Below, in pieces: positions 1-64,000 of a stretch of DNA of 64,000 nucleotides; position 1 is the first letter of the stretch, and each line of letters begins with the position of its first letter. Below the pieces are notes generated by a model. It worked only from the letters and a program-made list of their open reading frames with translations. It ran no database searches and had not been told where the DNA came from. The stretch covers positions 62,678 to 126,677 of the forward strand of contig PXSK01000021.1 of assembly GCA_003022865.1 (NCBI GenBank). The letters are read 5' to 3'. Both the position numbers and the translations under genes were made by a program. Source of the stretch: Halobacteriales archaeon SW_5_70_135 (GTDB lineage Archaea; Halobacteriota; Halobacteria; Halobacteriales; SW-7-71-33).

Positions 1-2
1 AC

Positions 3-434
3 GACCTGAACTGGTATCTCACCCGCTTCGTCGACGTCGCGCTCGTCCGCGAGCCGTCGGTCAGCGAGGCGGAGTGGCTCTCCCGCGACCTGGCGACCGC
101 GGTCCGCAACGACGAGGTCGACCCCGAGGACACCGGCGACCGCCTCATGGTGTACGGCGTCGACGAGGGGCGCCTGGTGGAGCCGATGTACGTCACCCGT
201 TCCGGCGCCGGCACACCGGCCGCCGGAGTCGGGACCGAGAGGGAGGCCGACGCCAGCGGCGCCGACCGCGACCCAGTGGGTCCCGGCACGCCCGGCATCG
301 AAACGGTCGCCGAGGACGGCGACGGGACGGCGACAGAGGCGGAGCCGTCGGAGACCGACAGACCGGCGTACGACCTGCGCGAGGTCGAGGAGACGGTCGT
401 CGTCCGCGTCACCGCGGCGGAGTTCGCCGGCTGA
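3..434 (+). CDS. C-terminal part of a haloarchaeal hypothetical protein (5' end outside window; possibly DUF5804-like)
   Basis: Open frame from the window edge (DLNWYLTRFVDVALVREPSVSEAEWLSRDLA...) to TGA at 432-434; low-complexity acidic linker; family guess from memory. Confidence 0.55.
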   Translation, partial: DLNWYLTRFVDVALVREPSVSEAEWLSRDLATAVRNDEVDPEDTGDRLMVYGVDEGRLVEPMYVTRSGAGTPAAGVGTEREADASGADRDPVGPGTPGIETVAEDGDGTATEAEPSETDRPAYDLREVEETVVVRVTAAEFAG

Positions 435-476
435 GCGGACCGAAAGACACCACCGGGGGCGTCGCGAAGGGCGACC

Positions 477-1748
477 GTGCAGCGACACAGCCGACGCTCT
501 CTGTTGCGGGCGAGCGGCGCGGCGGCCGTCGCCGGACTCGCGAGCCTCGCCGGCTGTGACGCCGTCGCCACGGTCGGGCTGCCGGAGGCGCCCGAGCGCG
601 GACCCGCCTTCCCGGCCGACCCGACGGGAGCGACGAGCACCTTCCGGGGTGGGCTGGCACGACGGGGTTACTACCCGGAGCACGACACGCCCGCGGCCCC
701 GGCGGCCGCGTGGTCCCGGCCGGTGAACACGGGCGACCACACCGCGGCGAAGGCGAGCGCGGTGCCGCTGTATCCGGGTCGGTCGACGGGCGAGGCGGCC
801 GGGGTGGTCGTCCCCGGCGACGACGGCCGCGTGCGGGCGTTCGACGCCGCCGGCGACCGGCTGTGGGCGGCCGCCGTCGAGCCCGCCGAGCGAGGCGTAC
901 ACGGCACGCCGACGGTCGCGGGCGACACCGTCTACGTCGGCGCCTACGACGGCGCCCTGTACGCGCTGGACCGGGCGACCGGCGAGCGTCGGTGGCGGGT
1001 GCGTCTGGGAGACGCCGTCGGCTCCAGTCCCGCCTACCACGACGGCCGCGTGTACCTCGCCGTCGAGTTCGCGCCGTACGAGGGGAGTCTCTTCGCGGTC
1101 GACGCCCGCACCGGAGTCGTCGAGGCCGAGGCGCCGGCGCCGACGGACCACCCCCACTCGACGCCAGCACTGGCGCCGGCGGCCGACCGCGTGGTCGTCG
1201 GCGCCAACGACGGCGACGTCTACGGCTTCACGCTCGACCTCGACCGCGACCGCTCGTGGGAGGTCCACACCGACGGCGCGGTGAAGGGACCGGTCGCCGT
1301 TCACGACGGCGCCGCCTTCGTCGGCTCCTGGGACCGACATCTCTACCGGATCGACCTGAGGACCGGCACGGTGGCGTGGCGCCACGCGACTGGCGGCAAG
1401 GTGATGTCCGGTCCGGCGGTCGACCCACGGCGCGGCGTCGTCTACGTCGGCAGCCACGACCGCCGCGTTCACGCCGTCGGCGTCGACGGCGAACCCGCGT
1501 GGCGCTCCGGGACCGGCGGCTGGATAACCGGCTGTCCGAGCGTCGTCGGCGACCGCGTGCTCGTCGGGTCGTACGACGGTCACCTGTACGCGCTCGACCC
1601 CGAGAGCGGCGACACGTTCGGCGACCGCGCCTGGTCGCTCGAACTCGACGGCTGGGTGACCGCATCCCCGCGGCCGGTCGGCGACGCCGTCTACGTCGCC
1701 GAGCGCGCGACCGAGACCGGCCCGGGCGCGGTGTACGCGGTCACCTGA
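477..1748 (+). CDS. PQQ-like beta-propeller repeat lipoprotein
   Basis: Tat/lipobox N-terminus (RRSLLRASG...LAGC) and repeated YVG.YDG.LYALD...G...W blades. Confidence 0.88.
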   Translation: MQRHSRRSLLRASGAAAVAGLASLAGCDAVATVGLPEAPERGPAFPADPTGATSTFRGGLARRGYYPEHDTPAAPAAAWSRPVNTGDHTAAKASAVPLYPGRSTGEAAGVVVPGDDGRVRAFDAAGDRLWAAAVEPAERGVHGTPTVAGDTVYVGAYDGALYALDRATGERRWRVRLGDAVGSSPAYHDGRVYLAVEFAPYEGSLFAVDARTGVVEAEAPAPTDHPHSTPALAPAADRVVVGANDGDVYGFTLDLDRDRSWEVHTDGAVKGPVAVHDGAAFVGSWDRHLYRIDLRTGTVAWRHATGGKVMSGPAVDPRRGVVYVGSHDRRVHAVGVDGEPAWRSGTGGWITGCPSVVGDRVLVGSYDGHLYALDPESGDTFGDRAWSLELDGWVTASPRPVGDAVYVAERATETGPGAVYAVT

Positions 1749-1887
1749 GACGACGAGCCGTCACGGCCGTCCGCCGAAACCGACGCGCTCAAGCCCGCCG
1801 CGCCGGAGGGTCGGACGTGTACCGGCAGGCCGACGGTCCGAGGACGGTCTACCCCGGTAGTCCCGGCCGTCGCTCCGGCGCGCGGGG

Positions 1888-2820
1888 GTGGTCGTGATGC
1901 GGGTCCGGAACGTACTGCTGTTCGTCGTCCTGGCGGTCGTCTGGGGGAGTGCCTTCACCGCGATCAAGGCCGGGCTGGAGTTCTTCCCGCCGGTGCTCTT
2001 TGCGGCGTTCCGGTTCGACGTCGCCGGCGTGGCGATGCTCGGCTACGCCGCCTACGTCACCGACCGCTGGCGGCCGCGCAGCCGCGAGGAGTGGGCCGCC
2101 GTCGCCGCCGGCGGCTCGCTGATGATCGCCGCCTACCACGCCTTCCTGTTCGTCGGCGAGCAGGGGACCACCAGCGCCGCCGCCGCCATCGTCGTCAGTC
2201 TCTCGCCGATCCTCACGACCGGCTTCGCCCGCGTACTCCTACCGGACGAGCGACTGACGACGACCGGCCTCGTCGGGCTGCTGGTCGGCTTCGTCGGTGT
2301 CGGCGTCCTCTCGAACCCCGACCCCGCCAACCTGTTCGACGCCCGCACCGTCTCGCTGTCGCTCGTCTTCGTCGCCGTCGCCTGCTTCGCGCTCGGCAGC
2401 GTGCTCACGCGTCGTGCCGACGACGACCTCCCGGTCGAGACGATGGAGGCCTGGTCGATGGTCCTCGGAGCGGGACTGATGCACGTCGCAAGTGTCGGTG
2501 TCGGCGAGTCCGTCGGAGCCGTCGAGTGGACCGGCGACGCCCTCCTCGCGCTCGCCTACCTCGCCGTCGTCGCCTCGTCGCTCGGCTTTCTCATCTACTT
2601 CACGCTGCTCGAACGGCTCGGCCCCATCGAGATCAACTTGGTCTCCTACGCCGCGCCCGTCGCGGCGGCGGCGACCGGGCTCGTCGTCCTGGACGAGCGC
2701 CCCACGCCGTACACCGTCGCCGGCTTCCTGCTGATCCTGGTGGGGTTCAGTCTGATCAAGCGTCGGGAGTTACAGTCCGAGCTGTCGTCACTCCGGGACC
2801 GAGTCGAGGGAACCGGGTGA
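1888..2820 (+). CDS. EamA/DMT family transporter
   Basis: 10-TM pattern, WGSAFTAIKAGL start, C-terminal LGPIEINLVSYAAPVAAAATGLVVLDERP. Confidence 0.88.
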   Translation: MVVMRVRNVLLFVVLAVVWGSAFTAIKAGLEFFPPVLFAAFRFDVAGVAMLGYAAYVTDRWRPRSREEWAAVAAGGSLMIAAYHAFLFVGEQGTTSAAAAIVVSLSPILTTGFARVLLPDERLTTTGLVGLLVGFVGVGVLSNPDPANLFDARTVSLSLVFVAVACFALGSVLTRRADDDLPVETMEAWSMVLGAGLMHVASVGVGESVGAVEWTGDALLALAYLAVVASSLGFLIYFTLLERLGPIEINLVSYAAPVAAAATGLVVLDERPTPYTVAGFLLILVGFSLIKRRELQSELSSLRDRVEGTG

Positions 2821-2890
2821 GCCGGCGCGGTCGACGAGGGTCCTTTCCTCTCCTCAGCCGCCGCCTCCGGCCCGTGACGCGGTGAGGGCC

Positions 2891-2914
2891 GAAAGGGGCC
2901 GGCCGGGGGCTTTC
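2891..2914 (+). repeat. Minimal copy (A) of hairpin-arm element: GAAAGGGGCCGG/CCGGGGGCTTTC with no spacer
   Basis: Same terminal arms as elements at 12053, 23781, 23906 and 55765, directly abutted; lies in a convergent intergenic gap. Confidence 0.6.
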
Positions 2915-3104
2915 CGGGCCACGACAGCGAGACCGAGAGCAGAGCCGAGAGTCTCAAAACCAGTGTTTGGCCTGTAACGCCCGTTTCTGGCCGACAGAGA
3001 CAGTAGCTATCGAAACCACCGTCCGAGACGGACGTTCACACTCAGAGATCCGTTTTCACGCTCAAAGTGCCGACGGGGTCGCGCTCAGCGGACGCGAGAA
3101 GCAC

Positions 3105-4160
3105 TCAGCGACCGGAATCCGGATTCGACGACTGAGCGTCGAAGGTGCCCGCCGAGAGATACCGCTCGCCGCTGTCCCAGAACACGGTGACGACGAGGGG
3201 ACAGTCGTCGTAGCCGCCGTCGGTGCCGACGGTCTCCCGGCCGGCGCCGCCGGGGTCGGGGTCGGGCTCGACGGCCGGGTCGTCGGCGTCGAGGTCGGGC
3301 TCGACCTCCGGTGCCGGCGGACACTCCAGGCCGGGGTCGGCCAGGCGCCCGGCGACGCGGCGGGCGGCGACGCTCGCGGCGCCGGAGGACTGGCCGACGA
3401 GGACCCCCTCCTCGCGGGCCAGCCGGCGACACTCGGCCTCGGCGGCGTCGAGCGGGACGGCCTCGACGTCGTCGATCAGGTCGAGGTCGACGTTGTCGCT
3501 GAGGAAGTCCGGTCCCATCCCCTGGTAGTCGTCGGCGGCGGGCTCGCCCCGCGAGACGACGGGGTTGGCGGCGGGTTCGACGGCGACGACCGACATCTCG
3601 GGGAACCGTTCGAGCAGGCGGCGTGCGGTGCCGGTCAGGGTGCCACCGGTACCGACGCCGGCGACCAGAGCGTCTATCTCGCGGTCGCCGACCTGGTCGA
3701 GTATCTCCGCGCCGGTGCCCCGGTAGTGGGAGTCGGGGTTGGCGGGGTTCTCGAACTGCCGCAGCTGGATGGCGTCGGTCTCGTCGGCGACCGCGTCGGC
3801 ACGGGCGCGGGCGTCGTCCATTCCGTCGTCGACCAGTCGGATCTCGGCGCCGTAGGCACGGATCAGACGGCGTCGCTCCTCGGACTTCGAGCGGGGCATC
3901 ACCACCGTCAGGTCGTAGCCCAGCGCGGCACACACCATCGCCAGTCCGATGCCGGTGTTGCCGCTGGTGGCCTCGACGACGCGGTCGCCCTCAGTCAGTC
4001 GGCCCGCCCGCTCCGCCGCACGGACCATCGCCAGCGCGGGGCGGTCCTTCGCGGAGCCGCCGGGGTTCCGTGATTCGAGCTTCGCGGCGACGGTGGAGCC
4101 CTCCGGCGACCCCACCCGTACGAGCGGAGACCCGACGGTCTCCAGGACGCTCTCGTTCAC
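3105..4160 (-). CDS. PLP-dependent cysteine synthase family protein
   Basis: SAKDRPALAM, VEATSGNTGIGLAMV, GVGTGGTLTG, LVGQSSGAA motifs. Confidence 0.9.
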   Translation of the reverse strand: MNESVLETVGSPLVRVGSPEGSTVAAKLESRNPGGSAKDRPALAMVRAAERAGRLTEGDRVVEATSGNTGIGLAMVCAALGYDLTVVMPRSKSEERRRLIRAYGAEIRLVDDGMDDARARADAVADETDAIQLRQFENPANPDSHYRGTGAEILDQVGDREIDALVAGVGTGGTLTGTARRLLERFPEMSVVAVEPAANPVVSRGEPAADDYQGMGPDFLSDNVDLDLIDDVEAVPLDAAEAECRRLAREEGVLVGQSSGAASVAARRVAGRLADPGLECPPAPEVEPDLDADDPAVEPDPDPGGAGRETVGTDGGYDDCPLVVTVFWDSGERYLSAGTFDAQSSNPDSGR

Positions 4161-4300
4161 TGGCCGTCGGTAGGCGGTCCAGGCCTAAACCGGTGGCGCC
4201 TCCCGCAACGACGCCCGGCTCCACGGGACGACTATATACTGTACGCCCACGAATATATACCAATTAGCGCGATTTATGAGCGAGGGCCTCCCGGTACGGC

Positions 4301-5323
4301 GTGATGAGCGAGGACGAGACGGGAGCGTCGTCCGGGCCGGCCCCACCGGCGGCGTTCGAACGGGCGGGACCGGTGCTGGCCCGGTTCGCTCGGCCACGCT
4401 GTCCCGTCCCGGCGAGACTGGCGGTGCTGGGCGACCCACATCTGTCGACGCGAAGGGTGGGCACCTGGAAGCTGTTTCACCGCACGGAGCGTCGTCTGGC
4501 GGCGGCCGTCGAGGACTGCAACCGCCGCGACGTCGACGCGGCGGTGTTCGTCGGCGACCTGACGGAGAACGGTCACCCGGCGGACTTCCGCCGAGTGCAC
4601 GAGCTGCTCGACCGCCTGGCGGCGCCCGCGCTGGCCGTCCCGGGCAATCACGACGTCCCGGCGGCGGCCGACTCGCACGAGACGCCGCCGGTCGGGGCGT
4701 TCGAGCGCCGTTTCACGCCGGGGGGGCTGCCGTTCCACGCGACCGTCGGGGGCGTCGACGTGGTCGGGCTGAACACCGCCTCGACGCCGGACGGCCGGCT
4801 CTACCACACGCACGACGGCGAGGTCTCACCGGCGGCGCTCGACTGGCTCTCGGACGCGCTCGCGGACGCCGAGACGGTGCTGGTGGTCGGTCATCACAAC
4901 CTCTCGACGGCCGGCGACCCCGACGTGCCGGTCGGCGACTGGCGCTCGTCGTTCCCGCTCCGGGACGCCGACGACCTCCTGGCGACGCTCCGGGAGGGTG
5001 ACGCGCCGCTGTACTGCTCGGGCCACCTGCACGTCCCCGCCGTCGGCCGCCCCGACGGGGCCGTGCGCGAGCTGGTGGTGCCGCCGCTGTGCTCGTTCCC
5101 GCAGGGCTACGCCCTCGTCCGGGTCGGGCCGGCGGGGACGACCGTCCGCCACGTGCCCGTCGCCGACGAGGCGGGCGTCACGGAGGCCTACCTCGCGGCG
5201 CTGCGGGACAAATCAAAGAGCGAGGCGGTCGCGCGGTCGACCGCCGAACGGCTGCGCCGACTCCCGCTGGCGGACGAGCGCGCGCCGACGGTCGGCGCCG
5301 AGCCGACGGCGTCCACCCGGTGA
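4301..5323 (+). CDS. Metallophosphoesterase
   Basis: LGDPHLS, VGDLTENG, VPGNHDVP, GHHNLS, SGHLHVP motifs. Confidence 0.85.
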   Translation: MMSEDETGASSGPAPPAAFERAGPVLARFARPRCPVPARLAVLGDPHLSTRRVGTWKLFHRTERRLAAAVEDCNRRDVDAAVFVGDLTENGHPADFRRVHELLDRLAAPALAVPGNHDVPAAADSHETPPVGAFERRFTPGGLPFHATVGGVDVVGLNTASTPDGRLYHTHDGEVSPAALDWLSDALADAETVLVVGHHNLSTAGDPDVPVGDWRSSFPLRDADDLLATLREGDAPLYCSGHLHVPAVGRPDGAVRELVVPPLCSFPQGYALVRVGPAGTTVRHVPVADEAGVTEAYLAALRDKSKSEAVARSTAERLRRLPLADERAPTVGAEPTASTR

Positions 5324-5343
5324 GTCCGGCCGCCGTAACGGGA

Positions 5344-7584
5344 CTATTCGTCGACGGTCCGGGACCGGGGGCGCGGCGAGAGGTCGTCCAGCCACTCGGT
5401 CGCGGGGTCGATCTCGGTCTGTGGCGGCGAGCAGGTGAACGACCGGCAGACGTACGCCGTCGGGCCGTTCTCGGCCGTGCGGTCGGCCCAGACCGGGCCG
5501 GCCTCGTCGAGGTCGAGCCGTGCGAGCCAGTCGTCGAGTCCCCGGTCGGTGGCGGGTCGGGGCGCGAGCAACAGGCCGGGGACGTACCGCTCGGCCAGGC
5601 GACGGTGCCACTCGTCGGGGACGGCGACGGCGCCGTCGTGTCGGCCGTCGGCGGCGACGGTGACCTCCGCGTGACCGGTGGCCGCGCGGTCGGCGGCGAG
5701 TGCGAGGCTGACGTGCTCGGCCGGTCGGGACTCCAGGCGAGCGGCGTTGCTGCGGAGCGCCGACTCGACGACCGTCCCGAAGCGGTCGTCGGGACGGAAG
5801 TGGTCCAGAGCGCCGAGCAGGTCGAGCGCCACGGCCAGCGAGGAGGGAGTGGACTGGTCGCGCGGCTCCTGCGGGCGCGTGACCGGCGTCTCGCCGTGGT
5901 CGGGCGTGAAGTACAGCGTGTTCCGGTCGGGGTCGTAGAAGGCGTCGACGACCGTCTCCGCCAGCGACAGCGCCAGCCCGAGGTGGTCGACCTCGCCGGT
6001 GACGCCGTACAGCGCGAGCGCCCCACGGCCGAGGAAGGCGTAGTCCTCGAGGTAGCCGACGCCGGCCACGTCCAGTCCGTCGCGGTCCGCGTACCGGCGG
6101 CTGAGACGGCCCGTCGCCGGGTCGTACAGGTGCTCGCGGACGAACCCGAGTGCCTCGCGGGCACGGTCGACGTACGTCTCCTCGCCGAGGACCCGGCCAC
6201 CCTCGGCGAGCGCGTGGACCATCAGCCCGTTCCAGCCGGCGAGTACCTTCTCGTCGCGGTTCAGACGGGGACGATCGGCGCGGGCCTCGAACGCCGCCCG
6301 CTCGACGCGGTCGACCCGCTCGCGGACCGTCTCGACGGACTCTCCGCGCGTCTCGGCGAGCTCCTCGACGGTCGCGTCGAGCGTGAGCACCGTTCGGCCC
6401 TCGAAGTTGCCGCCGTCGGTGACGCCGAAGCGCCGCTCGAAGGTCTCGGCGTCGCCCTCGTCGAGCGCGTCGCGGACGCTCTCGGGTGTCCAGACGTAGA
6501 AGGCACCTTCCTCGGGGTCGCCGCCGTCGGGCGGGCGGCTGCGAGCGTCGAGCGTGCCGTAGAAGCCGCCCTCCGGGTGGCCGAGTTCGCGGGCGACGAA
6601 GGCGAAGGTCTCGCGAGCGACCTCGGCGTAGCCCTCGTCGCCGGTCACCTGCCGGGCGGCGAGGTGGACGCGGGCGAGTTCGGCGTTGTCGTACAGCATC
6701 TTCTCGAAGTGTGGCACCGTCCAGGTGCGGTCGGTGGCGTAGCGGTGGAAGCCGCCGCCGAGGTGGTCGTAGATGCCCCCCTCGTGCATCGCGTCGAGGG
6801 TCGTCAGGGCGACGTTGAGGTAGCCGTCACGGCCGGTGCGCTCGTAGGCCGCCAGCAGCGCCTCGATCCGCCACGGACTGGGGAACTTCGGCCCCGTGCG
6901 CGAGAAGCCGCCGTACTCGCGGTCGGCGCTGCGTGCCAGCGCGTCGGCGACGTCCGAGAGCGGCGACGCTCCCGAGCCGACCTCGCTCTCGTCCCGAGCG
7001 TCGAGCTCCCGGCCCGGAGCCTCGTCCAGTTCCTGCCGTGCGGCCTGGGTCCACTCGTCGGCGCGGTCCTCCAGTGACGACCGCTCCTCGGGGTCGGCCC
7101 AGGAGTCGGCGACCCGCTCCAGCACGTCGCCGAAGCCGGGTCGGCCGCGCTTCGCCTCGGGCGGGAAGTACGTCCCCACGTAGAACGAGTCGCCGTCGGG
7201 CGTGAGCCACACGGAGAGGGGCCAGCCGCCGCTGCCGGTGACCGTCCGACAGACGGTCTGGTAGACGCGATCGAGGTCGGGTCGCTCCTCGCGGTCGACC
7301 TTCACCGGGACGAACCGCCCGTTGAGGAGTTCCGCGACGGCGGGGTCCTCGAAGCTCTCCTCGGCCATGACGTGACACCAGTGACAGGCGGCGTAGCCGA
7401 CCGAGAGGAATATCGGCCGGTCGTGCTCGCGGGCAGCCGTCAGCGCGGCCTCGTCCCAGGGCTGCCAGTTGACCGGGTTGTCGGCGTGCTGGGCGAGGTA
7501 CGGACTCGCCTCCCCGTCGAGACGGTTGCGAGAGAGTGGGTCGTCGACGTCCGGGTTCGGCTCCGAGTCCGAGTTCGTGCTCAT
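5344..7584 (-). CDS. Thioredoxin domain-containing protein (DUF255/YyaL-like)
   Basis: [58 protein letters not shown]; start chosen at MSTNSD. Confidence 0.92.
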
Positions 7585-7720
7585 GCTCCCCGGTACGACC
7601 CCGTGGCGTAAGTGCCGCCCGGCTCGTGTCGACCGGAGGGGCCGTTCCGTTCGGGGTCGAGACGACACGACACCCGGACGACAGCGAGACACACTTCCGT
7701 CGGCCGTCCCCAGCGACGGT

Positions 7721-8338
7721 ATGTTCGAGGGGCGTCCGGACCGGGAGGCGGAGGTCGTCCTCGTCGGCCGGTCGAACGTCGGCAAGTCGACACTGATGCG
7801 CGACCTGACCGGTCACGACGTGGAGACGGGGCGGCGACCGGGGGTGACCCGGGAGCCGAACTTCTACGACTGGGCGAGCGAGGACTTCCTGCTCACCGAT
7901 CTGCCGGGCTTCGGCTTCATGAGCGGCGTCTCCGAGCGCGAGCGCGAGCGGACCAAGACCGACGTCGTGCGGTATCTGGAGGCGTACGCCGAGGAGGTCC
8001 TCGTCGGCGTGCTGGTCGTCGACGCCTCCAGTGCCGTCGAGATCATCGACCGTCACTCGGGGCCCGACTCGGTGCCGTACGACGTCGAGATGTTCGCCCT
8101 GCTCGCCGACCTGGGGGTCGACCGCGTCGTCGCCGCCAACAAGATCGACGCCGTCGACGACCGCGACGGGACGCTGAACGACCTCTGTGACCGCCTCGGA
8201 CTGCTCCCGCCGTGGCAGCAGTGGCGCGACACCGTCGCCCCCACGAGCGCGAAGCGCGGCTCGACCGGGGCGCTCCGGGAGGCAGTGCGCGAGCGACTCC
8301 ACGAACACCGTCGCGACGACCTGCTGCAGTTCTTCTGA
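7721..8338 (+). CDS. engB: GTP-binding protein EngB
   Basis: [33 protein letters not shown]. Confidence 0.92.
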
Positions 8339-8894
8339 CCGCCCGACGACACGGCGACAGTGACGTCATTCGCCGTCGGTCGCGCCGCCGAGGACGGGCA
8401 GCGCCGGCCCGGCGGGTCGGTCACCGACCTCGGCGACGGCGACCGCCGCCGGGCTCGTGCTGTGGGGCGGCTCGGGTGTCGGCCTCGTCACACGGGGCTC
8501 GGTGGGGGTAACCCTCGTCACTGCCGCCCCTCGCGGGTAGACGGGACACACCCTTAGCCCCGGTGGTCCGGGTCCGTTCCGGTCTCGCCGCCGTGCTGGT
8601 CCCGCCCCGCGGGGCCCCCGGCCTCCATCGCCGACGCTCGGCGGACCGTCCCGAGCGGTCACGTCGCGTCCGGGTCGGCGTCGGCGAGTCGAGAGTTCGT
8701 CGGCGGGGACGGCGACGGTCGCCGCCGTCCGGGTGCTGGTCCCGTTCACGACGGCGCCGTCGACGTGGACGGCGTCGGCACCGCCGCCCGCTCCGCCGGG
8801 ACGGACTCGACGACGGCGTCCGCGTGCAGGGCGGAGGTTCGGCCTCGAGCGCGCCGACACGAACCACTAAGCCGGTCGGTCGGCAACGTCGAGT

Positions 8895-9386
8895 ATGGTC
8901 GAGATCGTCGTCGCGAGCGACACGCACGTGCCCTCCCAGGCGAACGACCTGCCGGACTGGGTGCGCGACCGAGTGCGGGCGGCCGACCACGTCGTCCACG
9001 CCGGCGACTTCGACTCCTCGGCCGCCTACGCCGACGTGGAGTCGCTCGCCGACGGGCTGACGGCGGTCGCGGGCAACACCGACCCGTCGGCGCTGGGGCT
9101 GCCCGAGGTGGCGACGGTCGAGCGCGGCGGCGTGCGGATCGCCGTCACTCACGGCCACCGCGCGGCGCGGGGGAGCTACGAGGACGGTCTCCGCCGCACC
9201 GCACTGGAGGCGGACGCGGACGTCGCCGTCGGCGGCCACACCCACCGGACGCTGGACCGCGACCTGGCGGACGTGCGCCTGCTCAACCCCGGGAGCGCGA
9301 CCGGCGCGGCGCCCGCCCGGGAGCCCTCGGTGATGCGTCTGACCGCGACCGAGGGCGAGTGCACGGTCGACCTGGAGCGGCGCTGA
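8895..9386 (+). CDS. YfcE/MJ0936 family metallophosphodiesterase
   Basis: ASDTHVP, HAGDFDS, VAGNTDP, VTHGHR, GGHTHR, LNPGSATG. Confidence 0.9.
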   Translation: MVEIVVASDTHVPSQANDLPDWVRDRVRAADHVVHAGDFDSSAAYADVESLADGLTAVAGNTDPSALGLPEVATVERGGVRIAVTHGHRAARGSYEDGLRRTALEADADVAVGGHTHRTLDRDLADVRLLNPGSATGAAPAREPSVMRLTATEGECTVDLERR

Positions 9387-9393
9387 CCCGCCG

Positions 9394-9849
9394 ATGTCCG
9401 ACCGTCGACCGGAGGCGGACGCGACCGTCCGGGACGAGCACCGCGTCGGACTCGCGACGCTCGCCGGCAGCACCGGCGCGGGTCTCGTCGCCTTCGGCGC
9501 CGTCGCCGCCGCGAGTCCCGCCGTCGTGAGCGCCACGCCGCTGTCGACGGCCTGGCCGGTCGCGCTGGTGGTCGGCGCCTCGACCGCGGCGGTCGTCTGT
9601 ACCGCCCGGGCGGTCGCGGCCGGCGTCGCCCGCCGTCAGACGGCGACCGCCGCTGGCGCCGCGGCCGCCACGGTCGCGCTCCTCGTCCCGGGCGTCGCCC
9701 TGGGACTGCCGCTGTCGGCCGAGGCGAGTGTCGCCCTGCTCGGCGGCCTGACCGAGGCCGACGCCGTCGCCCTCTCGGCGGCGCTCGCCGTGCCGGCGTT
9801 CGGACTCGGCGCCGGGGTCGGGCTCGCGCTCTCGACGCTCCGCTGGTGA
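9394..9849 (+). CDS. Haloarchaeal multi-pass membrane protein of unknown function
   Basis: ATG-initiated ORF with about 4 hydrophobic segments between two well supported genes. Confidence 0.6.
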   Translation: MSDRRPEADATVRDEHRVGLATLAGSTGAGLVAFGAVAAASPAVVSATPLSTAWPVALVVGASTAAVVCTARAVAAGVARRQTATAAGAAAATVALLVPGVALGLPLSAEASVALLGGLTEADAVALSAALAVPAFGLGAGVGLALSTLRW

Positions 9850-9924
9850 CACGGGCCTCGCGTGTACCGCGGGCCAACCGGCCGATACCCGCGTGTTTTT
9901 GCCCGAGGACGCCGGAGAGACGAC

Positions 9925-10899
9925 ATGGAGCTGATCGCGGTCCCCGACGTCCCGGAGGTCGGGCCGGGGGACGACATCGCGGGGTTGGTGGCCGACCGGG
10001 TGGACCTGGAGGCCGGCGACGTGGTCGTCGTCGCCAGCACCGTCGTCTCCAAGACCGAGGGACGCACCGCCGACCTGGCGGACTTCCCGGCCGGTCCGCG
10101 CGCCCGGGAGGTCGCCGCCCGGATCGCCGACGCCACGGGCGAACGGAAGGACCCCCGCTTCGCACAGGCCGTCGTCGAGGAGTCGACGGAGCTGCTGATG
10201 AGCGTGCCGTTCATGCTCTGTGAGACGCGGTTCGGCCACGTCACCGTCAACGCCGGTATCGACCGCTCGAACGTCCCCGACGCCGACCTGCTGTTGTTGC
10301 CGACCGACCCGAGCGAGAGCGCCCGTCGGGTCCGACGGGGGCTGCTGGAGCGGACGGGCATCGACGGCGAGTGCCGGTCACGACCGGCGGCGACCGACGC
10401 CGAGAGCCCCGCGCCGACGCCGACGGCCGACGGCGCCGGCCCGGCCAGCGGACGGGACGCGACCGGGCTCGGCGGCGAGACGCCCGACGGCGTCGACGGC
10501 CTGGGCGTCGTCGTCAGCGACACGAGCGGGCGGCCGTTCCGCACCGGTCAGCGCGGGGTGGCCGTCGGCTGGGCGGGCCTGCCGCCGACGCGGGACTGGC
10601 GCGGCGAGCCCGACCGGGACGGCCGCACGCTGGCAGTGACGGTGGAAGCCGTCGTCGACGAGCTCGCCGCGGCCGCCAACCTCGTCGCCGGCGAGGGGGC
10701 GGGCGGCACGCCCGCCGTCGTCGTCCGGGACTGGGCGTTCGGCGACCACGCGGGCGGCGACCGGCTGTTCCGCGACGTCGACAGCGACTTCGTCCGCCAG
10801 GCGCTGCGGGACTGGTGGTATGACCCGGACCGCGTGCCCGACGTCGAGGAGCGCCTGGCGCCGGCCGGAGCGGACGGCGACCGGGAGGCGGAGCGATGA
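9925..10899 (+). CDS. cofE: Coenzyme F420-0:L-glutamate ligase
   Basis: VVVVASTVVSKTEGR, CETRFGHVTVNAGIDRSNV, VVVSDTSGRPFRTGQRGVAVGWAG; overlaps mer by ATGA. Confidence 0.93.
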   Translation: MELIAVPDVPEVGPGDDIAGLVADRVDLEAGDVVVVASTVVSKTEGRTADLADFPAGPRAREVAARIADATGERKDPRFAQAVVEESTELLMSVPFMLCETRFGHVTVNAGIDRSNVPDADLLLLPTDPSESARRVRRGLLERTGIDGECRSRPAATDAESPAPTPTADGAGPASGRDATGLGGETPDGVDGLGVVVSDTSGRPFRTGQRGVAVGWAGLPPTRDWRGEPDRDGRTLAVTVEAVVDELAAAANLVAGEGAGGTPAVVVRDWAFGDHAGGDRLFRDVDSDFVRQALRDWWYDPDRVPDVEERLAPAGADGDREAER

Positions 10900-11894
10900 C
10901 CGTCGACCGGATCGTCCGCGGCGTCGAGATCACCCCGGAACACCCGCTGGAGCGGGTGGTCGGGATCGCCGAGGCGGCCGAGCGGGCGGGCTTCGGGGCG
11001 GCGCTGGTGAGCTGTCACTACTTCAACCGCGACCCGTTCGTGGCCGCCGACCGGATCGGGCGGGCCACCGACCTCCACGTGGGGCCGTCGGCCGCGAACC
11101 CGTACGACGCACACCCCGTCTCGCTCGCGGCCCGGACCGCCACGCTCCAGGAGGCGACCGACGGCCGGGCGGTGATGGGGCTGGCGCCGGGCGACCGCTC
11201 GACGCTGTCGGCGCTGGGTGTCGACCGCGACCGCCCGCTGCGACGTACCCTGGAGACGATGCGGGTCGCCCGCCGGCTCTGGGACGGCGAGCGAGTCAGC
11301 CACGACGGCACCTTCGAGGCCGCCGACGCCGGTCTAGAGTTCGCCGTCGACTCGCCGCCGGTGTACGTCGGCGCTCAGGGACCGGACATGCTGCGCATGA
11401 GCGGCAAGCACGCCGACGGCGTGCTGATAAACGCCTCACACCCCCGCGACGTCGCCTGGTCGGCCGACCGCATCGCGGAGGGCCGTGCCGACCGTTCCGA
11501 CCGTCGGGGCGCGTTCGACAGCGTGGCCTACGCCAGCGTCTCCGTCGCCGAGGACCGCCAGGCGGCACGGGAGGCCGCCCGACCGCCGGTGGCGTTCATC
11601 GTCGGCGGCGCCGTTCCCCCGGTGCTCGACAGACACGACGTCGACCGGGGCGCCGCCGAGACCGTCTCCGAGCACCTGGAGAGCGGCGACCTGCGGGCGG
11701 CCTTCGACACGGTGACGCCGCGGATGATAGACGCCTTCTGTGCGGCGGGGACGGCCGCGGACCTGGAGGAGCGGTTCGACGCGCTGCTCGAGCACGTCGA
11801 CGGGATCGTCGCCGGGTCGCCGCTCGGGCCCGAGCCGGAGACGGCGGTCAGTCTGGCCGGTCGGGCCGTTCGAGCAGTCGCAGGAAGTAGCTGA
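10896..11894 (+). CDS. mer: 5,10-methylenetetrahydromethanopterin reductase (LLM family)
   Basis: VGIAEAAERAGFGAALVSCHYFNRDPF, MGLAPGDRSTL, VYVGAQGPDMLRMSGKHADGVLIN. Confidence 0.9.
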   Translation: MTVDRIVRGVEITPEHPLERVVGIAEAAERAGFGAALVSCHYFNRDPFVAADRIGRATDLHVGPSAANPYDAHPVSLAARTATLQEATDGRAVMGLAPGDRSTLSALGVDRDRPLRRTLETMRVARRLWDGERVSHDGTFEAADAGLEFAVDSPPVYVGAQGPDMLRMSGKHADGVLINASHPRDVAWSADRIAEGRADRSDRRGAFDSVAYASVSVAEDRQAAREAARPPVAFIVGGAVPPVLDRHDVDRGAAETVSEHLESGDLRAAFDTVTPRMIDAFCAAGTAADLEERFDALLEHVDGIVAGSPLGPEPETAVSLAGRAVRAVAGSS

Positions 11895-11964
11895 CCAGGC
11901 CGCCGGCGGACAGTCCCCCGAAGACCGCCACCGCCACGGCCGTCAGCAGCCCCCCCAGTGCCAC
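11848..11964 (-). CDS. Possible 38-aa small membrane protein convergent with and overlapping mer 3' end
   Basis: GTG-initiated frame MALGGLLTAVAVAVFGGLSAGGLVSYFLRLLERPDRPD; hydrophobic helix plus basic tail. Confidence 0.35.
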   Translation of the reverse strand: MALGGLLTAVAVAVFGGLSAGGLVSYFLRLLERPDRPD

Positions 11965-12015
11965 CAGGACGGCCGACAGCGGGTCCGCTTAGCTCTGTCC
12001 GATGTCGGCACGGCG

Positions 12016-12214
12016 GTGTTCAGATAAGCGCCAGCCGAACCAACGAACGGGTGGGACTGAAAGGGGCCGGTCGCTGCGGGAAGCCCGGCGACGAAAGCAC
12101 CGCAAGCCGACCGAAGGGAGGCTGAGGAGCACAGCGAGACGCGCGACCGCAGCGGCCGGGGGCTTTCTACACCTGATTGACAACGGCGGCTGCTGTGCAT
12201 CCGTATCTGAACAC
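12016..12214. mobile_element. MITE-like unit: 11-bp terminal inverted repeat GTGTTCAGATA/TATCTGAACAC enclosing hairpin element B
   Basis: GTGTTCAGATA at 12016-12026 and its perfect reverse complement at 12204-12214; no obvious target duplication seen. Confidence 0.45.
12053..12167 (+). repeat. Hairpin-arm element, copy B
   Basis: GGGACTGAAAGGGG start; arms 12059-12079 and 12147-12167 pair at 17 WC + 1 G.U positions with a 3x3 GGG/GGG mismatch; core AAGCACCGCA...GAGGAGCACAGCGAG. Confidence 0.85.
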
Positions 12215-12266
12215 TACTGTTCGCACGGTCCGAACGGTTTAGTGTGGGCCAGCCCTCCCGGAGCGC

Positions 12267-15200
12267 ATGACTGCGCCGGACGGCGCCGACGGGACCGGGG
12301 AGACGCGGGACCCGCTCGCGGACGAGCGAGCCGACTACGACTACCGGGGCGGAACGGACCCCGCCGTTCCGGGCGACCTCGCGGCGGCCGTCGACGCACG
12401 GATCGACGGCGACGTGCGCTTCGACCGCTACTCGCAGTCGCTGTACGCCACCGACGCCTCCGCCTACGAGGTCGAACCGGTCGGGGTCGTCCTCCCGGCG
12501 TCGACGGCCGACGTCGCGGCCGTCGTCGAGACCTGTGCCGAGCGGGGGGTGGCCGTCCTCCCGCGAGGCGGCGGCACCAGCCTCGCCGGCCAGGCCGTCA
12601 ACGAGGCGGTCGTCCTCGACTTCACGCGACACATGGACGAGGTGGTCGCGGTCGACTCCGAGACACGGAGGGCGACGGCACAGCCGGGCGCGACCTTGGG
12701 CGAGCTGAACGCCGACTGCGCCGAACACGGCCTGAAGTTCGCGCCCGACCCGGCGTGGGGCGACAAGTCCACGCTCGGCGGGGCGATCGGCAACAACTCT
12801 ACCGGCGCACACTCCTTGCAGTACGGCAAGACCGACGCCTACCTCCGCTCCTGCGAGGTCGTCCTCGCCGACGGCACCGTCACCCGCCTCGGGGAGACGC
12901 CGCTGTCGACGGTCCGCGAGCGGGCCGACCCTGACGGCGACGCGCTGGCGCGCGTCTACGCCGCCGTCGCCGAGATCGTCGACGACGCCGGGGCGGTCCG
13001 GGACGCCTACCCGGACCTCAAGCGCAACGTCTCGGGCTACAACCTGGACGTACTCGTCGAGCAGGCGACCGGCGGCGACCCATTCCCCGGCGTCGACGCC
13101 GCGGGGGCCGACGGAGCCGGGACGGACACGGACACGGACGCGGGAGAGCCGGCGGTCGACCTCGCCCGACTGCTCGCGGGCAGCGAGGGGACACTGGCGG
13201 TCGTCACGGAGGCCACCGTCGCGCTCGAACCGGTGCCGGAGACGAAGGCCGTCGCCCTGCTGTCGTACGACGACCTGGTCGCGGCAATGGAGGACCTGAC
13301 GGCGATCCTCGCACACGACCCTGTCGCCCTGGAGGTGATGGACGACGTGTTGCTCGACCTGGCGCGAGACGTCCGCGAGTTCGCCGACCTCGTCGAGACG
13401 CTGCCGGCGGGCACCGACAGCGTCCTGCTCGTGGAGTTCTACGCCGACTCCGAGGCGGCGGGCCGGGAGAAGGTCCGTCGACTGCTCGCGGACCGGTGTC
13501 CGGCGGCGTTCGGGGCCGAGGACAGCGACGGCGACGCCCGCGGGCCGGAGGCGTACGACGCGCCGACGGAGGACCCGGAGCCGCGACGGGCGGTCGCCGC
13601 GATGCAGGCCCACGACGAGCACGAGCGCGAGCGCTTCTGGAGTCTGCGGAAGTCCGGGCTGGCGATCCTGCTGTCGCGGACGACCGACGAGAAGCACGTC
13701 TCCTTCGTCGAGGACACCGCGGTCCCGCCGGCGTCGCTGCCGGCGTACGTCCGGGAGTTCCGCCGCGTGCTCGACGAGCACGACACGGACGCCTCCTTCT
13801 ACGCGCACGCCGGCCCCGGCGTTTTGCACGTCCGGCCGCTGGTCAACACGAAGACCGAGGCGGGCGTCGAGCGCATGGCGTCGATCGCCGAGGCCGTCAC
13901 CGGTCTGGTCGTCGAGTACGGCGGCTCCGTGTCGGGCGAGCACGGCGACGGCCGCGCCCGCACCGGCTTCAACCGGAAGTTGTACGGCGACGAGGTGTTC
14001 GAGCTGTTCCGCGACCTGAAGCGGGCCTTCGACCCGCAGAACTTGCTCAACCCGGGACAGGTCTGTGGCGACGTCTCGATGACCGAGAACCTGCGCTTCG
14101 ACCCGGAGTACGAGTTCGACGCCGGCTTCGAGCCGGTGCTCGACTGGGGCGAGGACGGCTTCCAGGGTGCCGTCGAGCTGTGTCACGGCTGTGGCGGCTG
14201 TCGCGGCGCCCAGGAGACCACCGGCGGCGTGATGTGTCCCACGTACCGCGCCGTCGACGAGGAGGGGCTGTCCACGCGGGGCCGGGCGAACGCGCTGCGA
14301 CAGGCGATGAGCGGCGACCTCGCGCTCGACCAGCTCGACGAGGAGTTCAAGCGGGAGGTGCTCGACCTCTGTGTCGGCTGCAAGGGCTGTCTCCGGAACT
14401 GTCCCAGCGGCGTCGACCTCGCCCGGGTGAAGGCCGAAGTGACCCACGCCCACCGTCAGCAGGAGGGCGCGAGTCTGCGCGACCGGCTGTTCGCCCGCGT
14501 ACACGAGCTGTCGCGGGTCGGCTCCGCGCTGGCGCCGCTGTCGAACCTCGCGACGCGACTGCCCGGCGCCGACCGACTGCAGGAGGCCGTCGGCGTGGCG
14601 AGCGAGCGCGACCCGCCGCCCTTCGCCCGGGAGTCGCTGCGCGAGTGGTTCGACGGTCGCGGCTCCCGGGTGAGCCACGCAGCGGCCGAGCGGCGCGCGC
14701 TGCTGTTTCCGGACACCTACAGCACGTACAGCGAGCCCCGCGTCGGCCGGGCGGCGGTGCGCGTCCTCGAAGCCGGCGGGGTGCGCGTGCGCCTGCCCGA
14801 CACCACCGGCAGCGGACGACCGCCGTACTCGAAGGGCTTTCTCGGTCTCGCCCGCGAGCGCGCCGAGCACAACGTCGAGACGCTGGCCCCGCTCGTCGAC
14901 CGTGGCTGGGACGTGGTCGTCGCCGAACCGTCCGACGCCGTCATGCTCCAGGACGAGTACCGCGACCTCCGTCCGGGTGCAAGCACCGACCGCGTCGCCG
15001 AGAACACGTACGGCCTCGGCGAGTATCTCGACTGCTTCGACCTGCTGGACGGGGCGACGGCGGCCGGCCGGAGCGCCGGGGCGACGACCCCGAGGCAGGC
15101 GGCGACCGACGGCGAGCGACTGGTCTACCACGGCCACTGTCACCAGACGGCGCTGAAGCGGGAGGGTCACGCCCCGGCGGTGCTCGCCGACCTGGGGTAC

Positions 15201-15452
15201 GACGTGGCGACGCCGGACACCGGCTGCTGCGGAATGGCCGGCTCGTTCGGCTACGAGGCCGAACACCTCTCGATGAGCCGGGCCATCGGCGACGTACTGT
15301 TCGACCAGCTTCGCGACGTCGATCCGGCGGGCGAGGCGCGGGTCGTCGCCCCCGGCACCTCCTGTCGCACGCAGATCGACGACCTGAGCCGGTGGGAGCG
15401 ACCCGTCCACCCGGCCGAGGCGATCGCCGACGCGCTCGGGATCGACCCCTGA
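12267..15452 (+). CDS. FAD-linked oxidase fused to (Fe-S)-binding/CCG domain protein (glycolate/D-lactate dehydrogenase-like)
   Basis: PRGGGTSLAGQAV, STLGGAIGNNSTG, GSEGTLAVVTEATV, CHGCGGCR, CVGCKGCLRNCP, DTGCCGMAGSFGY. Confidence 0.93.
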   Translation: MTAPDGADGTGETRDPLADERADYDYRGGTDPAVPGDLAAAVDARIDGDVRFDRYSQSLYATDASAYEVEPVGVVLPASTADVAAVVETCAERGVAVLPRGGGTSLAGQAVNEAVVLDFTRHMDEVVAVDSETRRATAQPGATLGELNADCAEHGLKFAPDPAWGDKSTLGGAIGNNSTGAHSLQYGKTDAYLRSCEVVLADGTVTRLGETPLSTVRERADPDGDALARVYAAVAEIVDDAGAVRDAYPDLKRNVSGYNLDVLVEQATGGDPFPGVDAAGADGAGTDTDTDAGEPAVDLARLLAGSEGTLAVVTEATVALEPVPETKAVALLSYDDLVAAMEDLTAILAHDPVALEVMDDVLLDLARDVREFADLVETLPAGTDSVLLVEFYADSEAAGREKVRRLLADRCPAAFGAEDSDGDARGPEAYDAPTEDPEPRRAVAAMQAHDEHERERFWSLRKSGLAILLSRTTDEKHVSFVEDTAVPPASLPAYVREFRRVLDEHDTDASFYAHAGPGVLHVRPLVNTKTEAGVERMASIAEAVTGLVVEYGGSVSGEHGDGRARTGFNRKLYGDEVFELFRDLKRAFDPQNLLNPGQVCGDVSMTENLRFDPEYEFDAGFEPVLDWGEDGFQGAVELCHGCGGCRGAQETTGGVMCPTYRAVDEEGLSTRGRANALRQAMSGDLALDQLDEEFKREVLDLCVGCKGCLRNCPSGVDLARVKAEVTHAHRQQEGASLRDRLFARVHELSRVGSALAPLSNLATRLPGADRLQEAVGVASERDPPPFARESLREWFDGRGSRVSHAAAERRALLFPDTYSTYSEPRVGRAAVRVLEAGGVRVRLPDTTGSGRPPYSKGFLGLARERAEHNVETLAPLVDRGWDVVVAEPSDAVMLQDEYRDLRPGASTDRVAENTYGLGEYLDCFDLLDGATAAGRSAGATTPRQAATDGERLVYHGHCHQTALKREGHAPAVLADLGYDVATPDTGCCGMAGSFGYEAEHLSMSRAIGDVLFDQLRDVDPAGEARVVAPGTSCRTQIDDLSRWERPVHPAEAIADALGIDP

Positions 15453-16406
15453 TCACGTCGCCGCGGCGACGACGGCCATCCGCGTGCTCTCGAGCGAGAG
15501 GTCGCTCTCGTCCGTGCCGCCGTAGACCTCGCGCACCTCGAAGCCGGCGTCCTCGAGTAACCACCGAAGTTCCGTGAAGGAGTACAGTCGCACCTCGAAG
15601 GTGGCCGCCTGCACGCGGCGGTAGCCGTCCGGGGGGTCGCGACCCTCCGGGCCGTCAGTGCGGCCGTCGCCGTCGTCGGCGCCGGCGCCGGCGCGGGGAC
15701 CGACCGAACCGGGACGGCGCTCGCGCTCGCGCTTGCGAGCGGGGGTGGAGCCGGCGTCGCCGCCGTCGGTCCGGGCGTCCGGCGCGAGGACGGTCAGCCG
15801 CTCCGAGCGGTTCCGCCCGGTGCGGGGGTCGAATGAGCGCTCCTCGACGACCGTGCCGGCCGCCGTTCGAGTGACGTCCGCCGGCCGGTAGTCGTACAGC
15901 ACGCCGTCGCGGTGGGCGAGTTCCATCACCAGCCGACCGCCGGGCCGGAGCACGCGGGCGAACTCCGCGAGCTGCTTTCGGTCGCCGGCCTCGTCGAAGA
16001 AGCCGAAGCTGGTGAGCAGGTTGTAGACGCCGTCGAAGGCGGCGTCGTCGTACGGCAGCGAGCGCAGGTCGCCCTGGCGGTAGTCCACGCGCTCGGCGAC
16101 GCCGCGCTCGCGGGCATCGGCCCGGGCGCGGTCGAGGAAGGCCGACGAGCGGTCCAGGCCGGCGACCGCGTGTCCGCGCGCCGCCAGTCGGCTCGCGTGG
16201 CGGCCGTGTCCACAGGGGGCGTCGAGTAGTCGCTCGTCCGTCCCGAAGCGGTCGGCGACGAACGCGACCTCCTGCTCCGTGCGCTCCTCGTCGAGGGTAG
16301 CCTCGACGGTCGGCAGGTACGTCTCCGGGTCGAAGACCGCGTCCGTCTCGAAGGTGTGGTCCGTTCGGTCCGAGTCGGGGTCGGCGTCGGTGTCGTGTCG
16401 TGTCAT
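15453..16406 (-). CDS. Class I SAM-dependent methyltransferase
   Basis: LLDAPCGHGRHASRLAARGHAVAGLDRS, NLLTSFGFF. Confidence 0.88.
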   Translation of the reverse strand: MTRHDTDADPDSDRTDHTFETDAVFDPETYLPTVEATLDEERTEQEVAFVADRFGTDERLLDAPCGHGRHASRLAARGHAVAGLDRSSAFLDRARADARERGVAERVDYRQGDLRSLPYDDAAFDGVYNLLTSFGFFDEAGDRKQLAEFARVLRPGGRLVMELAHRDGVLYDYRPADVTRTAAGTVVEERSFDPRTGRNRSERLTVLAPDARTDGGDAGSTPARKRERERRPGSVGPRAGAGADDGDGRTDGPEGRDPPDGYRRVQAATFEVRLYSFTELRWLLEDAGFEVREVYGGTDESDLSLESTRMAVVAAAT

Positions 16407-16481
16407 CGCGTCCGGGCGGAGCGGCGACACGTATCAAGCGTCGTCGAAGCGACAGACCGGCCTGTCGGACTCCCGCCGGGG

Positions 16482-17669
16482 TCAGAGGTCGTCGCAGACG
16501 CCGCCGAGCACATCGAGGGCCTCGCGGACGTGGACGCCGTCGCGGCCGAGACTCACCCGGAACCGGTCGGGCGTCTCGAAGAACCGCCCCGGGACGACCA
16601 GCAGGTCACGGTCGAGGGCGGTCTCGGCGACCGCGTCGCCGTCGGCCCGCTCGTGGGTCAGGAGCGCGTAGCTCGACCCCTCGTACACGGGGCCGGCGAG
16701 GTCCGCTCGCCCCTCGACGAACGTCGCCAGCAGGTCGGCGTTGCGCCCGAGCAGGTCGCGGGAGTCCCGCTCTAACGCTTCGCGGTTCGCGAGCGCCCGG
16801 CGACCGAGCGCGCGACTCGGCCCTGGCAGCGAGGGGAAGTGACGGCCGACGCGCTCGGCCCGCTCGACGAACGCCTCGTCGGCGATCAGCCAGCCGACGC
16901 CGAGCCCGCCCAGGCCGTGGAATTTCGTCAGCGAGCCGGTGACGACGACGCCGTCGAGGCCGGCCGCGGTCACGCCGCCGAAGGCGTGCTCCGCGTCGTC
17001 ACCGTCGGCCGGCAGCACGTACGGGGCGTACACCTCGTCGACGAGCAGCCGTGCGTCGTGTGCGCCAGCCACCGCCGCGGCCTCGGCGAGCGTCTCCCGT
17101 GCGGTCAGCCGACCGGTGGGGTTGTGGCGGTTGGTGACGGTCACGAGTGCGGTGTCGTCGACGAGAGCGGCCTCGATCTGCTCCGGGTCGAGCCGCCAGT
17201 CGGCCGACGCCCGGCGGAGGAAGCGGTCGACCCGGGCGCCGAACAGCTGTGGCGTGTCCACCAGTGGCTCGTACGCCGGTTTCTCGACGAGTACGCTCCC
17301 GGACGGGTCGAAGCCGTCCTCAAACGCCAGGTAGTCCTCCGCGGTCGACGCCGCGGCGTCGGGCGCCGGGTCCGCCTCGTCGAGCGCGGCCGCGGCGGCG
17401 ACGGCGTTCGCCGGGCTCGCCCCCGCGGTCACGAGCACGTTCCCGGGGGACACCTCGTACGTCGCCGCCACGGCCTCCCTGACGGTGACGCCGTCCGGGT
17501 CTGGGTCCGGGTTCGGGCCCGGGTCGGGGAGGCCGGCGAGCCGCTCGGGCACCACGACGTCGGGGTCGCGTGCGGCGGCCCCGCGGAGGTCGCTCGACCC
17601 GAGGTCGTGCTCGACGCTCTCGGGTCGGCCCTCGATCCAGTCGAGGTAGTCGATCGCGGGCAGTGACAT
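16482..17669 (-). CDS. PLP-dependent class I/II aminotransferase
   Basis: NRHNPTGRLT, LLVDEVYAPYV, GSLTKFHGLGGLGVGWLIA. Confidence 0.88.
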   Translation of the reverse strand: MSLPAIDYLDWIEGRPESVEHDLGSSDLRGAAARDPDVVVPERLAGLPDPGPNPDPDPDGVTVREAVAATYEVSPGNVLVTAGASPANAVAAAAALDEADPAPDAAASTAEDYLAFEDGFDPSGSVLVEKPAYEPLVDTPQLFGARVDRFLRRASADWRLDPEQIEAALVDDTALVTVTNRHNPTGRLTARETLAEAAAVAGAHDARLLVDEVYAPYVLPADGDDAEHAFGGVTAAGLDGVVVTGSLTKFHGLGGLGVGWLIADEAFVERAERVGRHFPSLPGPSRALGRRALANREALERDSRDLLGRNADLLATFVEGRADLAGPVYEGSSYALLTHERADGDAVAETALDRDLLVVPGRFFETPDRFRVSLGRDGVHVREALDVLGGVCDDL

Positions 17670-17726
17670 ACCGTAGTCCACGCCACCGTCCAGTAAAATA
17701 GGGTGGGATCGTCCCCCGGCGGCGGG

Positions 17727-19295
17727 TCAATGACCGTCGGCGACGCCGAGATCGAGGTCGAGGTCGAGGTCCGCCAGCTCGGCCTCCGCCTCGGCGCGTT
17801 TCTCCTGGTGGTCGGCGAGGAACTCCCGCATCAGACGGGCGGCCTCCTCCTTGCAGCCGCCACAGAGCCGCTCGCCGCCGGCACACTCCTCGTAGACGCG
17901 TCTGGCGTACTCGTCGTCGTCGCCGGCGAGCAGGTAGGCGTACAGCTCGTAGACGGGACACGCCTCGGGTTCGCCGCCCAGTTCGCGTTGCTTCTCGGCG
18001 GTCTCGCGGCCGCCCGTGGCCGCGGCCTGCACCTTGTCGTAGCCGTCCTCGGGGTCGTCGAGCAGGGAGATGTGACTCGCCGGCACCGAGGAGGACATCT
18101 TCCCGCCGGTCAGTCCGGTCATGAATCGGTGGTACAGCGACGACGGCGGCCGGAAGCCGTAGCCGCCGTGGTCGATCTCCACCTCGCGGGCCAGCGAGAC
18201 GGCCGCCTCGTACGAGAGGTCGAAGGCGTCGACGTGGGCGTCGTAGACGCGCTTCTCGCCGTCGACCGCCTCCGCCAGCGCCTCGAAGGCCGCCTCGGTG
18301 GCGTTGCGGTCGAGCACTCGAACGCGGGGTCGTAGCGGCTCCTTGCCGGCGTTTTCGAGTTTCTCGACGGTCCTATCCCGGACGGTCGTCGCGCCCGTCT
18401 CGTAGTCGGCCAGCCACGCGGCGGCCTCGACACACCGCGGTCGCTCGGGGTCCTCGGCGTACGCCTCGCGGTGCTCGTGGGCGACGGCGACGAGCTCTCG
18501 CTCCTCGGGGTCGAGCTCGAAGCTGGCGTACGCCTCCGTCACGCCGAAGTACCGCACTCGCGCGGCGAGATCGCGGGCGAACCGGACGTGAGGGTCCTGG
18601 TCCGGGCCGACCGGGATCACCGTCGGTTTGGGCGCTTCGAGCTGCGGGTAGAGGATGTCCGCCATCTGCGTGACGACGGACTGCATGTGCGACACGTCGG
18701 TCTCGCCGTCGAAGTTGTAGATCGCCTGCAGCTCCGAGACGTTCGCCTCCACGCCCAGCTCGAAGGCGAGGTCCTGCACCTCGGGGCTCGTCGACTGGCG
18801 GTAGAGCTCCCCCTCCTCGGGGTCGAAGCCCGACGCGAGCAGGCTCAGCAGGTAGTCCCGTGCGTGGTCGTCGATCGCCGCCCAGGAGAGCCCGCGGGCG
18901 GAGTGCGCTTCGAGGTCGGCGATCAGCCCGTAGACGTCGCCGCCCTGCTGCTGGTGCCATATCAGCTCGTCGAACACCAGCTTGTGACCGATGTGCGGGT
19001 CGCCCGTGGGCATGAAGCCCGAGAGCGCGGCGAAGGGCTCGCCCTCCCGCATCGCCCGCGCCACGGGCCGGTAGTCGCGGTGCCCGAAGACGACGCCACG
19101 ACGCATCAGGTAGTGCGGGTCCGGCACGTCTTCGAGTGCGGACTCGAAACGCTCGATCCCGAACTGCTCGAACAGTCGCCGGTAGTCCGCGATCGTCGAC
19201 GAGCCCCACGGGTCGATCGCCACGTCGTCCGCGTCTTCGACGTCGGCGCCGCCGTCCGTCGCCGCTCGCGGGTCGGGAGGGGTCTCGTCGCTCAT
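17727..19295 (-). CDS. trpS: Tryptophan--tRNA ligase
   Basis: PTGDPHIGHKLVFDELIW, VPVGPDQDPH-like IPVGPDQDPHVRFARDL, GLTGGKMSSSVPASHI. Confidence 0.93.
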   Translation of the reverse strand: MSDETPPDPRAATDGGADVEDADDVAIDPWGSSTIADYRRLFEQFGIERFESALEDVPDPHYLMRRGVVFGHRDYRPVARAMREGEPFAALSGFMPTGDPHIGHKLVFDELIWHQQQGGDVYGLIADLEAHSARGLSWAAIDDHARDYLLSLLASGFDPEEGELYRQSTSPEVQDLAFELGVEANVSELQAIYNFDGETDVSHMQSVVTQMADILYPQLEAPKPTVIPVGPDQDPHVRFARDLAARVRYFGVTEAYASFELDPEERELVAVAHEHREAYAEDPERPRCVEAAAWLADYETGATTVRDRTVEKLENAGKEPLRPRVRVLDRNATEAAFEALAEAVDGEKRVYDAHVDAFDLSYEAAVSLAREVEIDHGGYGFRPPSSLYHRFMTGLTGGKMSSSVPASHISLLDDPEDGYDKVQAAATGGRETAEKQRELGGEPEACPVYELYAYLLAGDDDEYARRVYEECAGGERLCGGCKEEAARLMREFLADHQEKRAEAEAELADLDLDLDLGVADGH

Positions 19296-19390
19296 GCTCG
19301 TGGTCGCGCTCGCGGGGGACGGCACATGAAGGTTCGGCTTGCCGTGTGGCGGTCCGACGCCCGTCGGGCCGCCTCGGGGGCCGCCGGGAG

Positions 19391-19885
19391 TCACTCGGCG
19401 AGGTGGTCGGTTATCTCGCCGCGCACGACGGTGTCGCAGTACTCGCACCGCAGGCCGTCGGCGAGCACCTCGAAGGCGGCGTCGACCGGCTCGTTGGCAG
19501 TCGTGATACACCGCGGGTTCGGACAGGAGACGACGCCGGCGACCCGGTCCGGCCGGGAGACGCGGCGCTTCTCGACGACGCCGTAGTCGCGGATCAGGTT
19601 CACCGTCGCGTCCGGGGCGATCAGGGAGATGACGTCGACCTCGGCCTGGCTCAGCTCGCGGCCCTCGACCTTGACGACGTCTTTCTCGCCGAGACGGTCG
19701 CTGGGGACGTTCATGCCGACGGAGACGGTGTCGCCACCCCCGCCGTCGATGCCGAGCACCCGGAGCACGTTCAGCGCCTGCCCCGCGCGGACGTGGTCAA
19801 TGACGGTGCCGTCGCGGATGCGAGCGACGCGCATTCCCTCGTCGACATCGTTCTCGCCCTCGTCCCCGTTCGGACTCACTCCCAT
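19391..19885 (-). CDS. pyrI: Aspartate carbamoyltransferase regulatory subunit
   Basis: [29 protein letters not shown]-terminal CPNPRCIT...CEYCD zinc site. Confidence 0.95.
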
Positions 19886-20802
19886 TCACCCCCCTGGTCG
19901 TCGGCGAGCATGAGGTCCAGCAGAGCCATCCGCACGGGGACACCGTTGTGTGCCTGCCGGAAGTAGACGGCGTGGTCGGTGTCGTCCACGTCGGGGGCGA
20001 TCTCGTCGATCCGCGGCAGCGGGTGCATCACGACCATGTCGTCGCGGGCCGCCTCCAGCGTGGCGGCGTCGATCCGGTACTGGCCGGCCACCTCGCGGTA
20101 GGCGGACTCGTCGGGGAAGCGCTCGCGCTGGATGCGGGTGACATAAAGGGCGTCCAGTTCCGACAACACCGCTTCGAGGTCGGTGTGCTCGCGCACCGTG
20201 GCGCCGGCGTCGTGCAGGTCGAGTCTGACGCCGGGGGGCAGCTGCAGGCTCTCGGGGCTGACGAAGTGCTGGTCGACGTCGAACGCCGTCAGCGCGGTCG
20301 CCAGCGAGTGCACCGTCCGACCGTACTTCAGGTCGCCCATGACGCCGACGGTGACGCCGTCCAGCCCGACGGTCGAGCGCATCGTGTAGAGGTCGAGCAG
20401 GGTCTGTGTGGGGTGGTGGCCGGCGCCGTCGCCGGCGTTGACGAGCGGCGCGTCGACGAACTCCGCCGCGAGTGTCGCCGCGCCCTCCCGCGGGTGCCGG
20501 AGGACGATCGCGTCGGCGTAACCGTCGACCACGCGGACGGTGTCCGCCAGCGACTCCCCCTTCGCCACGCTCGACTCCTCGGGCGTGCCCATGTCGACCA
20601 CGTCGCCGCCGAGGCGGTGTGTGGCGGTCTCGAAGCTCATCCGGGTGCGCGTGCTCGGCTCGAAGAAACACAGCGCGACGACCTCGCCGGCGAGGCGGTC
20701 GTCGACGGCCCCCGGATCGTCGGCGATCTCGGCCGCGCGGTCGAGCACCCGATTCACGTCCGCCCGGGAGAGGTCGGCGGCGGTGATCACCTGTTGTCGC
20801 AT
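19876..20802 (-). CDS. pyrB: Aspartate carbamoyltransferase catalytic subunit
   Basis: [62 protein letters not shown]. Confidence 0.96.
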
Positions 20803-20829
20803 CGAACCGATCGCCGTCGGCGTGGCTCT

Positions 20830-21108
20830 TCAATCCACCCGTCCGCGCACACGAGTGAGCGGGGACCGGTACGGGATCACCCGGCCCGGTCGAACCGCGT
20901 CGGCGTACGGCAGCACCGCCTGGCCGTCGACCTCGCGGAACTCGACGGACCGGTGCTCCCCACCGGGGTCGACGGTGTAGAAGCCGCGGTCGTCCGGGTC
21001 GAGTGACGCCGGAAACGCGCCGAACTCGACGCCCGGCACGTCCGACGGAGCCGTCCGCGAGTGCGTCACGGGAGCGGAGACGCCGAGACCGCTCCGTCGG
21101 GAGTTCAT
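20830..21108 (-). CDS. Conserved-looking haloarchaeal hypothetical protein (92 aa)
   Basis: Codon-plausible ORF upstream of pyrBI; no recognised family. Confidence 0.5.
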   Translation of the reverse strand: MNSRRSGLGVSAPVTHSRTAPSDVPGVEFGAFPASLDPDDRGFYTVDPGGEHRSVEFREVDGQAVLPYADAVRPGRVIPYRSPLTRVRGRVD

Positions 21109-21137
21109 TTAAGTGGGTCGCGTCGGTGGGTGAGGAG

Positions 21138-21434
21138 ATGCGTTGACGGGCCTTCCTCGGGACGGCGGGTGCCACTGTCGCAGGACTGGCCGGCTGTCTC
21201 GGCGTGTTCGGCGGCTCGGAGTCGGAGCCACGCGTCCGCAAGCGGCGGTTCCGGTTCTACTTCGGGGACGAGACGGGGACGCTCGGAGCGATCGGCGGTC
21301 ACGACGCGGCGCCGAGTGACGCGGCCGACCACCAGGTCGTCCGGAACACGCACACCGAGGCAGACTGGCGGGCGATGCAGGAGAACGACGCCACCTTCGC
21401 CTTCTGCGGAGAGTGTGCGGCCGCGCTCGACTGA
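21138..21434 (+). pseudogene. Tat-type lipoprotein interrupted by in-frame TGA at codon 3 (MR*RAFLGTAGATVAGLAGCLG...)
   Basis: Frame with lipobox LAGC and conserved-looking C-terminus FGDETGTLGAIGG...CGECAAALD; TGA at 21144-21146 where CGA would give an RRR Tat motif. Confidence 0.65.
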
Positions 21435-21438
21435 GTGG

Positions 21439-22416
21439 TCAGGACTCGGAGACGGAGGCGGATTCGAACGGCAGTTCCGGCTCGTGGGCGACGGCGTCGA
21501 TCGCGGCGTCGAGCACGCCCTCGACGTTCTCGTTCTCGGCCACGGACATGTAGTGGTCCGCCTCGACGTCGCGCGAGCGGTCGACCTTGTTGCAGACGAC
21601 GACGACGGGCACGTCGAACTGTTCGCGCACGTCCGCGAGCAGGGCGAGCTGGTCGTCGACGGGGTAGCCACAGTCGAGACTGGCGTCGAGCAGGAAGAGG
21701 ACGACGTCGGCGAGATGGGTGAGCGCCGACACCGCCTGTGTCTCCACGTCGTTGCGCTCGGCGGCGGGCCGGTCGAGCAGGCCGGGCGTGTCGACGACCT
21801 GGTAGCGGACGTGGTCGCGCTCGACGTGGCCGACGGCGACGCCCGTGGTCGTGAACGGGTAGCTCGCGGTCTCGTTCGTCGCGCGGGTGACGCGATTGAC
21901 GAAGGAGGACTTGCCGACGTTCGGGTAGCCGGCGACGACGACCGCCGGCTCGTCGGGACGGAGGTCGGGCAGCGGTCGCAGCTCGGCGGCGGCGGCGTCG
22001 ATCGTCGCCAGGTCGTCGGCGACTTCGCGAACCACGTCGGCCAGCCGGGCGAAGGCCTGCTTGCGGTGGGCGCGGGCGAGGTCCTCGTCGGCGGTGCGCA
22101 CGCGCTCCAAGTACTCGCTTTTCACCTCGTCACACTTCCCGGCGGCCCAGTCGACGCTGCCGAGCGCCTGTCGCAGGGCGTCGACGTCGACGAGCGCGCC
22201 GGCGAGCTCGCGGTAGAACGGGTCGACGGCGTCGAGGTCCGGCCACTCCCGCACCAGATTCGCCAGGTTGTCCGAGCAGACGTTGCCGGCGGTGCGCACC
22301 ATCGACTCCTGGGCCTCCCGCCCGGACTTCGCCCGCCCGGCGCGGGCCGCCCGCGAGAAGGCTTGGTCCGTCAGCCCCTCCGCGCCGGGCGCGTACGGCA
22401 GGTCCTCGAAGGTCAT
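21439..22416 (-). CDS. NOG1-type GTPase
   Basis: MTFEDLPYAPGAEGL start; VVAGYPNVGKSSFVNRVTRATNETASYPFTTTGV; DTPGLLDRP; NKVD. Confidence 0.92.
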   Translation of the reverse strand: MTFEDLPYAPGAEGLTDQAFSRAARAGRAKSGREAQESMVRTAGNVCSDNLANLVREWPDLDAVDPFYRELAGALVDVDALRQALGSVDWAAGKCDEVKSEYLERVRTADEDLARAHRKQAFARLADVVREVADDLATIDAAAAELRPLPDLRPDEPAVVVAGYPNVGKSSFVNRVTRATNETASYPFTTTGVAVGHVERDHVRYQVVDTPGLLDRPAAERNDVETQAVSALTHLADVVLFLLDASLDCGYPVDDQLALLADVREQFDVPVVVVCNKVDRSRDVEADHYMSVAENENVEGVLDAAIDAVAHEPELPFESASVSES

Positions 22417-22473
22417 ACTCGACGTGGGGGGCGCTCCCTGAAATGGGCTCCCCTCCGCCGTGGCGACACGCTG

Positions 22474-22869
22474 ATGCGGGACCGGTCCGTACCGGCGAGC
22501 GCGACCGACTGGAGTGCGGTGCTGTACGGCGTCGTCGCCGGGGTCGTCGCGGGCGTCGTGGCGACGGCACTGCCGGGACTGGGCCACCTGTTCGCGGGGC
22601 TGGTCGCCGGCGGCGTGGCGGGCTATCTGGCACGCAGCGGTCTCGCCAGCGGCGCCTGGCACGGCCTGCTGGCGGGCGCCGTCGGCGGGATCGTCCTCGC
22701 GGTCGTGCTGTTCGTCCTCGTGTCGGCGGTCGGCCTGCCGCTCGTGGGGACGACCGGCGTCCTCGCCGGAGCCGGCGTCGCCGCCGTCGTGTCGGTGGCG
22801 GCGGTCGTCTTCGCGGTCGACAGCGCGGTCGGCGGCGTCGTCGGGGCGTTCGTCGCCGACGAACTATAG
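22474..22869 (+). CDS. Membrane protein (DUF5518-like)
   Basis: Gly/Ala-rich 4-TM ORF: GVVAGVVAGVVATALPGLGHLFAGLVAGGVAGYLAR. Confidence 0.65.
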   Translation: MRDRSVPASATDWSAVLYGVVAGVVAGVVATALPGLGHLFAGLVAGGVAGYLARSGLASGAWHGLLAGAVGGIVLAVVLFVLVSAVGLPLVGTTGVLAGAGVAAVVSVAAVVFAVDSAVGGVVGAFVADEL

Positions 22870-22918
22870 GCCGCCGGCGTCGCCGTGACCGCCGGGGAGA
22901 CGGAGACGGTGAGCGTCG

Positions 22919-23215
22919 CTACCGCCGCTCGCGCAGTTCCGCTCGGAGTGCCGCCAGGTCGACGTCGCGGGCGGCGAGGACGACCAGCAGGTGATAGACG
23001 AGGTCGGCGCTCTCGTGGGTCAGCGCCTCGGGGTCGTCGTTCTTGGCCGCGAGGACGACCTCGACGGCCTCCTCGCCGACCTTCTCCAGGGCGGCGTCGG
23101 CGTCGCCGTCCGCGTCGACGAGCGAGACGGTGTAGGAGTCGTCGGGGCGACGCCGGAGACGGTCCTCGACGGCGGCGAACAGCTCGTCGAGGACCGGACC
23201 GACGTCGTCGGACAT
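22919..23215 (-). CDS. hisE: Phosphoribosyl-ATP diphosphatase
   Basis: KVGEEAVEVVLAAKNDD...ESADLVYHLLVVLAARDV. Confidence 0.92.
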   Translation of the reverse strand: MSDDVGPVLDELFAAVEDRLRRRPDDSYTVSLVDADGDADAALEKVGEEAVEVVLAAKNDDPEALTHESADLVYHLLVVLAARDVDLAALRAELRERR

Positions 23216-23216
23216 C

Positions 23217-23678
23217 TCAGGCGTCGGGGAGGCTCTCGATCTCGCGGAGACGTTCCAGGTCGGCGAACTCGTCGGCGGGTTCGCGACCGCTCTCGAACAC
23301 CGCCTCGGTGACCTCGACGGGAGCGCTCGTCCGGGCGGCCAGCGCGAGCGAGTCACTGGGACGGGCGTCGACGACGATGCCGTCCCGCGGGGTGTCGAGG
23401 TGGAGGTCGGCGATGTAGGTGCTGTCCTCGATGGCGGCGACGACGACGCGGTCGACCCGACCGCCCAGCTCCTCGACGATGTCAAGCGTGAGGTCGTGGG
23501 TGAACGGCCGCGGCGAGGGCGCCGCCTCCAGGCCACGGGCGATGCTCGCGGCCTCGTCGAAGCCGATGAAGATGGGGACGACGTCGTCCTCGTCCTCGAC
23601 GCCGAGTACGACCACCGGCACCGGTCCCTCCGGCGTTCCGGCGACACGTACCGCGTCGATCGACGCCCCCAGTGCCAT
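23217..23678 (-). CDS. Bifunctional nuclease family (DUF151)
   Basis: VPIFIGFDEAASIARGLEA, RPFTHDLTLDIVEELGG, DARPSDSLALAART. Confidence 0.9.
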   Translation of the reverse strand: MALGASIDAVRVAGTPEGPVPVVVLGVEDEDDVVPIFIGFDEAASIARGLEAAPSPRPFTHDLTLDIVEELGGRVDRVVVAAIEDSTYIADLHLDTPRDGIVVDARPSDSLALAARTSAPVEVTEAVFESGREPADEFADLERLREIESLPDA

Positions 23679-23780
23679 GCAATCTCTGCGAGCGGCAGCG
23701 GGATAAGCCTGTTTCCCTGGGCCGGCAGTAGTGTTCAGATTAGCACCTGCTGATGGGAACGCTATTGGTGTGGAGAGCCA

Positions 23781-23882
23781 GAAAGCCCCCGACGGCTCGC
23801 CGGCTACGACTCGCTGCGCTCCTCACTGCGTTGCGGTGCTTGGGTCGTCTCGCTCGGCGAGCCGTCCGCCCCTTTCAGTCCC
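23781..23882 (-). repeat. Hairpin-arm element, copy C (minus orientation)
   Basis: Arms 23781-23802 and 23855-23876 pair with the same 3-nt mismatch; minus-strand core AAGCACCGCAACGCAGTGAGGAGCGCAGCGAG. Confidence 0.85.
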
Positions 23883-23905
23883 GCCCCGCCGAAGTTGCCC
23901 AGAGC

Positions 23906-24018
23906 GGGACTGAAAGGGTCCGGCGTACTGCGGGAAGCACGGTGATGCAAGCACCACAGCGAACACAGTGAGCGAGGAGCGCAGCGAGCCGCGCGACCGC
24001 AGCACGCCGGGGGCTTTC
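23906..24018 (+). repeat. Hairpin-arm element, copy D, divergent from copy C
   Basis: Arms 23912-23933 and 23997-24018; core AAGCACCACAGCG...GAGGAGCGCAGCGAG. Confidence 0.85.
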
Positions 24019-24104
24019 TGGCTGTTCAATCCAGTTTAGATTGCCAATTTAAACAGTGTCCGGGCCGGCCGACGGGACTGCGGCGGTCCTCGACGGCCCG
24101 GGCG

Positions 24105-25412
24105 TCAGCCGGCGGTCGCCGGCCGGGGCGTCGGCGTCCGGGCCGACGAGGTCGACGGGTCGACGCGGTCGACGGCCACGTAGCGGACCTCGACGACGGC
24201 ACCGGGAGCGACCGTCGAGAGCCGGTCGGCGATTCGGTCGGCCAGTCCTTCCGTGTCGGCGTCCTCGGGCCGGCCCACGGTGACGGTCACCTCGCTGACC
24301 GCGGGCGAGAGGAGCCGCCCGGGGTCCGGCTCGACGGGGTCGAACGTCACCGAGACGGAGACGAGTTCGGCGCCCTCGACGTCGGCGACCGCGGCGCGGC
24401 TCTGCTCGCGGACGGTCTGTTCGGCGACGCCCTGCTGGTAGGAGACGAGCGTGACCCCGCCGAGCACCAGCGTCAGCAGCGCCACGGCGGCCGTCAGCGC
24501 GGCGACCCGGATGAGGGTGGCGCTGCGTGCTTCGTCGGTGCGGAACAGCCGGCCCGGCCGGTAGCCGGCGTACCACAGCGTCACGGGCGTCGCCAGGTTG
24601 ATCGAGAGGACGTTGACGGCGACGAGCACGGCGGCCCCGAGCGCCACCGCCGGGAGTCCCCAGGCGATGCCGATGCCGACGACGGCCGCCGGCGGCACAA
24701 GTGCCGCGGCTATCATCACGCCGACCAGGGCCGTGGAGACGCCCGAGCGGAGGCTGTGGGCGCCCGCGACGCCGGCGCCGAGCGCGATCGGTAGCGTGAG
24801 CACGTTCGGCGCGACCCGCTCGTGTATCTCGTCGACGCCGAGGATATCGGTGCCGGGCGGGACGACGCCGGTGACGTTCAGCAGACCGGAAAACAGCGCC
24901 GCGGCCGCGACCGTGGCGACCACGCCGACCACCTGCAGGCGGACGCCGCGGCTAAAGAGGTCGTCCTCGTCGAGGACGGTGCCGACGCCGGCGGCCATCG
25001 CGGGGCCGACGATCGGGGCGATCACCATCGAGCCGACGACGGTCGCCGCCGAGTCGAGCAGCAGTCCGGCGGTGGCGACGAGCGAGGAGACCGCCGTCAG
25101 CAGGACGAACGAGAACAGGGAGGGCGCGAGGTCCTCGGCACGGGCGCGCAGCTCCTCGCGGGCGATACGCTCCTCGTCTTTCTCCTCCTCGTAGCGCTCC
25201 TCGAGCCGGTCGAACCGCTCGGACTCGACGGTCTCGGCGTCGATCACGACGGTATAAGCGCTACGCTCGACGCCGGCCTCGCGCATCGCCTCGAGCACCG
25301 GCTCGACCGCCCCCGTCGGCAGCGGCATGCTGACGACGGCGGTGTACTCCCGGCCGCTGGTCTCGTCGGTGACGACGTAGTCGACGCCCTCGTCGTCCAG
25401 CGCGGCGAGCAC
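24105..25412 (-). CDS. TIGR00341/DUF389 family membrane protein
   Basis: LLDSAATVVGSMVIAPIVGPAMAAGVG and multi-TM pattern. Confidence 0.9.
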   Translation of the reverse strand: MLAALDDEGVDYVVTDETSGREYTAVVSMPLPTGAVEPVLEAMREAGVERSAYTVVIDAETVESERFDRLEERYEEEKDEERIAREELRARAEDLAPSLFSFVLLTAVSSLVATAGLLLDSAATVVGSMVIAPIVGPAMAAGVGTVLDEDDLFSRGVRLQVVGVVATVAAAALFSGLLNVTGVVPPGTDILGVDEIHERVAPNVLTLPIALGAGVAGAHSLRSGVSTALVGVMIAAALVPPAAVVGIGIAWGLPAVALGAAVLVAVNVLSINLATPVTLWYAGYRPGRLFRTDEARSATLIRVAALTAAVALLTLVLGGVTLVSYQQGVAEQTVREQSRAAVADVEGAELVSVSVTFDPVEPDPGRLLSPAVSEVTVTVGRPEDADTEGLADRIADRLSTVAPGAVVEVRYVAVDRVDPSTSSARTPTPRPATAG

Positions 25413-25445
25413 CGTCTCCCGCTTGCCCGGTCGTCCGGAGAGGAG

Positions 25446-25985
25446 TCAGGAGTACCGCGTCGCCACGTCGGCCTCGGTGATGACCCCCCGGACGCCGTCG
25501 TCGCCGACGACGAGTACGGCACGGTAGTGGTCGAGCAGGTCGTCGACCTCGTCGAGCGTGGCGTCCGGCTCGACGGCCGCGAACGAGCGGTCCATCACCT
25601 CCGCCACGGGCAGGTCGGTCGGCGGCTCGTCGCTGTGACGCACCGCCGCCGTCGTGATCATCCCCTCCGGGCTGTCGCCGTCGATCACCGGCAGCTGCGA
25701 GAAGCCGCGCTCGCCCATCAGGTCGACCGCCGCGGCGACGGCGTCGTCCGGCGCCACCGCCGTCACGTCCTCGTTCATCAGGTCGCGGGCGCGGACCACG
25801 TCGCCCTCCACTGCCTCGAGCGCCTCGACGATCCGCCGTAGCGTGGACAGTCGCGGGTCGACGTCGCCGCTCTCGACGCGCGCGACGAGCGGCTGCGAGA
25901 CGTCGGCCCGCTCGGCGAGCTCGCTCTGTGTGAGGTCGAGCTCCGTCCGACGCTCGCGGAGGTCCTCCGGCGTCGGCAGATGCAC
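25446..25985 (-). CDS. HTH (XRE)-CBS domain transcriptional regulator
   Basis: LTQSELAERADVSQPLVARVESGDVDPRLSTLRRI plus two CBS repeats. Confidence 0.92.
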   Translation of the reverse strand: MHLPTPEDLRERRTELDLTQSELAERADVSQPLVARVESGDVDPRLSTLRRIVEALEAVEGDVVRARDLMNEDVTAVAPDDAVAAAVDLMGERGFSQLPVIDGDSPEGMITTAAVRHSDEPPTDLPVAEVMDRSFAAVEPDATLDEVDDLLDHYRAVLVVGDDGVRGVITEADVATRYS

Positions 25986-26029
25986 GGTCGTAATTACCCC
26001 TGGTTATCAATAAGTGTGTCGCCCGCGGC

Positions 26030-26392
26030 TCAGGTCTCGTCGTCGGTCTCGTCGACCTCGGCGGTGTGGACGACCTCGATGGGGGTGTCCCGGAGGGCGG
26101 GACCCACCTCGCTCTTGGCGATGCGGGCGGCGTGGTCCTCGCCGTCGGCGTCGAACACCTCCATCTCCAGGGTCAGGGCGACGATCGCGGTGCCGGCCGC
26201 GACGAAGGCGGAGTCGAACGGCTCGCCACACGCCGGACACGTCGTCCCCCCGACCTCGACCTCGACGTACTCCAGGCCGGCGTCGTTCAGCCGTCTCCCC
26301 GCCTCGCTCACGGCGACGCCGATGGCGTCGTCGACCGACTCGACCTCGCGCACCAACCACGCCGCCTCCATCCCGACGAAGTAGTCGCTCAT
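26030..26392 (-). CDS. DUF555 domain-containing protein
   Basis: MSDYFVGMEAAWLVREVESVDDAIGVAVSEAG...CPACGEPFDSAFV. Confidence 0.85.
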   Translation of the reverse strand: MSDYFVGMEAAWLVREVESVDDAIGVAVSEAGRRLNDAGLEYVEVEVGGTTCPACGEPFDSAFVAAGTAIVALTLEMEVFDADGEDHAARIAKSEVGPALRDTPIEVVHTAEVDETDDET

Positions 26393-26653
26393 ACCACGGC
26401 TTCGTGGACCAGCGGAGTCGGTCTTACGGTTTCGACCCGCGCCGCGTCGCGCCGTGTCGTACGATACGCGTATTACTCCCGCAGGCCACGAACGGTAGCC
26501 TCTTCGGCCGGTGATCGCCTGTCCCAGTTTATACGACTCGAGGCGTCCGGCTCGCCGCGACCGGACGGCGAGCGGCCGGCCGCCGATCGCCGGACAGCGC
26601 TGTGACGGATCGCGTGATCGCTCTGATGGGTCGACTCGCCGGCCGACGGATTC

Positions 26654-26863
26654 ATGTACGATCGCCGGCCGCTGTCGGCGCCCCGAACGATCGACCGGCT
26701 GCGACACTGCGCGCTGTTCGTCCCGTACCAGGCGACGCTCGCGGTCGGGATCGCACTGCTGTCGCTGGCGGTAGGGCTGGACTGCGTCGGTATCACCCTC
26801 CCGACGCACCGCGTCGTCGCCGTCGGCGAAGCGCTGGACGACGCCCGCCGGGCGGCGCGATAG
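26654..26863 (+). CDS. Small hypothetical protein with one hydrophobic segment
   Basis: ATG ORF MYDRRPLSAPRTIDRLRHCALFVPYQATLAVGIALLSLAVGLDCVG; plausible codon usage. Confidence 0.45.
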   Translation: MYDRRPLSAPRTIDRLRHCALFVPYQATLAVGIALLSLAVGLDCVGITLPTHRVVAVGEALDDARRAAR

Positions 26864-26911
26864 CCGCCCCGAGCGCCGCGCTTTTGTATGCCCGTCCGGT
26901 AGTAGAACTCG

Positions 26912-27613
26912 ATGAGAGAGTCTGACCTCACCGCCGAGGACCGCCCCGGACCGTTCGAGCCCGAGCTCGGCGAGCTGGAGAGTCCCGTCTCGAAGGAGGA
27001 ACTGGAGAACGTCAGCAGTACCGGCACCACCACCACGGGCCTGACCACCGCCGACGGCGTCGTCATCGCGACGGACATGCGCGCCTCGCTGGCGGGCCGG
27101 TTCGTCTCGAACAAGAACGTTCAGAAGGTCGAGCAGATCCACCCGACGGCGGCGCTCACCCTAGTGGGGTCGGTCGGCGGCGCTCAGTCGTTCATCTCCA
27201 ACCTGCGGGCGGAGGTCGACCTCTACGAGGCCCGCCGCGGCGAGGACATGTCGATCGAGGCGCTGGCGACGCTGGCGGGCAACTTCGCCCGCGGCGGCCC
27301 GTTCTTCGCCATCAATCCCATCCTCGGCGGCGTCGACGAGGAGGGCCACCACGTCTACTCGATCGACCCCGCCGGCGGCGTCATGGCCGACGACTACACC
27401 GTTACCGGCTCCGGGCTCCAGCTCGCGTACGGCACCCTGGAGCAGGAGTACGAGGAGGGTCTCTCCAACGAGGAGGCGAAGACCGTCGCCGCCCGCGCCG
27501 TCAAGAGCGCCGTCGAGCGCGACACCGGCTCCGGTAACGGCGTCTTCCTCGCCGAGATCACCGACGAGGGCGTCGACATCGCCGGCCACAAGGACTTCGA
27601 CGAGGTGCTGTAG
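26912..27613 (+). CDS. psmB: Archaeal proteasome endopeptidase complex subunit beta
   Basis: Propeptide then TGTTTTGLTTADGVVIATDMRASLAGRFVSNKNVQKV. Confidence 0.96.
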   Translation: MRESDLTAEDRPGPFEPELGELESPVSKEELENVSSTGTTTTGLTTADGVVIATDMRASLAGRFVSNKNVQKVEQIHPTAALTLVGSVGGAQSFISNLRAEVDLYEARRGEDMSIEALATLAGNFARGGPFFAINPILGGVDEEGHHVYSIDPAGGVMADDYTVTGSGLQLAYGTLEQEYEEGLSNEEAKTVAARAVKSAVERDTGSGNGVFLAEITDEGVDIAGHKDFDEVL

Positions 27614-27711
27614 GCCGACTTCCTTTTCAGTCGCTCTCGGCCGCGAGCCACGGCTCTGCCGGACGAGCGGTGAACTCCGGGCGAGTCCGGATACGTCGAG
27701 CCCCGTGGCCG

Positions 27712-28785
27712 TCAGGCGTAACGCTCGACGCAGTCGCCGACCCGCTCGACGCCCGCCCGCAGGCGGTCGGTCGACAGCCCGAAGCCGATCCGGAAGCGGT
27801 CCGGGAAGCCGAAGACGTCGCCCGGGGCGAGCACGACGGACTCCTCCTCGACGACGGTGCGACAGAACTCGCGGGCGTCGGCGAACCCCTCCGGCACCGT
27901 CGGGAAGCCGTTTACCCCGACCGGACGGTGCCAGTCGAGGCCGTGGTCGGTGACGAAGTCGGCGACGATCGCCCGGTTGCGCGCCGCGAGGTCGCGGTTC
28001 TCCGCGAGGATCGACGCCTCTCGGTCCGGGTCCAGCGCCTGTCGGGCGACGTGCTGGCCGAAGACCGACGGCGAGATCGTCGTGTAGTCCTTCCACCGCC
28101 AGGCGGCCTCGACCACCTCGGGCGGGCCGGCCACCCAGCCGAACCGACAGCCTGCGAGCCCGTAGGCCTTCGTCAGGCTCGTCGTCGAGACGCCGCGAGG
28201 CCCCATCGCCGCCACGGGTTCGATCGGCTCGTCGGCGAGCAGGCGGTACACTTCGTCACACAGCAGGTAGGCGTCGTTCGTGGCGGCGACGTCGTACAGG
28301 TCGGCGACCCGGTCGCGGTCGTGGTAGCGGCCGACGGGGTTGTTCGGGTTGTTGACGACGACCAGCCGCGTCTCGGGGCGTATCGCGTCGCCGACGGCCG
28401 CGACCGGAAGCGACCAGTCCGGCGGCGACAGTTCGACGCGCGTGACGTCGGCGATCGCCTCGGGGACGGCGTGCAACGACTGGTAGGTGGGCGTGACGAC
28501 GACGGCGTGGTCGCCCGGCGACAGCAGCGACAGGGTCGTGACGAAGTTGGCCTCCTGCGTGCCGCAGGTGAACAGCACCTCGTCGGCGTCGCGACCGTAC
28601 CGTTCCGCGACCCGGGCGCGCAGGTCGGGGTCGCCGTCGGTGGGGATGACATAGCCCAACTTCCCGGGGTCGGTGTCGAACCGCTCCGCGGGGAGGCTAC
28701 GGATGCCGCTCTCCGCGAGCATGATCTCCGCGCGGTGCTCGTGCTCGGCGAACCACCGCTCCAGCGCGAACGGGGCTATCTCCAT
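27712..28785 (-). CDS. Class I/II aminotransferase
   Basis: NNPNNPVGRYHD, YLLCDEVYRLL, TSLTKAYGLAGCRFGWVAG. Confidence 0.9.
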   Translation of the reverse strand: MEIAPFALERWFAEHEHRAEIMLAESGIRSLPAERFDTDPGKLGYVIPTDGDPDLRARVAERYGRDADEVLFTCGTQEANFVTTLSLLSPGDHAVVVTPTYQSLHAVPEAIADVTRVELSPPDWSLPVAAVGDAIRPETRLVVVNNPNNPVGRYHDRDRVADLYDVAATNDAYLLCDEVYRLLADEPIEPVAAMGPRGVSTTSLTKAYGLAGCRFGWVAGPPEVVEAAWRWKDYTTISPSVFGQHVARQALDPDREASILAENRDLAARNRAIVADFVTDHGLDWHRPVGVNGFPTVPEGFADAREFCRTVVEEESVVLAPGDVFGFPDRFRIGFGLSTDRLRAGVERVGDCVERYA

Positions 28786-28846
28786 GTCCGTCGCTCGGCC
28801 CGAGGCCTGCTAAAGACGGCGGTGCCGGCCGTCCGCGGTCGGCGCG

Positions 28847-30742
28847 TCAGGACCCGTCGGACCCCTCGTGGCCGCCGTCGGCCGCCGACCGGGGCCGGTC
28901 GCCCTCCTGCTGCGGGTCGGGACCGCCCTCGACCGGCTCGACGCCGGTCGACCCCTCCGGAGAGTCGGCACCGGAGCCGGCCTCGCCGTCGCCGCCCGCG
29001 GGCTCGTCGCCGGTGACGGACTCGCCGGCCGGCACGTCGCCGGCGACGCCCGGGGTCGTGTCCGCCTCGCGGTCGGCATCGCGGCGCTGCCGGAGGTTCT
29101 GTCGGGTGAACTGCGGGCTGGTGCCGATCCCCGTCGGGCCGCGCATGTTCCGGTACAGCAGCATGGTGACGACGGTCGTGAGCGCGGCGGCGACGGCGGC
29201 CTCGACGAACAGTTCGCCGATGTAGAGGATGGTGATCGAGACGCTGCCGAAGGCGACCAGCAGACCGTACACCAGCCGCCGCGCCAGCGCGTCGAGCACG
29301 TCGTCGGGGTCCTCGATGTCGGTCTTGATCTCGAAGTTGCCCCGCTCCAGGCTGTCCAGCGCTCGCTCCAGCTTCGGCGGAGTGCGAAGCGCCGCCGCCG
29401 TCGACCGTTGCAGCTGCTCGCCGCGCTCGCGCACCTCGGTGCGGACTGTCTCCTCGACGTAGCCCTGCTCGCGCAGGTAGGTCGTGGCGACGTCGATGAA
29501 GTCGAAGTCCTCGTCCAGCGTGACACAGACGCCCTCGACGACCGTCGCTACCCGTAACACGAGCGCCAGGTCGCGGGGCATCCGCAGCGGAAACTCGTAG
29601 ATGGTGTTCTCCACCTGGTTGACGATCTGCTGGACGCGGTACTGCTCGATCTGCTCGCCGCGGGCGTCCCGGATCGCGAGTTCCATCACCTCGGCCATCA
29701 GCCCGCGGTCCGCGTCGGGGGACAGCGTCCCCATCGCGACCAGCGTGTCGAGGATGGCGTCGATGTCCTTCGCGGCGACCGCGCGGTAGAACCGGACGAT
29801 CTGCTCCTGCAGTCGTGGGCCGACCCGACCGCTCATGCCGAAATCGTAGAAGACGACGCGACCGTCGTCGGTCACCGCGAGGTTGCCCGGGTGCGGGTCG
29901 GCGTGGAAGGCGCCGTCCTCGACGAGCATCTTCAGGTACACCCGCTGGAGGGTCTCCGCCAGTGCGGAGCGGTCGATCCCCCTGCGGTCGAGTTTCGCGA
30001 CGCGGTTTATTTTCGTCCCCTCGACGTACTCCATCGTCAGCACCCGTCCGGTCGACAGCTCGTCGACCACGTCCGGCATCACGACGCGGTCCTCGTCGGC
30101 GAAGTTGGCCCTGATCTCCCGGAGCATCCCCGCCTCGCGGCGGTAGTCCATCTCCTCGCGGATCGTCTCGTCGAACTCGTCGGCGAGGTTGCGCATCGAG
30201 AAGGCGCGGTTCTCGCCGACGAAAAACAGCACGAGTGGCAGCGCCCAGCGGATCGCCCGCAGGTCCGCCGCCACGAGGTCCTCGACGCCGGGGCGGCGCA
30301 GCTTCACCGCGACGCGCTGGCCGCGGTAGCGGGCGGTGTACACCTGGCCGAGGCTGGCGCCGCTGATCGGGGTGGTGTCGAAGCGCTCGAACCGCTCCTC
30401 GACCGGCCCGAGTTCGGCCTCGACGACCTGGCGGGCCTCCGCCCACGGCGCCGGCGGGACGTCGTCCTGTAGACTGGCGAGCACCTCGACGTACGCCGGC
30501 GGCAACACGTCCGGCCGGGTCGACAACAGTTGGCCGAGCTTGATGAACGTCGGTCCGAGCGTCAGCAACGAGTCGAGCAGGCGTTCGGCCCGGCGCTGCT
30601 GTCGGTCGGGCGTCACGCGGCGCGGGCCGCCGAACAGCAGGAACCGGCGACGGTCGCGGGCGTACGCCGCGACGAGCGGCAGGAACTGCCGCAGCACCCG
30701 CAGGAATCGCCAGTACGCCCTGAGTCGGACCAGTGTGATCAC
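28847..30742 (-). CDS. ABC1/AarF/UbiB family kinase
   Basis: LGPTFIKLGQLLSTRPDVLP, GASLGQVYTARYRGQRVAVKLRRPG, FHADPHPGNLAVTDDGRVVFYDFGMSG. Confidence 0.93.
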   Translation of the reverse strand: MITLVRLRAYWRFLRVLRQFLPLVAAYARDRRRFLLFGGPRRVTPDRQQRRAERLLDSLLTLGPTFIKLGQLLSTRPDVLPPAYVEVLASLQDDVPPAPWAEARQVVEAELGPVEERFERFDTTPISGASLGQVYTARYRGQRVAVKLRRPGVEDLVAADLRAIRWALPLVLFFVGENRAFSMRNLADEFDETIREEMDYRREAGMLREIRANFADEDRVVMPDVVDELSTGRVLTMEYVEGTKINRVAKLDRRGIDRSALAETLQRVYLKMLVEDGAFHADPHPGNLAVTDDGRVVFYDFGMSGRVGPRLQEQIVRFYRAVAAKDIDAILDTLVAMGTLSPDADRGLMAEVMELAIRDARGEQIEQYRVQQIVNQVENTIYEFPLRMPRDLALVLRVATVVEGVCVTLDEDFDFIDVATTYLREQGYVEETVRTEVRERGEQLQRSTAAALRTPPKLERALDSLERGNFEIKTDIEDPDDVLDALARRLVYGLLVAFGSVSITILYIGELFVEAAVAAALTTVVTMLLYRNMRGPTGIGTSPQFTRQNLRQRRDADREADTTPGVAGDVPAGESVTGDEPAGGDGEAGSGADSPEGSTGVEPVEGGPDPQQEGDRPRSAADGGHEGSDGS

Positions 30743-30748
30743 CCCACC

Positions 30749-31132
30749 TCAGCCGTCCGTCTCGTCGGGGTCCTCGCCGGGCTCCTGGACGTCGATGGTC
30801 GTGGCCGCGGCGGCGGCCCGCTTCGGCAGGCGCACCTCCAGAACGCCGTCGTCGACGGCCGCCGTCGCCCCCTCGTCGGTGGCGTCGTCCGGCAGCGGGA
30901 GTTCGGCGTCCAGAAACAGCGACCGGTCCTCCCGGAGGAAGCGAAACGCCGGCGGAAAGGCCTTCTCGCGGCGGGCCTCGATCACGAGGCGACGCCCCTC
31001 GACGGAGACGTCGACCGTCTCGGCCGTCGTTCCCGGCAGGTCGACGACGAGGCGGTACGCGTCGTCGCTCTCCAACAGGTCCGCGAACACCGTGTCCGGC
31101 AGGTCGCGGAGCGCCTCGCGCAACGCTGACAT
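30749..31132 (-). CDS. Hsp20/alpha-crystallin family protein
   Basis: ACD-like YRLVVDLPGTTAETVDVSVEGRRLVIEAR...LPLPDDA...DDGVLEVRLPKR. Confidence 0.82.
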   Translation of the reverse strand: MSALREALRDLPDTVFADLLESDDAYRLVVDLPGTTAETVDVSVEGRRLVIEARREKAFPPAFRFLREDRSLFLDAELPLPDDATDEGATAAVDDGVLEVRLPKRAAAAATTIDVQEPGEDPDETDG

Positions 31133-31241
31133 GCCCGCGACTTCGCGGCCGGGGGCGAAAAAGGCCGTGATCCGTCCGACCGGACGTCTCAGCACGCACG
31201 ACCCTCCTACCGTTGGCAGCCCGCGCCTCGATCAGTTCTGC

Positions 31242-31487
31242 TCAACTCGTCCGGTCGACCCACCGGCAGAACGCCTCGAAGTCGTCAGCGCCGGCCTGCT
31301 TCGCGATCTGCCGTAGCGTTCCCTTCGGGACCGGATCTGCGCGCGGGACGGTAACCGTCCGGACCTTCCCGGTGTCTGGATTCTCGTACCGCAGCGTCGT
31401 GTGGCGCCCCTTCCCCCCGACCGGGACGAACCCGTGACTCGTCAGCGCAGAGAGCACCTCTCGCGTGGAGAAGGTGGTTCGAACCAT
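31242..31487 (-). CDS. hicA: HicA-type toxin (type II TA)
   Basis: VLSALTSHGFVPVGGKGRHTTLRYE...VTVPRADPVPKGTLRQIAKQAG. Confidence 0.88.
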   Translation of the reverse strand: MVRTTFSTREVLSALTSHGFVPVGGKGRHTTLRYENPDTGKVRTVTVPRADPVPKGTLRQIAKQAGADDFEAFCRWVDRTS

Positions 31488-31552
31488 CGATCCACGGTTC
31501 CGGAGAGAGATACGAAAATGACTGTGACGCTGCAACTGGCTGTGGTCAGCGA

Positions 31553-31825
31553 TCACTCCCGGTCAAGCCACGGCGGCGACCCCTCGCCGCCGATCTCGAC
31601 CTCGATACTCGACTCCTCCAGGTAGCCGGCGGGGTCGTCGATGGTGTCGCCCGCACCGAAGTGGCTGTCGAGGGCATCGGCGAGGTTTCGGAGCGCCGCG
31701 GCCTCGTCGTCGCCAAAGGAGGCTACCCCGGTTTCGACGTGGACAGCTGTCACGCGACCGTTGTCTTCGTGGACGAACCGGACACCGTCCATGTCGGGTT
31801 CGTCACCCGCCTCGGTGGTCGCCAT
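31553..31825 (-). CDS. hicB: HicB-type antitoxin
   Basis: VETGVASFGDDEAAALRNLADALDSHF; immediately upstream of hicA on the same strand. Confidence 0.82.
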   Translation of the reverse strand: MATTEAGDEPDMDGVRFVHEDNGRVTAVHVETGVASFGDDEAAALRNLADALDSHFGAGDTIDDPAGYLEESSIEVEIGGEGSPPWLDRE

Positions 31826-31898
31826 GCTCGTTCGTGGACGCTCCGTGAAGGTAAATCTTCAGTTCACTCGACGACCAATGGTCCCGGGGACGAGACGG

Positions 31899-32360
31899 TT
31901 ACTCGTACAGCCAGGTCTCGTCGATCCGCTCGAACGCGACCAGCTCGGAGTCGTCGAAGAAGAGGTCGATCTCCCGCTCGTTGGCGCCGGGGTCCTCGTG
32001 GTCGGCGGCGTGGACGACGTTGCGCCCGAGGTCGAGGGCGTAGTCGCCGCGGACCGTGCCGGGGGCGGCCTCGGCGGGGTCGGTGTCGCCTATCATCCGT
32101 CGGACCTGTCGCGTGGCGTTCTGGCCCTCCCAGACCATCGGCACGACGGGTCCCGAGGTGATGAACGACCGCAGGTCCTCGAAGTACGGCTCGTCGACGT
32201 GTTCGTCGTAGTGTTCGCGGGCGAGTTCGTCGTCGATCCGGATCACTTTGGCGGCGACGAGCTTCAGCCCGCGGTCCTCCAGACGGGAGACGATCTCGCC
32301 GACCAGCCCGCGCTGGACGGCGTCGGGCTTGGCCATGACGAAGCTGCGTTCTCGGCTCAC
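31899..32360 (-). CDS. ndk: Nucleoside-diphosphate kinase
   Basis: RSFVMAKPDAVQRGLVGEIVSRLEDRGLKLVAAK. Confidence 0.96.
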   Translation of the reverse strand: MSRERSFVMAKPDAVQRGLVGEIVSRLEDRGLKLVAAKVIRIDDELAREHYDEHVDEPYFEDLRSFITSGPVVPMVWEGQNATRQVRRMIGDTDPAEAAPGTVRGDYALDLGRNVVHAADHEDPGANEREIDLFFDDSELVAFERIDETWLYE

Positions 32361-32361
32361 G

Positions 32362-32562
32362 CTACTGTTCCTCGGAGCCTTCGGGCACCTGACTCTCGTC
32401 GTGGATCCACTCCAGGTCGCGCGGGTCGCGGTCCATGAAGTAGTTCTTCTCGGCCTTCGAGTCGACGAAGTGCAGCACCGTCCCGTCGTTTCTGACGTAC
32501 ATGATGCCGGTGCCGGGCTCTATCTCCTCGCCGGTGTAGTCACAGGTGCGGTGTTCGACCAT
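32362..32562 (-). CDS. rpl24e: 50S ribosomal protein L24e
   Basis: [37 protein letters not shown]-type zinc protein. Confidence 0.95.
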
Positions 32563-32566
32563 CGTC

Positions 32567-32791
32567 CTACTGCCCCCCGATCGCGTCGGCCTCGCGGGCG
32601 GTCTCGCGCAGCTGGAGCACGTCCCCCTCCCGCACCGGGCCGAGCACGTTCCGCGTGATGATGCGTCCCTGGTTCGACCCCTCGCGGATGCGGCACTTGA
32701 CCTGCATGGCCTCGCCGTGCATGCCGGTCTTGCCGACGATCTCGATCACCTCGGCGGGTGTGGAGCCGCCCTCGTCGTCTTCGGCGCTCAT
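32567..32791 (-). CDS. rps28e: 30S ribosomal protein S28e
   Basis: [47 protein letters not shown]. Confidence 0.96.
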
Positions 32792-33154
32792 CTACCTGAG
32801 TTCCTCGACCTTCTCGGTGACGTCCTCGACCGTGCCGGAGGCGTCACCGGGGTCGACGATCGTCGCCGCCGCGGAGCCGACCTCCAGACCGGCGGCGCGG
32901 CCGACGGACTCCTGTTCGTCGACGAAGACATACGCCACGTCGCGCTCGTCCGCGAGTTCCGGGAGATGCATCACGATCTCCTCGGGCTGAACGTCCTCGG
33001 CGACGACCACCAGGTCGGCGTTGCCGCGCTCGACGGCCTTGGTCGTCTCGTTCGTACCTTTCCGTACCGATCCCGTGTCACGGGCGACCTCCAGCGCCTC
33101 GAGGGTGTCCTCCTGAAGGTCCTGCGGAACGTCGAAGTCTACGTACACTGGCAT
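32792..33154 (-). CDS. rpl7ae: 50S ribosomal protein L7Ae
   Basis: [44 protein letters not shown]. Confidence 0.97.
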
Positions 33155-33324
33155 TGTTGGGTTCCTCCCGCACGCGGGCTCGGAGCCACCGCGTCAGAGG
33201 TCCGGCCGTAGACGGTGGCTCCTCACCACCCCGTGCGGAGCGTATCCACCCCTAACTAACCCCGTCACAAAAGCGCTTTCAAACGGCCGCCGGCGGTGTC
33301 AGTCCGTACCACGGCCGCGCGGAC

Positions 33325-35805
33325 GTGGAAAGCGTCTTGCCGGCCGGACCGCTACACGAGGCCGTGACGGACGGGAACGCCGACGGCTCGAGCGGTGCCG
33401 ACGACGTCGCCGACCTCGCCCGCGACTTGCGTGCCGCCGCCCGCCGGTCGAACCAGCGTCGCCTGCTCGTCGTCGCCGGCGACGACGGCGACCGCGTCGA
33501 CCGGGCCGCCCGCGAGGCGCTCGTCGCCGCCGACTGCCCGCCCGCCGAGACGACGCTGGTCGGCGACCGCGACCTGCTCGACTGCGAGCGTGTCTCCCCG
33601 GACCGCGCGGGACGGCTGCTCGGCACGACCGGGACGGCGGTCGTCGTCGACGCCCGCGACCGCCTGGTGCCGAACGCGCTGGGCAGCGTCGTCGGCGCCG
33701 TCGACGGCGGCGGACTGCTCCTGCTTCTGACGCCCCCGCTCGAGGCCTGGCCCGACCTGACCGACGGCTTCGACGAGAGCCTCGCCGCCCCGCCCTTCGA
33801 CGCGGCAGAGGTGACCGGTCGCTTCCGTCGCCGGCTCGTCGACACGCTCCGCGGGCGGCCGGGCGTCGCCGTCTTCGACGCCGACGCCGGACTGGCCGTC
33901 GAGACCGGCGGTGACGTGCGAGACAGCACACTCACCGACGAGAGCGGCGACTCCGGCGCGGGGGAGCCGCCCGCCGACGGCCGGTTTCCCGAGGCCGTCT
34001 ACGCCGCCGCCCGGACCAGCGACCAGCGCGACGCCGTGGCCGCCCTGGAGCGGGTGGCGCCGGCAGCTCCCGGGAGCGACCCGGCGCCGCGTGCGGCCGT
34101 CGTCGAGGCGGACCGCGGCCGCGGGAAGTCGAGCGCCGCGGGCCTGGCGGCCGGCGCCGTCGCCGCGGCGGGGGGCGAGGTCGTCGTCACCGCCCCCGGC
34201 CGGGCGAACGCCCGCGAGGTGCTCGACCGTGCCGGGGGGACGCTCGACGCGCTCGACGCCCGTGAGTGCGCCGACTCGGACGGCGTGGCGGTCCGGTCGA
34301 CCGGCGGCGGCAGTGTGCGCTACCGCTCCCCCGGCGTGGCCGAGGCGACGGCGACGGAGCCGGACCTGCTCGTCGTCGACGAGGCGGCCGCGCTGCCGGT
34401 ACGCCGACTGGCGGCGACGCTCGCGGCACCCCGAGTGGTGTACGCGACGACGGTCCACGGCTACGAGGGGACCGGTCGGGGCTTCGCGGTCCGGTTCCGC
34501 GACCGGCTCGAGGAGGCCGACCACGCGGTCACGGAGGTTCGGATGGACGAGCCGGTCCGCCACGCCGCCGGCGACCCCGTCGAGCGGTGGGCGTTCGACG
34601 CGCTCCTGCTCGACGCCCGGCCGCCGGTGGAGCCGGCGGTCGTCGACGCCACCCCCGGGAGCGTTCGGTACCGCCGGCTCGACCGCGACGCGCTGGGCGA
34701 GGACCGCACGCTGTTGCGGGAGACGTTCGGCCTGCTGGCGCGGGCGCACTACCGCACCGAGCCGGACGACCTCGCCCGACTGCTGGACGCTCCGAACGTC
34801 ACCGTTCGGGCGCTCGTGACCGACTCCGTGGGCGACAGCGACGGCGACGGCGACGGTGCCGCCGGTCACGTCGTCTCGGTGGCGCTGCTCGCCCGCGAAG
34901 GGGGACTGTCGACGGAGCGCCGCGCGGCGATGTACGAGGGCGAGCGAGTCCGCGGGCACATGGTGCCGGACGTGCTCACCTCGCAGCTGCGCGACCCCGA
35001 GGCGGGGGCTCCGGTCGGACTTCGCGTGCTGCGGATCGCCACCCACCACGCCGTCCGCTCGCGCGGGCTCGGCTCGCGGCTGCTCGGGGGCGTCCGCGAG
35101 GAGGTCGCCGGCGACGCGACCGACCCCGGAGAGACGGCCGCCAGTGACGAGCGCCGGAGGGGCGGCGTCGACTACCTGAGCGTCGGCTTCGGGGCGACGC
35201 CGCGGCTGCTGTCGTTCTGGTCGGCGAACGGCTTTCGGACGGTGCACCTCTCGCTGTCGCGCAACGAGCGCTCCGGCGAACACTCCGCGGTGATGCTCGA
35301 CGGTCTGGCGGAGGCCGGACGGGCCCTCGCCGACCGTCACGTCCGCTGGTTCCGCGAGCGGGCGGCGTCGGCGGCCTCGGCGCCGCTCTCGACGGTCGAC
35401 CCCGACGTGGTCCGGACGGCGTTGCACGCCGCCGGTCCGACGGTCGGAACGGACGAGGGCGGCCCCCCCGACCGCGAGTGGGTGCCGGATCTCGACCTCG
35501 ACGAGCGGGAGTGGCGACTCGTCGCGGGCGCGGCCTACGGTCCGGGGCTGTACCAGGTCCGGCCCGCGCCGTTCCGGCGGCTCGCGGTCGCCGGCCTCGT
35601 CGACCCCGCGCGGCTCCTGGAGGCGGACCCCGAGCGGCTGCTGGTCGCCGTCGTCCTCCAGGGCCGGCCGGCCGACGCCGTCGCCGACCGGCTCGGCCAC
35701 CACTCGGCCGGCGAGTGCCTGCGGGCGACCGGCGAAGCGCTGGCGACGCTGGTCGACCGCTACGGCGGCCCGACGGCCGAGCGGGAGCGGAAGCGGTACG
35801 ACTGA
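33325..35805 (+). CDS. tmcA: tRNA(Met) cytidine acetyltransferase
   Basis: EADRGRGKSSAAGLAAG, LLVVDEAAALPVRRL, THHAVRSRGLGSRLL, YLSVGFGATPRLLSFWSANGF; exact start uncertain. Confidence 0.94.
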   Translation: MESVLPAGPLHEAVTDGNADGSSGADDVADLARDLRAAARRSNQRRLLVVAGDDGDRVDRAAREALVAADCPPAETTLVGDRDLLDCERVSPDRAGRLLGTTGTAVVVDARDRLVPNALGSVVGAVDGGGLLLLLTPPLEAWPDLTDGFDESLAAPPFDAAEVTGRFRRRLVDTLRGRPGVAVFDADAGLAVETGGDVRDSTLTDESGDSGAGEPPADGRFPEAVYAAARTSDQRDAVAALERVAPAAPGSDPAPRAAVVEADRGRGKSSAAGLAAGAVAAAGGEVVVTAPGRANAREVLDRAGGTLDALDARECADSDGVAVRSTGGGSVRYRSPGVAEATATEPDLLVVDEAAALPVRRLAATLAAPRVVYATTVHGYEGTGRGFAVRFRDRLEEADHAVTEVRMDEPVRHAAGDPVERWAFDALLLDARPPVEPAVVDATPGSVRYRRLDRDALGEDRTLLRETFGLLARAHYRTEPDDLARLLDAPNVTVRALVTDSVGDSDGDGDGAAGHVVSVALLAREGGLSTERRAAMYEGERVRGHMVPDVLTSQLRDPEAGAPVGLRVLRIATHHAVRSRGLGSRLLGGVREEVAGDATDPGETAASDERRRGGVDYLSVGFGATPRLLSFWSANGFRTVHLSLSRNERSGEHSAVMLDGLAEAGRALADRHVRWFRERAASAASAPLSTVDPDVVRTALHAAGPTVGTDEGGPPDREWVPDLDLDEREWRLVAGAAYGPGLYQVRPAPFRRLAVAGLVDPARLLEADPERLLVAVVLQGRPADAVADRLGHHSAGECLRATGEALATLVDRYGGPTAERERKRYD

Positions 35806-35837
35806 CCCGACCAGTTTTTTTGCCCGAGCGTTCACGG

Positions 35838-36326
35838 ATGGACGTGCCTGTCGACCCGTTTCTCGTCGCCGCGGTCGGACTGTTGCTCGCGGGCGTCGTC
35901 GGCGTCGCCGTGCCGCTGGTACCGGGGCCGCTCCTGTCGGTCGGAGGCGTACTGCTGTACTGGTGGTTGACGGGCTACGCGGCGCCGTCGCCGTCGGTCG
36001 TCGCCGGGCTGACGCTCGTCGGTCTACTGGCGGTCGCCGTCGACGTCGGCGCGGAGTATCTCGGCGCCCGCGCCGGCGGCGCCTCGACGCTGTCGTCCGC
36101 GCTCGGTGTGGTCGTCGGGCTGACGTGTCTGGTGCTGGTCGGGCCGGTCGGCCTGCTCGTCGGCGTGGTCGTCACTGTCGTCGTCGTCGAGACCTACCGC
36201 GGCGCCAGCCTCCGGGAGGGGGTGCGGGCCGCGACCGCCGCGGTGGTCGCCGCGCTCGCCTCGGGCGTCGTCCAGGCCGTCCTCGTGCTCGCGATGCTCG
36301 CGGTGTTTCTGGTCGCCGTGCTGTGA
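35838..36326 (+). CDS. DUF456 family membrane protein
   Basis: VVGVAVPLVPGPLLSVGGVLLYWWLTGY and hydrophobic profile. Confidence 0.82.
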   Translation: MDVPVDPFLVAAVGLLLAGVVGVAVPLVPGPLLSVGGVLLYWWLTGYAAPSPSVVAGLTLVGLLAVAVDVGAEYLGARAGGASTLSSALGVVVGLTCLVLVGPVGLLVGVVVTVVVVETYRGASLREGVRAATAAVVAALASGVVQAVLVLAMLAVFLVAVL

Positions 36327-36400
36327 GCGACGGCCGCGCCGGCGCCGAAGGGCTCCGCGAGAGCGGCCCCGTCGGACCGGCGGTCGGCGGTGGATCGAGT

Positions 36401-37170
36401 GAGTCGAGACGACGTGGGCGCCGACGACGGCGACTCGGAGGTGGTAGCCCGTCATCACCTCGTCGACGTAGTCGCCGTCGATGCGGTAGTGGTTCTCTCG
36501 GACGGCTTCGACCTGCCAGTCCTCCTCTTCGAGGGACGCGATGGCCTGCTCGTTCGTCGCGGGCGCGGACTGGTAGAGCCGCTCCAGGCCGCGCTTCTCG
36601 GCCCACCCCAGGGCGCGGTCGAGCAGGTGGTGGCCGACGCCGTGGCCGCGGTACCCCTCGATGACGCCCACGGTGAGCTCGGCGGTGTGTGCGAGCTTCT
36701 CGAGTTCCGGTCGGTGGAGGTGGACCCAGCCGACGACCTCGTCGTCGACGGTGGCGACGAAGAACGTCCGCGACTCTACCCGTCCCGGCGGAGGACGGTC
36801 CCCTCGTGGTCGAGCACGTCCGCCACGGACTCGGCCTCGATGTACGTCCGCTCGCTGGCGACCTGCCGGGTGACGCCGACCAGTCCCGACAGGTCCGTCT
36901 CCCGCGCCGGACGGACGGTGAACTCGAAGCCGTCGGCGCGGAACTGCTCGTGACTGCCGGGCTCGACGCGGACGCGCAACTCGCCGTCGACCGTCTCGAC
37001 GTAGCCGTCCCGTTCGAGGATCGCGACGTGGTGTCCGAACCCCCGGGGGTCGATGCCGAGACGGTTCCGCACCTCGTCGGGCGGTCGCGGCCCCGACCGG
37101 CCGAGACACTCGTAGATCCGCGCTCGGTCGTCGTGGTCGATCGAGAGCTCCTGTAGCCTGGGCGTGTGAA
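36401..37170 (-). pseudogene. Winged-helix + GNAT N-acetyltransferase split by a frameshift
   Basis: N-part ...IYECLGRSGPRPPDEVRNRLGIDPRGFGHHVAILERDG...FTVRPARETDLSGL...DHEGTVLRRDG(stop) and C-part VESRTFFVATVDDEVVGWVHLHRPELEKLAHTAELTVGVIEGYRGHGVG in another frame; junction at C-run 36779-36781. Confidence 0.78.
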
Positions 37171-37226
37171 CGGTTCGCGTGCTCCCGGTTAAAAAGTAGA
37201 GAGCCGCCGCGAGGGTCGTGCGGCAT

Positions 37227-37634
37227 ATGTACCCCGGTCCGGTAGCCGGACAGGTGTACACGATCACGGTTTCGCGTGAGTTCGTCGCACAGCACTTCCT
37301 GACGGTGCCGGACCCGAAGCCGCCGGAGGGCGAGGTCCACTCGCACGCCTTCACCGCCGAGGCACGTCTCAGCGGGTCCGAACTCGGCGAGTACGACTAC
37401 CTGCTGGACATCACCGACCTGGAGGCGGCGATGGACGACACCGTCGCGGAGTACCGCGACGAGCTGCTGAACGACCGCCGGGAGTTCGAAGGGCTGAACC
37501 CCAGCGTCGAGCGCTTCGCGGAACGCTTCGCCGGGCGACTACTCGGCCGGCTGGACGCCCCCCGCGTCGAGCGCTGCGAGCTGCGCATGTGGGAGGACGA
37601 CGTCGCGTGGGCGAGTCACGAGCGACCCGTGTAG
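37227..37634 (+). CDS. 6-pyruvoyl-tetrahydropterin synthase/QueD-family protein
   Basis: FVAQHFLTVPDPKPPEGEVHSHAFTAEARLSG...DITDLEAAMDDTV. Confidence 0.85.
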   Translation: MYPGPVAGQVYTITVSREFVAQHFLTVPDPKPPEGEVHSHAFTAEARLSGSELGEYDYLLDITDLEAAMDDTVAEYRDELLNDRREFEGLNPSVERFAERFAGRLLGRLDAPRVERCELRMWEDDVAWASHERPV

Positions 37635-37635
37635 C

Positions 37636-38703
37636 ATGCACGTCGGGCTGGTCGTCTACGGCGACCTGACGCCGACCTCGGGCGGCTACCTGTACGACCG
37701 CCGGCTCGTCCGCCACCTCCGGGAGCGGGGCGACCGTGTCGACCTCGTCTCGCTCCCGCGGCGGGGCTACGCCAGCGCCCTGACCGACAACCTCACCCCG
37801 GGACTGTACCGCGCGCTGGCTCGCGACTACGACGTGCTCCTGCAGGACGAGCTCTGTCACCCGTCGCTGGTCGCCGCCAACCGGCTGCCCGGCGTCTCGG
37901 CGCCGGTCGTCGCCGTCGTCCACCACCTCCGGGCGAGCGAGCCCCGCCGTCTGCGGCCGCTGTACCGCGCCGTCGAGCGCCGCTACCTGGAGGCGGTCGA
38001 CGCGACGGTCTGCAACGGCGAGACGACCCGGGCGGCGGTCGCGGACCTCCTCGGCCGCGAGCCGCCGGGCGTCGTGGCGCCGCCGGCGGGCGACCGCTTC
38101 GACCCCGAGATCGCCGACAGGGAGATCCGCGAGCGCGCCCACCAGGGACCGCTCCGGCTGCTGTTCGTCGGTAACGTCACCCGTCGGAAGGGGCTCGACG
38201 CGCTCGTCGGCGGTCTGGCGACCGTCGACGGCGACTGGCGACTCACCGTCGTCGGCGACACGACCGTCGACCCGGAGTACGTCGACCGGGTGCGCCGACA
38301 GGTCCGCGCCGAGGGCGTCGAGGATCGCGTGACGGTCGCCGGTCGCCTGCCGGACGACGAGCTCGCCGCGGCGCTGCGCGAGCACCACCTCCTCGCCGTC
38401 CCGTCGCGGTACGAGGGCTACGGCATCGTCTACCTGGAGGGGATGAGCTTCGGCCTGCCGGCACTGGCCTCGCGGGCCGGCGGCGCCGCCGAGTTCGTCG
38501 ACGACGACTGTGGCTTCCTCGTCGACCCGGGTGACCGGGCGGCCGTCGCCGGTCACGTGACGGCCCTGCTGGCCGACCGCGACCGGCTCGCGGAGATGGG
38601 CATCGCCGCCCGCCGGCGCTACGAGGCACACCCGTCGTGGGAGGCCTCCGCCGCCCGCGCCCGCGAGCTGTTGCTGTCGGTCGCCGGCGACGCCGAGCGG
38701 TGA
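37636..38703 (+). CDS. Glycosyltransferase family 4 protein
   Basis: LLFVGNVTRRKGLDALV, VPSRYEGYGIVYLEGMSFGLPALASRAGGAAEFV. Confidence 0.93.
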   Translation: MHVGLVVYGDLTPTSGGYLYDRRLVRHLRERGDRVDLVSLPRRGYASALTDNLTPGLYRALARDYDVLLQDELCHPSLVAANRLPGVSAPVVAVVHHLRASEPRRLRPLYRAVERRYLEAVDATVCNGETTRAAVADLLGREPPGVVAPPAGDRFDPEIADREIRERAHQGPLRLLFVGNVTRRKGLDALVGGLATVDGDWRLTVVGDTTVDPEYVDRVRRQVRAEGVEDRVTVAGRLPDDELAAALREHHLLAVPSRYEGYGIVYLEGMSFGLPALASRAGGAAEFVDDDCGFLVDPGDRAAVAGHVTALLADRDRLAEMGIAARRRYEAHPSWEASAARARELLLSVAGDAER

Positions 38704-38740
38704 CTCCCCGCGGTCCCGATGTCGTGGCGCGACGGAGAAC

Positions 38741-38969
38741 GTGCCCGACGGCCCACGCGCCGCGGCCGTGCACGCGCTCGTCGACGCGCTCGACGGGCTG
38801 GACTGGGCGCTCACCGGGAGCGCGTGCGCTGCGGGGCGTCCCCGTCGAGCCGGACGACGTCGACGTCCGGACCACCGAGCGCGGCGCGTACGAGGCGCGG
38901 GCGTGCGAGCGACTCGGCCGCGACGAGCGAGCCGCCCTGCTGCGGGCACACGCCGAGGACGAGCACTGA
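38741..38969 (+). pseudogene. Remnant of a nucleotidyltransferase-domain protein
   Basis: AVHALVDALDGLDWALTGSACAA in one frame, LRGVPVEPDDVDVRTTERGAYE...EARACERLGRDERAALLRAHAEDEH in another; middle of the fold absent. Confidence 0.65.
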
Positions 38970-39016
38970 CCGCGGGAACACCACACCTAAGCGGGCGTCG
39001 GTCCGACGGGAACTCG

Positions 39017-40063
39017 GTGACAGAGGACGACGACGCCGAGAACGGGACCGGCGCGGAGGCGCGACGACCGGGCGACGGCCGGGAGCCGGCGACCTACTCC
39101 ACGCAGCGGTATCTCGCCGCGAAGCGCACCGTCGACGACCGCGCGCTCGACGAGGGGGTGCTCGACCGACTCGCCCGGTCGGTGCCGGACTCGCCGGCCG
39201 TGTTGGAGGTGGGCGCCGGCATCGGAACGATGGTCGAGCGCCTGCTCGACCGGGGTCTCCTCTCCGGAGCGGTGACCTACGTCGCGGTCGACCTGGACGC
39301 GGCGAGCGTCGCGGCCGCCCGGGAGCGCCTGCCGGAGCGGGCGCGGGCGGCCGGCTACGAGGTGCGCCGACCGGCGGACGACCCGGCGTCGTTCGTCTTC
39401 GAGCGCGACGGCGCGGCCGACGGTCCGGAGCGGCTGACGCTCACGCTACGGGTGGCCGACGCGGTGGCGGTCGCCGACGCGATAGCCGGGGCGAACGGGG
39501 ACCGGGTCGACCTCGACGACGGGACGACCCTGCCGGCGCCGGCGGCGGGGTTCGACCTGCTCGTAGGGGCGGCCTTCCTCGACCTCCTCTCGTGGCCGGC
39601 GGTCGAGACGCTCGTCGGTGCGGTCCGCCCGGGCGGGCACTGCTACTTCCCGATCACGTTCGACGGGACGACCACCTTCGCGCCGGCCGACGTGGTTGCC
39701 GCCGCCGGCTCGGACTGGAACGTCTCGCCGGCGACGACGGCCGTCGACGCCGGCGCGGGCGCGGGAGCGAGAGCGGGCGCAGGACACCGCGACCCGGTCC
39801 CCGGGACGGCACAGTACCCCGCGGACGAGGCGTACTTCCTCCATCACCTCGTCGAGCTGGTCCGGGGGGCGCTCTCGTCCGGGCCGGAGACGGCCGACGC
39901 CGGCGCCGAGCCGGACGGCGACGAGGGCGACGGCGAGGGCGAGTCGTCGGTCGACGCCGGGCGGGTGGAGCGGTGGGCGCGTCGCCGTCATGCGGCGGTC
40001 GCCCGCGGTGAGCTGCGCTACCTCACGCACCAGGTCGACGTGCTCGGTCGGCGCCGGGGGTGA
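39017..40063 (+). CDS. Class I SAM-dependent methyltransferase
   Basis: PAVLEVGAGIGTMVERLLDRGLL...YVAVDLDAASVAAARERL. Confidence 0.85.
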   Translation: MTEDDDAENGTGAEARRPGDGREPATYSTQRYLAAKRTVDDRALDEGVLDRLARSVPDSPAVLEVGAGIGTMVERLLDRGLLSGAVTYVAVDLDAASVAAARERLPERARAAGYEVRRPADDPASFVFERDGAADGPERLTLTLRVADAVAVADAIAGANGDRVDLDDGTTLPAPAAGFDLLVGAAFLDLLSWPAVETLVGAVRPGGHCYFPITFDGTTTFAPADVVAAAGSDWNVSPATTAVDAGAGAGARAGAGHRDPVPGTAQYPADEAYFLHHLVELVRGALSSGPETADAGAEPDGDEGDGEGESSVDAGRVERWARRRHAAVARGELRYLTHQVDVLGRRRG

Positions 40064-40104
40064 GCCACCGGAGCGTCTTTGTGCGGCACCGCTCTCGACG
40101 TGGT

Positions 40105-40932
40105 ATGGGCGTCGAGTACGTGTCCGTGCAGGGCGTCGAGGTGCCGGCACTCGGGCTGGGAACGTGGCGAGCGGACGGTCGGGAGGTCTACCGTGCCGTC
40201 TCGACGGCGCTCGAGGCCGGCTACCGACACATGGACACCGCGGAGGCGTACGACAACGAGGAGGAGGTCGGCGAGGCGATCGCCGACAGCCCGGTCGACC
40301 GCGACGAGGTGTGGGTGACGACGAAGGTGCTGCCGGCGACGAAGCTCGACTACCGGCGCACCCGCAAGGGGGCGGTCGCCTCGCTCGACCGCCTCGGTCT
40401 GGACTACGTCGACCTGGTGTTGCTGCACTGGCCCAACCCCGTCGCGTCGCTGGAGGGACAGCTCGCGGCGCTGAACGACCTCGCCGACAACGGGGCGATC
40501 GGCCATGTCGGCGTCAGCAACTTCGGTCGCCGGCGGCTCGCCCGCGCCCGCGAGCTCTCCGACCGGCCGGTGCTGACGGACCAGGTGCAGTTCCACCCGT
40601 TCAGGACTCAGCGTCCGATGCTGCGGTACTGCCAGGACAACGACGTGATGCTCACCGCGTACAGTCCGCTGGGCCACGGCGGCGTCGTCGGCGACGACCT
40701 CCTGGCGGAGGTCGGCGCCCGGTACGACAAGTCCGCCCCGCAGGTGGCGATCCGCTGGGCGCTGCAACACCGCAACGTCGCGGCCGTTCCGAAGTCGACC
40801 TCGCCGGAGCACATCCGCGCCAACGCCGCGGTGTTCGACTTCTCGCTGACCGAGGCCGAAATAGACCGCATCGCACGCGAGTCGCCGCTGCGGACCGGCG
40901 TCGCCTGGATGCGCGGCCGACTGGGCGTCTGA
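40105..40932 (+). CDS. Aldo/keto reductase
   Basis: LGLGTWRA, YRHMDTAEAYDNEEEVGEAI, VDLVLLHWPNP, HVGVSNFGRRRL, VPKSTSPEHI. Confidence 0.95.
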   Translation: MGVEYVSVQGVEVPALGLGTWRADGREVYRAVSTALEAGYRHMDTAEAYDNEEEVGEAIADSPVDRDEVWVTTKVLPATKLDYRRTRKGAVASLDRLGLDYVDLVLLHWPNPVASLEGQLAALNDLADNGAIGHVGVSNFGRRRLARARELSDRPVLTDQVQFHPFRTQRPMLRYCQDNDVMLTAYSPLGHGGVVGDDLLAEVGARYDKSAPQVAIRWALQHRNVAAVPKSTSPEHIRANAAVFDFSLTEAEIDRIARESPLRTGVAWMRGRLGV

Positions 40933-41132
40933 GCGGTGACCGGGAAGAGTGACGTCGCGGCGACCACGCGGGACGGTGAGACCGACGGGACGGGTCCTCG
41001 TGACGGACGAGTCGAAGAGCGCCGCGGCGACGGCGCTCGTCGGGTTGTCGGCGACCGGACTGCCGGCCGCCGTCGCCGGCGGGCGGTGCGGACGGTGCGT
41101 GACTACCGGATCGGGTGAGCGGACAGGGAGGG

Positions 41133-43106
41133 TCAGGCGGAGGCGGAGCCGGCCTGGCAGCGACGCATCGCATCGCGGACGGCCTGCTTGTCGCCCAGCA
41201 GCGTGAGCCGGTCGCCGCGCCGGAGGGTGAAGTCGGCGTCGGGAATGTGGTTGTCGCCGTTTCGCCCCACGAGGGCGACGAGGACGCCGGCGGGGATCTC
41301 CCGGTCGAACTCCCGTATCGTGAGTCCGATGAACTCGTCGGCGGTGAGGGCGGTCTCTTGGACGTCGCCGGCACGGCCGACCTCGGTCATCCAGTTCGAC
41401 AGCGTGGGTCGCTCGATCATGTTGTCGATGGCGGTGGCGGTAGCGAACGTCGAGGAGACCGTCTGCACGCCCAGGTCCTCGAAGGCGTCGACCTTGTCGG
41501 GGTCGTTGACGCGAGCGATCACCGTCTCGGGGGCGAACTCCGACTTCGCCAGCTGGGCGATGAGCAGGTTGGCGTCGTCGTCGCCGGTGGCGGCGGTGAC
41601 TATCTTCGAGTTGTCACCCCCGGCGGCCAGGAGGTCGTCCGTGTCGGTGCCGTCACCGACGTGGACGGTGAAGCCGTCGTTGCGGGCGCGCTCTACCACG
41701 GCCGTGTCCCGCTCGACGATGACGACGTTCTCGCCGCGGTCCTCCAGTCGCTTCGCCAGTGCTCGTCCGACGCTACCGCCGCCGATGATGATGACACGCA
41801 TGGGTATCACGTCCAGTAGTTCCGCTATCTGCCGCGCGAAGCCCCCTTCGAGGACGACCGTCACCAGGATGACCAGAAAGACGATGCCGACGAGCACGCC
41901 GCTGGGGTCGAGGTTCGGCGTCAACAGCCCACCCTGTATCGGGGCGACGTCGGCCGGGTCGAGTTCGAGAGCGAACAGCGTCGCCACGCTGGCCGGGATG
42001 ATACCGCGGGGGCCGACCAGACTGATGAACAGCTTCTCGCTCGTCGCGTACCGGTCGCCGATCGTCGAGAGGAACACGAGCAGGGGCCGCAGCACCAGGG
42101 CGGCGACGACCACGACGATCAGTCCGCCAGCGCCGAGTTCGGACAGCGACTGCAGGTCCAGAAGCGCCGCCAGCGTGATGAACACGAACGAGAGCACCAG
42201 CAGCGTGAGGTCGCCGTTGAACGCCTCGATCTGGTGGTCGAACGGCACGTCGAGGTTACCGAGGACGATCCCCGCCGTCGCCGCGGCGGCGACGCCGGCC
42301 TCGCTGGCGAGCTCCTGGGCCGCTCCGAAGGCCACGACCGCCCCCGCGAGCACGAGCAGCCGCGCGTTCTGCGGCGCCGACCCCGGCGAGAGGTCAATGT
42401 ACCGTAGCAGGTAGTACAGCACACCGGCGACGACGATGCCGACGAGGACGCCGATACCGAGCCGTTCGGCGAACAGCCGTGCCAGGTCGGCGACGGTCGG
42501 GCTCTCGAGCCGGATCGCCTCGAAGGCGACCACCGCCCCGATGGCGGCGGTCACGTCGTTGACGATACCTTCCGTCTCCAGGGCGGCGGCGACCCGGTCG
42601 CGGACGGGGACGACTTCGAGGACCGGCGTGACCACCGTCGGGCCGGTCGCGACCAGCAGGGCGCCGATCAGCAGGGAGAGCGGCCAGCCTGCGCCGAGCA
42701 CGAAGTGGACCGCCGCCGCGGTGCCGAGGAAGGCGATGACCGCCCCGACGGTGATCAGCCGCACCGTCTCCGACGGCGCCTCCCGCAGCTTCGAGACGCG
42801 CAGGTTGAACGCCCCCTCGAAGACGATGATGGCGACGCTGACCCCGACGATCGTGGCGATCGGCTCGCTACCGAACAGCTGGTCCGGCTTGAGCACGCCG
42901 ATCCCCGGTCCGAGCACGAGCCCGGCGGCGATCAGAAAGACCACGCTGGGCACCTGTAGCCGGTCGGCGAGCACCTGCGAGAGCACGCCGACGCCGATGA
43001 TCGTCGCCACGACGGTCAGCAGGCTCGCGCCGCCGCTCTCGCCGACCACCAGCGGCGCCGCTCCGGACACCGTCGACAGCGACCCGACGGTACTGGGGGG
43101 TATCAC
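41133..43106 (-). CDS. CPA1-type cation:proton antiporter with TrkA-N/TrkA-C domains
   Basis: 12-TM transporter with GPTVVTPVL and ETEGIVNDVTAAIG; C-terminal VIIIGGGSVGRALAKRLEDRGENVVIVERD. Confidence 0.92.
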   Translation of the reverse strand: MIPPSTVGSLSTVSGAAPLVVGESGGASLLTVVATIIGVGVLSQVLADRLQVPSVVFLIAAGLVLGPGIGVLKPDQLFGSEPIATIVGVSVAIIVFEGAFNLRVSKLREAPSETVRLITVGAVIAFLGTAAAVHFVLGAGWPLSLLIGALLVATGPTVVTPVLEVVPVRDRVAAALETEGIVNDVTAAIGAVVAFEAIRLESPTVADLARLFAERLGIGVLVGIVVAGVLYYLLRYIDLSPGSAPQNARLLVLAGAVVAFGAAQELASEAGVAAAATAGIVLGNLDVPFDHQIEAFNGDLTLLVLSFVFITLAALLDLQSLSELGAGGLIVVVVAALVLRPLLVFLSTIGDRYATSEKLFISLVGPRGIIPASVATLFALELDPADVAPIQGGLLTPNLDPSGVLVGIVFLVILVTVVLEGGFARQIAELLDVIPMRVIIIGGGSVGRALAKRLEDRGENVVIVERDTAVVERARNDGFTVHVGDGTDTDDLLAAGGDNSKIVTAATGDDDANLLIAQLAKSEFAPETVIARVNDPDKVDAFEDLGVQTVSSTFATATAIDNMIERPTLSNWMTEVGRAGDVQETALTADEFIGLTIREFDREIPAGVLVALVGRNGDNHIPDADFTLRRGDRLTLLGDKQAVRDAMRRCQAGSASA

Positions 43107-43207
43107 GGTCGGTCACCTCCGTCGCGTCGAGACAGCCGTCCGGCGGTCCCCATCGGGCGGCCGTATGTGGAGGGGGTACAAAAGCGTCCGCTTCCCGGTG
43201 TCGGCGG

Positions 43208-44107
43208 TCAGCCGTCCAGATACGACAGCACACCCCGGACGTTCATCGCCACCTCGCCGCGGGCCTTGTGCTCGCCCCACACCGCGGCGGTCTCCGGGTC
43301 GGCCGAGAGCCGCTCGACGGCGCCGTCGTCGCCGTGTTCCGCCCGGGCCGCCCGCACCGTCTCGACCCACGCTTCCAGTCGACGGGCGTACTCGTCGAGT
43401 CGGTCGGCGGCGGGCTGTGCGCCGAAGTGTGTGTAACAGAGCGTCGACCGGTCCAGCCCGCGCAGCGTCTCCACGTCGGCGAGTGCTCGCTCGAGGTCGA
43501 ACTGTGGCGGCGGCGTCGTCGGCTCCACGCGGTCGAGTGAGGGGACGTAGATGCCGGCGGCGTCGGCCGTGAAGACCGCGTCGTTCTCCGGATGGTCGAA
43601 GACGGCCTGATGGGGCGCGTGGCCCGGTGCCTCGTGGGCGACGAGCGTGTGGTCGCCGAGGTCGACCCGGTCGCCGTCGGCGACGGGACACAGTCGCTCC
43701 TCGGGGACCGACTCGGGCTCGGTGTAGTAGCGGGTCTGGTCGCCGACGGCGTCCTTCGTCCCCGCCCAGAGCCGCGAGGGGTCAACCAGGTGTCGAGCGC
43801 CGCGTTCGGGGACGACGACCTCGGCGTCGGGCAGTTCGTCGGCGAGAAAGCCGGCGCCGCCGGCGTGGTCGAGGTGGACGTGGGTGACGGCGACGACCGC
43901 GACGGCCGCGCGGTCGATGCCGACCGCGTCGAGCGCGTCGAGCACCCGGTCGTGGTGGGTGCCGATGCCGGTCTCGACGAGCGCGGGCCGCTCGGCGTCG
44001 AGCAGGTAGACACAGCCGTACTCGGCGGTGTCGTACATCCCGGTGTCCACGCGGTAGAGGTCCGTGCAGTCGCCGACCGTGACGGGATGAACCTCTCCGA
44101 CTGCCAT
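43208..44107 (-). CDS. MBL-fold metallohydrolase
   Basis: THVHLDHAGGAGFL, HEAPGHAPHQAVF, FTADAAG. Confidence 0.93.
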   Translation of the reverse strand: MAVGEVHPVTVGDCTDLYRVDTGMYDTAEYGCVYLLDAERPALVETGIGTHHDRVLDALDAVGIDRAAVAVVAVTHVHLDHAGGAGFLADELPDAEVVVPERGARHLVDPSRLWAGTKDAVGDQTRYYTEPESVPEERLCPVADGDRVDLGDHTLVAHEAPGHAPHQAVFDHPENDAVFTADAAGIYVPSLDRVEPTTPPPQFDLERALADVETLRGLDRSTLCYTHFGAQPAADRLDEYARRLEAWVETVRAARAEHGDDGAVERLSADPETAAVWGEHKARGEVAMNVRGVLSYLDG

Positions 44108-44289
44108 GCCGGCAGTCGCGCTCGCCGCCAGCATAAGTACGTCGCTGTCGTGACGGCCCCGGCGGGTCGGTGCCAGGCGTCGGTCCGGCGTTCGATCGAC
44201 CGTCGCACGCGCCGAGGACCACGGACTGGACACCGGCACGACGGACGGGAGTCGTAACCCCTAACAGCGCGACAGGCACACGGCCGTAC

Positions 44290-44832
44290 ATGAATCGACG
44301 GGAGTTACTCGCGAGCGCGTCCGGTGCGGGACTGCTCGCCGTGGCCGGCTGTACGCAGTCGAGCGACGGCGGCGACGGCAGCGGTGGCGACGGCGACGGC
44401 GAAGACGAGGACGGCACGACGGAGACCACACGGACGACCGAGAGCGCGACGGTCGGCGCCGCCGTCTCGCTCCGGGGGACCGCCTTCGACCCGCGGCGGG
44501 TCTCGGTCGAGCCCGGCGAGGCCGTCGAGTGGACCAGCGAGGAGAGCGTCGCCCACGACGTGACCGCCGGTCAGCTCACTGACGACGGCGAGAGCTGGGA
44601 CTACAGCGAGTCGCTCTCGGAGGGCGAGTCGACGACGTACACCTTCGAGAGTGAGGGCATCTACGAGTACTACTGCACCGTCCACGGCGTGACCTCGATG
44701 TGCGGTGCCGTCTTCGTCGGCGACGCCTCCCTGCCGGAGGGCGCACTCCCCTGCGAGTCCGACAGCGGCGGGAGCGGGGGCGACGGCGACGGCGGCGGGA
44801 GCGGGGGCGACGGCGACGACGGCTACTACTGA
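44290..44832 (+). CDS. Halocyanin/plastocyanin-like copper lipoprotein
   Basis: NRRELLASASGAGLLAVAGC; FDPRRVSVEPGEAVEWTSEESVAHDV...YEYYCTVHGVTSMCGAVFVG. Confidence 0.9.
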   Translation: MNRRELLASASGAGLLAVAGCTQSSDGGDGSGGDGDGEDEDGTTETTRTTESATVGAAVSLRGTAFDPRRVSVEPGEAVEWTSEESVAHDVTAGQLTDDGESWDYSESLSEGESTTYTFESEGIYEYYCTVHGVTSMCGAVFVGDASLPEGALPCESDSGGSGGDGDGGGSGGDGDDGYY

Positions 44833-44921
44833 TCGGGCGGTCCGCGGTCGGCGCTCGAATCGTGAGAGGCGGTGCCGAACGACCGACACGCTCTTTTTTT
44901 GGCCCGCGGAACCGTCAGGCG

Positions 44922-46301
44922 ATGATCGACCGTGACCTCCTGCGCGAGGAGCCGGGGGCGGTCCGTCGCGCCGTCGAGACGAAAGGCGTCGACGTGGATC
45001 TGGATCGCGTGATCGAGCTGGACGAGCAGTGGCGCGAACTGAAGGCCCGCGGCGACGACCTGCGCCACGAGCGCAACGAGGTCAGCGACCGCGTCGGCGA
45101 ACTCAAAGCCCAGGGCGAGGAGGGGGCGGCCGAGGCGGCCATCGAGCGTTCCCGCGAGCTGAAGGCCGAGCTGGAGACGGTCGAGGAGCGCGCCGAGGAC
45201 ATCGAGACGGAGCTGGAGGCGGCGATGCTGCGGGTCCCGAACGTCCCGAAGGAGGACGTCCCGGTCGGCGAGGACGAGGAGGACAACGTCGAGGTTCGCC
45301 GCGAGGGGTTCGAGGAGCTGCGCGAGTTGCCCGAGGAGGTCGTACCACACTACGACCTCGGCGAGGAGCTCGAGATCCTGGACTTCGAGCGCGGTGCGAA
45401 GGTCTCCGGCGGCGGCTTCCAGTTCGTGAAAGGCGACGGCGCCCGCCTGGAGATGGCGCTCGTGCAGTTCATGCTCGACGTCCACCGCGAGCAGGGCTAC
45501 CGCGACCTGCTGCCGCCGGTCCCGGTGCGCAGCGAGTCGATGGAGGGTACCGGCCAGTTCCCGAAGTTCGTCGACGACGCCTACCGGATCGGCGGCGACA
45601 ACGACGAGCCGTACGACGACGACGACCTCTGGCTGTTGCCGACCGCGGAGGTGCCCGTCACCAACATGTACCGCGACGAGATCCTGCTCGACGAGGACCT
45701 GCCGGTGAAGCGACAGGCGTTCTCACCGAACTTCCGCCGCGAGGCCGGCGAACACGGCACCGAGACGCGGGGGTACGTCCGCGTCCACCAGTTCGACAAA
45801 GTGGAACTGGTGAACTTCGTCCGCCCCGAGAGCTCGGCGGAGCGGCTGGAGGGTCTCCTCGACGAGGCGACGGCGGTGCTCGACCGCCTCGGTCTGCCGT
45901 ACCGGGTGTTACACATGTGTACCGGCGACATGGGGTTCACACAGGCCCGGAAGTACGACGTCGAAGTGTGGGCGCCCGCCGACGACATGTCGGGCGGTCC
46001 CGACGTCGGCGGCCGGTGGCTCGAAGTCTCGAGCGCCTCGAACTTCGAGGCGTTCCAGGCGCGCCGCGCCGGCCTGCGCTACCGACCGGAGCGTCACGAG
46101 AGCGCGGAGTACCTGCACACGCTGAACGCCTCCGGCGTCGCCCTGCCGCGAGTAATGGTCGCCGTCATGGAGTACTACCAGAACGGCGACGGCACCGTCA
46201 CCGTCCCCGAGGCCGTCCGCCCGTACATGGGCGGTCAGACGGTGATCGAGGGGCACGACCCCGTCGGCGAGTCCGCCGTCGGCGCGGGACGGCGGGAGTG
46301 A
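44922..46301 (+). CDS. serS: Serine--tRNA ligase
   Basis: MIDRDLLREEPGAVRRAVETKGVDVDLD, FRREAGEHGTETRGYVRVHQFDKVELV. Confidence 0.96.
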   Translation: MIDRDLLREEPGAVRRAVETKGVDVDLDRVIELDEQWRELKARGDDLRHERNEVSDRVGELKAQGEEGAAEAAIERSRELKAELETVEERAEDIETELEAAMLRVPNVPKEDVPVGEDEEDNVEVRREGFEELRELPEEVVPHYDLGEELEILDFERGAKVSGGGFQFVKGDGARLEMALVQFMLDVHREQGYRDLLPPVPVRSESMEGTGQFPKFVDDAYRIGGDNDEPYDDDDLWLLPTAEVPVTNMYRDEILLDEDLPVKRQAFSPNFRREAGEHGTETRGYVRVHQFDKVELVNFVRPESSAERLEGLLDEATAVLDRLGLPYRVLHMCTGDMGFTQARKYDVEVWAPADDMSGGPDVGGRWLEVSSASNFEAFQARRAGLRYRPERHESAEYLHTLNASGVALPRVMVAVMEYYQNGDGTVTVPEAVRPYMGGQTVIEGHDPVGESAVGAGRRE

Positions 46302-46450
46302 GATGGCCGCTCGATGTGGCTTGTCGCCCGTCGCCTGTGAACCCCAGTCGACGGGCCGTCGCGGGGGTCGGGGCGGGGCCGTGACCCACGAGTGGTTCAT
46401 GACCGCGCAACGCCCGACAGCGAGCGGACGTACGGGTCGGTGGTCGAGAC

Positions 46451-47541
46451 GTGTTCCGTCGTTCCCGGACGAGGTGGGCTCTCGTCCTCTGTTTGAACGC
46501 CCTCGGAGCGGCGGTCGCTCTATGGTACACGGCACGACACGTCGGACCGGCGACGCCGCTCGGGTATCTCACCGTCGTGTGGCCGTCGTCGTTCGTCTGT
46601 CCCGGTGCCGGCTACCTCCTGTGGTTCCGCGAGCATCCGTCGGCGGGGACGCTCTACCGCGGTGCCGCACAGGGAAGTCTCGCGCTCGCGGCCTTCGCGG
46701 CGGTCCTCGCCGGCGGGATCGTTGTCGGCCAGCACGTACGGGGATCCCCTTCCCCATGCCGAGTATCGTCGTCCTGCAGGCCGCCGTCGGCGGGAGTCTC
46801 CCCGGGCTGCTCGCGGGACACGTCCACGCCCAGCGACGCCTCGCACAGCGACGGGCGGTGGCCCGCGAACAGTGGCTGGAGGTGCTGTCGCGGGTGCTCA
46901 GAGACGACATGCGAGACAAACTCGGCGTCGCACTCGGGGCCGTCGAAACGCTCGACGCCGACGAGTCGGGCGAGACGTCCCGTCGCGTCGAGACGGCGAG
47001 AGAGGCGCTGCACGAGCTACAGTCGACCGCGAAGACGGCACGGGCGGCCGAGAAGACGACCGGCACCCGGCCGTTCGAGCAGGACTTCGAGAACGCCGTC
47101 CACGGGGCCGCTAAACGCGCCTGTGAAGAGTACGGGACGGCCGCCGTCTGTGACGGCGACGTGGTGCAGGTGTCGACCGACTTCGTGCCGGTCACGTCGA
47201 TCCCCGAACTCGACCTGGCGATACACTCCGTCGTCTCGAACGCCGTCGAGTACGGTGAACCACCCGTTGACGTGCGCGTGACGGCCGACGAGACGACCGG
47301 CGCCGGTGTGGTTCGCGTCCGCGACCACGGCGAGGGGATCCCGTCGGCCGAGCTGGAGCCGCTGCTACGGGGCGAGGAGACCGCACTCGGCCACACGAGC
47401 GGCGTCGGACTCTGGCTCACGCGGTGGGTCGCCGACCAGTCCGGCGGCGAACTCCGGTTCAGTCCCGACGACTCCCGGACCGTCGTCGACGTCCGACTCC
47501 CGCTGGCCGCGCGGACGCGCCCACCCGTCGCCGACGGCTGA
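46451..47541 (+). pseudogene. Membrane sensor histidine kinase-like ATPase split by a frameshift
   Basis: N-terminal 4TM-like sensor (WALVLCLNALGAAVALWYTARHVG...AGYLLWFREHPSAGTLYRGAAQGS) in frame 46451; PMPSIVVLQAAVGGSLPGLLAGHVHAQR...HATPase GEGIPSAELEPLLRGEET...GVGLWLTRWV in frame 46303; junction near C-run 46746-46749. Confidence 0.8.
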
Positions 47542-47664
47542 CCCACCACACGCCGCCCCCCGTCTCCCGGCTCCTCGGAGACGGCGACGAGGCAGTCGCC
47601 GGAGGACGCCCGCCGCCGGAGAGGCAGCGAAACGGCCGGACAGGAACGGGTGACCGGACGAGAG

Positions 47665-47745
47665 CGGGGGATCGGTGGAAAGTAGAGAATCGGTCGAGGG
47701 TAGGGAATCGGCCGAGAGTGAGGAATCGGCCGAGAGTGGAGGATT
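47665..47745. repeat. Tandem 18-bp repeats (TAGGGAATCGGCCGAGAG-like, about 3 good + 1 degenerate + 1 partial)
   Basis: Units at 47683-47700, 47701-47718, 47719-47736; adjacent units differ at 2-3 positions. Confidence 0.8.
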
Positions 47746-47766
47746 TTTACGCGCGCACGCACACGC

Positions 47767-48951
47767 GTGAGCATGAATCAGGACGGAGAGAGTCGGGACG
47801 GAGAGCGTGGCGCGGACGACGAGCAGTCGTCGCAGGTCGACGCGGTCACGGACGGCGTCGGGCGGGGCGAGACGGGGCGGACGAGTCGTCGCGGGTTCCT
47901 GGCGACGGCTGCCGCGACGGGGGCGCTCGCCCTGGCGGGCTGTGTCGGCGGGGGCGACGGCCCGCTGACGGTCTCGACGTGGAGCGGGACGAACCTCGGC
48001 GTGTTCCGCGAGACGATCAAGCCGCTGTACGAGGAAGAGACCGGTGACGAGATCGAGGTCGTCGGCAACTGGGAGAACATCCTCGGGCAGGTCCGGCAGT
48101 CGCCCGCGGACGACCCGCCGTTCGACCTGACCGTCGGCAGCGCCCGCGACCACTACCTCGGCAAGCAGGACGGCCTGTGGGAGTCGATCCGGTACGAGAA
48201 CGTTCCGAACGCCGATTCGATCAAGTCGACGCTGACGGCGAACATCGAGAGCGAGGACGGCGTGCCCGTCGCGTACGGCATCATGGGCTACGCCTACAAC
48301 GCCGACGCGATCGGCTTCGAGCCGGAGTCCTGGGGCGACCTCGTCACGAACGAGAACGCCGAGAACGTCGCGCTGCCGGGGGCGTACTTCCTCAACTCGG
48401 TGATCATGGCCGCCATCGTCGCCGACGAGGCGCCGATGGCCGAGGAGCTGTACGCCGAGGACGCCCGCGACGTCGACGCCATCTTCGAGACGATGGGCGA
48501 GATGCCGATCTCGAAGTTCTACAACGGCGCCGCGGACATGTGGACGGCCATCTCTCAGGGGATCGCCGACGCGGGCCAGTACTTCTTCGCGTACACGGTC
48601 GCGAAGGCCGCGGAGACCGAGGAGACGAACCTCGGAGTCAGCGTCCCGGAGCGGACCGTCGGCTACGTCGACCACTACCAGGTCGCCCGCGGCACCGGCA
48701 ACCGCACCCAGGCCGAGGAGTTCATCGACTTCCTGCTGCGCGAGGACGTCCAGACGACGTACGCGGAGGCGTTCAACCTCGGGATGGCGAACGAGAACGC
48801 CACCCACCCGGAGCGGACCAGGGCCGAACTCCCGATCGCGAACGACGACCTCGAGGAGAACGTCGTCTTCAAGCAGTACGACCGGATCGCGGAGGCGGCG
48901 CCCAACCTCAACGAGCGGTTCAAGCAGTTCCAGACCGAATACCAGTCCTGA
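47767..48951 (+). CDS. ABC transporter extracellular solute-binding lipoprotein (spermidine/putrescine- or thiamine-type)
   Basis: TSRRGFLATAAATGALALAGC; TVSTWSGTNLGVFRETIKPLYEEETGDEIEVV. Confidence 0.92.
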   Translation: MSMNQDGESRDGERGADDEQSSQVDAVTDGVGRGETGRTSRRGFLATAAATGALALAGCVGGGDGPLTVSTWSGTNLGVFRETIKPLYEEETGDEIEVVGNWENILGQVRQSPADDPPFDLTVGSARDHYLGKQDGLWESIRYENVPNADSIKSTLTANIESEDGVPVAYGIMGYAYNADAIGFEPESWGDLVTNENAENVALPGAYFLNSVIMAAIVADEAPMAEELYAEDARDVDAIFETMGEMPISKFYNGAADMWTAISQGIADAGQYFFAYTVAKAAETEETNLGVSVPERTVGYVDHYQVARGTGNRTQAEEFIDFLLREDVQTTYAEAFNLGMANENATHPERTRAELPIANDDLEENVVFKQYDRIAEAAPNLNERFKQFQTEYQS

Positions 48952-49145
48952 CCGGCGGTCGACGAGTTCGATCCGATCCGACCCGACCCGACACGACATG
49001 ACATGACACCGACACCGACGACACGACTACGACTCGCACGCGCGCCCTCGGTCCGTGACGCCCGCTCGGAGACGGCCGCCGGGCGCTCGCAGACGACGGC
49101 CCGCCGGCGACGGCCGTGCGGCACGACCGACACAGGGGTGGCGGC

Positions 49146-50327
49146 GTGACCGGCGTCGTCGACCTCGACGGCGTCCGCGTCGAGTACGACGACGTGGTGG
49201 CCGTCGAGGAGCTCTCGGTGGCGGTACGTGACGGGGAGCTGTTCTGCCTGCTGGGGCCGTCCGGCTGTGGCAAGACGACGACCCTGCGGACGATCGCGGG
49301 CTTCGAGACGCCGACGGCCGGTCGCGTCGCCCTCGACGGGACGCCGGTGACGGGGCGGCCGCCGTACGAGCGGGACTGTGCGACGGTGTTTCAGGACTGG
49401 GCGCTGTTCCCGAACAAGAGCGTCCTGGAGAACGTCGCCTTCGGGCCGAAGATGACTGGCGTGTCGGCGAGTGAGCGACGCGAGCGGGCCCGCGAGCGTC
49501 TGGCGACCGTCGAGATGAGCGAGTACGCCGACACCCGACCGTCGGCGCTGTCCGGCGGCCAGAAACAGCGGGTGGCGCTGGCGCGGGCGCTGGCGGTCGA
49601 CCCCGACGTGTTGCTGCTGGACGAGCCGCTGTCGAACCTGGACAAGCGGCTGCGCGAGACGATGCAGCTCGAAATAAAGCGGATCCAGGAGCGACTGGAG
49701 ACGCCGATGCTGTACGTCACCCACGACCAGGACGAGGCGTTCACGCTCGCGGACCGCATCGGGATCATGAACGACGGCCGACTCGTGCAGGTCGGCGCTC
49801 CGGGGGCGGTGTACGACGACCCGGTGAACCGGTTCGTGGAGTCGTTCCTCGGGAGCACGAACTTCGTCGAGGGACGCGTCGTCGAGTCGGCGACCGGCGG
49901 AGGCCCCGAGGGTCGGGTCGACGTCGAGTTCCCGGCGCTCGACGTCGTCGCCGGCGTGCCGGCCGCACGGTCGCTGTCGGCGGGTGACGGCGTCATCGCG
50001 TCCGCGCGGCCGGAGACGATCGACCTCGCCCCGGCGACGGAGGGGGCGGCGAGCACGGACGGCGGCACCGCGTCGAGACCCGGGAGCGAGAGTGACGGTG
50101 ACGACGGCGTCCCCGACGCGGTGCGTCTCGTCGGGACGGTCTCGGAGGTCGTCCACCGCGGGTCGACCGTGCGACAGTACGTCACCGTCGGCGACGGCGT
50201 CGACCTGTTCGTCGAGCGGCCGGCCACGCGGGCGGCGAACGTGGCCGCCGGGGAGCGTGTCCGGCTCTCCTGGGACGCGAGCGACTGCTACTACTTCGGA
50301 CCGGACGACCGGCGGGTCAGGGTATGA
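49146..50327 (+). CDS. ABC transporter ATP-binding protein (PotA-like)
   Basis: LLGPSGCGKTTTLRTIAGFE, LSGGQKQRVALARAL, LLLDEPLSNLDKRLR, TOBE-like C-terminus. Confidence 0.95.
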   Translation: MTGVVDLDGVRVEYDDVVAVEELSVAVRDGELFCLLGPSGCGKTTTLRTIAGFETPTAGRVALDGTPVTGRPPYERDCATVFQDWALFPNKSVLENVAFGPKMTGVSASERRERARERLATVEMSEYADTRPSALSGGQKQRVALARALAVDPDVLLLDEPLSNLDKRLRETMQLEIKRIQERLETPMLYVTHDQDEAFTLADRIGIMNDGRLVQVGAPGAVYDDPVNRFVESFLGSTNFVEGRVVESATGGGPEGRVDVEFPALDVVAGVPAARSLSAGDGVIASARPETIDLAPATEGAASTDGGTASRPGSESDGDDGVPDAVRLVGTVSEVVHRGSTVRQYVTVGDGVDLFVERPATRAANVAAGERVRLSWDASDCYYFGPDDRRVRV

Positions 50328-51235
50328 GCGGGGTTGACGCTGCCGGGAGCGAGCGCCGGTCGCTCGGCCTGCTGTCGGTCGACGAGACGACCCGGACGCG
50401 GCTGCTCCTGGCGCCGCTGTTGCTCTTCGACCTGCTCGTGTTCGTCGTCCCGATGGGCTATCTGGTCCGGGTGAGTCTGACGGAGCGGTCGACCGGCGGT
50501 GCCCTGGTCCGTGGCACGTGGTCGGTCGAAGGGTACCGCTTTCTACTCGACTCCTCGGTCGTCGTCGGCGTGTTCGGGTTCACGATGGCCTTTGCCGTCG
50601 GGACGACGCTGCTCGCGGTCGCCGTCGGCTCGCTGTACGCCTACGCCGCCTGGCGGGGCTCGCGACTCACTCGCACGGTACTGCTCGCGGGCGTGGTGAT
50701 GTCGATGTTCACGACGCTGGTGGTGAAGCTGTTCGCCGCGCTGGTCGTGTTCTCCCCGGAGGGCGTCCTCAACGACGTCCTGCTCGCCGGCGGCCTGGTC
50801 GGGGAGCCGCTGTCGCTCGTGAACAACGAGGTCGGCCTCGTTCTGGGGCAGCTGTACGTGGTCGTGCCGTACGTGGTGCTGTCGGTGTACTCCACGCTGA
50901 CGGCGCTCGACGACAGCCTCGTCGAGGCGGCGGCGGACCTCGGGGCGACGCCGGTCCGGGCGGCCCGCGAGGTGGTGCTGCCACACGCGCTGCCCGGAAT
51001 GGCCGTCGGCGGGGTGATCGCCTTCGCGTGGAGCGCCGGCGCGTTCACGGCGCCGATCCTGCTCGGCTCGCTCGGCGAGCGGACCGTCGCCGTCGAGGTG
51101 AACAACCTGCTCCAGCAGCAGTTCGACTACCCGCCCGCGGCGGCGCTGGCCGTCGTCCTCACGCTCGTCGTGCTCGTCGTCCTCGCGGTCGGACTGTACG
51201 GGCTGCGTCGCTACGGGGGTGCCGACGGTGTCTGA
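50324..51235 (+). CDS. ABC transporter permease (PotB-like)
   Basis: EAAADLGATPVRAAREVVLPHALPGMAVGGVIAFAWSAGAF. Confidence 0.93.
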   Translation: MSGVDAAGSERRSLGLLSVDETTRTRLLLAPLLLFDLLVFVVPMGYLVRVSLTERSTGGALVRGTWSVEGYRFLLDSSVVVGVFGFTMAFAVGTTLLAVAVGSLYAYAAWRGSRLTRTVLLAGVVMSMFTTLVVKLFAALVVFSPEGVLNDVLLAGGLVGEPLSLVNNEVGLVLGQLYVVVPYVVLSVYSTLTALDDSLVEAAADLGATPVRAAREVVLPHALPGMAVGGVIAFAWSAGAFTAPILLGSLGERTVAVEVNNLLQQQFDYPPAAALAVVLTLVVLVVLAVGLYGLRRYGGADGV

Positions 51236-52169
51236 CGCCGCCGACGGAGACAACGGCGGGGGGACGACGGCGAGCGGACGGCGCGCCGGAGGTCGGACCT
51301 GGGCAGACGGTAGTGGCGACGCTGCGGCCGTCGCGGGGGAGACGTCGCTCGGGCGGCGGCGGTCGTGGCCGAGTCGTGTCGCCGTCGGTCGGTGGCTGTT
51401 CCGGGCGACCGTCGGCGTGCTGTTCGCGTTCCTGCTGGCGCCGATCGCCGTGGTGGCGGTGACGTCGTTCTCGACGACCGGCGCCGTCGCGGTGCCGCCG
51501 CCGGGGCTGTCGACGCGGTGGTACGAGGCGCTACTGGCGAGTGCGCGATGGCAGCGGGCGGCGCTGAACAGCCTGATCGCCGCCGGCGGAACGACGCTGC
51601 TGGCGACCGTCGCCGGGACGGCGGCGGCGCTGGCCGTGAACGGTCTCGACGACCGCCGCGAGGCGGTCGTGCTCGGGCTCACGGTGTTGCCGCTGCTGGT
51701 GCCCGGCGTCGTCCTCGGCGTCTCGCTGCTCGTGTTCCTCGGGGAGTTCGGCCTCCAGCAGACGTATCTCGCCGTCGTGGCGGCACACTCGCTGTGGGCG
51801 ACGCCGCTGGCGTTCTCGGTGGTGCGGGCCTCGCTGTCACGGTTCGACCCGCGGCTCCGCGAGGCGGCACTCGACCTCGGGGCGAGCCGGCCCCGGGCGT
51901 TCGTCGAGGTCGTCGCCCCGAACGTCCGCTCCGGGCTGTTCGCGGCCGCGCTGATCGCCTTCGTCGTCAGTCTCCAGGAGTTCGTCATGACGCTGTTCGT
52001 CTCCGGGCCGGACACCCGCACGGTGCCGGTGCTGGCCTGGAACTCGCTGCGAGGGAGCGTCGACCCGATCGTCAGCGTGGTCTCGACGCTTCTGGTGGTG
52101 ACGGTCGTGCTGGTGGTCGCCGTCGGCGCCGTGGTCGCCGGTCTCGAACGGTTCGCGACCGACACCTGA
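51219..52169 (+). CDS. ABC transporter permease (PotC-like)
   Basis: REAALDLGASRPRAFVEVVAPNVRSGLFAAALIAFVVSLQEFV. Confidence 0.93.
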   Translation: MPTVSDAADGDNGGGTTASGRRAGGRTWADGSGDAAAVAGETSLGRRRSWPSRVAVGRWLFRATVGVLFAFLLAPIAVVAVTSFSTTGAVAVPPPGLSTRWYEALLASARWQRAALNSLIAAGGTTLLATVAGTAAALAVNGLDDRREAVVLGLTVLPLLVPGVVLGVSLLVFLGEFGLQQTYLAVVAAHSLWATPLAFSVVRASLSRFDPRLREAALDLGASRPRAFVEVVAPNVRSGLFAAALIAFVVSLQEFVMTLFVSGPDTRTVPVLAWNSLRGSVDPIVSVVSTLLVVTVVLVVAVGAVVAGLERFATDT

Positions 52170-52337
52170 GCCGCGAGCGGTCGAGAGCGCCGGTCGGCCG
52201 GCGGAGCCCGGCAGCGAGAGCGAGCGGTCCCGTCGGGACCGCCGGCGTCGGTCGGTCCGCCGTGCCGTCGCTGACAGTCGTCCTACAAAAGCTCGCTTCC
52301 GCGAACGCTCTTGTCGATCGCGTGCGTCCCGACGCAC

Positions 52338-54164
52338 ATGTCAGGCACGACGTCCGATCCCGACCCCGAGGAGTCGATCCACGTCGGCAGCGTCGACGAG
52401 GTGCGAGAGGAGGGTCCCGAAGTGGTAAACGCCGACGGCCAGCCCGTCGCCGTCTTCCACCACGAGGGTGACGTCTACGCGGTCCACAACCAGTGCCCGC
52501 ACATGGGCTTTCCGCTGGAGCGCGGGACGGTGGAGGACGGCATCCTCACCTGTCACTGGCACCACGCCCGCTTCGAGCTCTCCTGTGGAGACACGTTCGA
52601 CCCCTGGGCGGACGACGTGCCGCAGTACCCCGTCGCGGTCGAGGACGGCGAGGTGTACGTCGACCCCCATCCAGCGGAGGACCGCGACCCGGTCGAGCGG
52701 TGGACGACCCGGCTGGAGACGGGCATGGAGGAGAACCTGCGGCTGGTGGTCGCGAAGAGCGTCATCGGGCTGGACGACGCCGGCGTCGACCCGGAGTACG
52801 CGGTGAGCGAGGGCGTCGACTTCGGCACCCGCTACCGCGACGACGGCTGGTCCTCCGGGCTGACGATCCTCGCCTGTATGGGCAACGTACTCGGCGACCT
52901 GCGCGGGACGGACACCCGCCGGGCGCTGTACACCGGCCTACGACACGTCGCCGACGACTGCGCCGGCGAGCCGCCACGCTTCGACCAGCCGGCCTTCGAC
53001 GTCGCCGACCCCGACCCCGTCCGACTCACCAGGTGGTTCCGGGACAACGTCGAGGTGCGAGACCGCGACGGCGCCGAGCGGGTGTTGCGCACGCTCGTCG
53101 CCGAGTGTGACCGCGAGACCGTCGAGGCCGCGCTGTTCGCGGCCGCGACCGACCACGTCTACCTCGACGTCGGCCACACGCTCGACTTCCTCAACAAGGC
53201 CGTCGAGACGCTCGAGCGCGTCGGCTGGAACCGCGCCGACGACGTGCTCGCGAGTCTCGTGCCCCGGCTCACCGGTGCCGAGCGCAGCGAGGAGCTCTCC
53301 TCGTGGCGCCAGCCCGTCGACCTCGCCGGCCTACTGTTCGACGCCTACCGCGAGCTGGGGATCGACGGTCCCGGCGCCGGCGGCGATACGGACCCGACGA
53401 CCGCCGGCCCGGCGCACGCGGCCGTCCACGGCGACGGCGACGGTGCCGGCGACGAGGAGTGGACCGCGCCGGCGGGCTTCGACGAGACGCTGCTGGGTGA
53501 CGACCCGGAGGCGATCGTCACGACGCTGTGCGAGGCCGTCGCGGCCGGGGCGACGCCGGCCGCCCTCGCGGACCGCGTCTGTCACGCCGCCGCCGTCCGC
53601 GTGGCGCAGTTCGGCACCACCAACGAGTTCAACGACTGGAACACGGTCCATCACACGTTCACCTACGCCAACGGCGTCCGACAGGCCGCCCGCCGGGTCG
53701 ACCTTCCCGAGCTCTACCGTGGCGTCTTCGACGCCGCCGTGAACGTCCACCTCGACCGCTTTCTCAACTCTCCGCCGGCGCCGGTCCCCGACCCGGGCGA
53801 CGCGGAGACGGACCGCGACCCCGAGGCGGTCCGCGAGGCGCTGCTCGACACCTTCGACCGCGACGGCGGCGAGAACGAGGCCAACCGGCTCGTCGGCGAG
53901 TTCTTCGACGCCGGCGGCGACCCGGCCGACCTGCGGGCGACGCTGGGCGAGGGACTGCTGCGGGAGGACGCCGGCTTCCACACGCTGCAGGCCGTCGAGA
54001 CCGGCTTCGCGCAGTTCGACCGCGCCGACACCGACCACGAGCGCCGCGTGGCGATGACCGCCCCGGCGCGGTACACGGCCGCACACTTCCCCACCCGTCG
54101 CGAGGCCGAGCAGACCTACCGGATCGCCGAGCGACTCGACCGCGGCGAGTCGGTCCACGAATAG
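52338..54164 (+). CDS. Rieske [2Fe-2S] protein with long C-terminal domain
   Basis: NQCPHMGFPLERG...CHWHHARFEL Rieske ligands; about 480-aa unassigned C-terminal part. Confidence 0.88.
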   Translation: MSGTTSDPDPEESIHVGSVDEVREEGPEVVNADGQPVAVFHHEGDVYAVHNQCPHMGFPLERGTVEDGILTCHWHHARFELSCGDTFDPWADDVPQYPVAVEDGEVYVDPHPAEDRDPVERWTTRLETGMEENLRLVVAKSVIGLDDAGVDPEYAVSEGVDFGTRYRDDGWSSGLTILACMGNVLGDLRGTDTRRALYTGLRHVADDCAGEPPRFDQPAFDVADPDPVRLTRWFRDNVEVRDRDGAERVLRTLVAECDRETVEAALFAAATDHVYLDVGHTLDFLNKAVETLERVGWNRADDVLASLVPRLTGAERSEELSSWRQPVDLAGLLFDAYRELGIDGPGAGGDTDPTTAGPAHAAVHGDGDGAGDEEWTAPAGFDETLLGDDPEAIVTTLCEAVAAGATPAALADRVCHAAAVRVAQFGTTNEFNDWNTVHHTFTYANGVRQAARRVDLPELYRGVFDAAVNVHLDRFLNSPPAPVPDPGDAETDRDPEAVREALLDTFDRDGGENEANRLVGEFFDAGGDPADLRATLGEGLLREDAGFHTLQAVETGFAQFDRADTDHERRVAMTAPARYTAAHFPTRREAEQTYRIAERLDRGESVHE

Positions 54165-54194
54165 GCTTTTCACTCGGCCGCGGCAACGGGCGGC

Positions 54195-54698
54195 GTGGTC
54201 CGCTTCGAGCTGCGTGACGTGGCCGGCGGCTGGGAGCAGGCCCGCTTCGGCCCCACCGACCAGGTCGACTACGCGCTGTACGAGTCGACCACCCCGCGGG
54301 CGCGAGACTCCGATGGTCGCGGCTCCGACGGTCTCGGCTCCGACGGTCTCGGCTCCGACACGGAGCCGGCCCTGCGCAGCTACGGCTCCGCCCACACGTT
54401 CCTGCGGCTGTACGACCTCGCCCGCCTGGAGCGCACCACCCACCCCGCGTTCCTCGGCGCGCGACTGCGCGAGACCGGCGAGCGGGTCGGCCCGGAGGGC
54501 GACGAACTGCTCGAACTCGCGGTCCACGGCACGAGCGTGCGGACGACGTACTCCGAGCTGCGCGGGGCACTGCGGTCGTTTTTCGGGGTGCTGTTCCCGG
54601 CGCTCGACCGGGAGACGCCGGACGAGTCTCCGGACCTCGGGACGTTCGAGGTCGCGGTCACCGACCTCGACCGGCTGTACGCCGAGGTCGTGGACTGA
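54195..54698 (+). CDS. Hypothetical haloarchaeal protein with (GSDGL)n insert
   Basis: Intact ORF between two supported genes; internal 15-bp tandem repeats. Confidence 0.6.
   Translation: MVRFELRDVAGGWEQARFGPTDQVDYALYESTTPRARDSDGRGSDGLGSDGLGSDTEPALRSYGSAHTFLRLYDLARLERTTHPAFLGARLRETGERVGPEGDELLELAVHGTSVRTTYSELRGALRSFFGVLFPALDRETPDESPDLGTFEVAVTDLDRLYAEVVD
54306..54358. repeat. 15-bp tandem repeats (GGCTCCGACGGTCTC) inside ORF 54195-54698
   Basis: Units at 54306, 54321, 54336 and partial 54351. Confidence 0.8.
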
Positions 54699-54744
54699 CG
54701 GCGACGGCCCCCCGGTTTTTGTCGCGTCGGCCACGAGTGGAGAC

Positions 54745-55521
54745 ATGGTCGACGTGCTGGCGGACAAGCGGACCGCGACGCGGTTCCGCGTCCTCGTCGA
54801 GATCGCCGAGCGCCAGCCGGCCGTCTCGCAGGGGGAGATCGCCGAGGCGGTCGGCGTCACCAGCCAGGCCGTCAGCGAGTACATCCGCGAACTCGTCGAG
54901 GACGGCTACGTCGAGAAGGAGGGCCGCTCGCGCTACCGGATCACCAAGGAGGGCGTCGACTGGCTGTTCGGCGCGGCCGACGACGCCCGTCGGTACGTCG
55001 AACACGTCACCGAGGACGTGCTCGGCTCCGTCCGCGAGGACGCCGCCGTCGCCGCCGCCTCCGTCTCGGAGGGCGACCGAGTGACGCTGTCGATGCGGGA
55101 GGGACTGCTGCACGCCGCCCCCGGCGACGAGGGGCCGGCGACCGGCGTCGCGACCACCGACGCCGACCGCGGCGAGGTCGTCGGCGTCACGGGCTTCGAG
55201 GGCGTCATCGACTACGACCCCGGCGAGGTGAGCGTCGTTCAGGTGCCCGCCGTCGGCGCCGACGAGGGGTCGGAGTCGGAGCGACTGCGGGCGGCCTGTG
55301 ACGGCGCGGCGGTCGTGACCGCGGCCGGCGTCGAGGCCGTCGTCGCGCTCCGACGGGCCGGCGTCGAGACCGAGACCGTCTTCGGACCCGGGGAAGTGGC
55401 CGCCGACGCCGCCCGTCGCGGCCTCGACGCCGTCGTCGTCACCGCTTCCGACGGCGTCGGCCGGGTCACCGACGCCCTGCGCGACGCCGGCGTCGACCAC
55501 GAGGTCACCAGCCTGGGGTAG
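54745..55521 (+). CDS. Winged-helix/MarR-like transcriptional regulator
   Basis: FRVLVEIAERQPAVSQGEIAEAVGVTSQAVSEYIRELVEDGYVEKEGRSRYRITKEGVDWL. Confidence 0.88.
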   Translation: MVDVLADKRTATRFRVLVEIAERQPAVSQGEIAEAVGVTSQAVSEYIRELVEDGYVEKEGRSRYRITKEGVDWLFGAADDARRYVEHVTEDVLGSVREDAAVAAASVSEGDRVTLSMREGLLHAAPGDEGPATGVATTDADRGEVVGVTGFEGVIDYDPGEVSVVQVPAVGADEGSESERLRAACDGAAVVTAAGVEAVVALRRAGVETETVFGPGEVAADAARRGLDAVVVTASDGVGRVTDALRDAGVDHEVTSLG

Positions 55522-55764
55522 CCGCGGCTCGGACGGTGCCGGGGTCGGCGCTCTCGTCGTCACCGTCATCTAGGTCGCCGGTCCGGTCCTCGACGGCCGC
55601 GTAGGCCTTCCCGGAGTCGCCGGAACGCTTCCGGGTCGCCCCACTGGCCGGTTGGAAGGACGAACTACACGGCGCGCGCGACCCGACGCGCGCGAGGGCT
55701 GACCGAGGGAGCGCCGCGACCGAGGGAAGCGACTGGGGAGGACGAGGTAGCGGCGCGGCCGGGT

Positions 55765-55988
55765 GGGACTGAAAGGGGCCGGCCGGGTGCGGGCGCGTCA
55801 CGTTCGAAAATCTAAGATTTTCGAGCCAATCAGGATCTGGAGGATTCTGATGACGTTCGTCAGAGCGGAGCTCTGACGAGCCAACCAGACGCGAAGCGTC
55901 TGGTGACGATGGAAAGCATCGCAGGAGGGAGTCCACGACCGACGAGGAGCGCAGCGAGTGAGATGCCCGCACCCGGTCGGGGGCTTTC
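55765..55988 (+). repeat. Hairpin-arm element, copy E, largest; contains modular hairpin array
   Basis: Arms 55771-55794 and 55965-55988 pair at 20 WC + 1 G.U of 24 with GGG/GGG mismatch; array 55805-55903; core AAGCATCGCA...GAGGAGCGCAGCGAG. Confidence 0.9.
55805..55903. repeat. Tandem hairpin array: H1-AGCCAA-H2-GACGTT-H3-AGCCAA-H4-TGACGATGG
   Basis: H1 CGAAAATC-taa-GATTTTCG; H2 ATCAGGATC-tggag-GATTCTGAT; H3 CGTCAGAGC-gga-GCTCTGACG; H4 CCAGACGC-gaa-GCGTCTGG. Confidence 0.9.
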
Positions 55989-56044
55989 CAAGCCACGGCA
56001 GAGGGATCGAGATCGACAGAGCCGACTGAGAGCAGCCGGACAGC

Positions 56045-56117
56045 GGGAGACTCTTCGAGTCTCCCTGGCAGTCGGGCCGGTGGCCCGACGACAGCGAGAG
56101 GGCAACGCTCTCTGGCT
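56045..56117. repeat. Second hairpin array (H5-TGGCA-H6-GACAGC-H7-TGGCT)
   Basis: H5 GGGAGACTC-ttc-GAGTCTCCC (56045-56065); H6 GTCGGGCC-ggt-GGCCCGAC (56071-56089); weaker H7 GAGAG...CTCTC (56096-56112). Confidence 0.8.
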
Positions 56118-56196
56118 CACGACAGCTCGCTGCCGTAAATGAGGGCTATCCGGGGCCACGCAGGAGGATCGATACCACCGACAGTAACTGATGTCG

Positions 56197-56955
56197 CTAG
56201 CCGAAGTACCGCAGGTCGTCGTCGGTGGGCAGGTCCATCGAGTCGCTCTCCATCTCGCGGATGCGGTTGATGACCTCCTCCATCTCCTCGGCGCGCTCCT
56301 CCAGGTCGGCGAAGTCGGTCGCGACGCCGAGCAGCTCCTCCAGGACGTCGAGCACGGCGCGGGCGCTCTTCGGGTCGACGAGGTAGCCGGAGGTCTCGCC
56401 CATCAGACAGGCGGCACCGAAGCCGCGACGACCGCCCAGCCCCAGGAGGAGACCGGAGACGCCGACGACGCCGCCGGCGGGCTCGTCCTCACGGAATTCG
56501 ACGCCGGCGTCGGCCAGGGCGTCGACGAGCGCCGTCTCGGTGGCGGCGCCGAGCACGTCGTAGTCCTCGATGAACTCGCCGGTGGGCACGCCGCCGAGCG
56601 CGTACACCTCGGTCACGCCGAAGGCGTCGGCGACGTCGAGAAAGGTCTCCGTCAGCCGGTAGTGTCCGCGGTTCGACTGGGCCTGGTTGTCGCCGGTGAG
56701 CACCAGCAGGTCGCTGCCGTCGGTGGGGACGGCGTGGAACTCCACCGCGGCGAGGTCGGCGACGCCGTCCTCGGCGACGCCCACCTGCGGGGGGAGGTGC
56801 TCGGAGTGGACGCGGCGCACCACCTCGCCGTCGAGCTCGTCGAGGAGGTGCTCGGCGGCCAACTTGCCGACGTGACCGACGCCGGGCAGTCCCTCGACGA
56901 GCACCGGCTCGTCGAGGTCGACCTCGGCGACGGTCTCGACCTCGAACTCGTCCAT
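56197..56955 (-). CDS. Proteasome assembly chaperone (PAC2) family protein
   Basis: VLVEGLPGVGHVGKLAAEHLLDEL, TGDNQAQSNRGHYRLTETFLDVADAFG, MGETSGYLVDPKSARAVLD. Confidence 0.93.
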   Translation of the reverse strand: MDEFEVETVAEVDLDEPVLVEGLPGVGHVGKLAAEHLLDELDGEVVRRVHSEHLPPQVGVAEDGVADLAAVEFHAVPTDGSDLLVLTGDNQAQSNRGHYRLTETFLDVADAFGVTEVYALGGVPTGEFIEDYDVLGAATETALVDALADAGVEFREDEPAGGVVGVSGLLLGLGGRRGFGAACLMGETSGYLVDPKSARAVLDVLEELLGVATDFADLEERAEEMEEVINRIREMESDSMDLPTDDDLRYFG

Positions 56956-56959
56956 GGCG

Positions 56960-57142
56960 CTACTCGCGGTCGCGCCGCTTAAGAGCGCGTCGGTAGTCGC
57001 CGTACGGGTCCTCGGGACCGAACGGCGCCGGCGCGCTGTTCACCGCCGCGGCGCCACACGCCGGGCACTCGTCGCCGAGCGTGTACACCGGGCGGCCGTG
57101 GACCTCGCGCCAGTCGGCACAGACGTGGATGTCGGATTTCAC
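56960..57142 (-). CDS. nop10: H/ACA RNP protein Nop10
   Basis: MKSDIHVCADWREVHGRPVYTLGDECPACGAAAVNSAPAPFGPEDPYGDYRR. Confidence 0.93.
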   Translation of the reverse strand: MKSDIHVCADWREVHGRPVYTLGDECPACGAAAVNSAPAPFGPEDPYGDYRRALKRRDRE

Positions 57143-57166
57143 GGTGACCGGAGTGACCGTCGAGGA

Positions 57167-57970
57167 CTACCCCTCGTGGGTGCGGCGCTCGCGGTGGAAG
57201 TCGGCGGTGCCGCCGGCGGTCTCGATGGCCTCGCGGGCGCGCTCGACGCCGGCCTCCAGGTGAGACTCGGCGGTCTTGTAGTCCGGCGCCTGCACGCGGA
57301 GCCGGTACTCCGGGGCGCCGACGTAGGTTACCTCCAGGTCGACCTCGTCGGGAACGGTGCCGTTGTCGCCGCCCGCCGCTTCGAGTGCCGAGCGGACGTC
57401 GTCGACGCCGTCGCTGCCGGGCGAGCGCAGGTTGACGTAGCCGGCGACGGTGACGTACGGCACGGAGACGTTCTCGCGGGCCACCTCGACGACGGCGTCG
57501 CGCTCCGCGTCGGAGAGGTCCGTCTCCGCCAGCGCCTCGTGACCCTGGACGGCGGCGGTCTCGAAGCCGTCGTACATCGAGCCGAACTCCGCGAGCAGCT
57601 CGTTGGCGACGGCGGCGTACGTCTCGGCGTCGACGTCGTCGCCGAAGGCCTGCTCCATCCAGTTGTCGGCCTTCTGCTCGTTCTTCCAGTCCTGGATCTT
57701 CTCCTTGCGCTGGTGGTCGTTGACGTCCTTCAGCGAGAGGTCGATCTGCTGGGCGCTCTCGTCGACGTCGAGAACCTTCGCGACGACGCGCTCGTCGACG
57801 CCGACGTGGTCGCGGACGTTCTTGATCCAGCCGCTGGCGACGTTCGAGACGTGCACCAGACCGCGCTTGTCCTCGTACTCCTCCAAGTCGACGAAGACCC
57901 CGAAGTCCTCGATCTCGTCGACCTTGCCAACGACGAGGTCGCCCTTCTCGGGCCAGCCGCTGTACTTCAT
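57167..57970 (-). CDS. eif2a: Translation initiation factor aIF-2 alpha subunit
   Basis: [56 protein letters not shown]. Confidence 0.95.
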
Positions 57971-58139
57971 ACCCGTCGTAGGATGGCGACCGGTATAACG
58001 ACCCGGGATCGAACCCCGGGCACAGGCCGTCGACGGGCCGCCCGCTCTCCGCCGTCGGCGCGGGCAGGGGGCGACGAGCGGCGGGCGGAGAGCAGTGAAA
58101 GACGGGACGACGGCGGTCAGGACGGCCCAAAAAGGACGG

Positions 58140-58319
58140 TCACTCGGGGCGACTCTCGACGGTTTCAAGTACTTCGCCGGCGATCGCGGCCTCGCCGCCG
58201 GTCGGGGTGGCGAGCGTGGTGCCACAGACCGCGCAGTGGACCTCGCTGGCGGCCTTGCCGTACAGCGTCTGCTCGTTGCCGCAGTCCGGACACTCGACGC
58301 TGAGGAACTCCCCCGGCAT
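58140..58319 (-). CDS. rps27e: 30S ribosomal protein S27e
   Basis: [35 protein letters not shown]. Confidence 0.95.
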
Positions 58320-58597
58320 CAGTCCTGGAGCTCCAGGCGGCCGGCGCGCCAGCCCTCGCGCTGGTGAGCCTTGCCACACTCCGAGCAGATGTACTTCAGT
58401 TCGGTCTTCTTCGTCGGCTTGTCCCCGCCGGGCACCTTCGAGAACTTGCCGTCGTTCCCGATGCCGCGGTTACGCCGGCGCTGGCGAGCCTGCCACTTCA
58501 TGCCGGTCTGGCGACCGCTGCGGACTTTCTCCACCTCGTGTTCGTGGTGGGAGTGACAGTGCGGACAGTACGTGTTGAACCGCCGTGGCATCTCCAT
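58319..58597 (-). CDS. rpl44e: 50S ribosomal protein L44e
   Basis: [33 protein letters not shown]...[10 protein letters not shown]. Confidence 0.95.
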
Positions 58598-58692
58598 AGT
58601 GGCGGCCTCTACCGCGTGCGGCGTTATAACCCGTACGGATTCCCCGCGTCCGAGCCGAGGAGTCGAGGAGTCGAGGCGTCGAGGCGAACCCC

Positions 58693-61599
58693 TCAAGACG
58701 CTGCCTCCCCTGGGTGGGGGTAATGAGACGGCTGATCGTCGACGGCGACCCGGGCGTGCGCACGGACGGGGTCATCGAGTACGACGGCGAGGAGCTCGTC
58801 TGTTTTCAGGTGACCCGCAACGGCGACTACCACGGCCCGGACCGCGTGCAGCTGTGGTGTGTCGTCGGCACCGAGGACGAACGCGGGACGTTCGACCGGC
58901 GCGACTTCGTCCCGCACTTCCTCGACGTCGAGCGGGTCGACGCCGAGGCCGTCGAGGTCCTGGAGCGCGCCGGTGACCTGGCGGTCTGATCGGCCGCCGC
59001 TGCCGTCACCGTCACCGTCACCGTCGTCGTCTTCGTCGCTCTCGGTCGCGGCGTCCGTGACGCCCAGCGCCGACCGGTCGACCCGGTACAGCGTGACGTA
59101 CTCCCAGTCGCGTGACTCGGGCACGACGCCGACGCCGGTGAGTCGCTCGTCGAGCGCGAGCGTCGACTCGTCATAACGCTGGCGCTCGGCCGGCCCGACG
59201 TAGACGTACTCGACGTCGTGTTCGGCCAGCAGGCGTGCCTGTCGGGACGGCGTGCCGCCGTAGACGGCGTTGACGGTCTCGACGCGGTCGAACCAGGCGG
59301 TCTCGCCCCGGTAGCCTGTCTCGTGGACCCAGCCGGCGAGCGTGGGGACACCCGAGAGGCTGGCCGGAGCGGCCGCGCCGGCGATCTCGTGGCTCCCCGC
59401 CGCCGGCGCCGTGCGCACCCAGCGGTCGGTCGACCAGCGGTAGATGTCCTCCGCGGGCGCGGTGACGACCGTCGGCGTCCCCTCCAGTCCGCGGACGTAC
59501 TCGATGGCCGGCCACTCCGCCGAGTGCCGCTCTTCGGCGAAGCGGAGTGCGTCGAGCGTCGCCGGCCCCCGGTCCGCGGCGACAGCGACGTGCTCGGCGC
59601 CGGCGAGAGCGCCGTACAGCGACAGACTCAGCACGAGCCCGGCGACCAGAACGCCGCCGAGCGACACCGGCCCCGGCGACCGACCGTCGTCGCCGGTGTC
59701 GACGGCGGCCCCGTCCGGGCGGGGACGGTCGTCGCTCCCGGGGTCGGTCTCGGGCGGCGGCGACCCGCCGTCGGTCCTCGTGGCCGCCGCGGGCAGCCAG
59801 CGCCGGTCGCGGAGGCCGGGCAGTCCCGCCGGGTTCGCGTACTCCGCGAGCAGGACGCCGCCGGCGACGGCCGTCAGCGCCCACACCTGGCTGTACACCT
59901 TGAAGACGGTGTTGAACCGTCCGGGGCCGGTTCGGGTGACGTAGACGAACTCCACCAGCGTCACGAGGCCGGCGGCGCCGACGAGCAGCACGGTCTCGTA
60001 CCCCACGTCGGCCTCGGCCCGCAGCAGCACCCAACCGACGGCGACGAGCGCGACGAACGGGGTCGCGCCGAGCACTCGCGGGTCGACGCCGACGATCGCC
60101 GGCAGCACCAGCGTGACGAGGGCGACGACGGCGACCAGCCCGGCGGCGGCGACGGCGGCGACGGCGGCAGGGCGGCTCGTCTCGCGGGCGTCGCGCAGCC
60201 CGTCACGGAGACGGCCACCGAGGAAAGCGGCGGCGAGCGCGAGCGTGGTGCCGTGGACGACCAGTAGGCGGCCGACCCGGCTGCGGTCCGCCGGAGCGAC
60301 GAAGGTGAGTCCACGCCCGCCCGTCGCTCCCGTCCCCGCGAGGAAGGGAAACGCCGCGACGACCGCGAGGCCGCCGACGACGCCGGCGAGGCCGACCGCA
60401 CACCCGGTCCGCAGACCCTCGTCGCCCAGACGGCCGGCGATCCGCCGGACTGGCGCGGGACGACCGCCGTCGGCGGCCTCGACCGGCTCGTCGGCGTCGG
60501 CGGCCGTCGGTGTGGGACCGACGACGGGCAGCAGGTCCCGGGGGTCGGCGGGTGCGAGCGCGAGCGCGAGCCAGACGAGCCCGAGCGTCGCGGGGAACGA
60601 CCAGGTGTTGACGACGGCGACCAGTCCAGCCGTCGGCGGGACGGCGCCGACGACGAGCAGTCGGCGGCGACGGAGGTCGGCGGCGGGCGTGCGCCAGTAG
60701 GCGTAGCCGACGGCGGCGACCAGCAGCGTCAGCGGCGGACTGATCATGTGTGCGTGCAGGTCGCCGTTAAGGAAGGCGAACAGCGGGAACTCGTTGACCG
60801 TCCACGGGACGACGCGACTCGCGGGCCAGTAGCTGAACGCCTCGGGACCGGTCGTCGCCCACTCCGGGTCGAGTCCCGCGAGCCGGAGGACCGTCCCGTC
60901 GCCGACCCACCAGGCGAGTGCTCGCAGCGGCGTCGCCAGGTTGCTCGCGATCCCGACGAGAAAGGCGGCGAACAGCCCCGCCGACACGCGACTGCGGCCC
61001 CTGTGGTGGGCGACCGCGCCGGCGAGCGAGTACGCCGCGGTAACGAAGGTCGCGTAGAAGCCGGCCAGCGCCAGGTTGTAGGCGTACCGGGGTGCCGTCC
61101 CGGTGAGCCGGGCGAGCAGGGCGGCGAGCATGTGTCCGCCGTAGTAGTACTGGACCGGCTCGCCGGCGAACCAGAAGTCCTCCGGCGGCAACTGACTCGT
61201 TCGCGCGAGGGCGCTGAGCATCCCGAAGTCGAGAAACTTCTCCCCGCCACCCGGGTGGACGGCGGGATCGAGCGCCCGAACGGCCACGAGAAAGAGGAAG
61301 GCGACGGTGAAGACGACGGTGACCCCCGCGTACCGGCGCGGGTCGGGACTCGCGCCGCGCCACAGCGACAGGGCGGCGACGCCGACGAGTGCGAGCAGTC
61401 CGGCGGCGAGGGCGGGCCAGCCGAAGGCGACCTGGCCGACCCAGAAGCCGACCACGCCGAGGACGGTCAGCGCGACCGGCAGGGCGAACCCCGCCCCGCG
61501 GTCGGGGAACGACCGCAACAGAAGCGCCGCCGCCGGCAGGGCGAGCGCGCCCAGGGCGACGTACGCCAGCAGCCAGACGACGACCAGCCCGTACTCCAT
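58693..61599 (-). CDS. DUF2298 multi-pass membrane protein
   Basis: [58 protein letters not shown]-terminus reads through the antisense gene 58723-58989. Confidence 0.85.
58723..58989 (+). CDS. HAH_0734 family protein
   Basis: [54 protein letters not shown]. Confidence 0.85.
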
Positions 61600-61698
61600 C
61601 ACCCGACAGTACGGCGGTCCCGGTAAACGCCTTTCGCGATCCCGTCGGCGGTGCGGGGAACCACAAGACACACGTCCGTTCGGTCGCCGTCCGCCTCC

Positions 61699-62514
61699 GT
61701 GGAGAGGGACGGAGCGAACGAACTAAGCGACGGGCGGTCCGTGACGGCGGGAGTCGTCGTTCCGGCGTTTCGCCCCGACCCGGAGCGACTCGAAGGGTAC
61801 GTCCGCGGGTTGGCCGACCGCTTCCCGGTCGTCCGGGTCGAGGTCGACGAGCCCGGCGCGGCCGTCGAGAAGCGACTCGCGGGCCTGCCCTGCGAGACCG
61901 GGGTCGTGGCCGGTCGCCGCGGCAAGGGAGCCGCGGTCACGGACGGCTTCGAGGCGCTGGCCGACCGCGCCGACGTGCTCGCGTTCGCGGACGCCGACGG
62001 CTCGACGCCGGTCGACTCGGTCGCCGACGTCGTGGCCGTCGTCGAGGACCGCGCGGACGTGGGCGTCGGCTCGCGACGACATCCAGCGGCCGACGTCCGC
62101 TCACACCAGACGCTCGCCCGCCGGCGGCTCGGCGACGCGTTCGCCTGGCTGGCGCGACGCCTGCTCGCGACGGACCTGTACGACTACCAGTGTGGCGCGA
62201 AGGCGGTACGCGTCGGCGTCTGGCGGCGCCTGCGCGAGCACCTCTACGAGCCGGGCTTCGCCTGGGACGTGGAGCTCGTCGCCGTCGCCGGCGCGCTGGG
62301 ATCGACCGTCGAGGAGGTGCCCGTGACGTGGATCGACCGGCCGGACTCGACCGTCGACCCGCTGCGGACGCCGCTCGAACTCCTGCCCGCGCTCGTGACC
62401 GTCCGCCATCGGGCGAAACGCATCGCCGGCAGCCGGCTGCACGGGGCCGTCGGCGAGGGGTCGACGGCGCTCGTCGACCGGTCGGAGGAACCGGGCGGAG
62501 AGGGCACGCGATGA
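61699..62514 (+). CDS. Family 2 glycosyltransferase (dolichyl-phosphate sugar synthase-like)
   Basis: VAGRRGKGAAVTDGFEAL...FADADGSTPVDSV...DYQCGAKAVR; start uncertain (61651/61699/61741). Confidence 0.85.
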   Translation: MERDGANELSDGRSVTAGVVVPAFRPDPERLEGYVRGLADRFPVVRVEVDEPGAAVEKRLAGLPCETGVVAGRRGKGAAVTDGFEALADRADVLAFADADGSTPVDSVADVVAVVEDRADVGVGSRRHPAADVRSHQTLARRRLGDAFAWLARRLLATDLYDYQCGAKAVRVGVWRRLREHLYEPGFAWDVELVAVAGALGSTVEEVPVTWIDRPDSTVDPLRTPLELLPALVTVRHRAKRIAGSRLHGAVGEGSTALVDRSEEPGGEGTR

Positions 62515-62900
62515 GCGGCGACCCGAGCGCGGGCCTCGAGGACGCCCCCGACCGGAGCGAGACCGCCGACGGGCGCCTCGCCTCGCTGCTGTCGGGCGTC
62601 CGCGCCATCCTGGTGATGTTCGCGGTCAACGAGCGGTGGACGTTCGCGGACCACGGCGCGGCCGGCGAGCGGTCGCTGCTGGGGCGGCTGGCACGATCAC
62701 ACGGCGTGCGCGCGGCCGGCAGTCTGACGCAGTTTCTCGTGTTCGTCGCCGTCTTCCGTGGCGTCGCGGTGTCGTTGCCGGTCGCGGGCGTCGACCTCTG
62801 GCTGCTGGTCGCGAAGGGGGCCGGCATCGGCGTGGGGATGCTCGTCAACTACGTGTTCGAGAGTCTGTTCACCTGGCGGGTCCACCACGACGAGGGGTAG
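62511..62900 (+). CDS. GtrA family membrane protein, apparently lacking its first TM pair
   Basis: AILVMFAVNERWTFADHG...LLVAKGAGIGVGMLVNYVFESLFTWRVH; ATGA overlap with glycosyltransferase. Confidence 0.78.
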   Translation: MSGDPSAGLEDAPDRSETADGRLASLLSGVRAILVMFAVNERWTFADHGAAGERSLLGRLARSHGVRAAGSLTQFLVFVAVFRGVAVSLPVAGVDLWLLVAKGAGIGVGMLVNYVFESLFTWRVHHDEG

Positions 62901-62915
62901 GAGTAGGGCGGCGTC

Positions 62916-63447
62916 ACCGGGTCGGCGGCGACTCGTAGCTCGACCCACAGTCCCGGCAGACGACCGGGTCGTCTCCCGACCCGAGCGTGACGTCGAGCGA
63001 CTCGGCACCGCAGTTCGGACACGGCGCCGGCTCGCGGGTGGTGCCGCAGTCGGGACAGACGGGTCGACCCTCGTCGAGGCGCACGTCGCGGCGGTCATAG
63101 GCGGGGCAGACGAGTGGAAGCCGAACGTCCGTGGTCTCCCCGGGCGCCCCGAGCGCGAGGACGACCAGCGACTCGTCGGCGCCGTTGCGACCGGGCTGAC
63201 TCGCCGGGGGCGAATCGGACCGGCTCCCCCGCCGCGACGGTCACCGCCTCGCCCGTCCCGTCGCGGTACGTCTCGAACGTCGCCGTCCCCTCGACGACGA
63301 CGAACAGCTCCTCTTGGTCGGCGTATGCGTGCAGGCCGCCGGGAAGTCGTCCCGCCGGGGGGACGTCGCAGTGGTTCACCGCGAGGTCGCGGCGCAGCGT
63401 CCCGTCGAGGTCGTCGGGAGCCAGGGTGTCGACGGCGACGCGCTCCA
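62916..63447 (-). pseudogene. Cupin + zinc-ribbon protein split by frameshift
   Basis: MERVAVDTLAPDDL...EELFVVVEGTATFETYRDGTG...VRFAPGE in one frame; QPGRNGADESLVVLALGAPGETTDVRLPLVCPAYDRRDVRLDEG...CPDCGTT...CPNCG...CRDCGSSYES in another. Confidence 0.8.
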
Positions 63448-63567
63448 TACCGCCCGTCGGTAACGCGTTCTCAAAGGCTCTGTGCCCGAATCGGTTCGCC
63501 GGAGAACCGAAGGAGGGCGGCGGACCGAAACACAACCCTTAATCGTGGCCGACGGCTACCCTGAGGT

Positions 63568-63642
63568 AGCGGGATGGGATAGCCAGGAGATTCCGGCGGG
63601 CTCATAACCCGCAGACCGGTGGTTCAAATCCACCTCCCGCTA
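63568..63642 (+). tRNA. Initiator tRNA-Met (anticodon CAT)
   Basis: AGCGGGA/TCCCGCT acceptor, anticodon arm GCGGG-CTCATAA-CCCGC with three G:C pairs, T-arm GGTGG-TTCAAAT-CCACC, discriminator A, no encoded CCA. Confidence 0.95.
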
Positions 63643-63729
63643 CTCCTCGCGGCGAACATCACTGTGAGCCGCGAGTGTAGGCCGGTGTGGATTTAAACGA
63701 GAGAACCGCGACCGAAGGGGGCGGTTCGT

Positions 63730-63753
63730 GTGGTTCGAATCCACCTCCCACTG
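63730..63753 (+). repeat. Duplicated tRNA-Met 3' end (att-like)
   Basis: GTGGTTCGAATCCACCTCCCACTG matches tRNA 3' end GTGGTTCAAATCCACCTCCCGCTA at 21/24 positions. Confidence 0.75.
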
Positions 63754-63854
63754 CTGTTCTGCGACGGGTCGAGCGAGGAGTGGCGGCGACCGAGTGAGCG
63801 GGGGAGCGAACGGCGGGCGAGTTCGAGCGGGAGAACCCCGGTGTCGGCGGCGGG

Positions 63855-64000
63855 TCAGTCGGTGGTCGAGGGTTCGAAGGAGTCGGAGGCGGCGGTCGGC
63901 CGGCCGTCGACGAGGTGGCAGGCGGCGGTGTGGTCGCCGTCGACGGCGACGGTCTCGGGGACGGTCCGCTCACAGCGGCTTTCAAAGGTCTCCGCCAGAG
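63855..64000 (-). CDS. C-terminus of a peptide-type ABC transporter ATP-binding protein (partial)
   Basis: FESRCERTVPETVAVDGDHTAACHLVDGRP resembles the oligopeptide transporter C-terminal domain (CHL motif). Confidence 0.65.
   Translation of the reverse strand, partial: LAETFESRCERTVPETVAVDGDHTAACHLVDGRPTAASDSFEPSTTD

Follow-up and report, generated by a model that had tools for sequence, protein, structure and literature searches.

The array and the element that carries it

The window (the whole stretch of DNA analysed here, 64,000 nt) comes from an incomplete haloarchaeal assembly (63%), and the related named genomes belong to the Halobacteriales. A forward-strand gene with its end at 55521 and a convergent reverse-strand gene at 56197-56955, the latter PAC2-like as we read its translation, flank an array of short hairpins that is itself enclosed by the two arms of a longer palindromic element (Table 1). 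An earlier sequence-only reading had described the array as four unrelated hairpins at 55805-55903 with repeated AGCCAA and GACGTT spacers. Hairpins and spacers are present in the sequence, and the fold of the array region stands out from its shuffles (z = -7.3; 0 of 200 shuffles as stable). The array is real, and its true span is 55802-55907, i.e., exactly 2 x 53 nt, made of two tandem class-1 units that meet at a GAC-GTT junction. Each unit has the layout GTT-(hairpin T1)-AGCCA-(hairpin T2)-GAC, so the four hairpins are related in pairs: the first and third are copies of module T1 (GTT...AGC), and the second and fourth are copies of module T2, which in most copies reads xYCAGA...TCTGRx. The spacers alternate because a two-hairpin unit is repeated in tandem. 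They do recur as described, being the unit ends and the unit centre, but are not purely linkers: GTT pairs with AGC (G-C, T.G, T-A), which makes T1 a stem of 11-12 bp with a 3-nt loop.

Table 1 Two-hairpin units, host element parts and unit-less host element copies in the window
Feature	Position	Strand	Sequence or structure	Remarks and basis
Unit-less host element copy	12051-12175	+	empty site CGGC^GACGAAAGCACC	
Unit-less host element copy	23776-23893	-		opposite strand
Unit-less host element copy	23904-24026	+	empty site CGGT^GATGCAAGCACC	
Host element 5' arm	55771-55801	+	31 nt, 77% complementary to 55958-55988	inverted repeat, fold, alignment with unit-less copies
Class-1 unit 1	55802-55854	+	GTT(CGAAAATC taa GATTTTCG)AGC-CA-(ATCAGGATCT gga GGATTCTGAT)-GAC	53 nt, two hairpins, fold -22.7 kcal/mol
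Class-1 unit 2	55855-55907	+	GTT(CGTCAGAGC gga GCTCTGACG)AGC-CA-(ACCAGACGC gaa GCGTCTGGT)-GAC	53 nt, two hairpins, fold -35.3 kcal/mol
Host element core	55908-55957	+	GATGGAAAGCATCGCAGG...GAGGAGCGCAGCGAG	aligns with unit-less copies 12051-12175 and 23904-24026
Host element 3' arm	55958-55988	+		inverted repeat, fold
Class-2 unit	56045-56092	+	(GGGAGACTC ttc GAGTCTCCC)-TGGCA-(GTCGGGCC ggt GGCCCGAC)-GAC	one of 30 class-2 units
Probable second class-2 unit, decayed	56093-56139	+	AGAGGGC aac GCTCTCT, then partly paired TCACGACAG...CTGCCGTAA	

With both units taken out, the host element aligns with all three unit-less copies of the window and with one at a further locus (L007), which bears out the proposal that the array lies within a B/D-type element, with the 5' arm on one side and the core on the other. 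Several such palindromic elements (GGGACTGAAAGGGGC-arm ... GAGGAGCGCAGCGAG ... arm-GGGGGCTTTC) are found in the window and across the order, with arms that vary and still pair. A separate tandem repeat of about 80-160 nt (GAGAGCAGCCGG..GGGGGCTTTCCGGGCC..CAGGAG.ATCGA) follows several host elements (window 55981-56172; positions 1750-2000 of locus L006). Downstream of the class-1 array, at 56045-56139, sit units of a second class with a TGGCA centre; the counterpart of the decayed one at another locus (L005) is better paired.

Spread of the family and length of its arrays

Of 400 Halobacteriales genomes, 111 contain a pattern for T2 (AGCCANYCAGAN{6,14}TCTGRNGAC), with up to 23 occurrences per genome, and none contains its reversed control. 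A stricter pattern has over 100 matches in named genomes, chiefly in Halorubrum and further in Haladaptatus, Halogranum, Halostella, Halonotius, Halocatena, and others. In the window's own genome, a DNA search turned up about 25 dispersed loci sharing fragments in differing combinations. We parsed 161 distinct class-1 units, two of them false on inspection (leaving about 160); their length is mostly 51-57 nt, and chiefly 53 or 55 nt overall. The sister class 2 has the same anatomy (H1-TGGCA-H2-GAC) and numbers 30 examples from the own and other haloarchaeal genomes. Matches in a Gemmatimonadota MAG and in one other genome (G067) were rejected as unpaired chance hits. No unit was found in the viral contigs searched, so viral carriage is not supported.

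Class-1 arrays in the own genome hold one to five units per locus. In archaeon YIM A00010 two loci with the same flanks contain three units (L134) and two units (L158), respectively, from which it follows that array length does change. The idea of growing or exchanging modules therefore stands as to growth, with the whole two-hairpin unit rather than the hairpin as the step. Exchange of single hairpins between arrays is suggested by the second unit of L158, a chimera with arms drawn from different units, and by recurring stem types. A REP-like preference for convergent 3' ends was not seen in the own genome, where by rough ORF calls the flanking genes of most loci are divergent or tandem. At one locus (L093, reverse strand near 4700) a unit directly follows a duplicated tRNA-like 3' end (TTCAAATCCTCTCCTCACC), suggesting the tRNA-end repeat as its landing place.

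Junctions and empty sites

Flank-joined queries recovered empty sites for two units inside genes. For the unit in ligA, matches run across the junction in 12 congeners of the carrier genome (G155) at 74-90% identity, the carrier having 54 nt more; for the unit in uspA, the site is uninterrupted in G070 (94%) and G086 (92%), while G054 carries 53 nt more. No target duplication is evident at either junction. The comparison of empty with filled sites shows a precise gain or loss, the direction of which is not given by it. Among 51 loci that the search pattern had not selected for these bases, C precedes the unit in 49 and G follows it in 49, and purines occupy positions -3 and -2 at most of the 51 junctions, which gives the site RRC^G.

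These copies bear on whether the units are an old component that belongs to the palindromic host element (and to some IS605 elements) and has spread only with it, by recombination or host mobility. Most Halorubrum units do occupy one position of one host element, and these copies may have spread as its passengers; one IS200/IS605 family likewise has the unit at its tnpB end. As an account of all the units, however, passenger spread is quite unlikely: lone units with the same junctions lie at about 18 independent protein-gene sites, two of them with empty sites in congeners, the same genome also has host elements without units, and cases of one unit gained in a gene that has no host element close by are already seen in part.

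Units inside protein genes

Twenty parsed units lie within protein genes, of which 16 (14 independent sites) are in frame and stop-free, all on the sense strand, and four break the frame. The in-frame units encode 17-19 residues, and the peptides are hydrophilic, e.g., VRKSEAPSSQSESTDSDD. According to Pfam, the carriers include an NAD-dependent DNA ligase, in which the insert falls within the HhH region, an acyl-CoA dehydrogenase (middle domain), a P-type ATPase, a carboxyltransferase, AstE/AspA, a macro domain protein, a sulfite-oxidase-like/molybdopterin oxidoreductase, and TnpB. The frame-breaking carriers are, from a reading of their translations, presumably an SDR protein, two UspA proteins, and an ABC transporter.

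The in-frame bias argues that the in-gene copies are probably translated rather than spliced or bypassed. If the unit were a removable insert, taken out or skipped at the level of RNA or ribosome like a mini-intron or a mitochondrial byp, it would need no frame, and the bias counts against this, the 16 units being stop-free multiples of three though the usual unit length is 53 or 55 nt. Even with the four frame-breaking units, and with continuity restored on unit removal at two loci (L034, L121), we regard a removable insert as barely conceivable.

In several families of genes that read as DnaK, a unit lies at the same place in the C-terminal tail (five loci). T1 of these units has turned into GAC-repeat-rich or other sequence and has changed length, and is still paired. 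Some of them hold a stop codon within T1, by which the unit also sets the end of the protein. In one IS200/IS605 family with TnpA and TnpB (L130 and L259-L261), a 51-nt unit lies in frame at the 3' end of tnpB, where it overlaps the expected position of the omega RNA.

Paired stems and the level at which they are kept

Over 79 distinct arm sets, the paired fraction of T1 is 95.6%, against 25-48% with the arms slid by 1-3 and 73% with columns shuffled, and that of T2 97.9%, against 22-44% and 88%, respectively; please note that the parse behind the 95.6% and 97.9% favours paired arms, so that both lean upward. The fairer figure comes from T1, which the search pattern leaves unconstrained: when its 3' arms are swapped between units, only 25% keep 8.5 or more of 10 pairs, compared with 83% before. 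Double changes affect 8 of 11 T1 pairs and 5 of 8 T2 pairs, with up to four pair types per position, in stems of 10-16 bp (T1) and mostly 8-11 bp (T2). About 80 distinct stem sets, drawn from many genomes, thus confirm what was first noticed in the array, constant linkers combined with hairpins that vary yet stay paired. In the Halorubrum copies, the flanking host element is about 15-30% divergent; the stems are almost identical and the loops vary freely. Three-base loops are closed by C-G in 280 of 296 cases, and 60-83% of loops read GNA or TNC, compared with 12.5% expected; GAA/TTC and GGA/TCC loops are both found on the same strand. Hairpins of the d(GCGAAGC) type are unusually stable as DNA.

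A strong fold with covariation could also come from selection on RNA, i.e., from hairpins that act in a transcript through stability, processing, or protein binding, and transcription does read the in-gene units in the sense orientation. If RNA from one strand were under selection, G-U should be favoured. Among the non-Watson-Crick cells, however, G-T (26) and A-C (24) are equally frequent, a weak argument for the intergenic units, which have no assigned transcribed strand, and GNA and TNC loops share a strand, so that neither strand is favoured. The orientation of flanking genes in the own genome is mixed and often divergent, and a search of the window against Rfam 15 gave a tRNA as its sole match and no RNA family at the array or the host element. 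We therefore think a structured RNA unlikely. The equal mismatches point instead to hairpins kept at the DNA level, or to arms copied in a strand-symmetric manner.

The second of these could operate by itself. Template switching or hairpin-templated repair would copy one arm to the other with no selection for structure, and rare recombination would spread the units. Strand-symmetric mismatches and flipping loops agree with such a mutational process, as do the DnaK-tail T1 stems, altered in sequence and length and still paired, and the tandem copies, which show a chimeric hairpin and units lost or gained. It leaves unexplained, however, the RRC^G junctions, the AGCCA linker, the C-GNA-G loops, and the insertion into unrelated genes, and as the whole explanation we give it only a slim chance. 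Arm copying of this kind may act together with mobility of a mini-element, the explanation that we prefer.

A probable mobile mini-element and how it would move

An association with Y1 transposases, one of those proposed from the array alone, is absent at the genome level: Y1 (PF01797) is detected in 73 of 111 genomes with units and in 190 of 289 others (odds ratio 1.0, 400 genomes). None was detected in several nearly complete genomes that bear units, nor in the incomplete own genome. No transposase gene with units on both sides was found, the unit adjoining only the 3' end of tnpB, and by eye the right ends of the IS605 copies at L130 and L259-L261 bear no resemblance to T1 or T2. With neither a Y1 link nor a unit-flanked transposase, these searches name no mobiliser.

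Taking the evidence together, the array is probably a tandem pair of a transposase-less, REP/RPE-like mobile mini-element of 51-57 bp that is present across the Halobacteriales and is moved as folded single-stranded DNA. We infer the mode of movement from the architecture of the units. The unit would travel as single-stranded DNA, with both hairpins recognised by their structure, as are the subterminal hairpins of IS200/IS605 and REP elements, and the mobilising enzyme would be supplied in trans. Since GAC closes the unit and its neighbour opens with G, the target GAC^G is formed again at the unit's own end; a second unit could then land beside the first, and tandem arrays would grow. Copies inside genes would persist mainly when they are stop-free multiples of three. 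The array of the window, lying intergenically between convergent genes, need have no function for the cell.

A bolder formulation, which we put forward tentatively, is that these units form a hitherto undescribed class of archaeal mobile DNA of minimal size (about 54 bp), defined not by a sequence but by the layout GTT-hairpin-AGCCA-hairpin-GAC with C-GNA-G triloops. Its single-stranded DNA would be read by shape, it would make its own target anew, allowing arrays to grow, and it would donate short in-frame peptides to genes including that of DNA ligase. The unit-bearing genera include the culturable Halorubrum, so the mobiliser can be tested for, as can what becomes of the inserted peptides.

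Comparison with known systems

Short palindromic repeats that lack a known transposase, such as CGTC-tagged REPs, Rickettsia RPEs, and Haloquadratum SMRs, are an open puzzle, to which an archaeal case is now added. The haloarchaeal family offers many copies, a clear RRC^G junction, empty sites in congeners, evidence for hairpins at the DNA level, and in-frame copies in conserved genes. No description of the two-hairpin unit was found in the open-access literature.

The closest described elements are the CGTC-tagged REPs, which include Rickettsia RPE-4/RPE-6 and Neisseria dRS3, together with the Rickettsia RPEs; the CGTC-tagged REPs are reported from five bacterial phyla, none of them archaeal (PMC3733652). 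Shared with them are short dispersed stem-loops with a CGTC tag at one end (here GACG after T2), no linked transposase, in-frame copies within genes including repair genes such as DNA ligase, and, in some REP species, dimers in longer palindromes (PMC3733652). The unpaired tag is present here as T2 followed by GAC, which the parse demands; in 49 of 51 loci unselected for G, a G comes next. CGTC-tagged REPs have loops of 4-5 nt, stems of 8-9 bp, a CCA tail after the tagged stem, and head-to-head dimers (PMC3733652); in contrast, the haloarchaeal loops are mostly 3 nt, T1 has 10-16 bp, T2 in the orientation of the tag is followed by TGG, and T1 and T2 form a direct unit repeated in tandem. Given these differences in loop length, tail, and dimer arrangement, and with no archaeal member listed, we do not file the units under CGTC-tagged REPs.

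The nearest haloarchaeal classes are the PATEs and SMR-A of Haloquadratum walsbyi. PATEs have palindromes near both ends that match IS605 ends, and SMR-A elements are about 110 bp long with prominent terminal inverted repeats and are mostly more than 95% conserved (PMC3119063). Like both, the units are haloarchaeal, non-coding, free of target duplication, and nested in other mobile elements; like PATEs, they have near-terminal palindromes without terminal inverted repeats and are too short for a transposase; unlike SMR-A, they measure 51-57 bp and have no terminal inverted repeat (PMC3119063).

With IS200/IS605 ends and with REP/REPIN elements served by RAYT, the units share two subterminal hairpins, the absence of duplication, a fixed short target beside the left end, and a target-like right end. 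They differ in having no genome-level association with Y1, and IS605 copies bear a unit only at the tnpB end. A MITE was considered and rejected, as terminal inverted repeats and target duplication are needed and the units show neither. BIMEs resemble the units in their palindromic modules, conserved linkers, and mosaic intergenic arrays. In BIMEs, however, the palindromes are the conserved part, whereas the stems of the two-hairpin units change by compensation. The family is real and widespread; its kind, the short palindromic mobile repeat, is known, and the variant is new.
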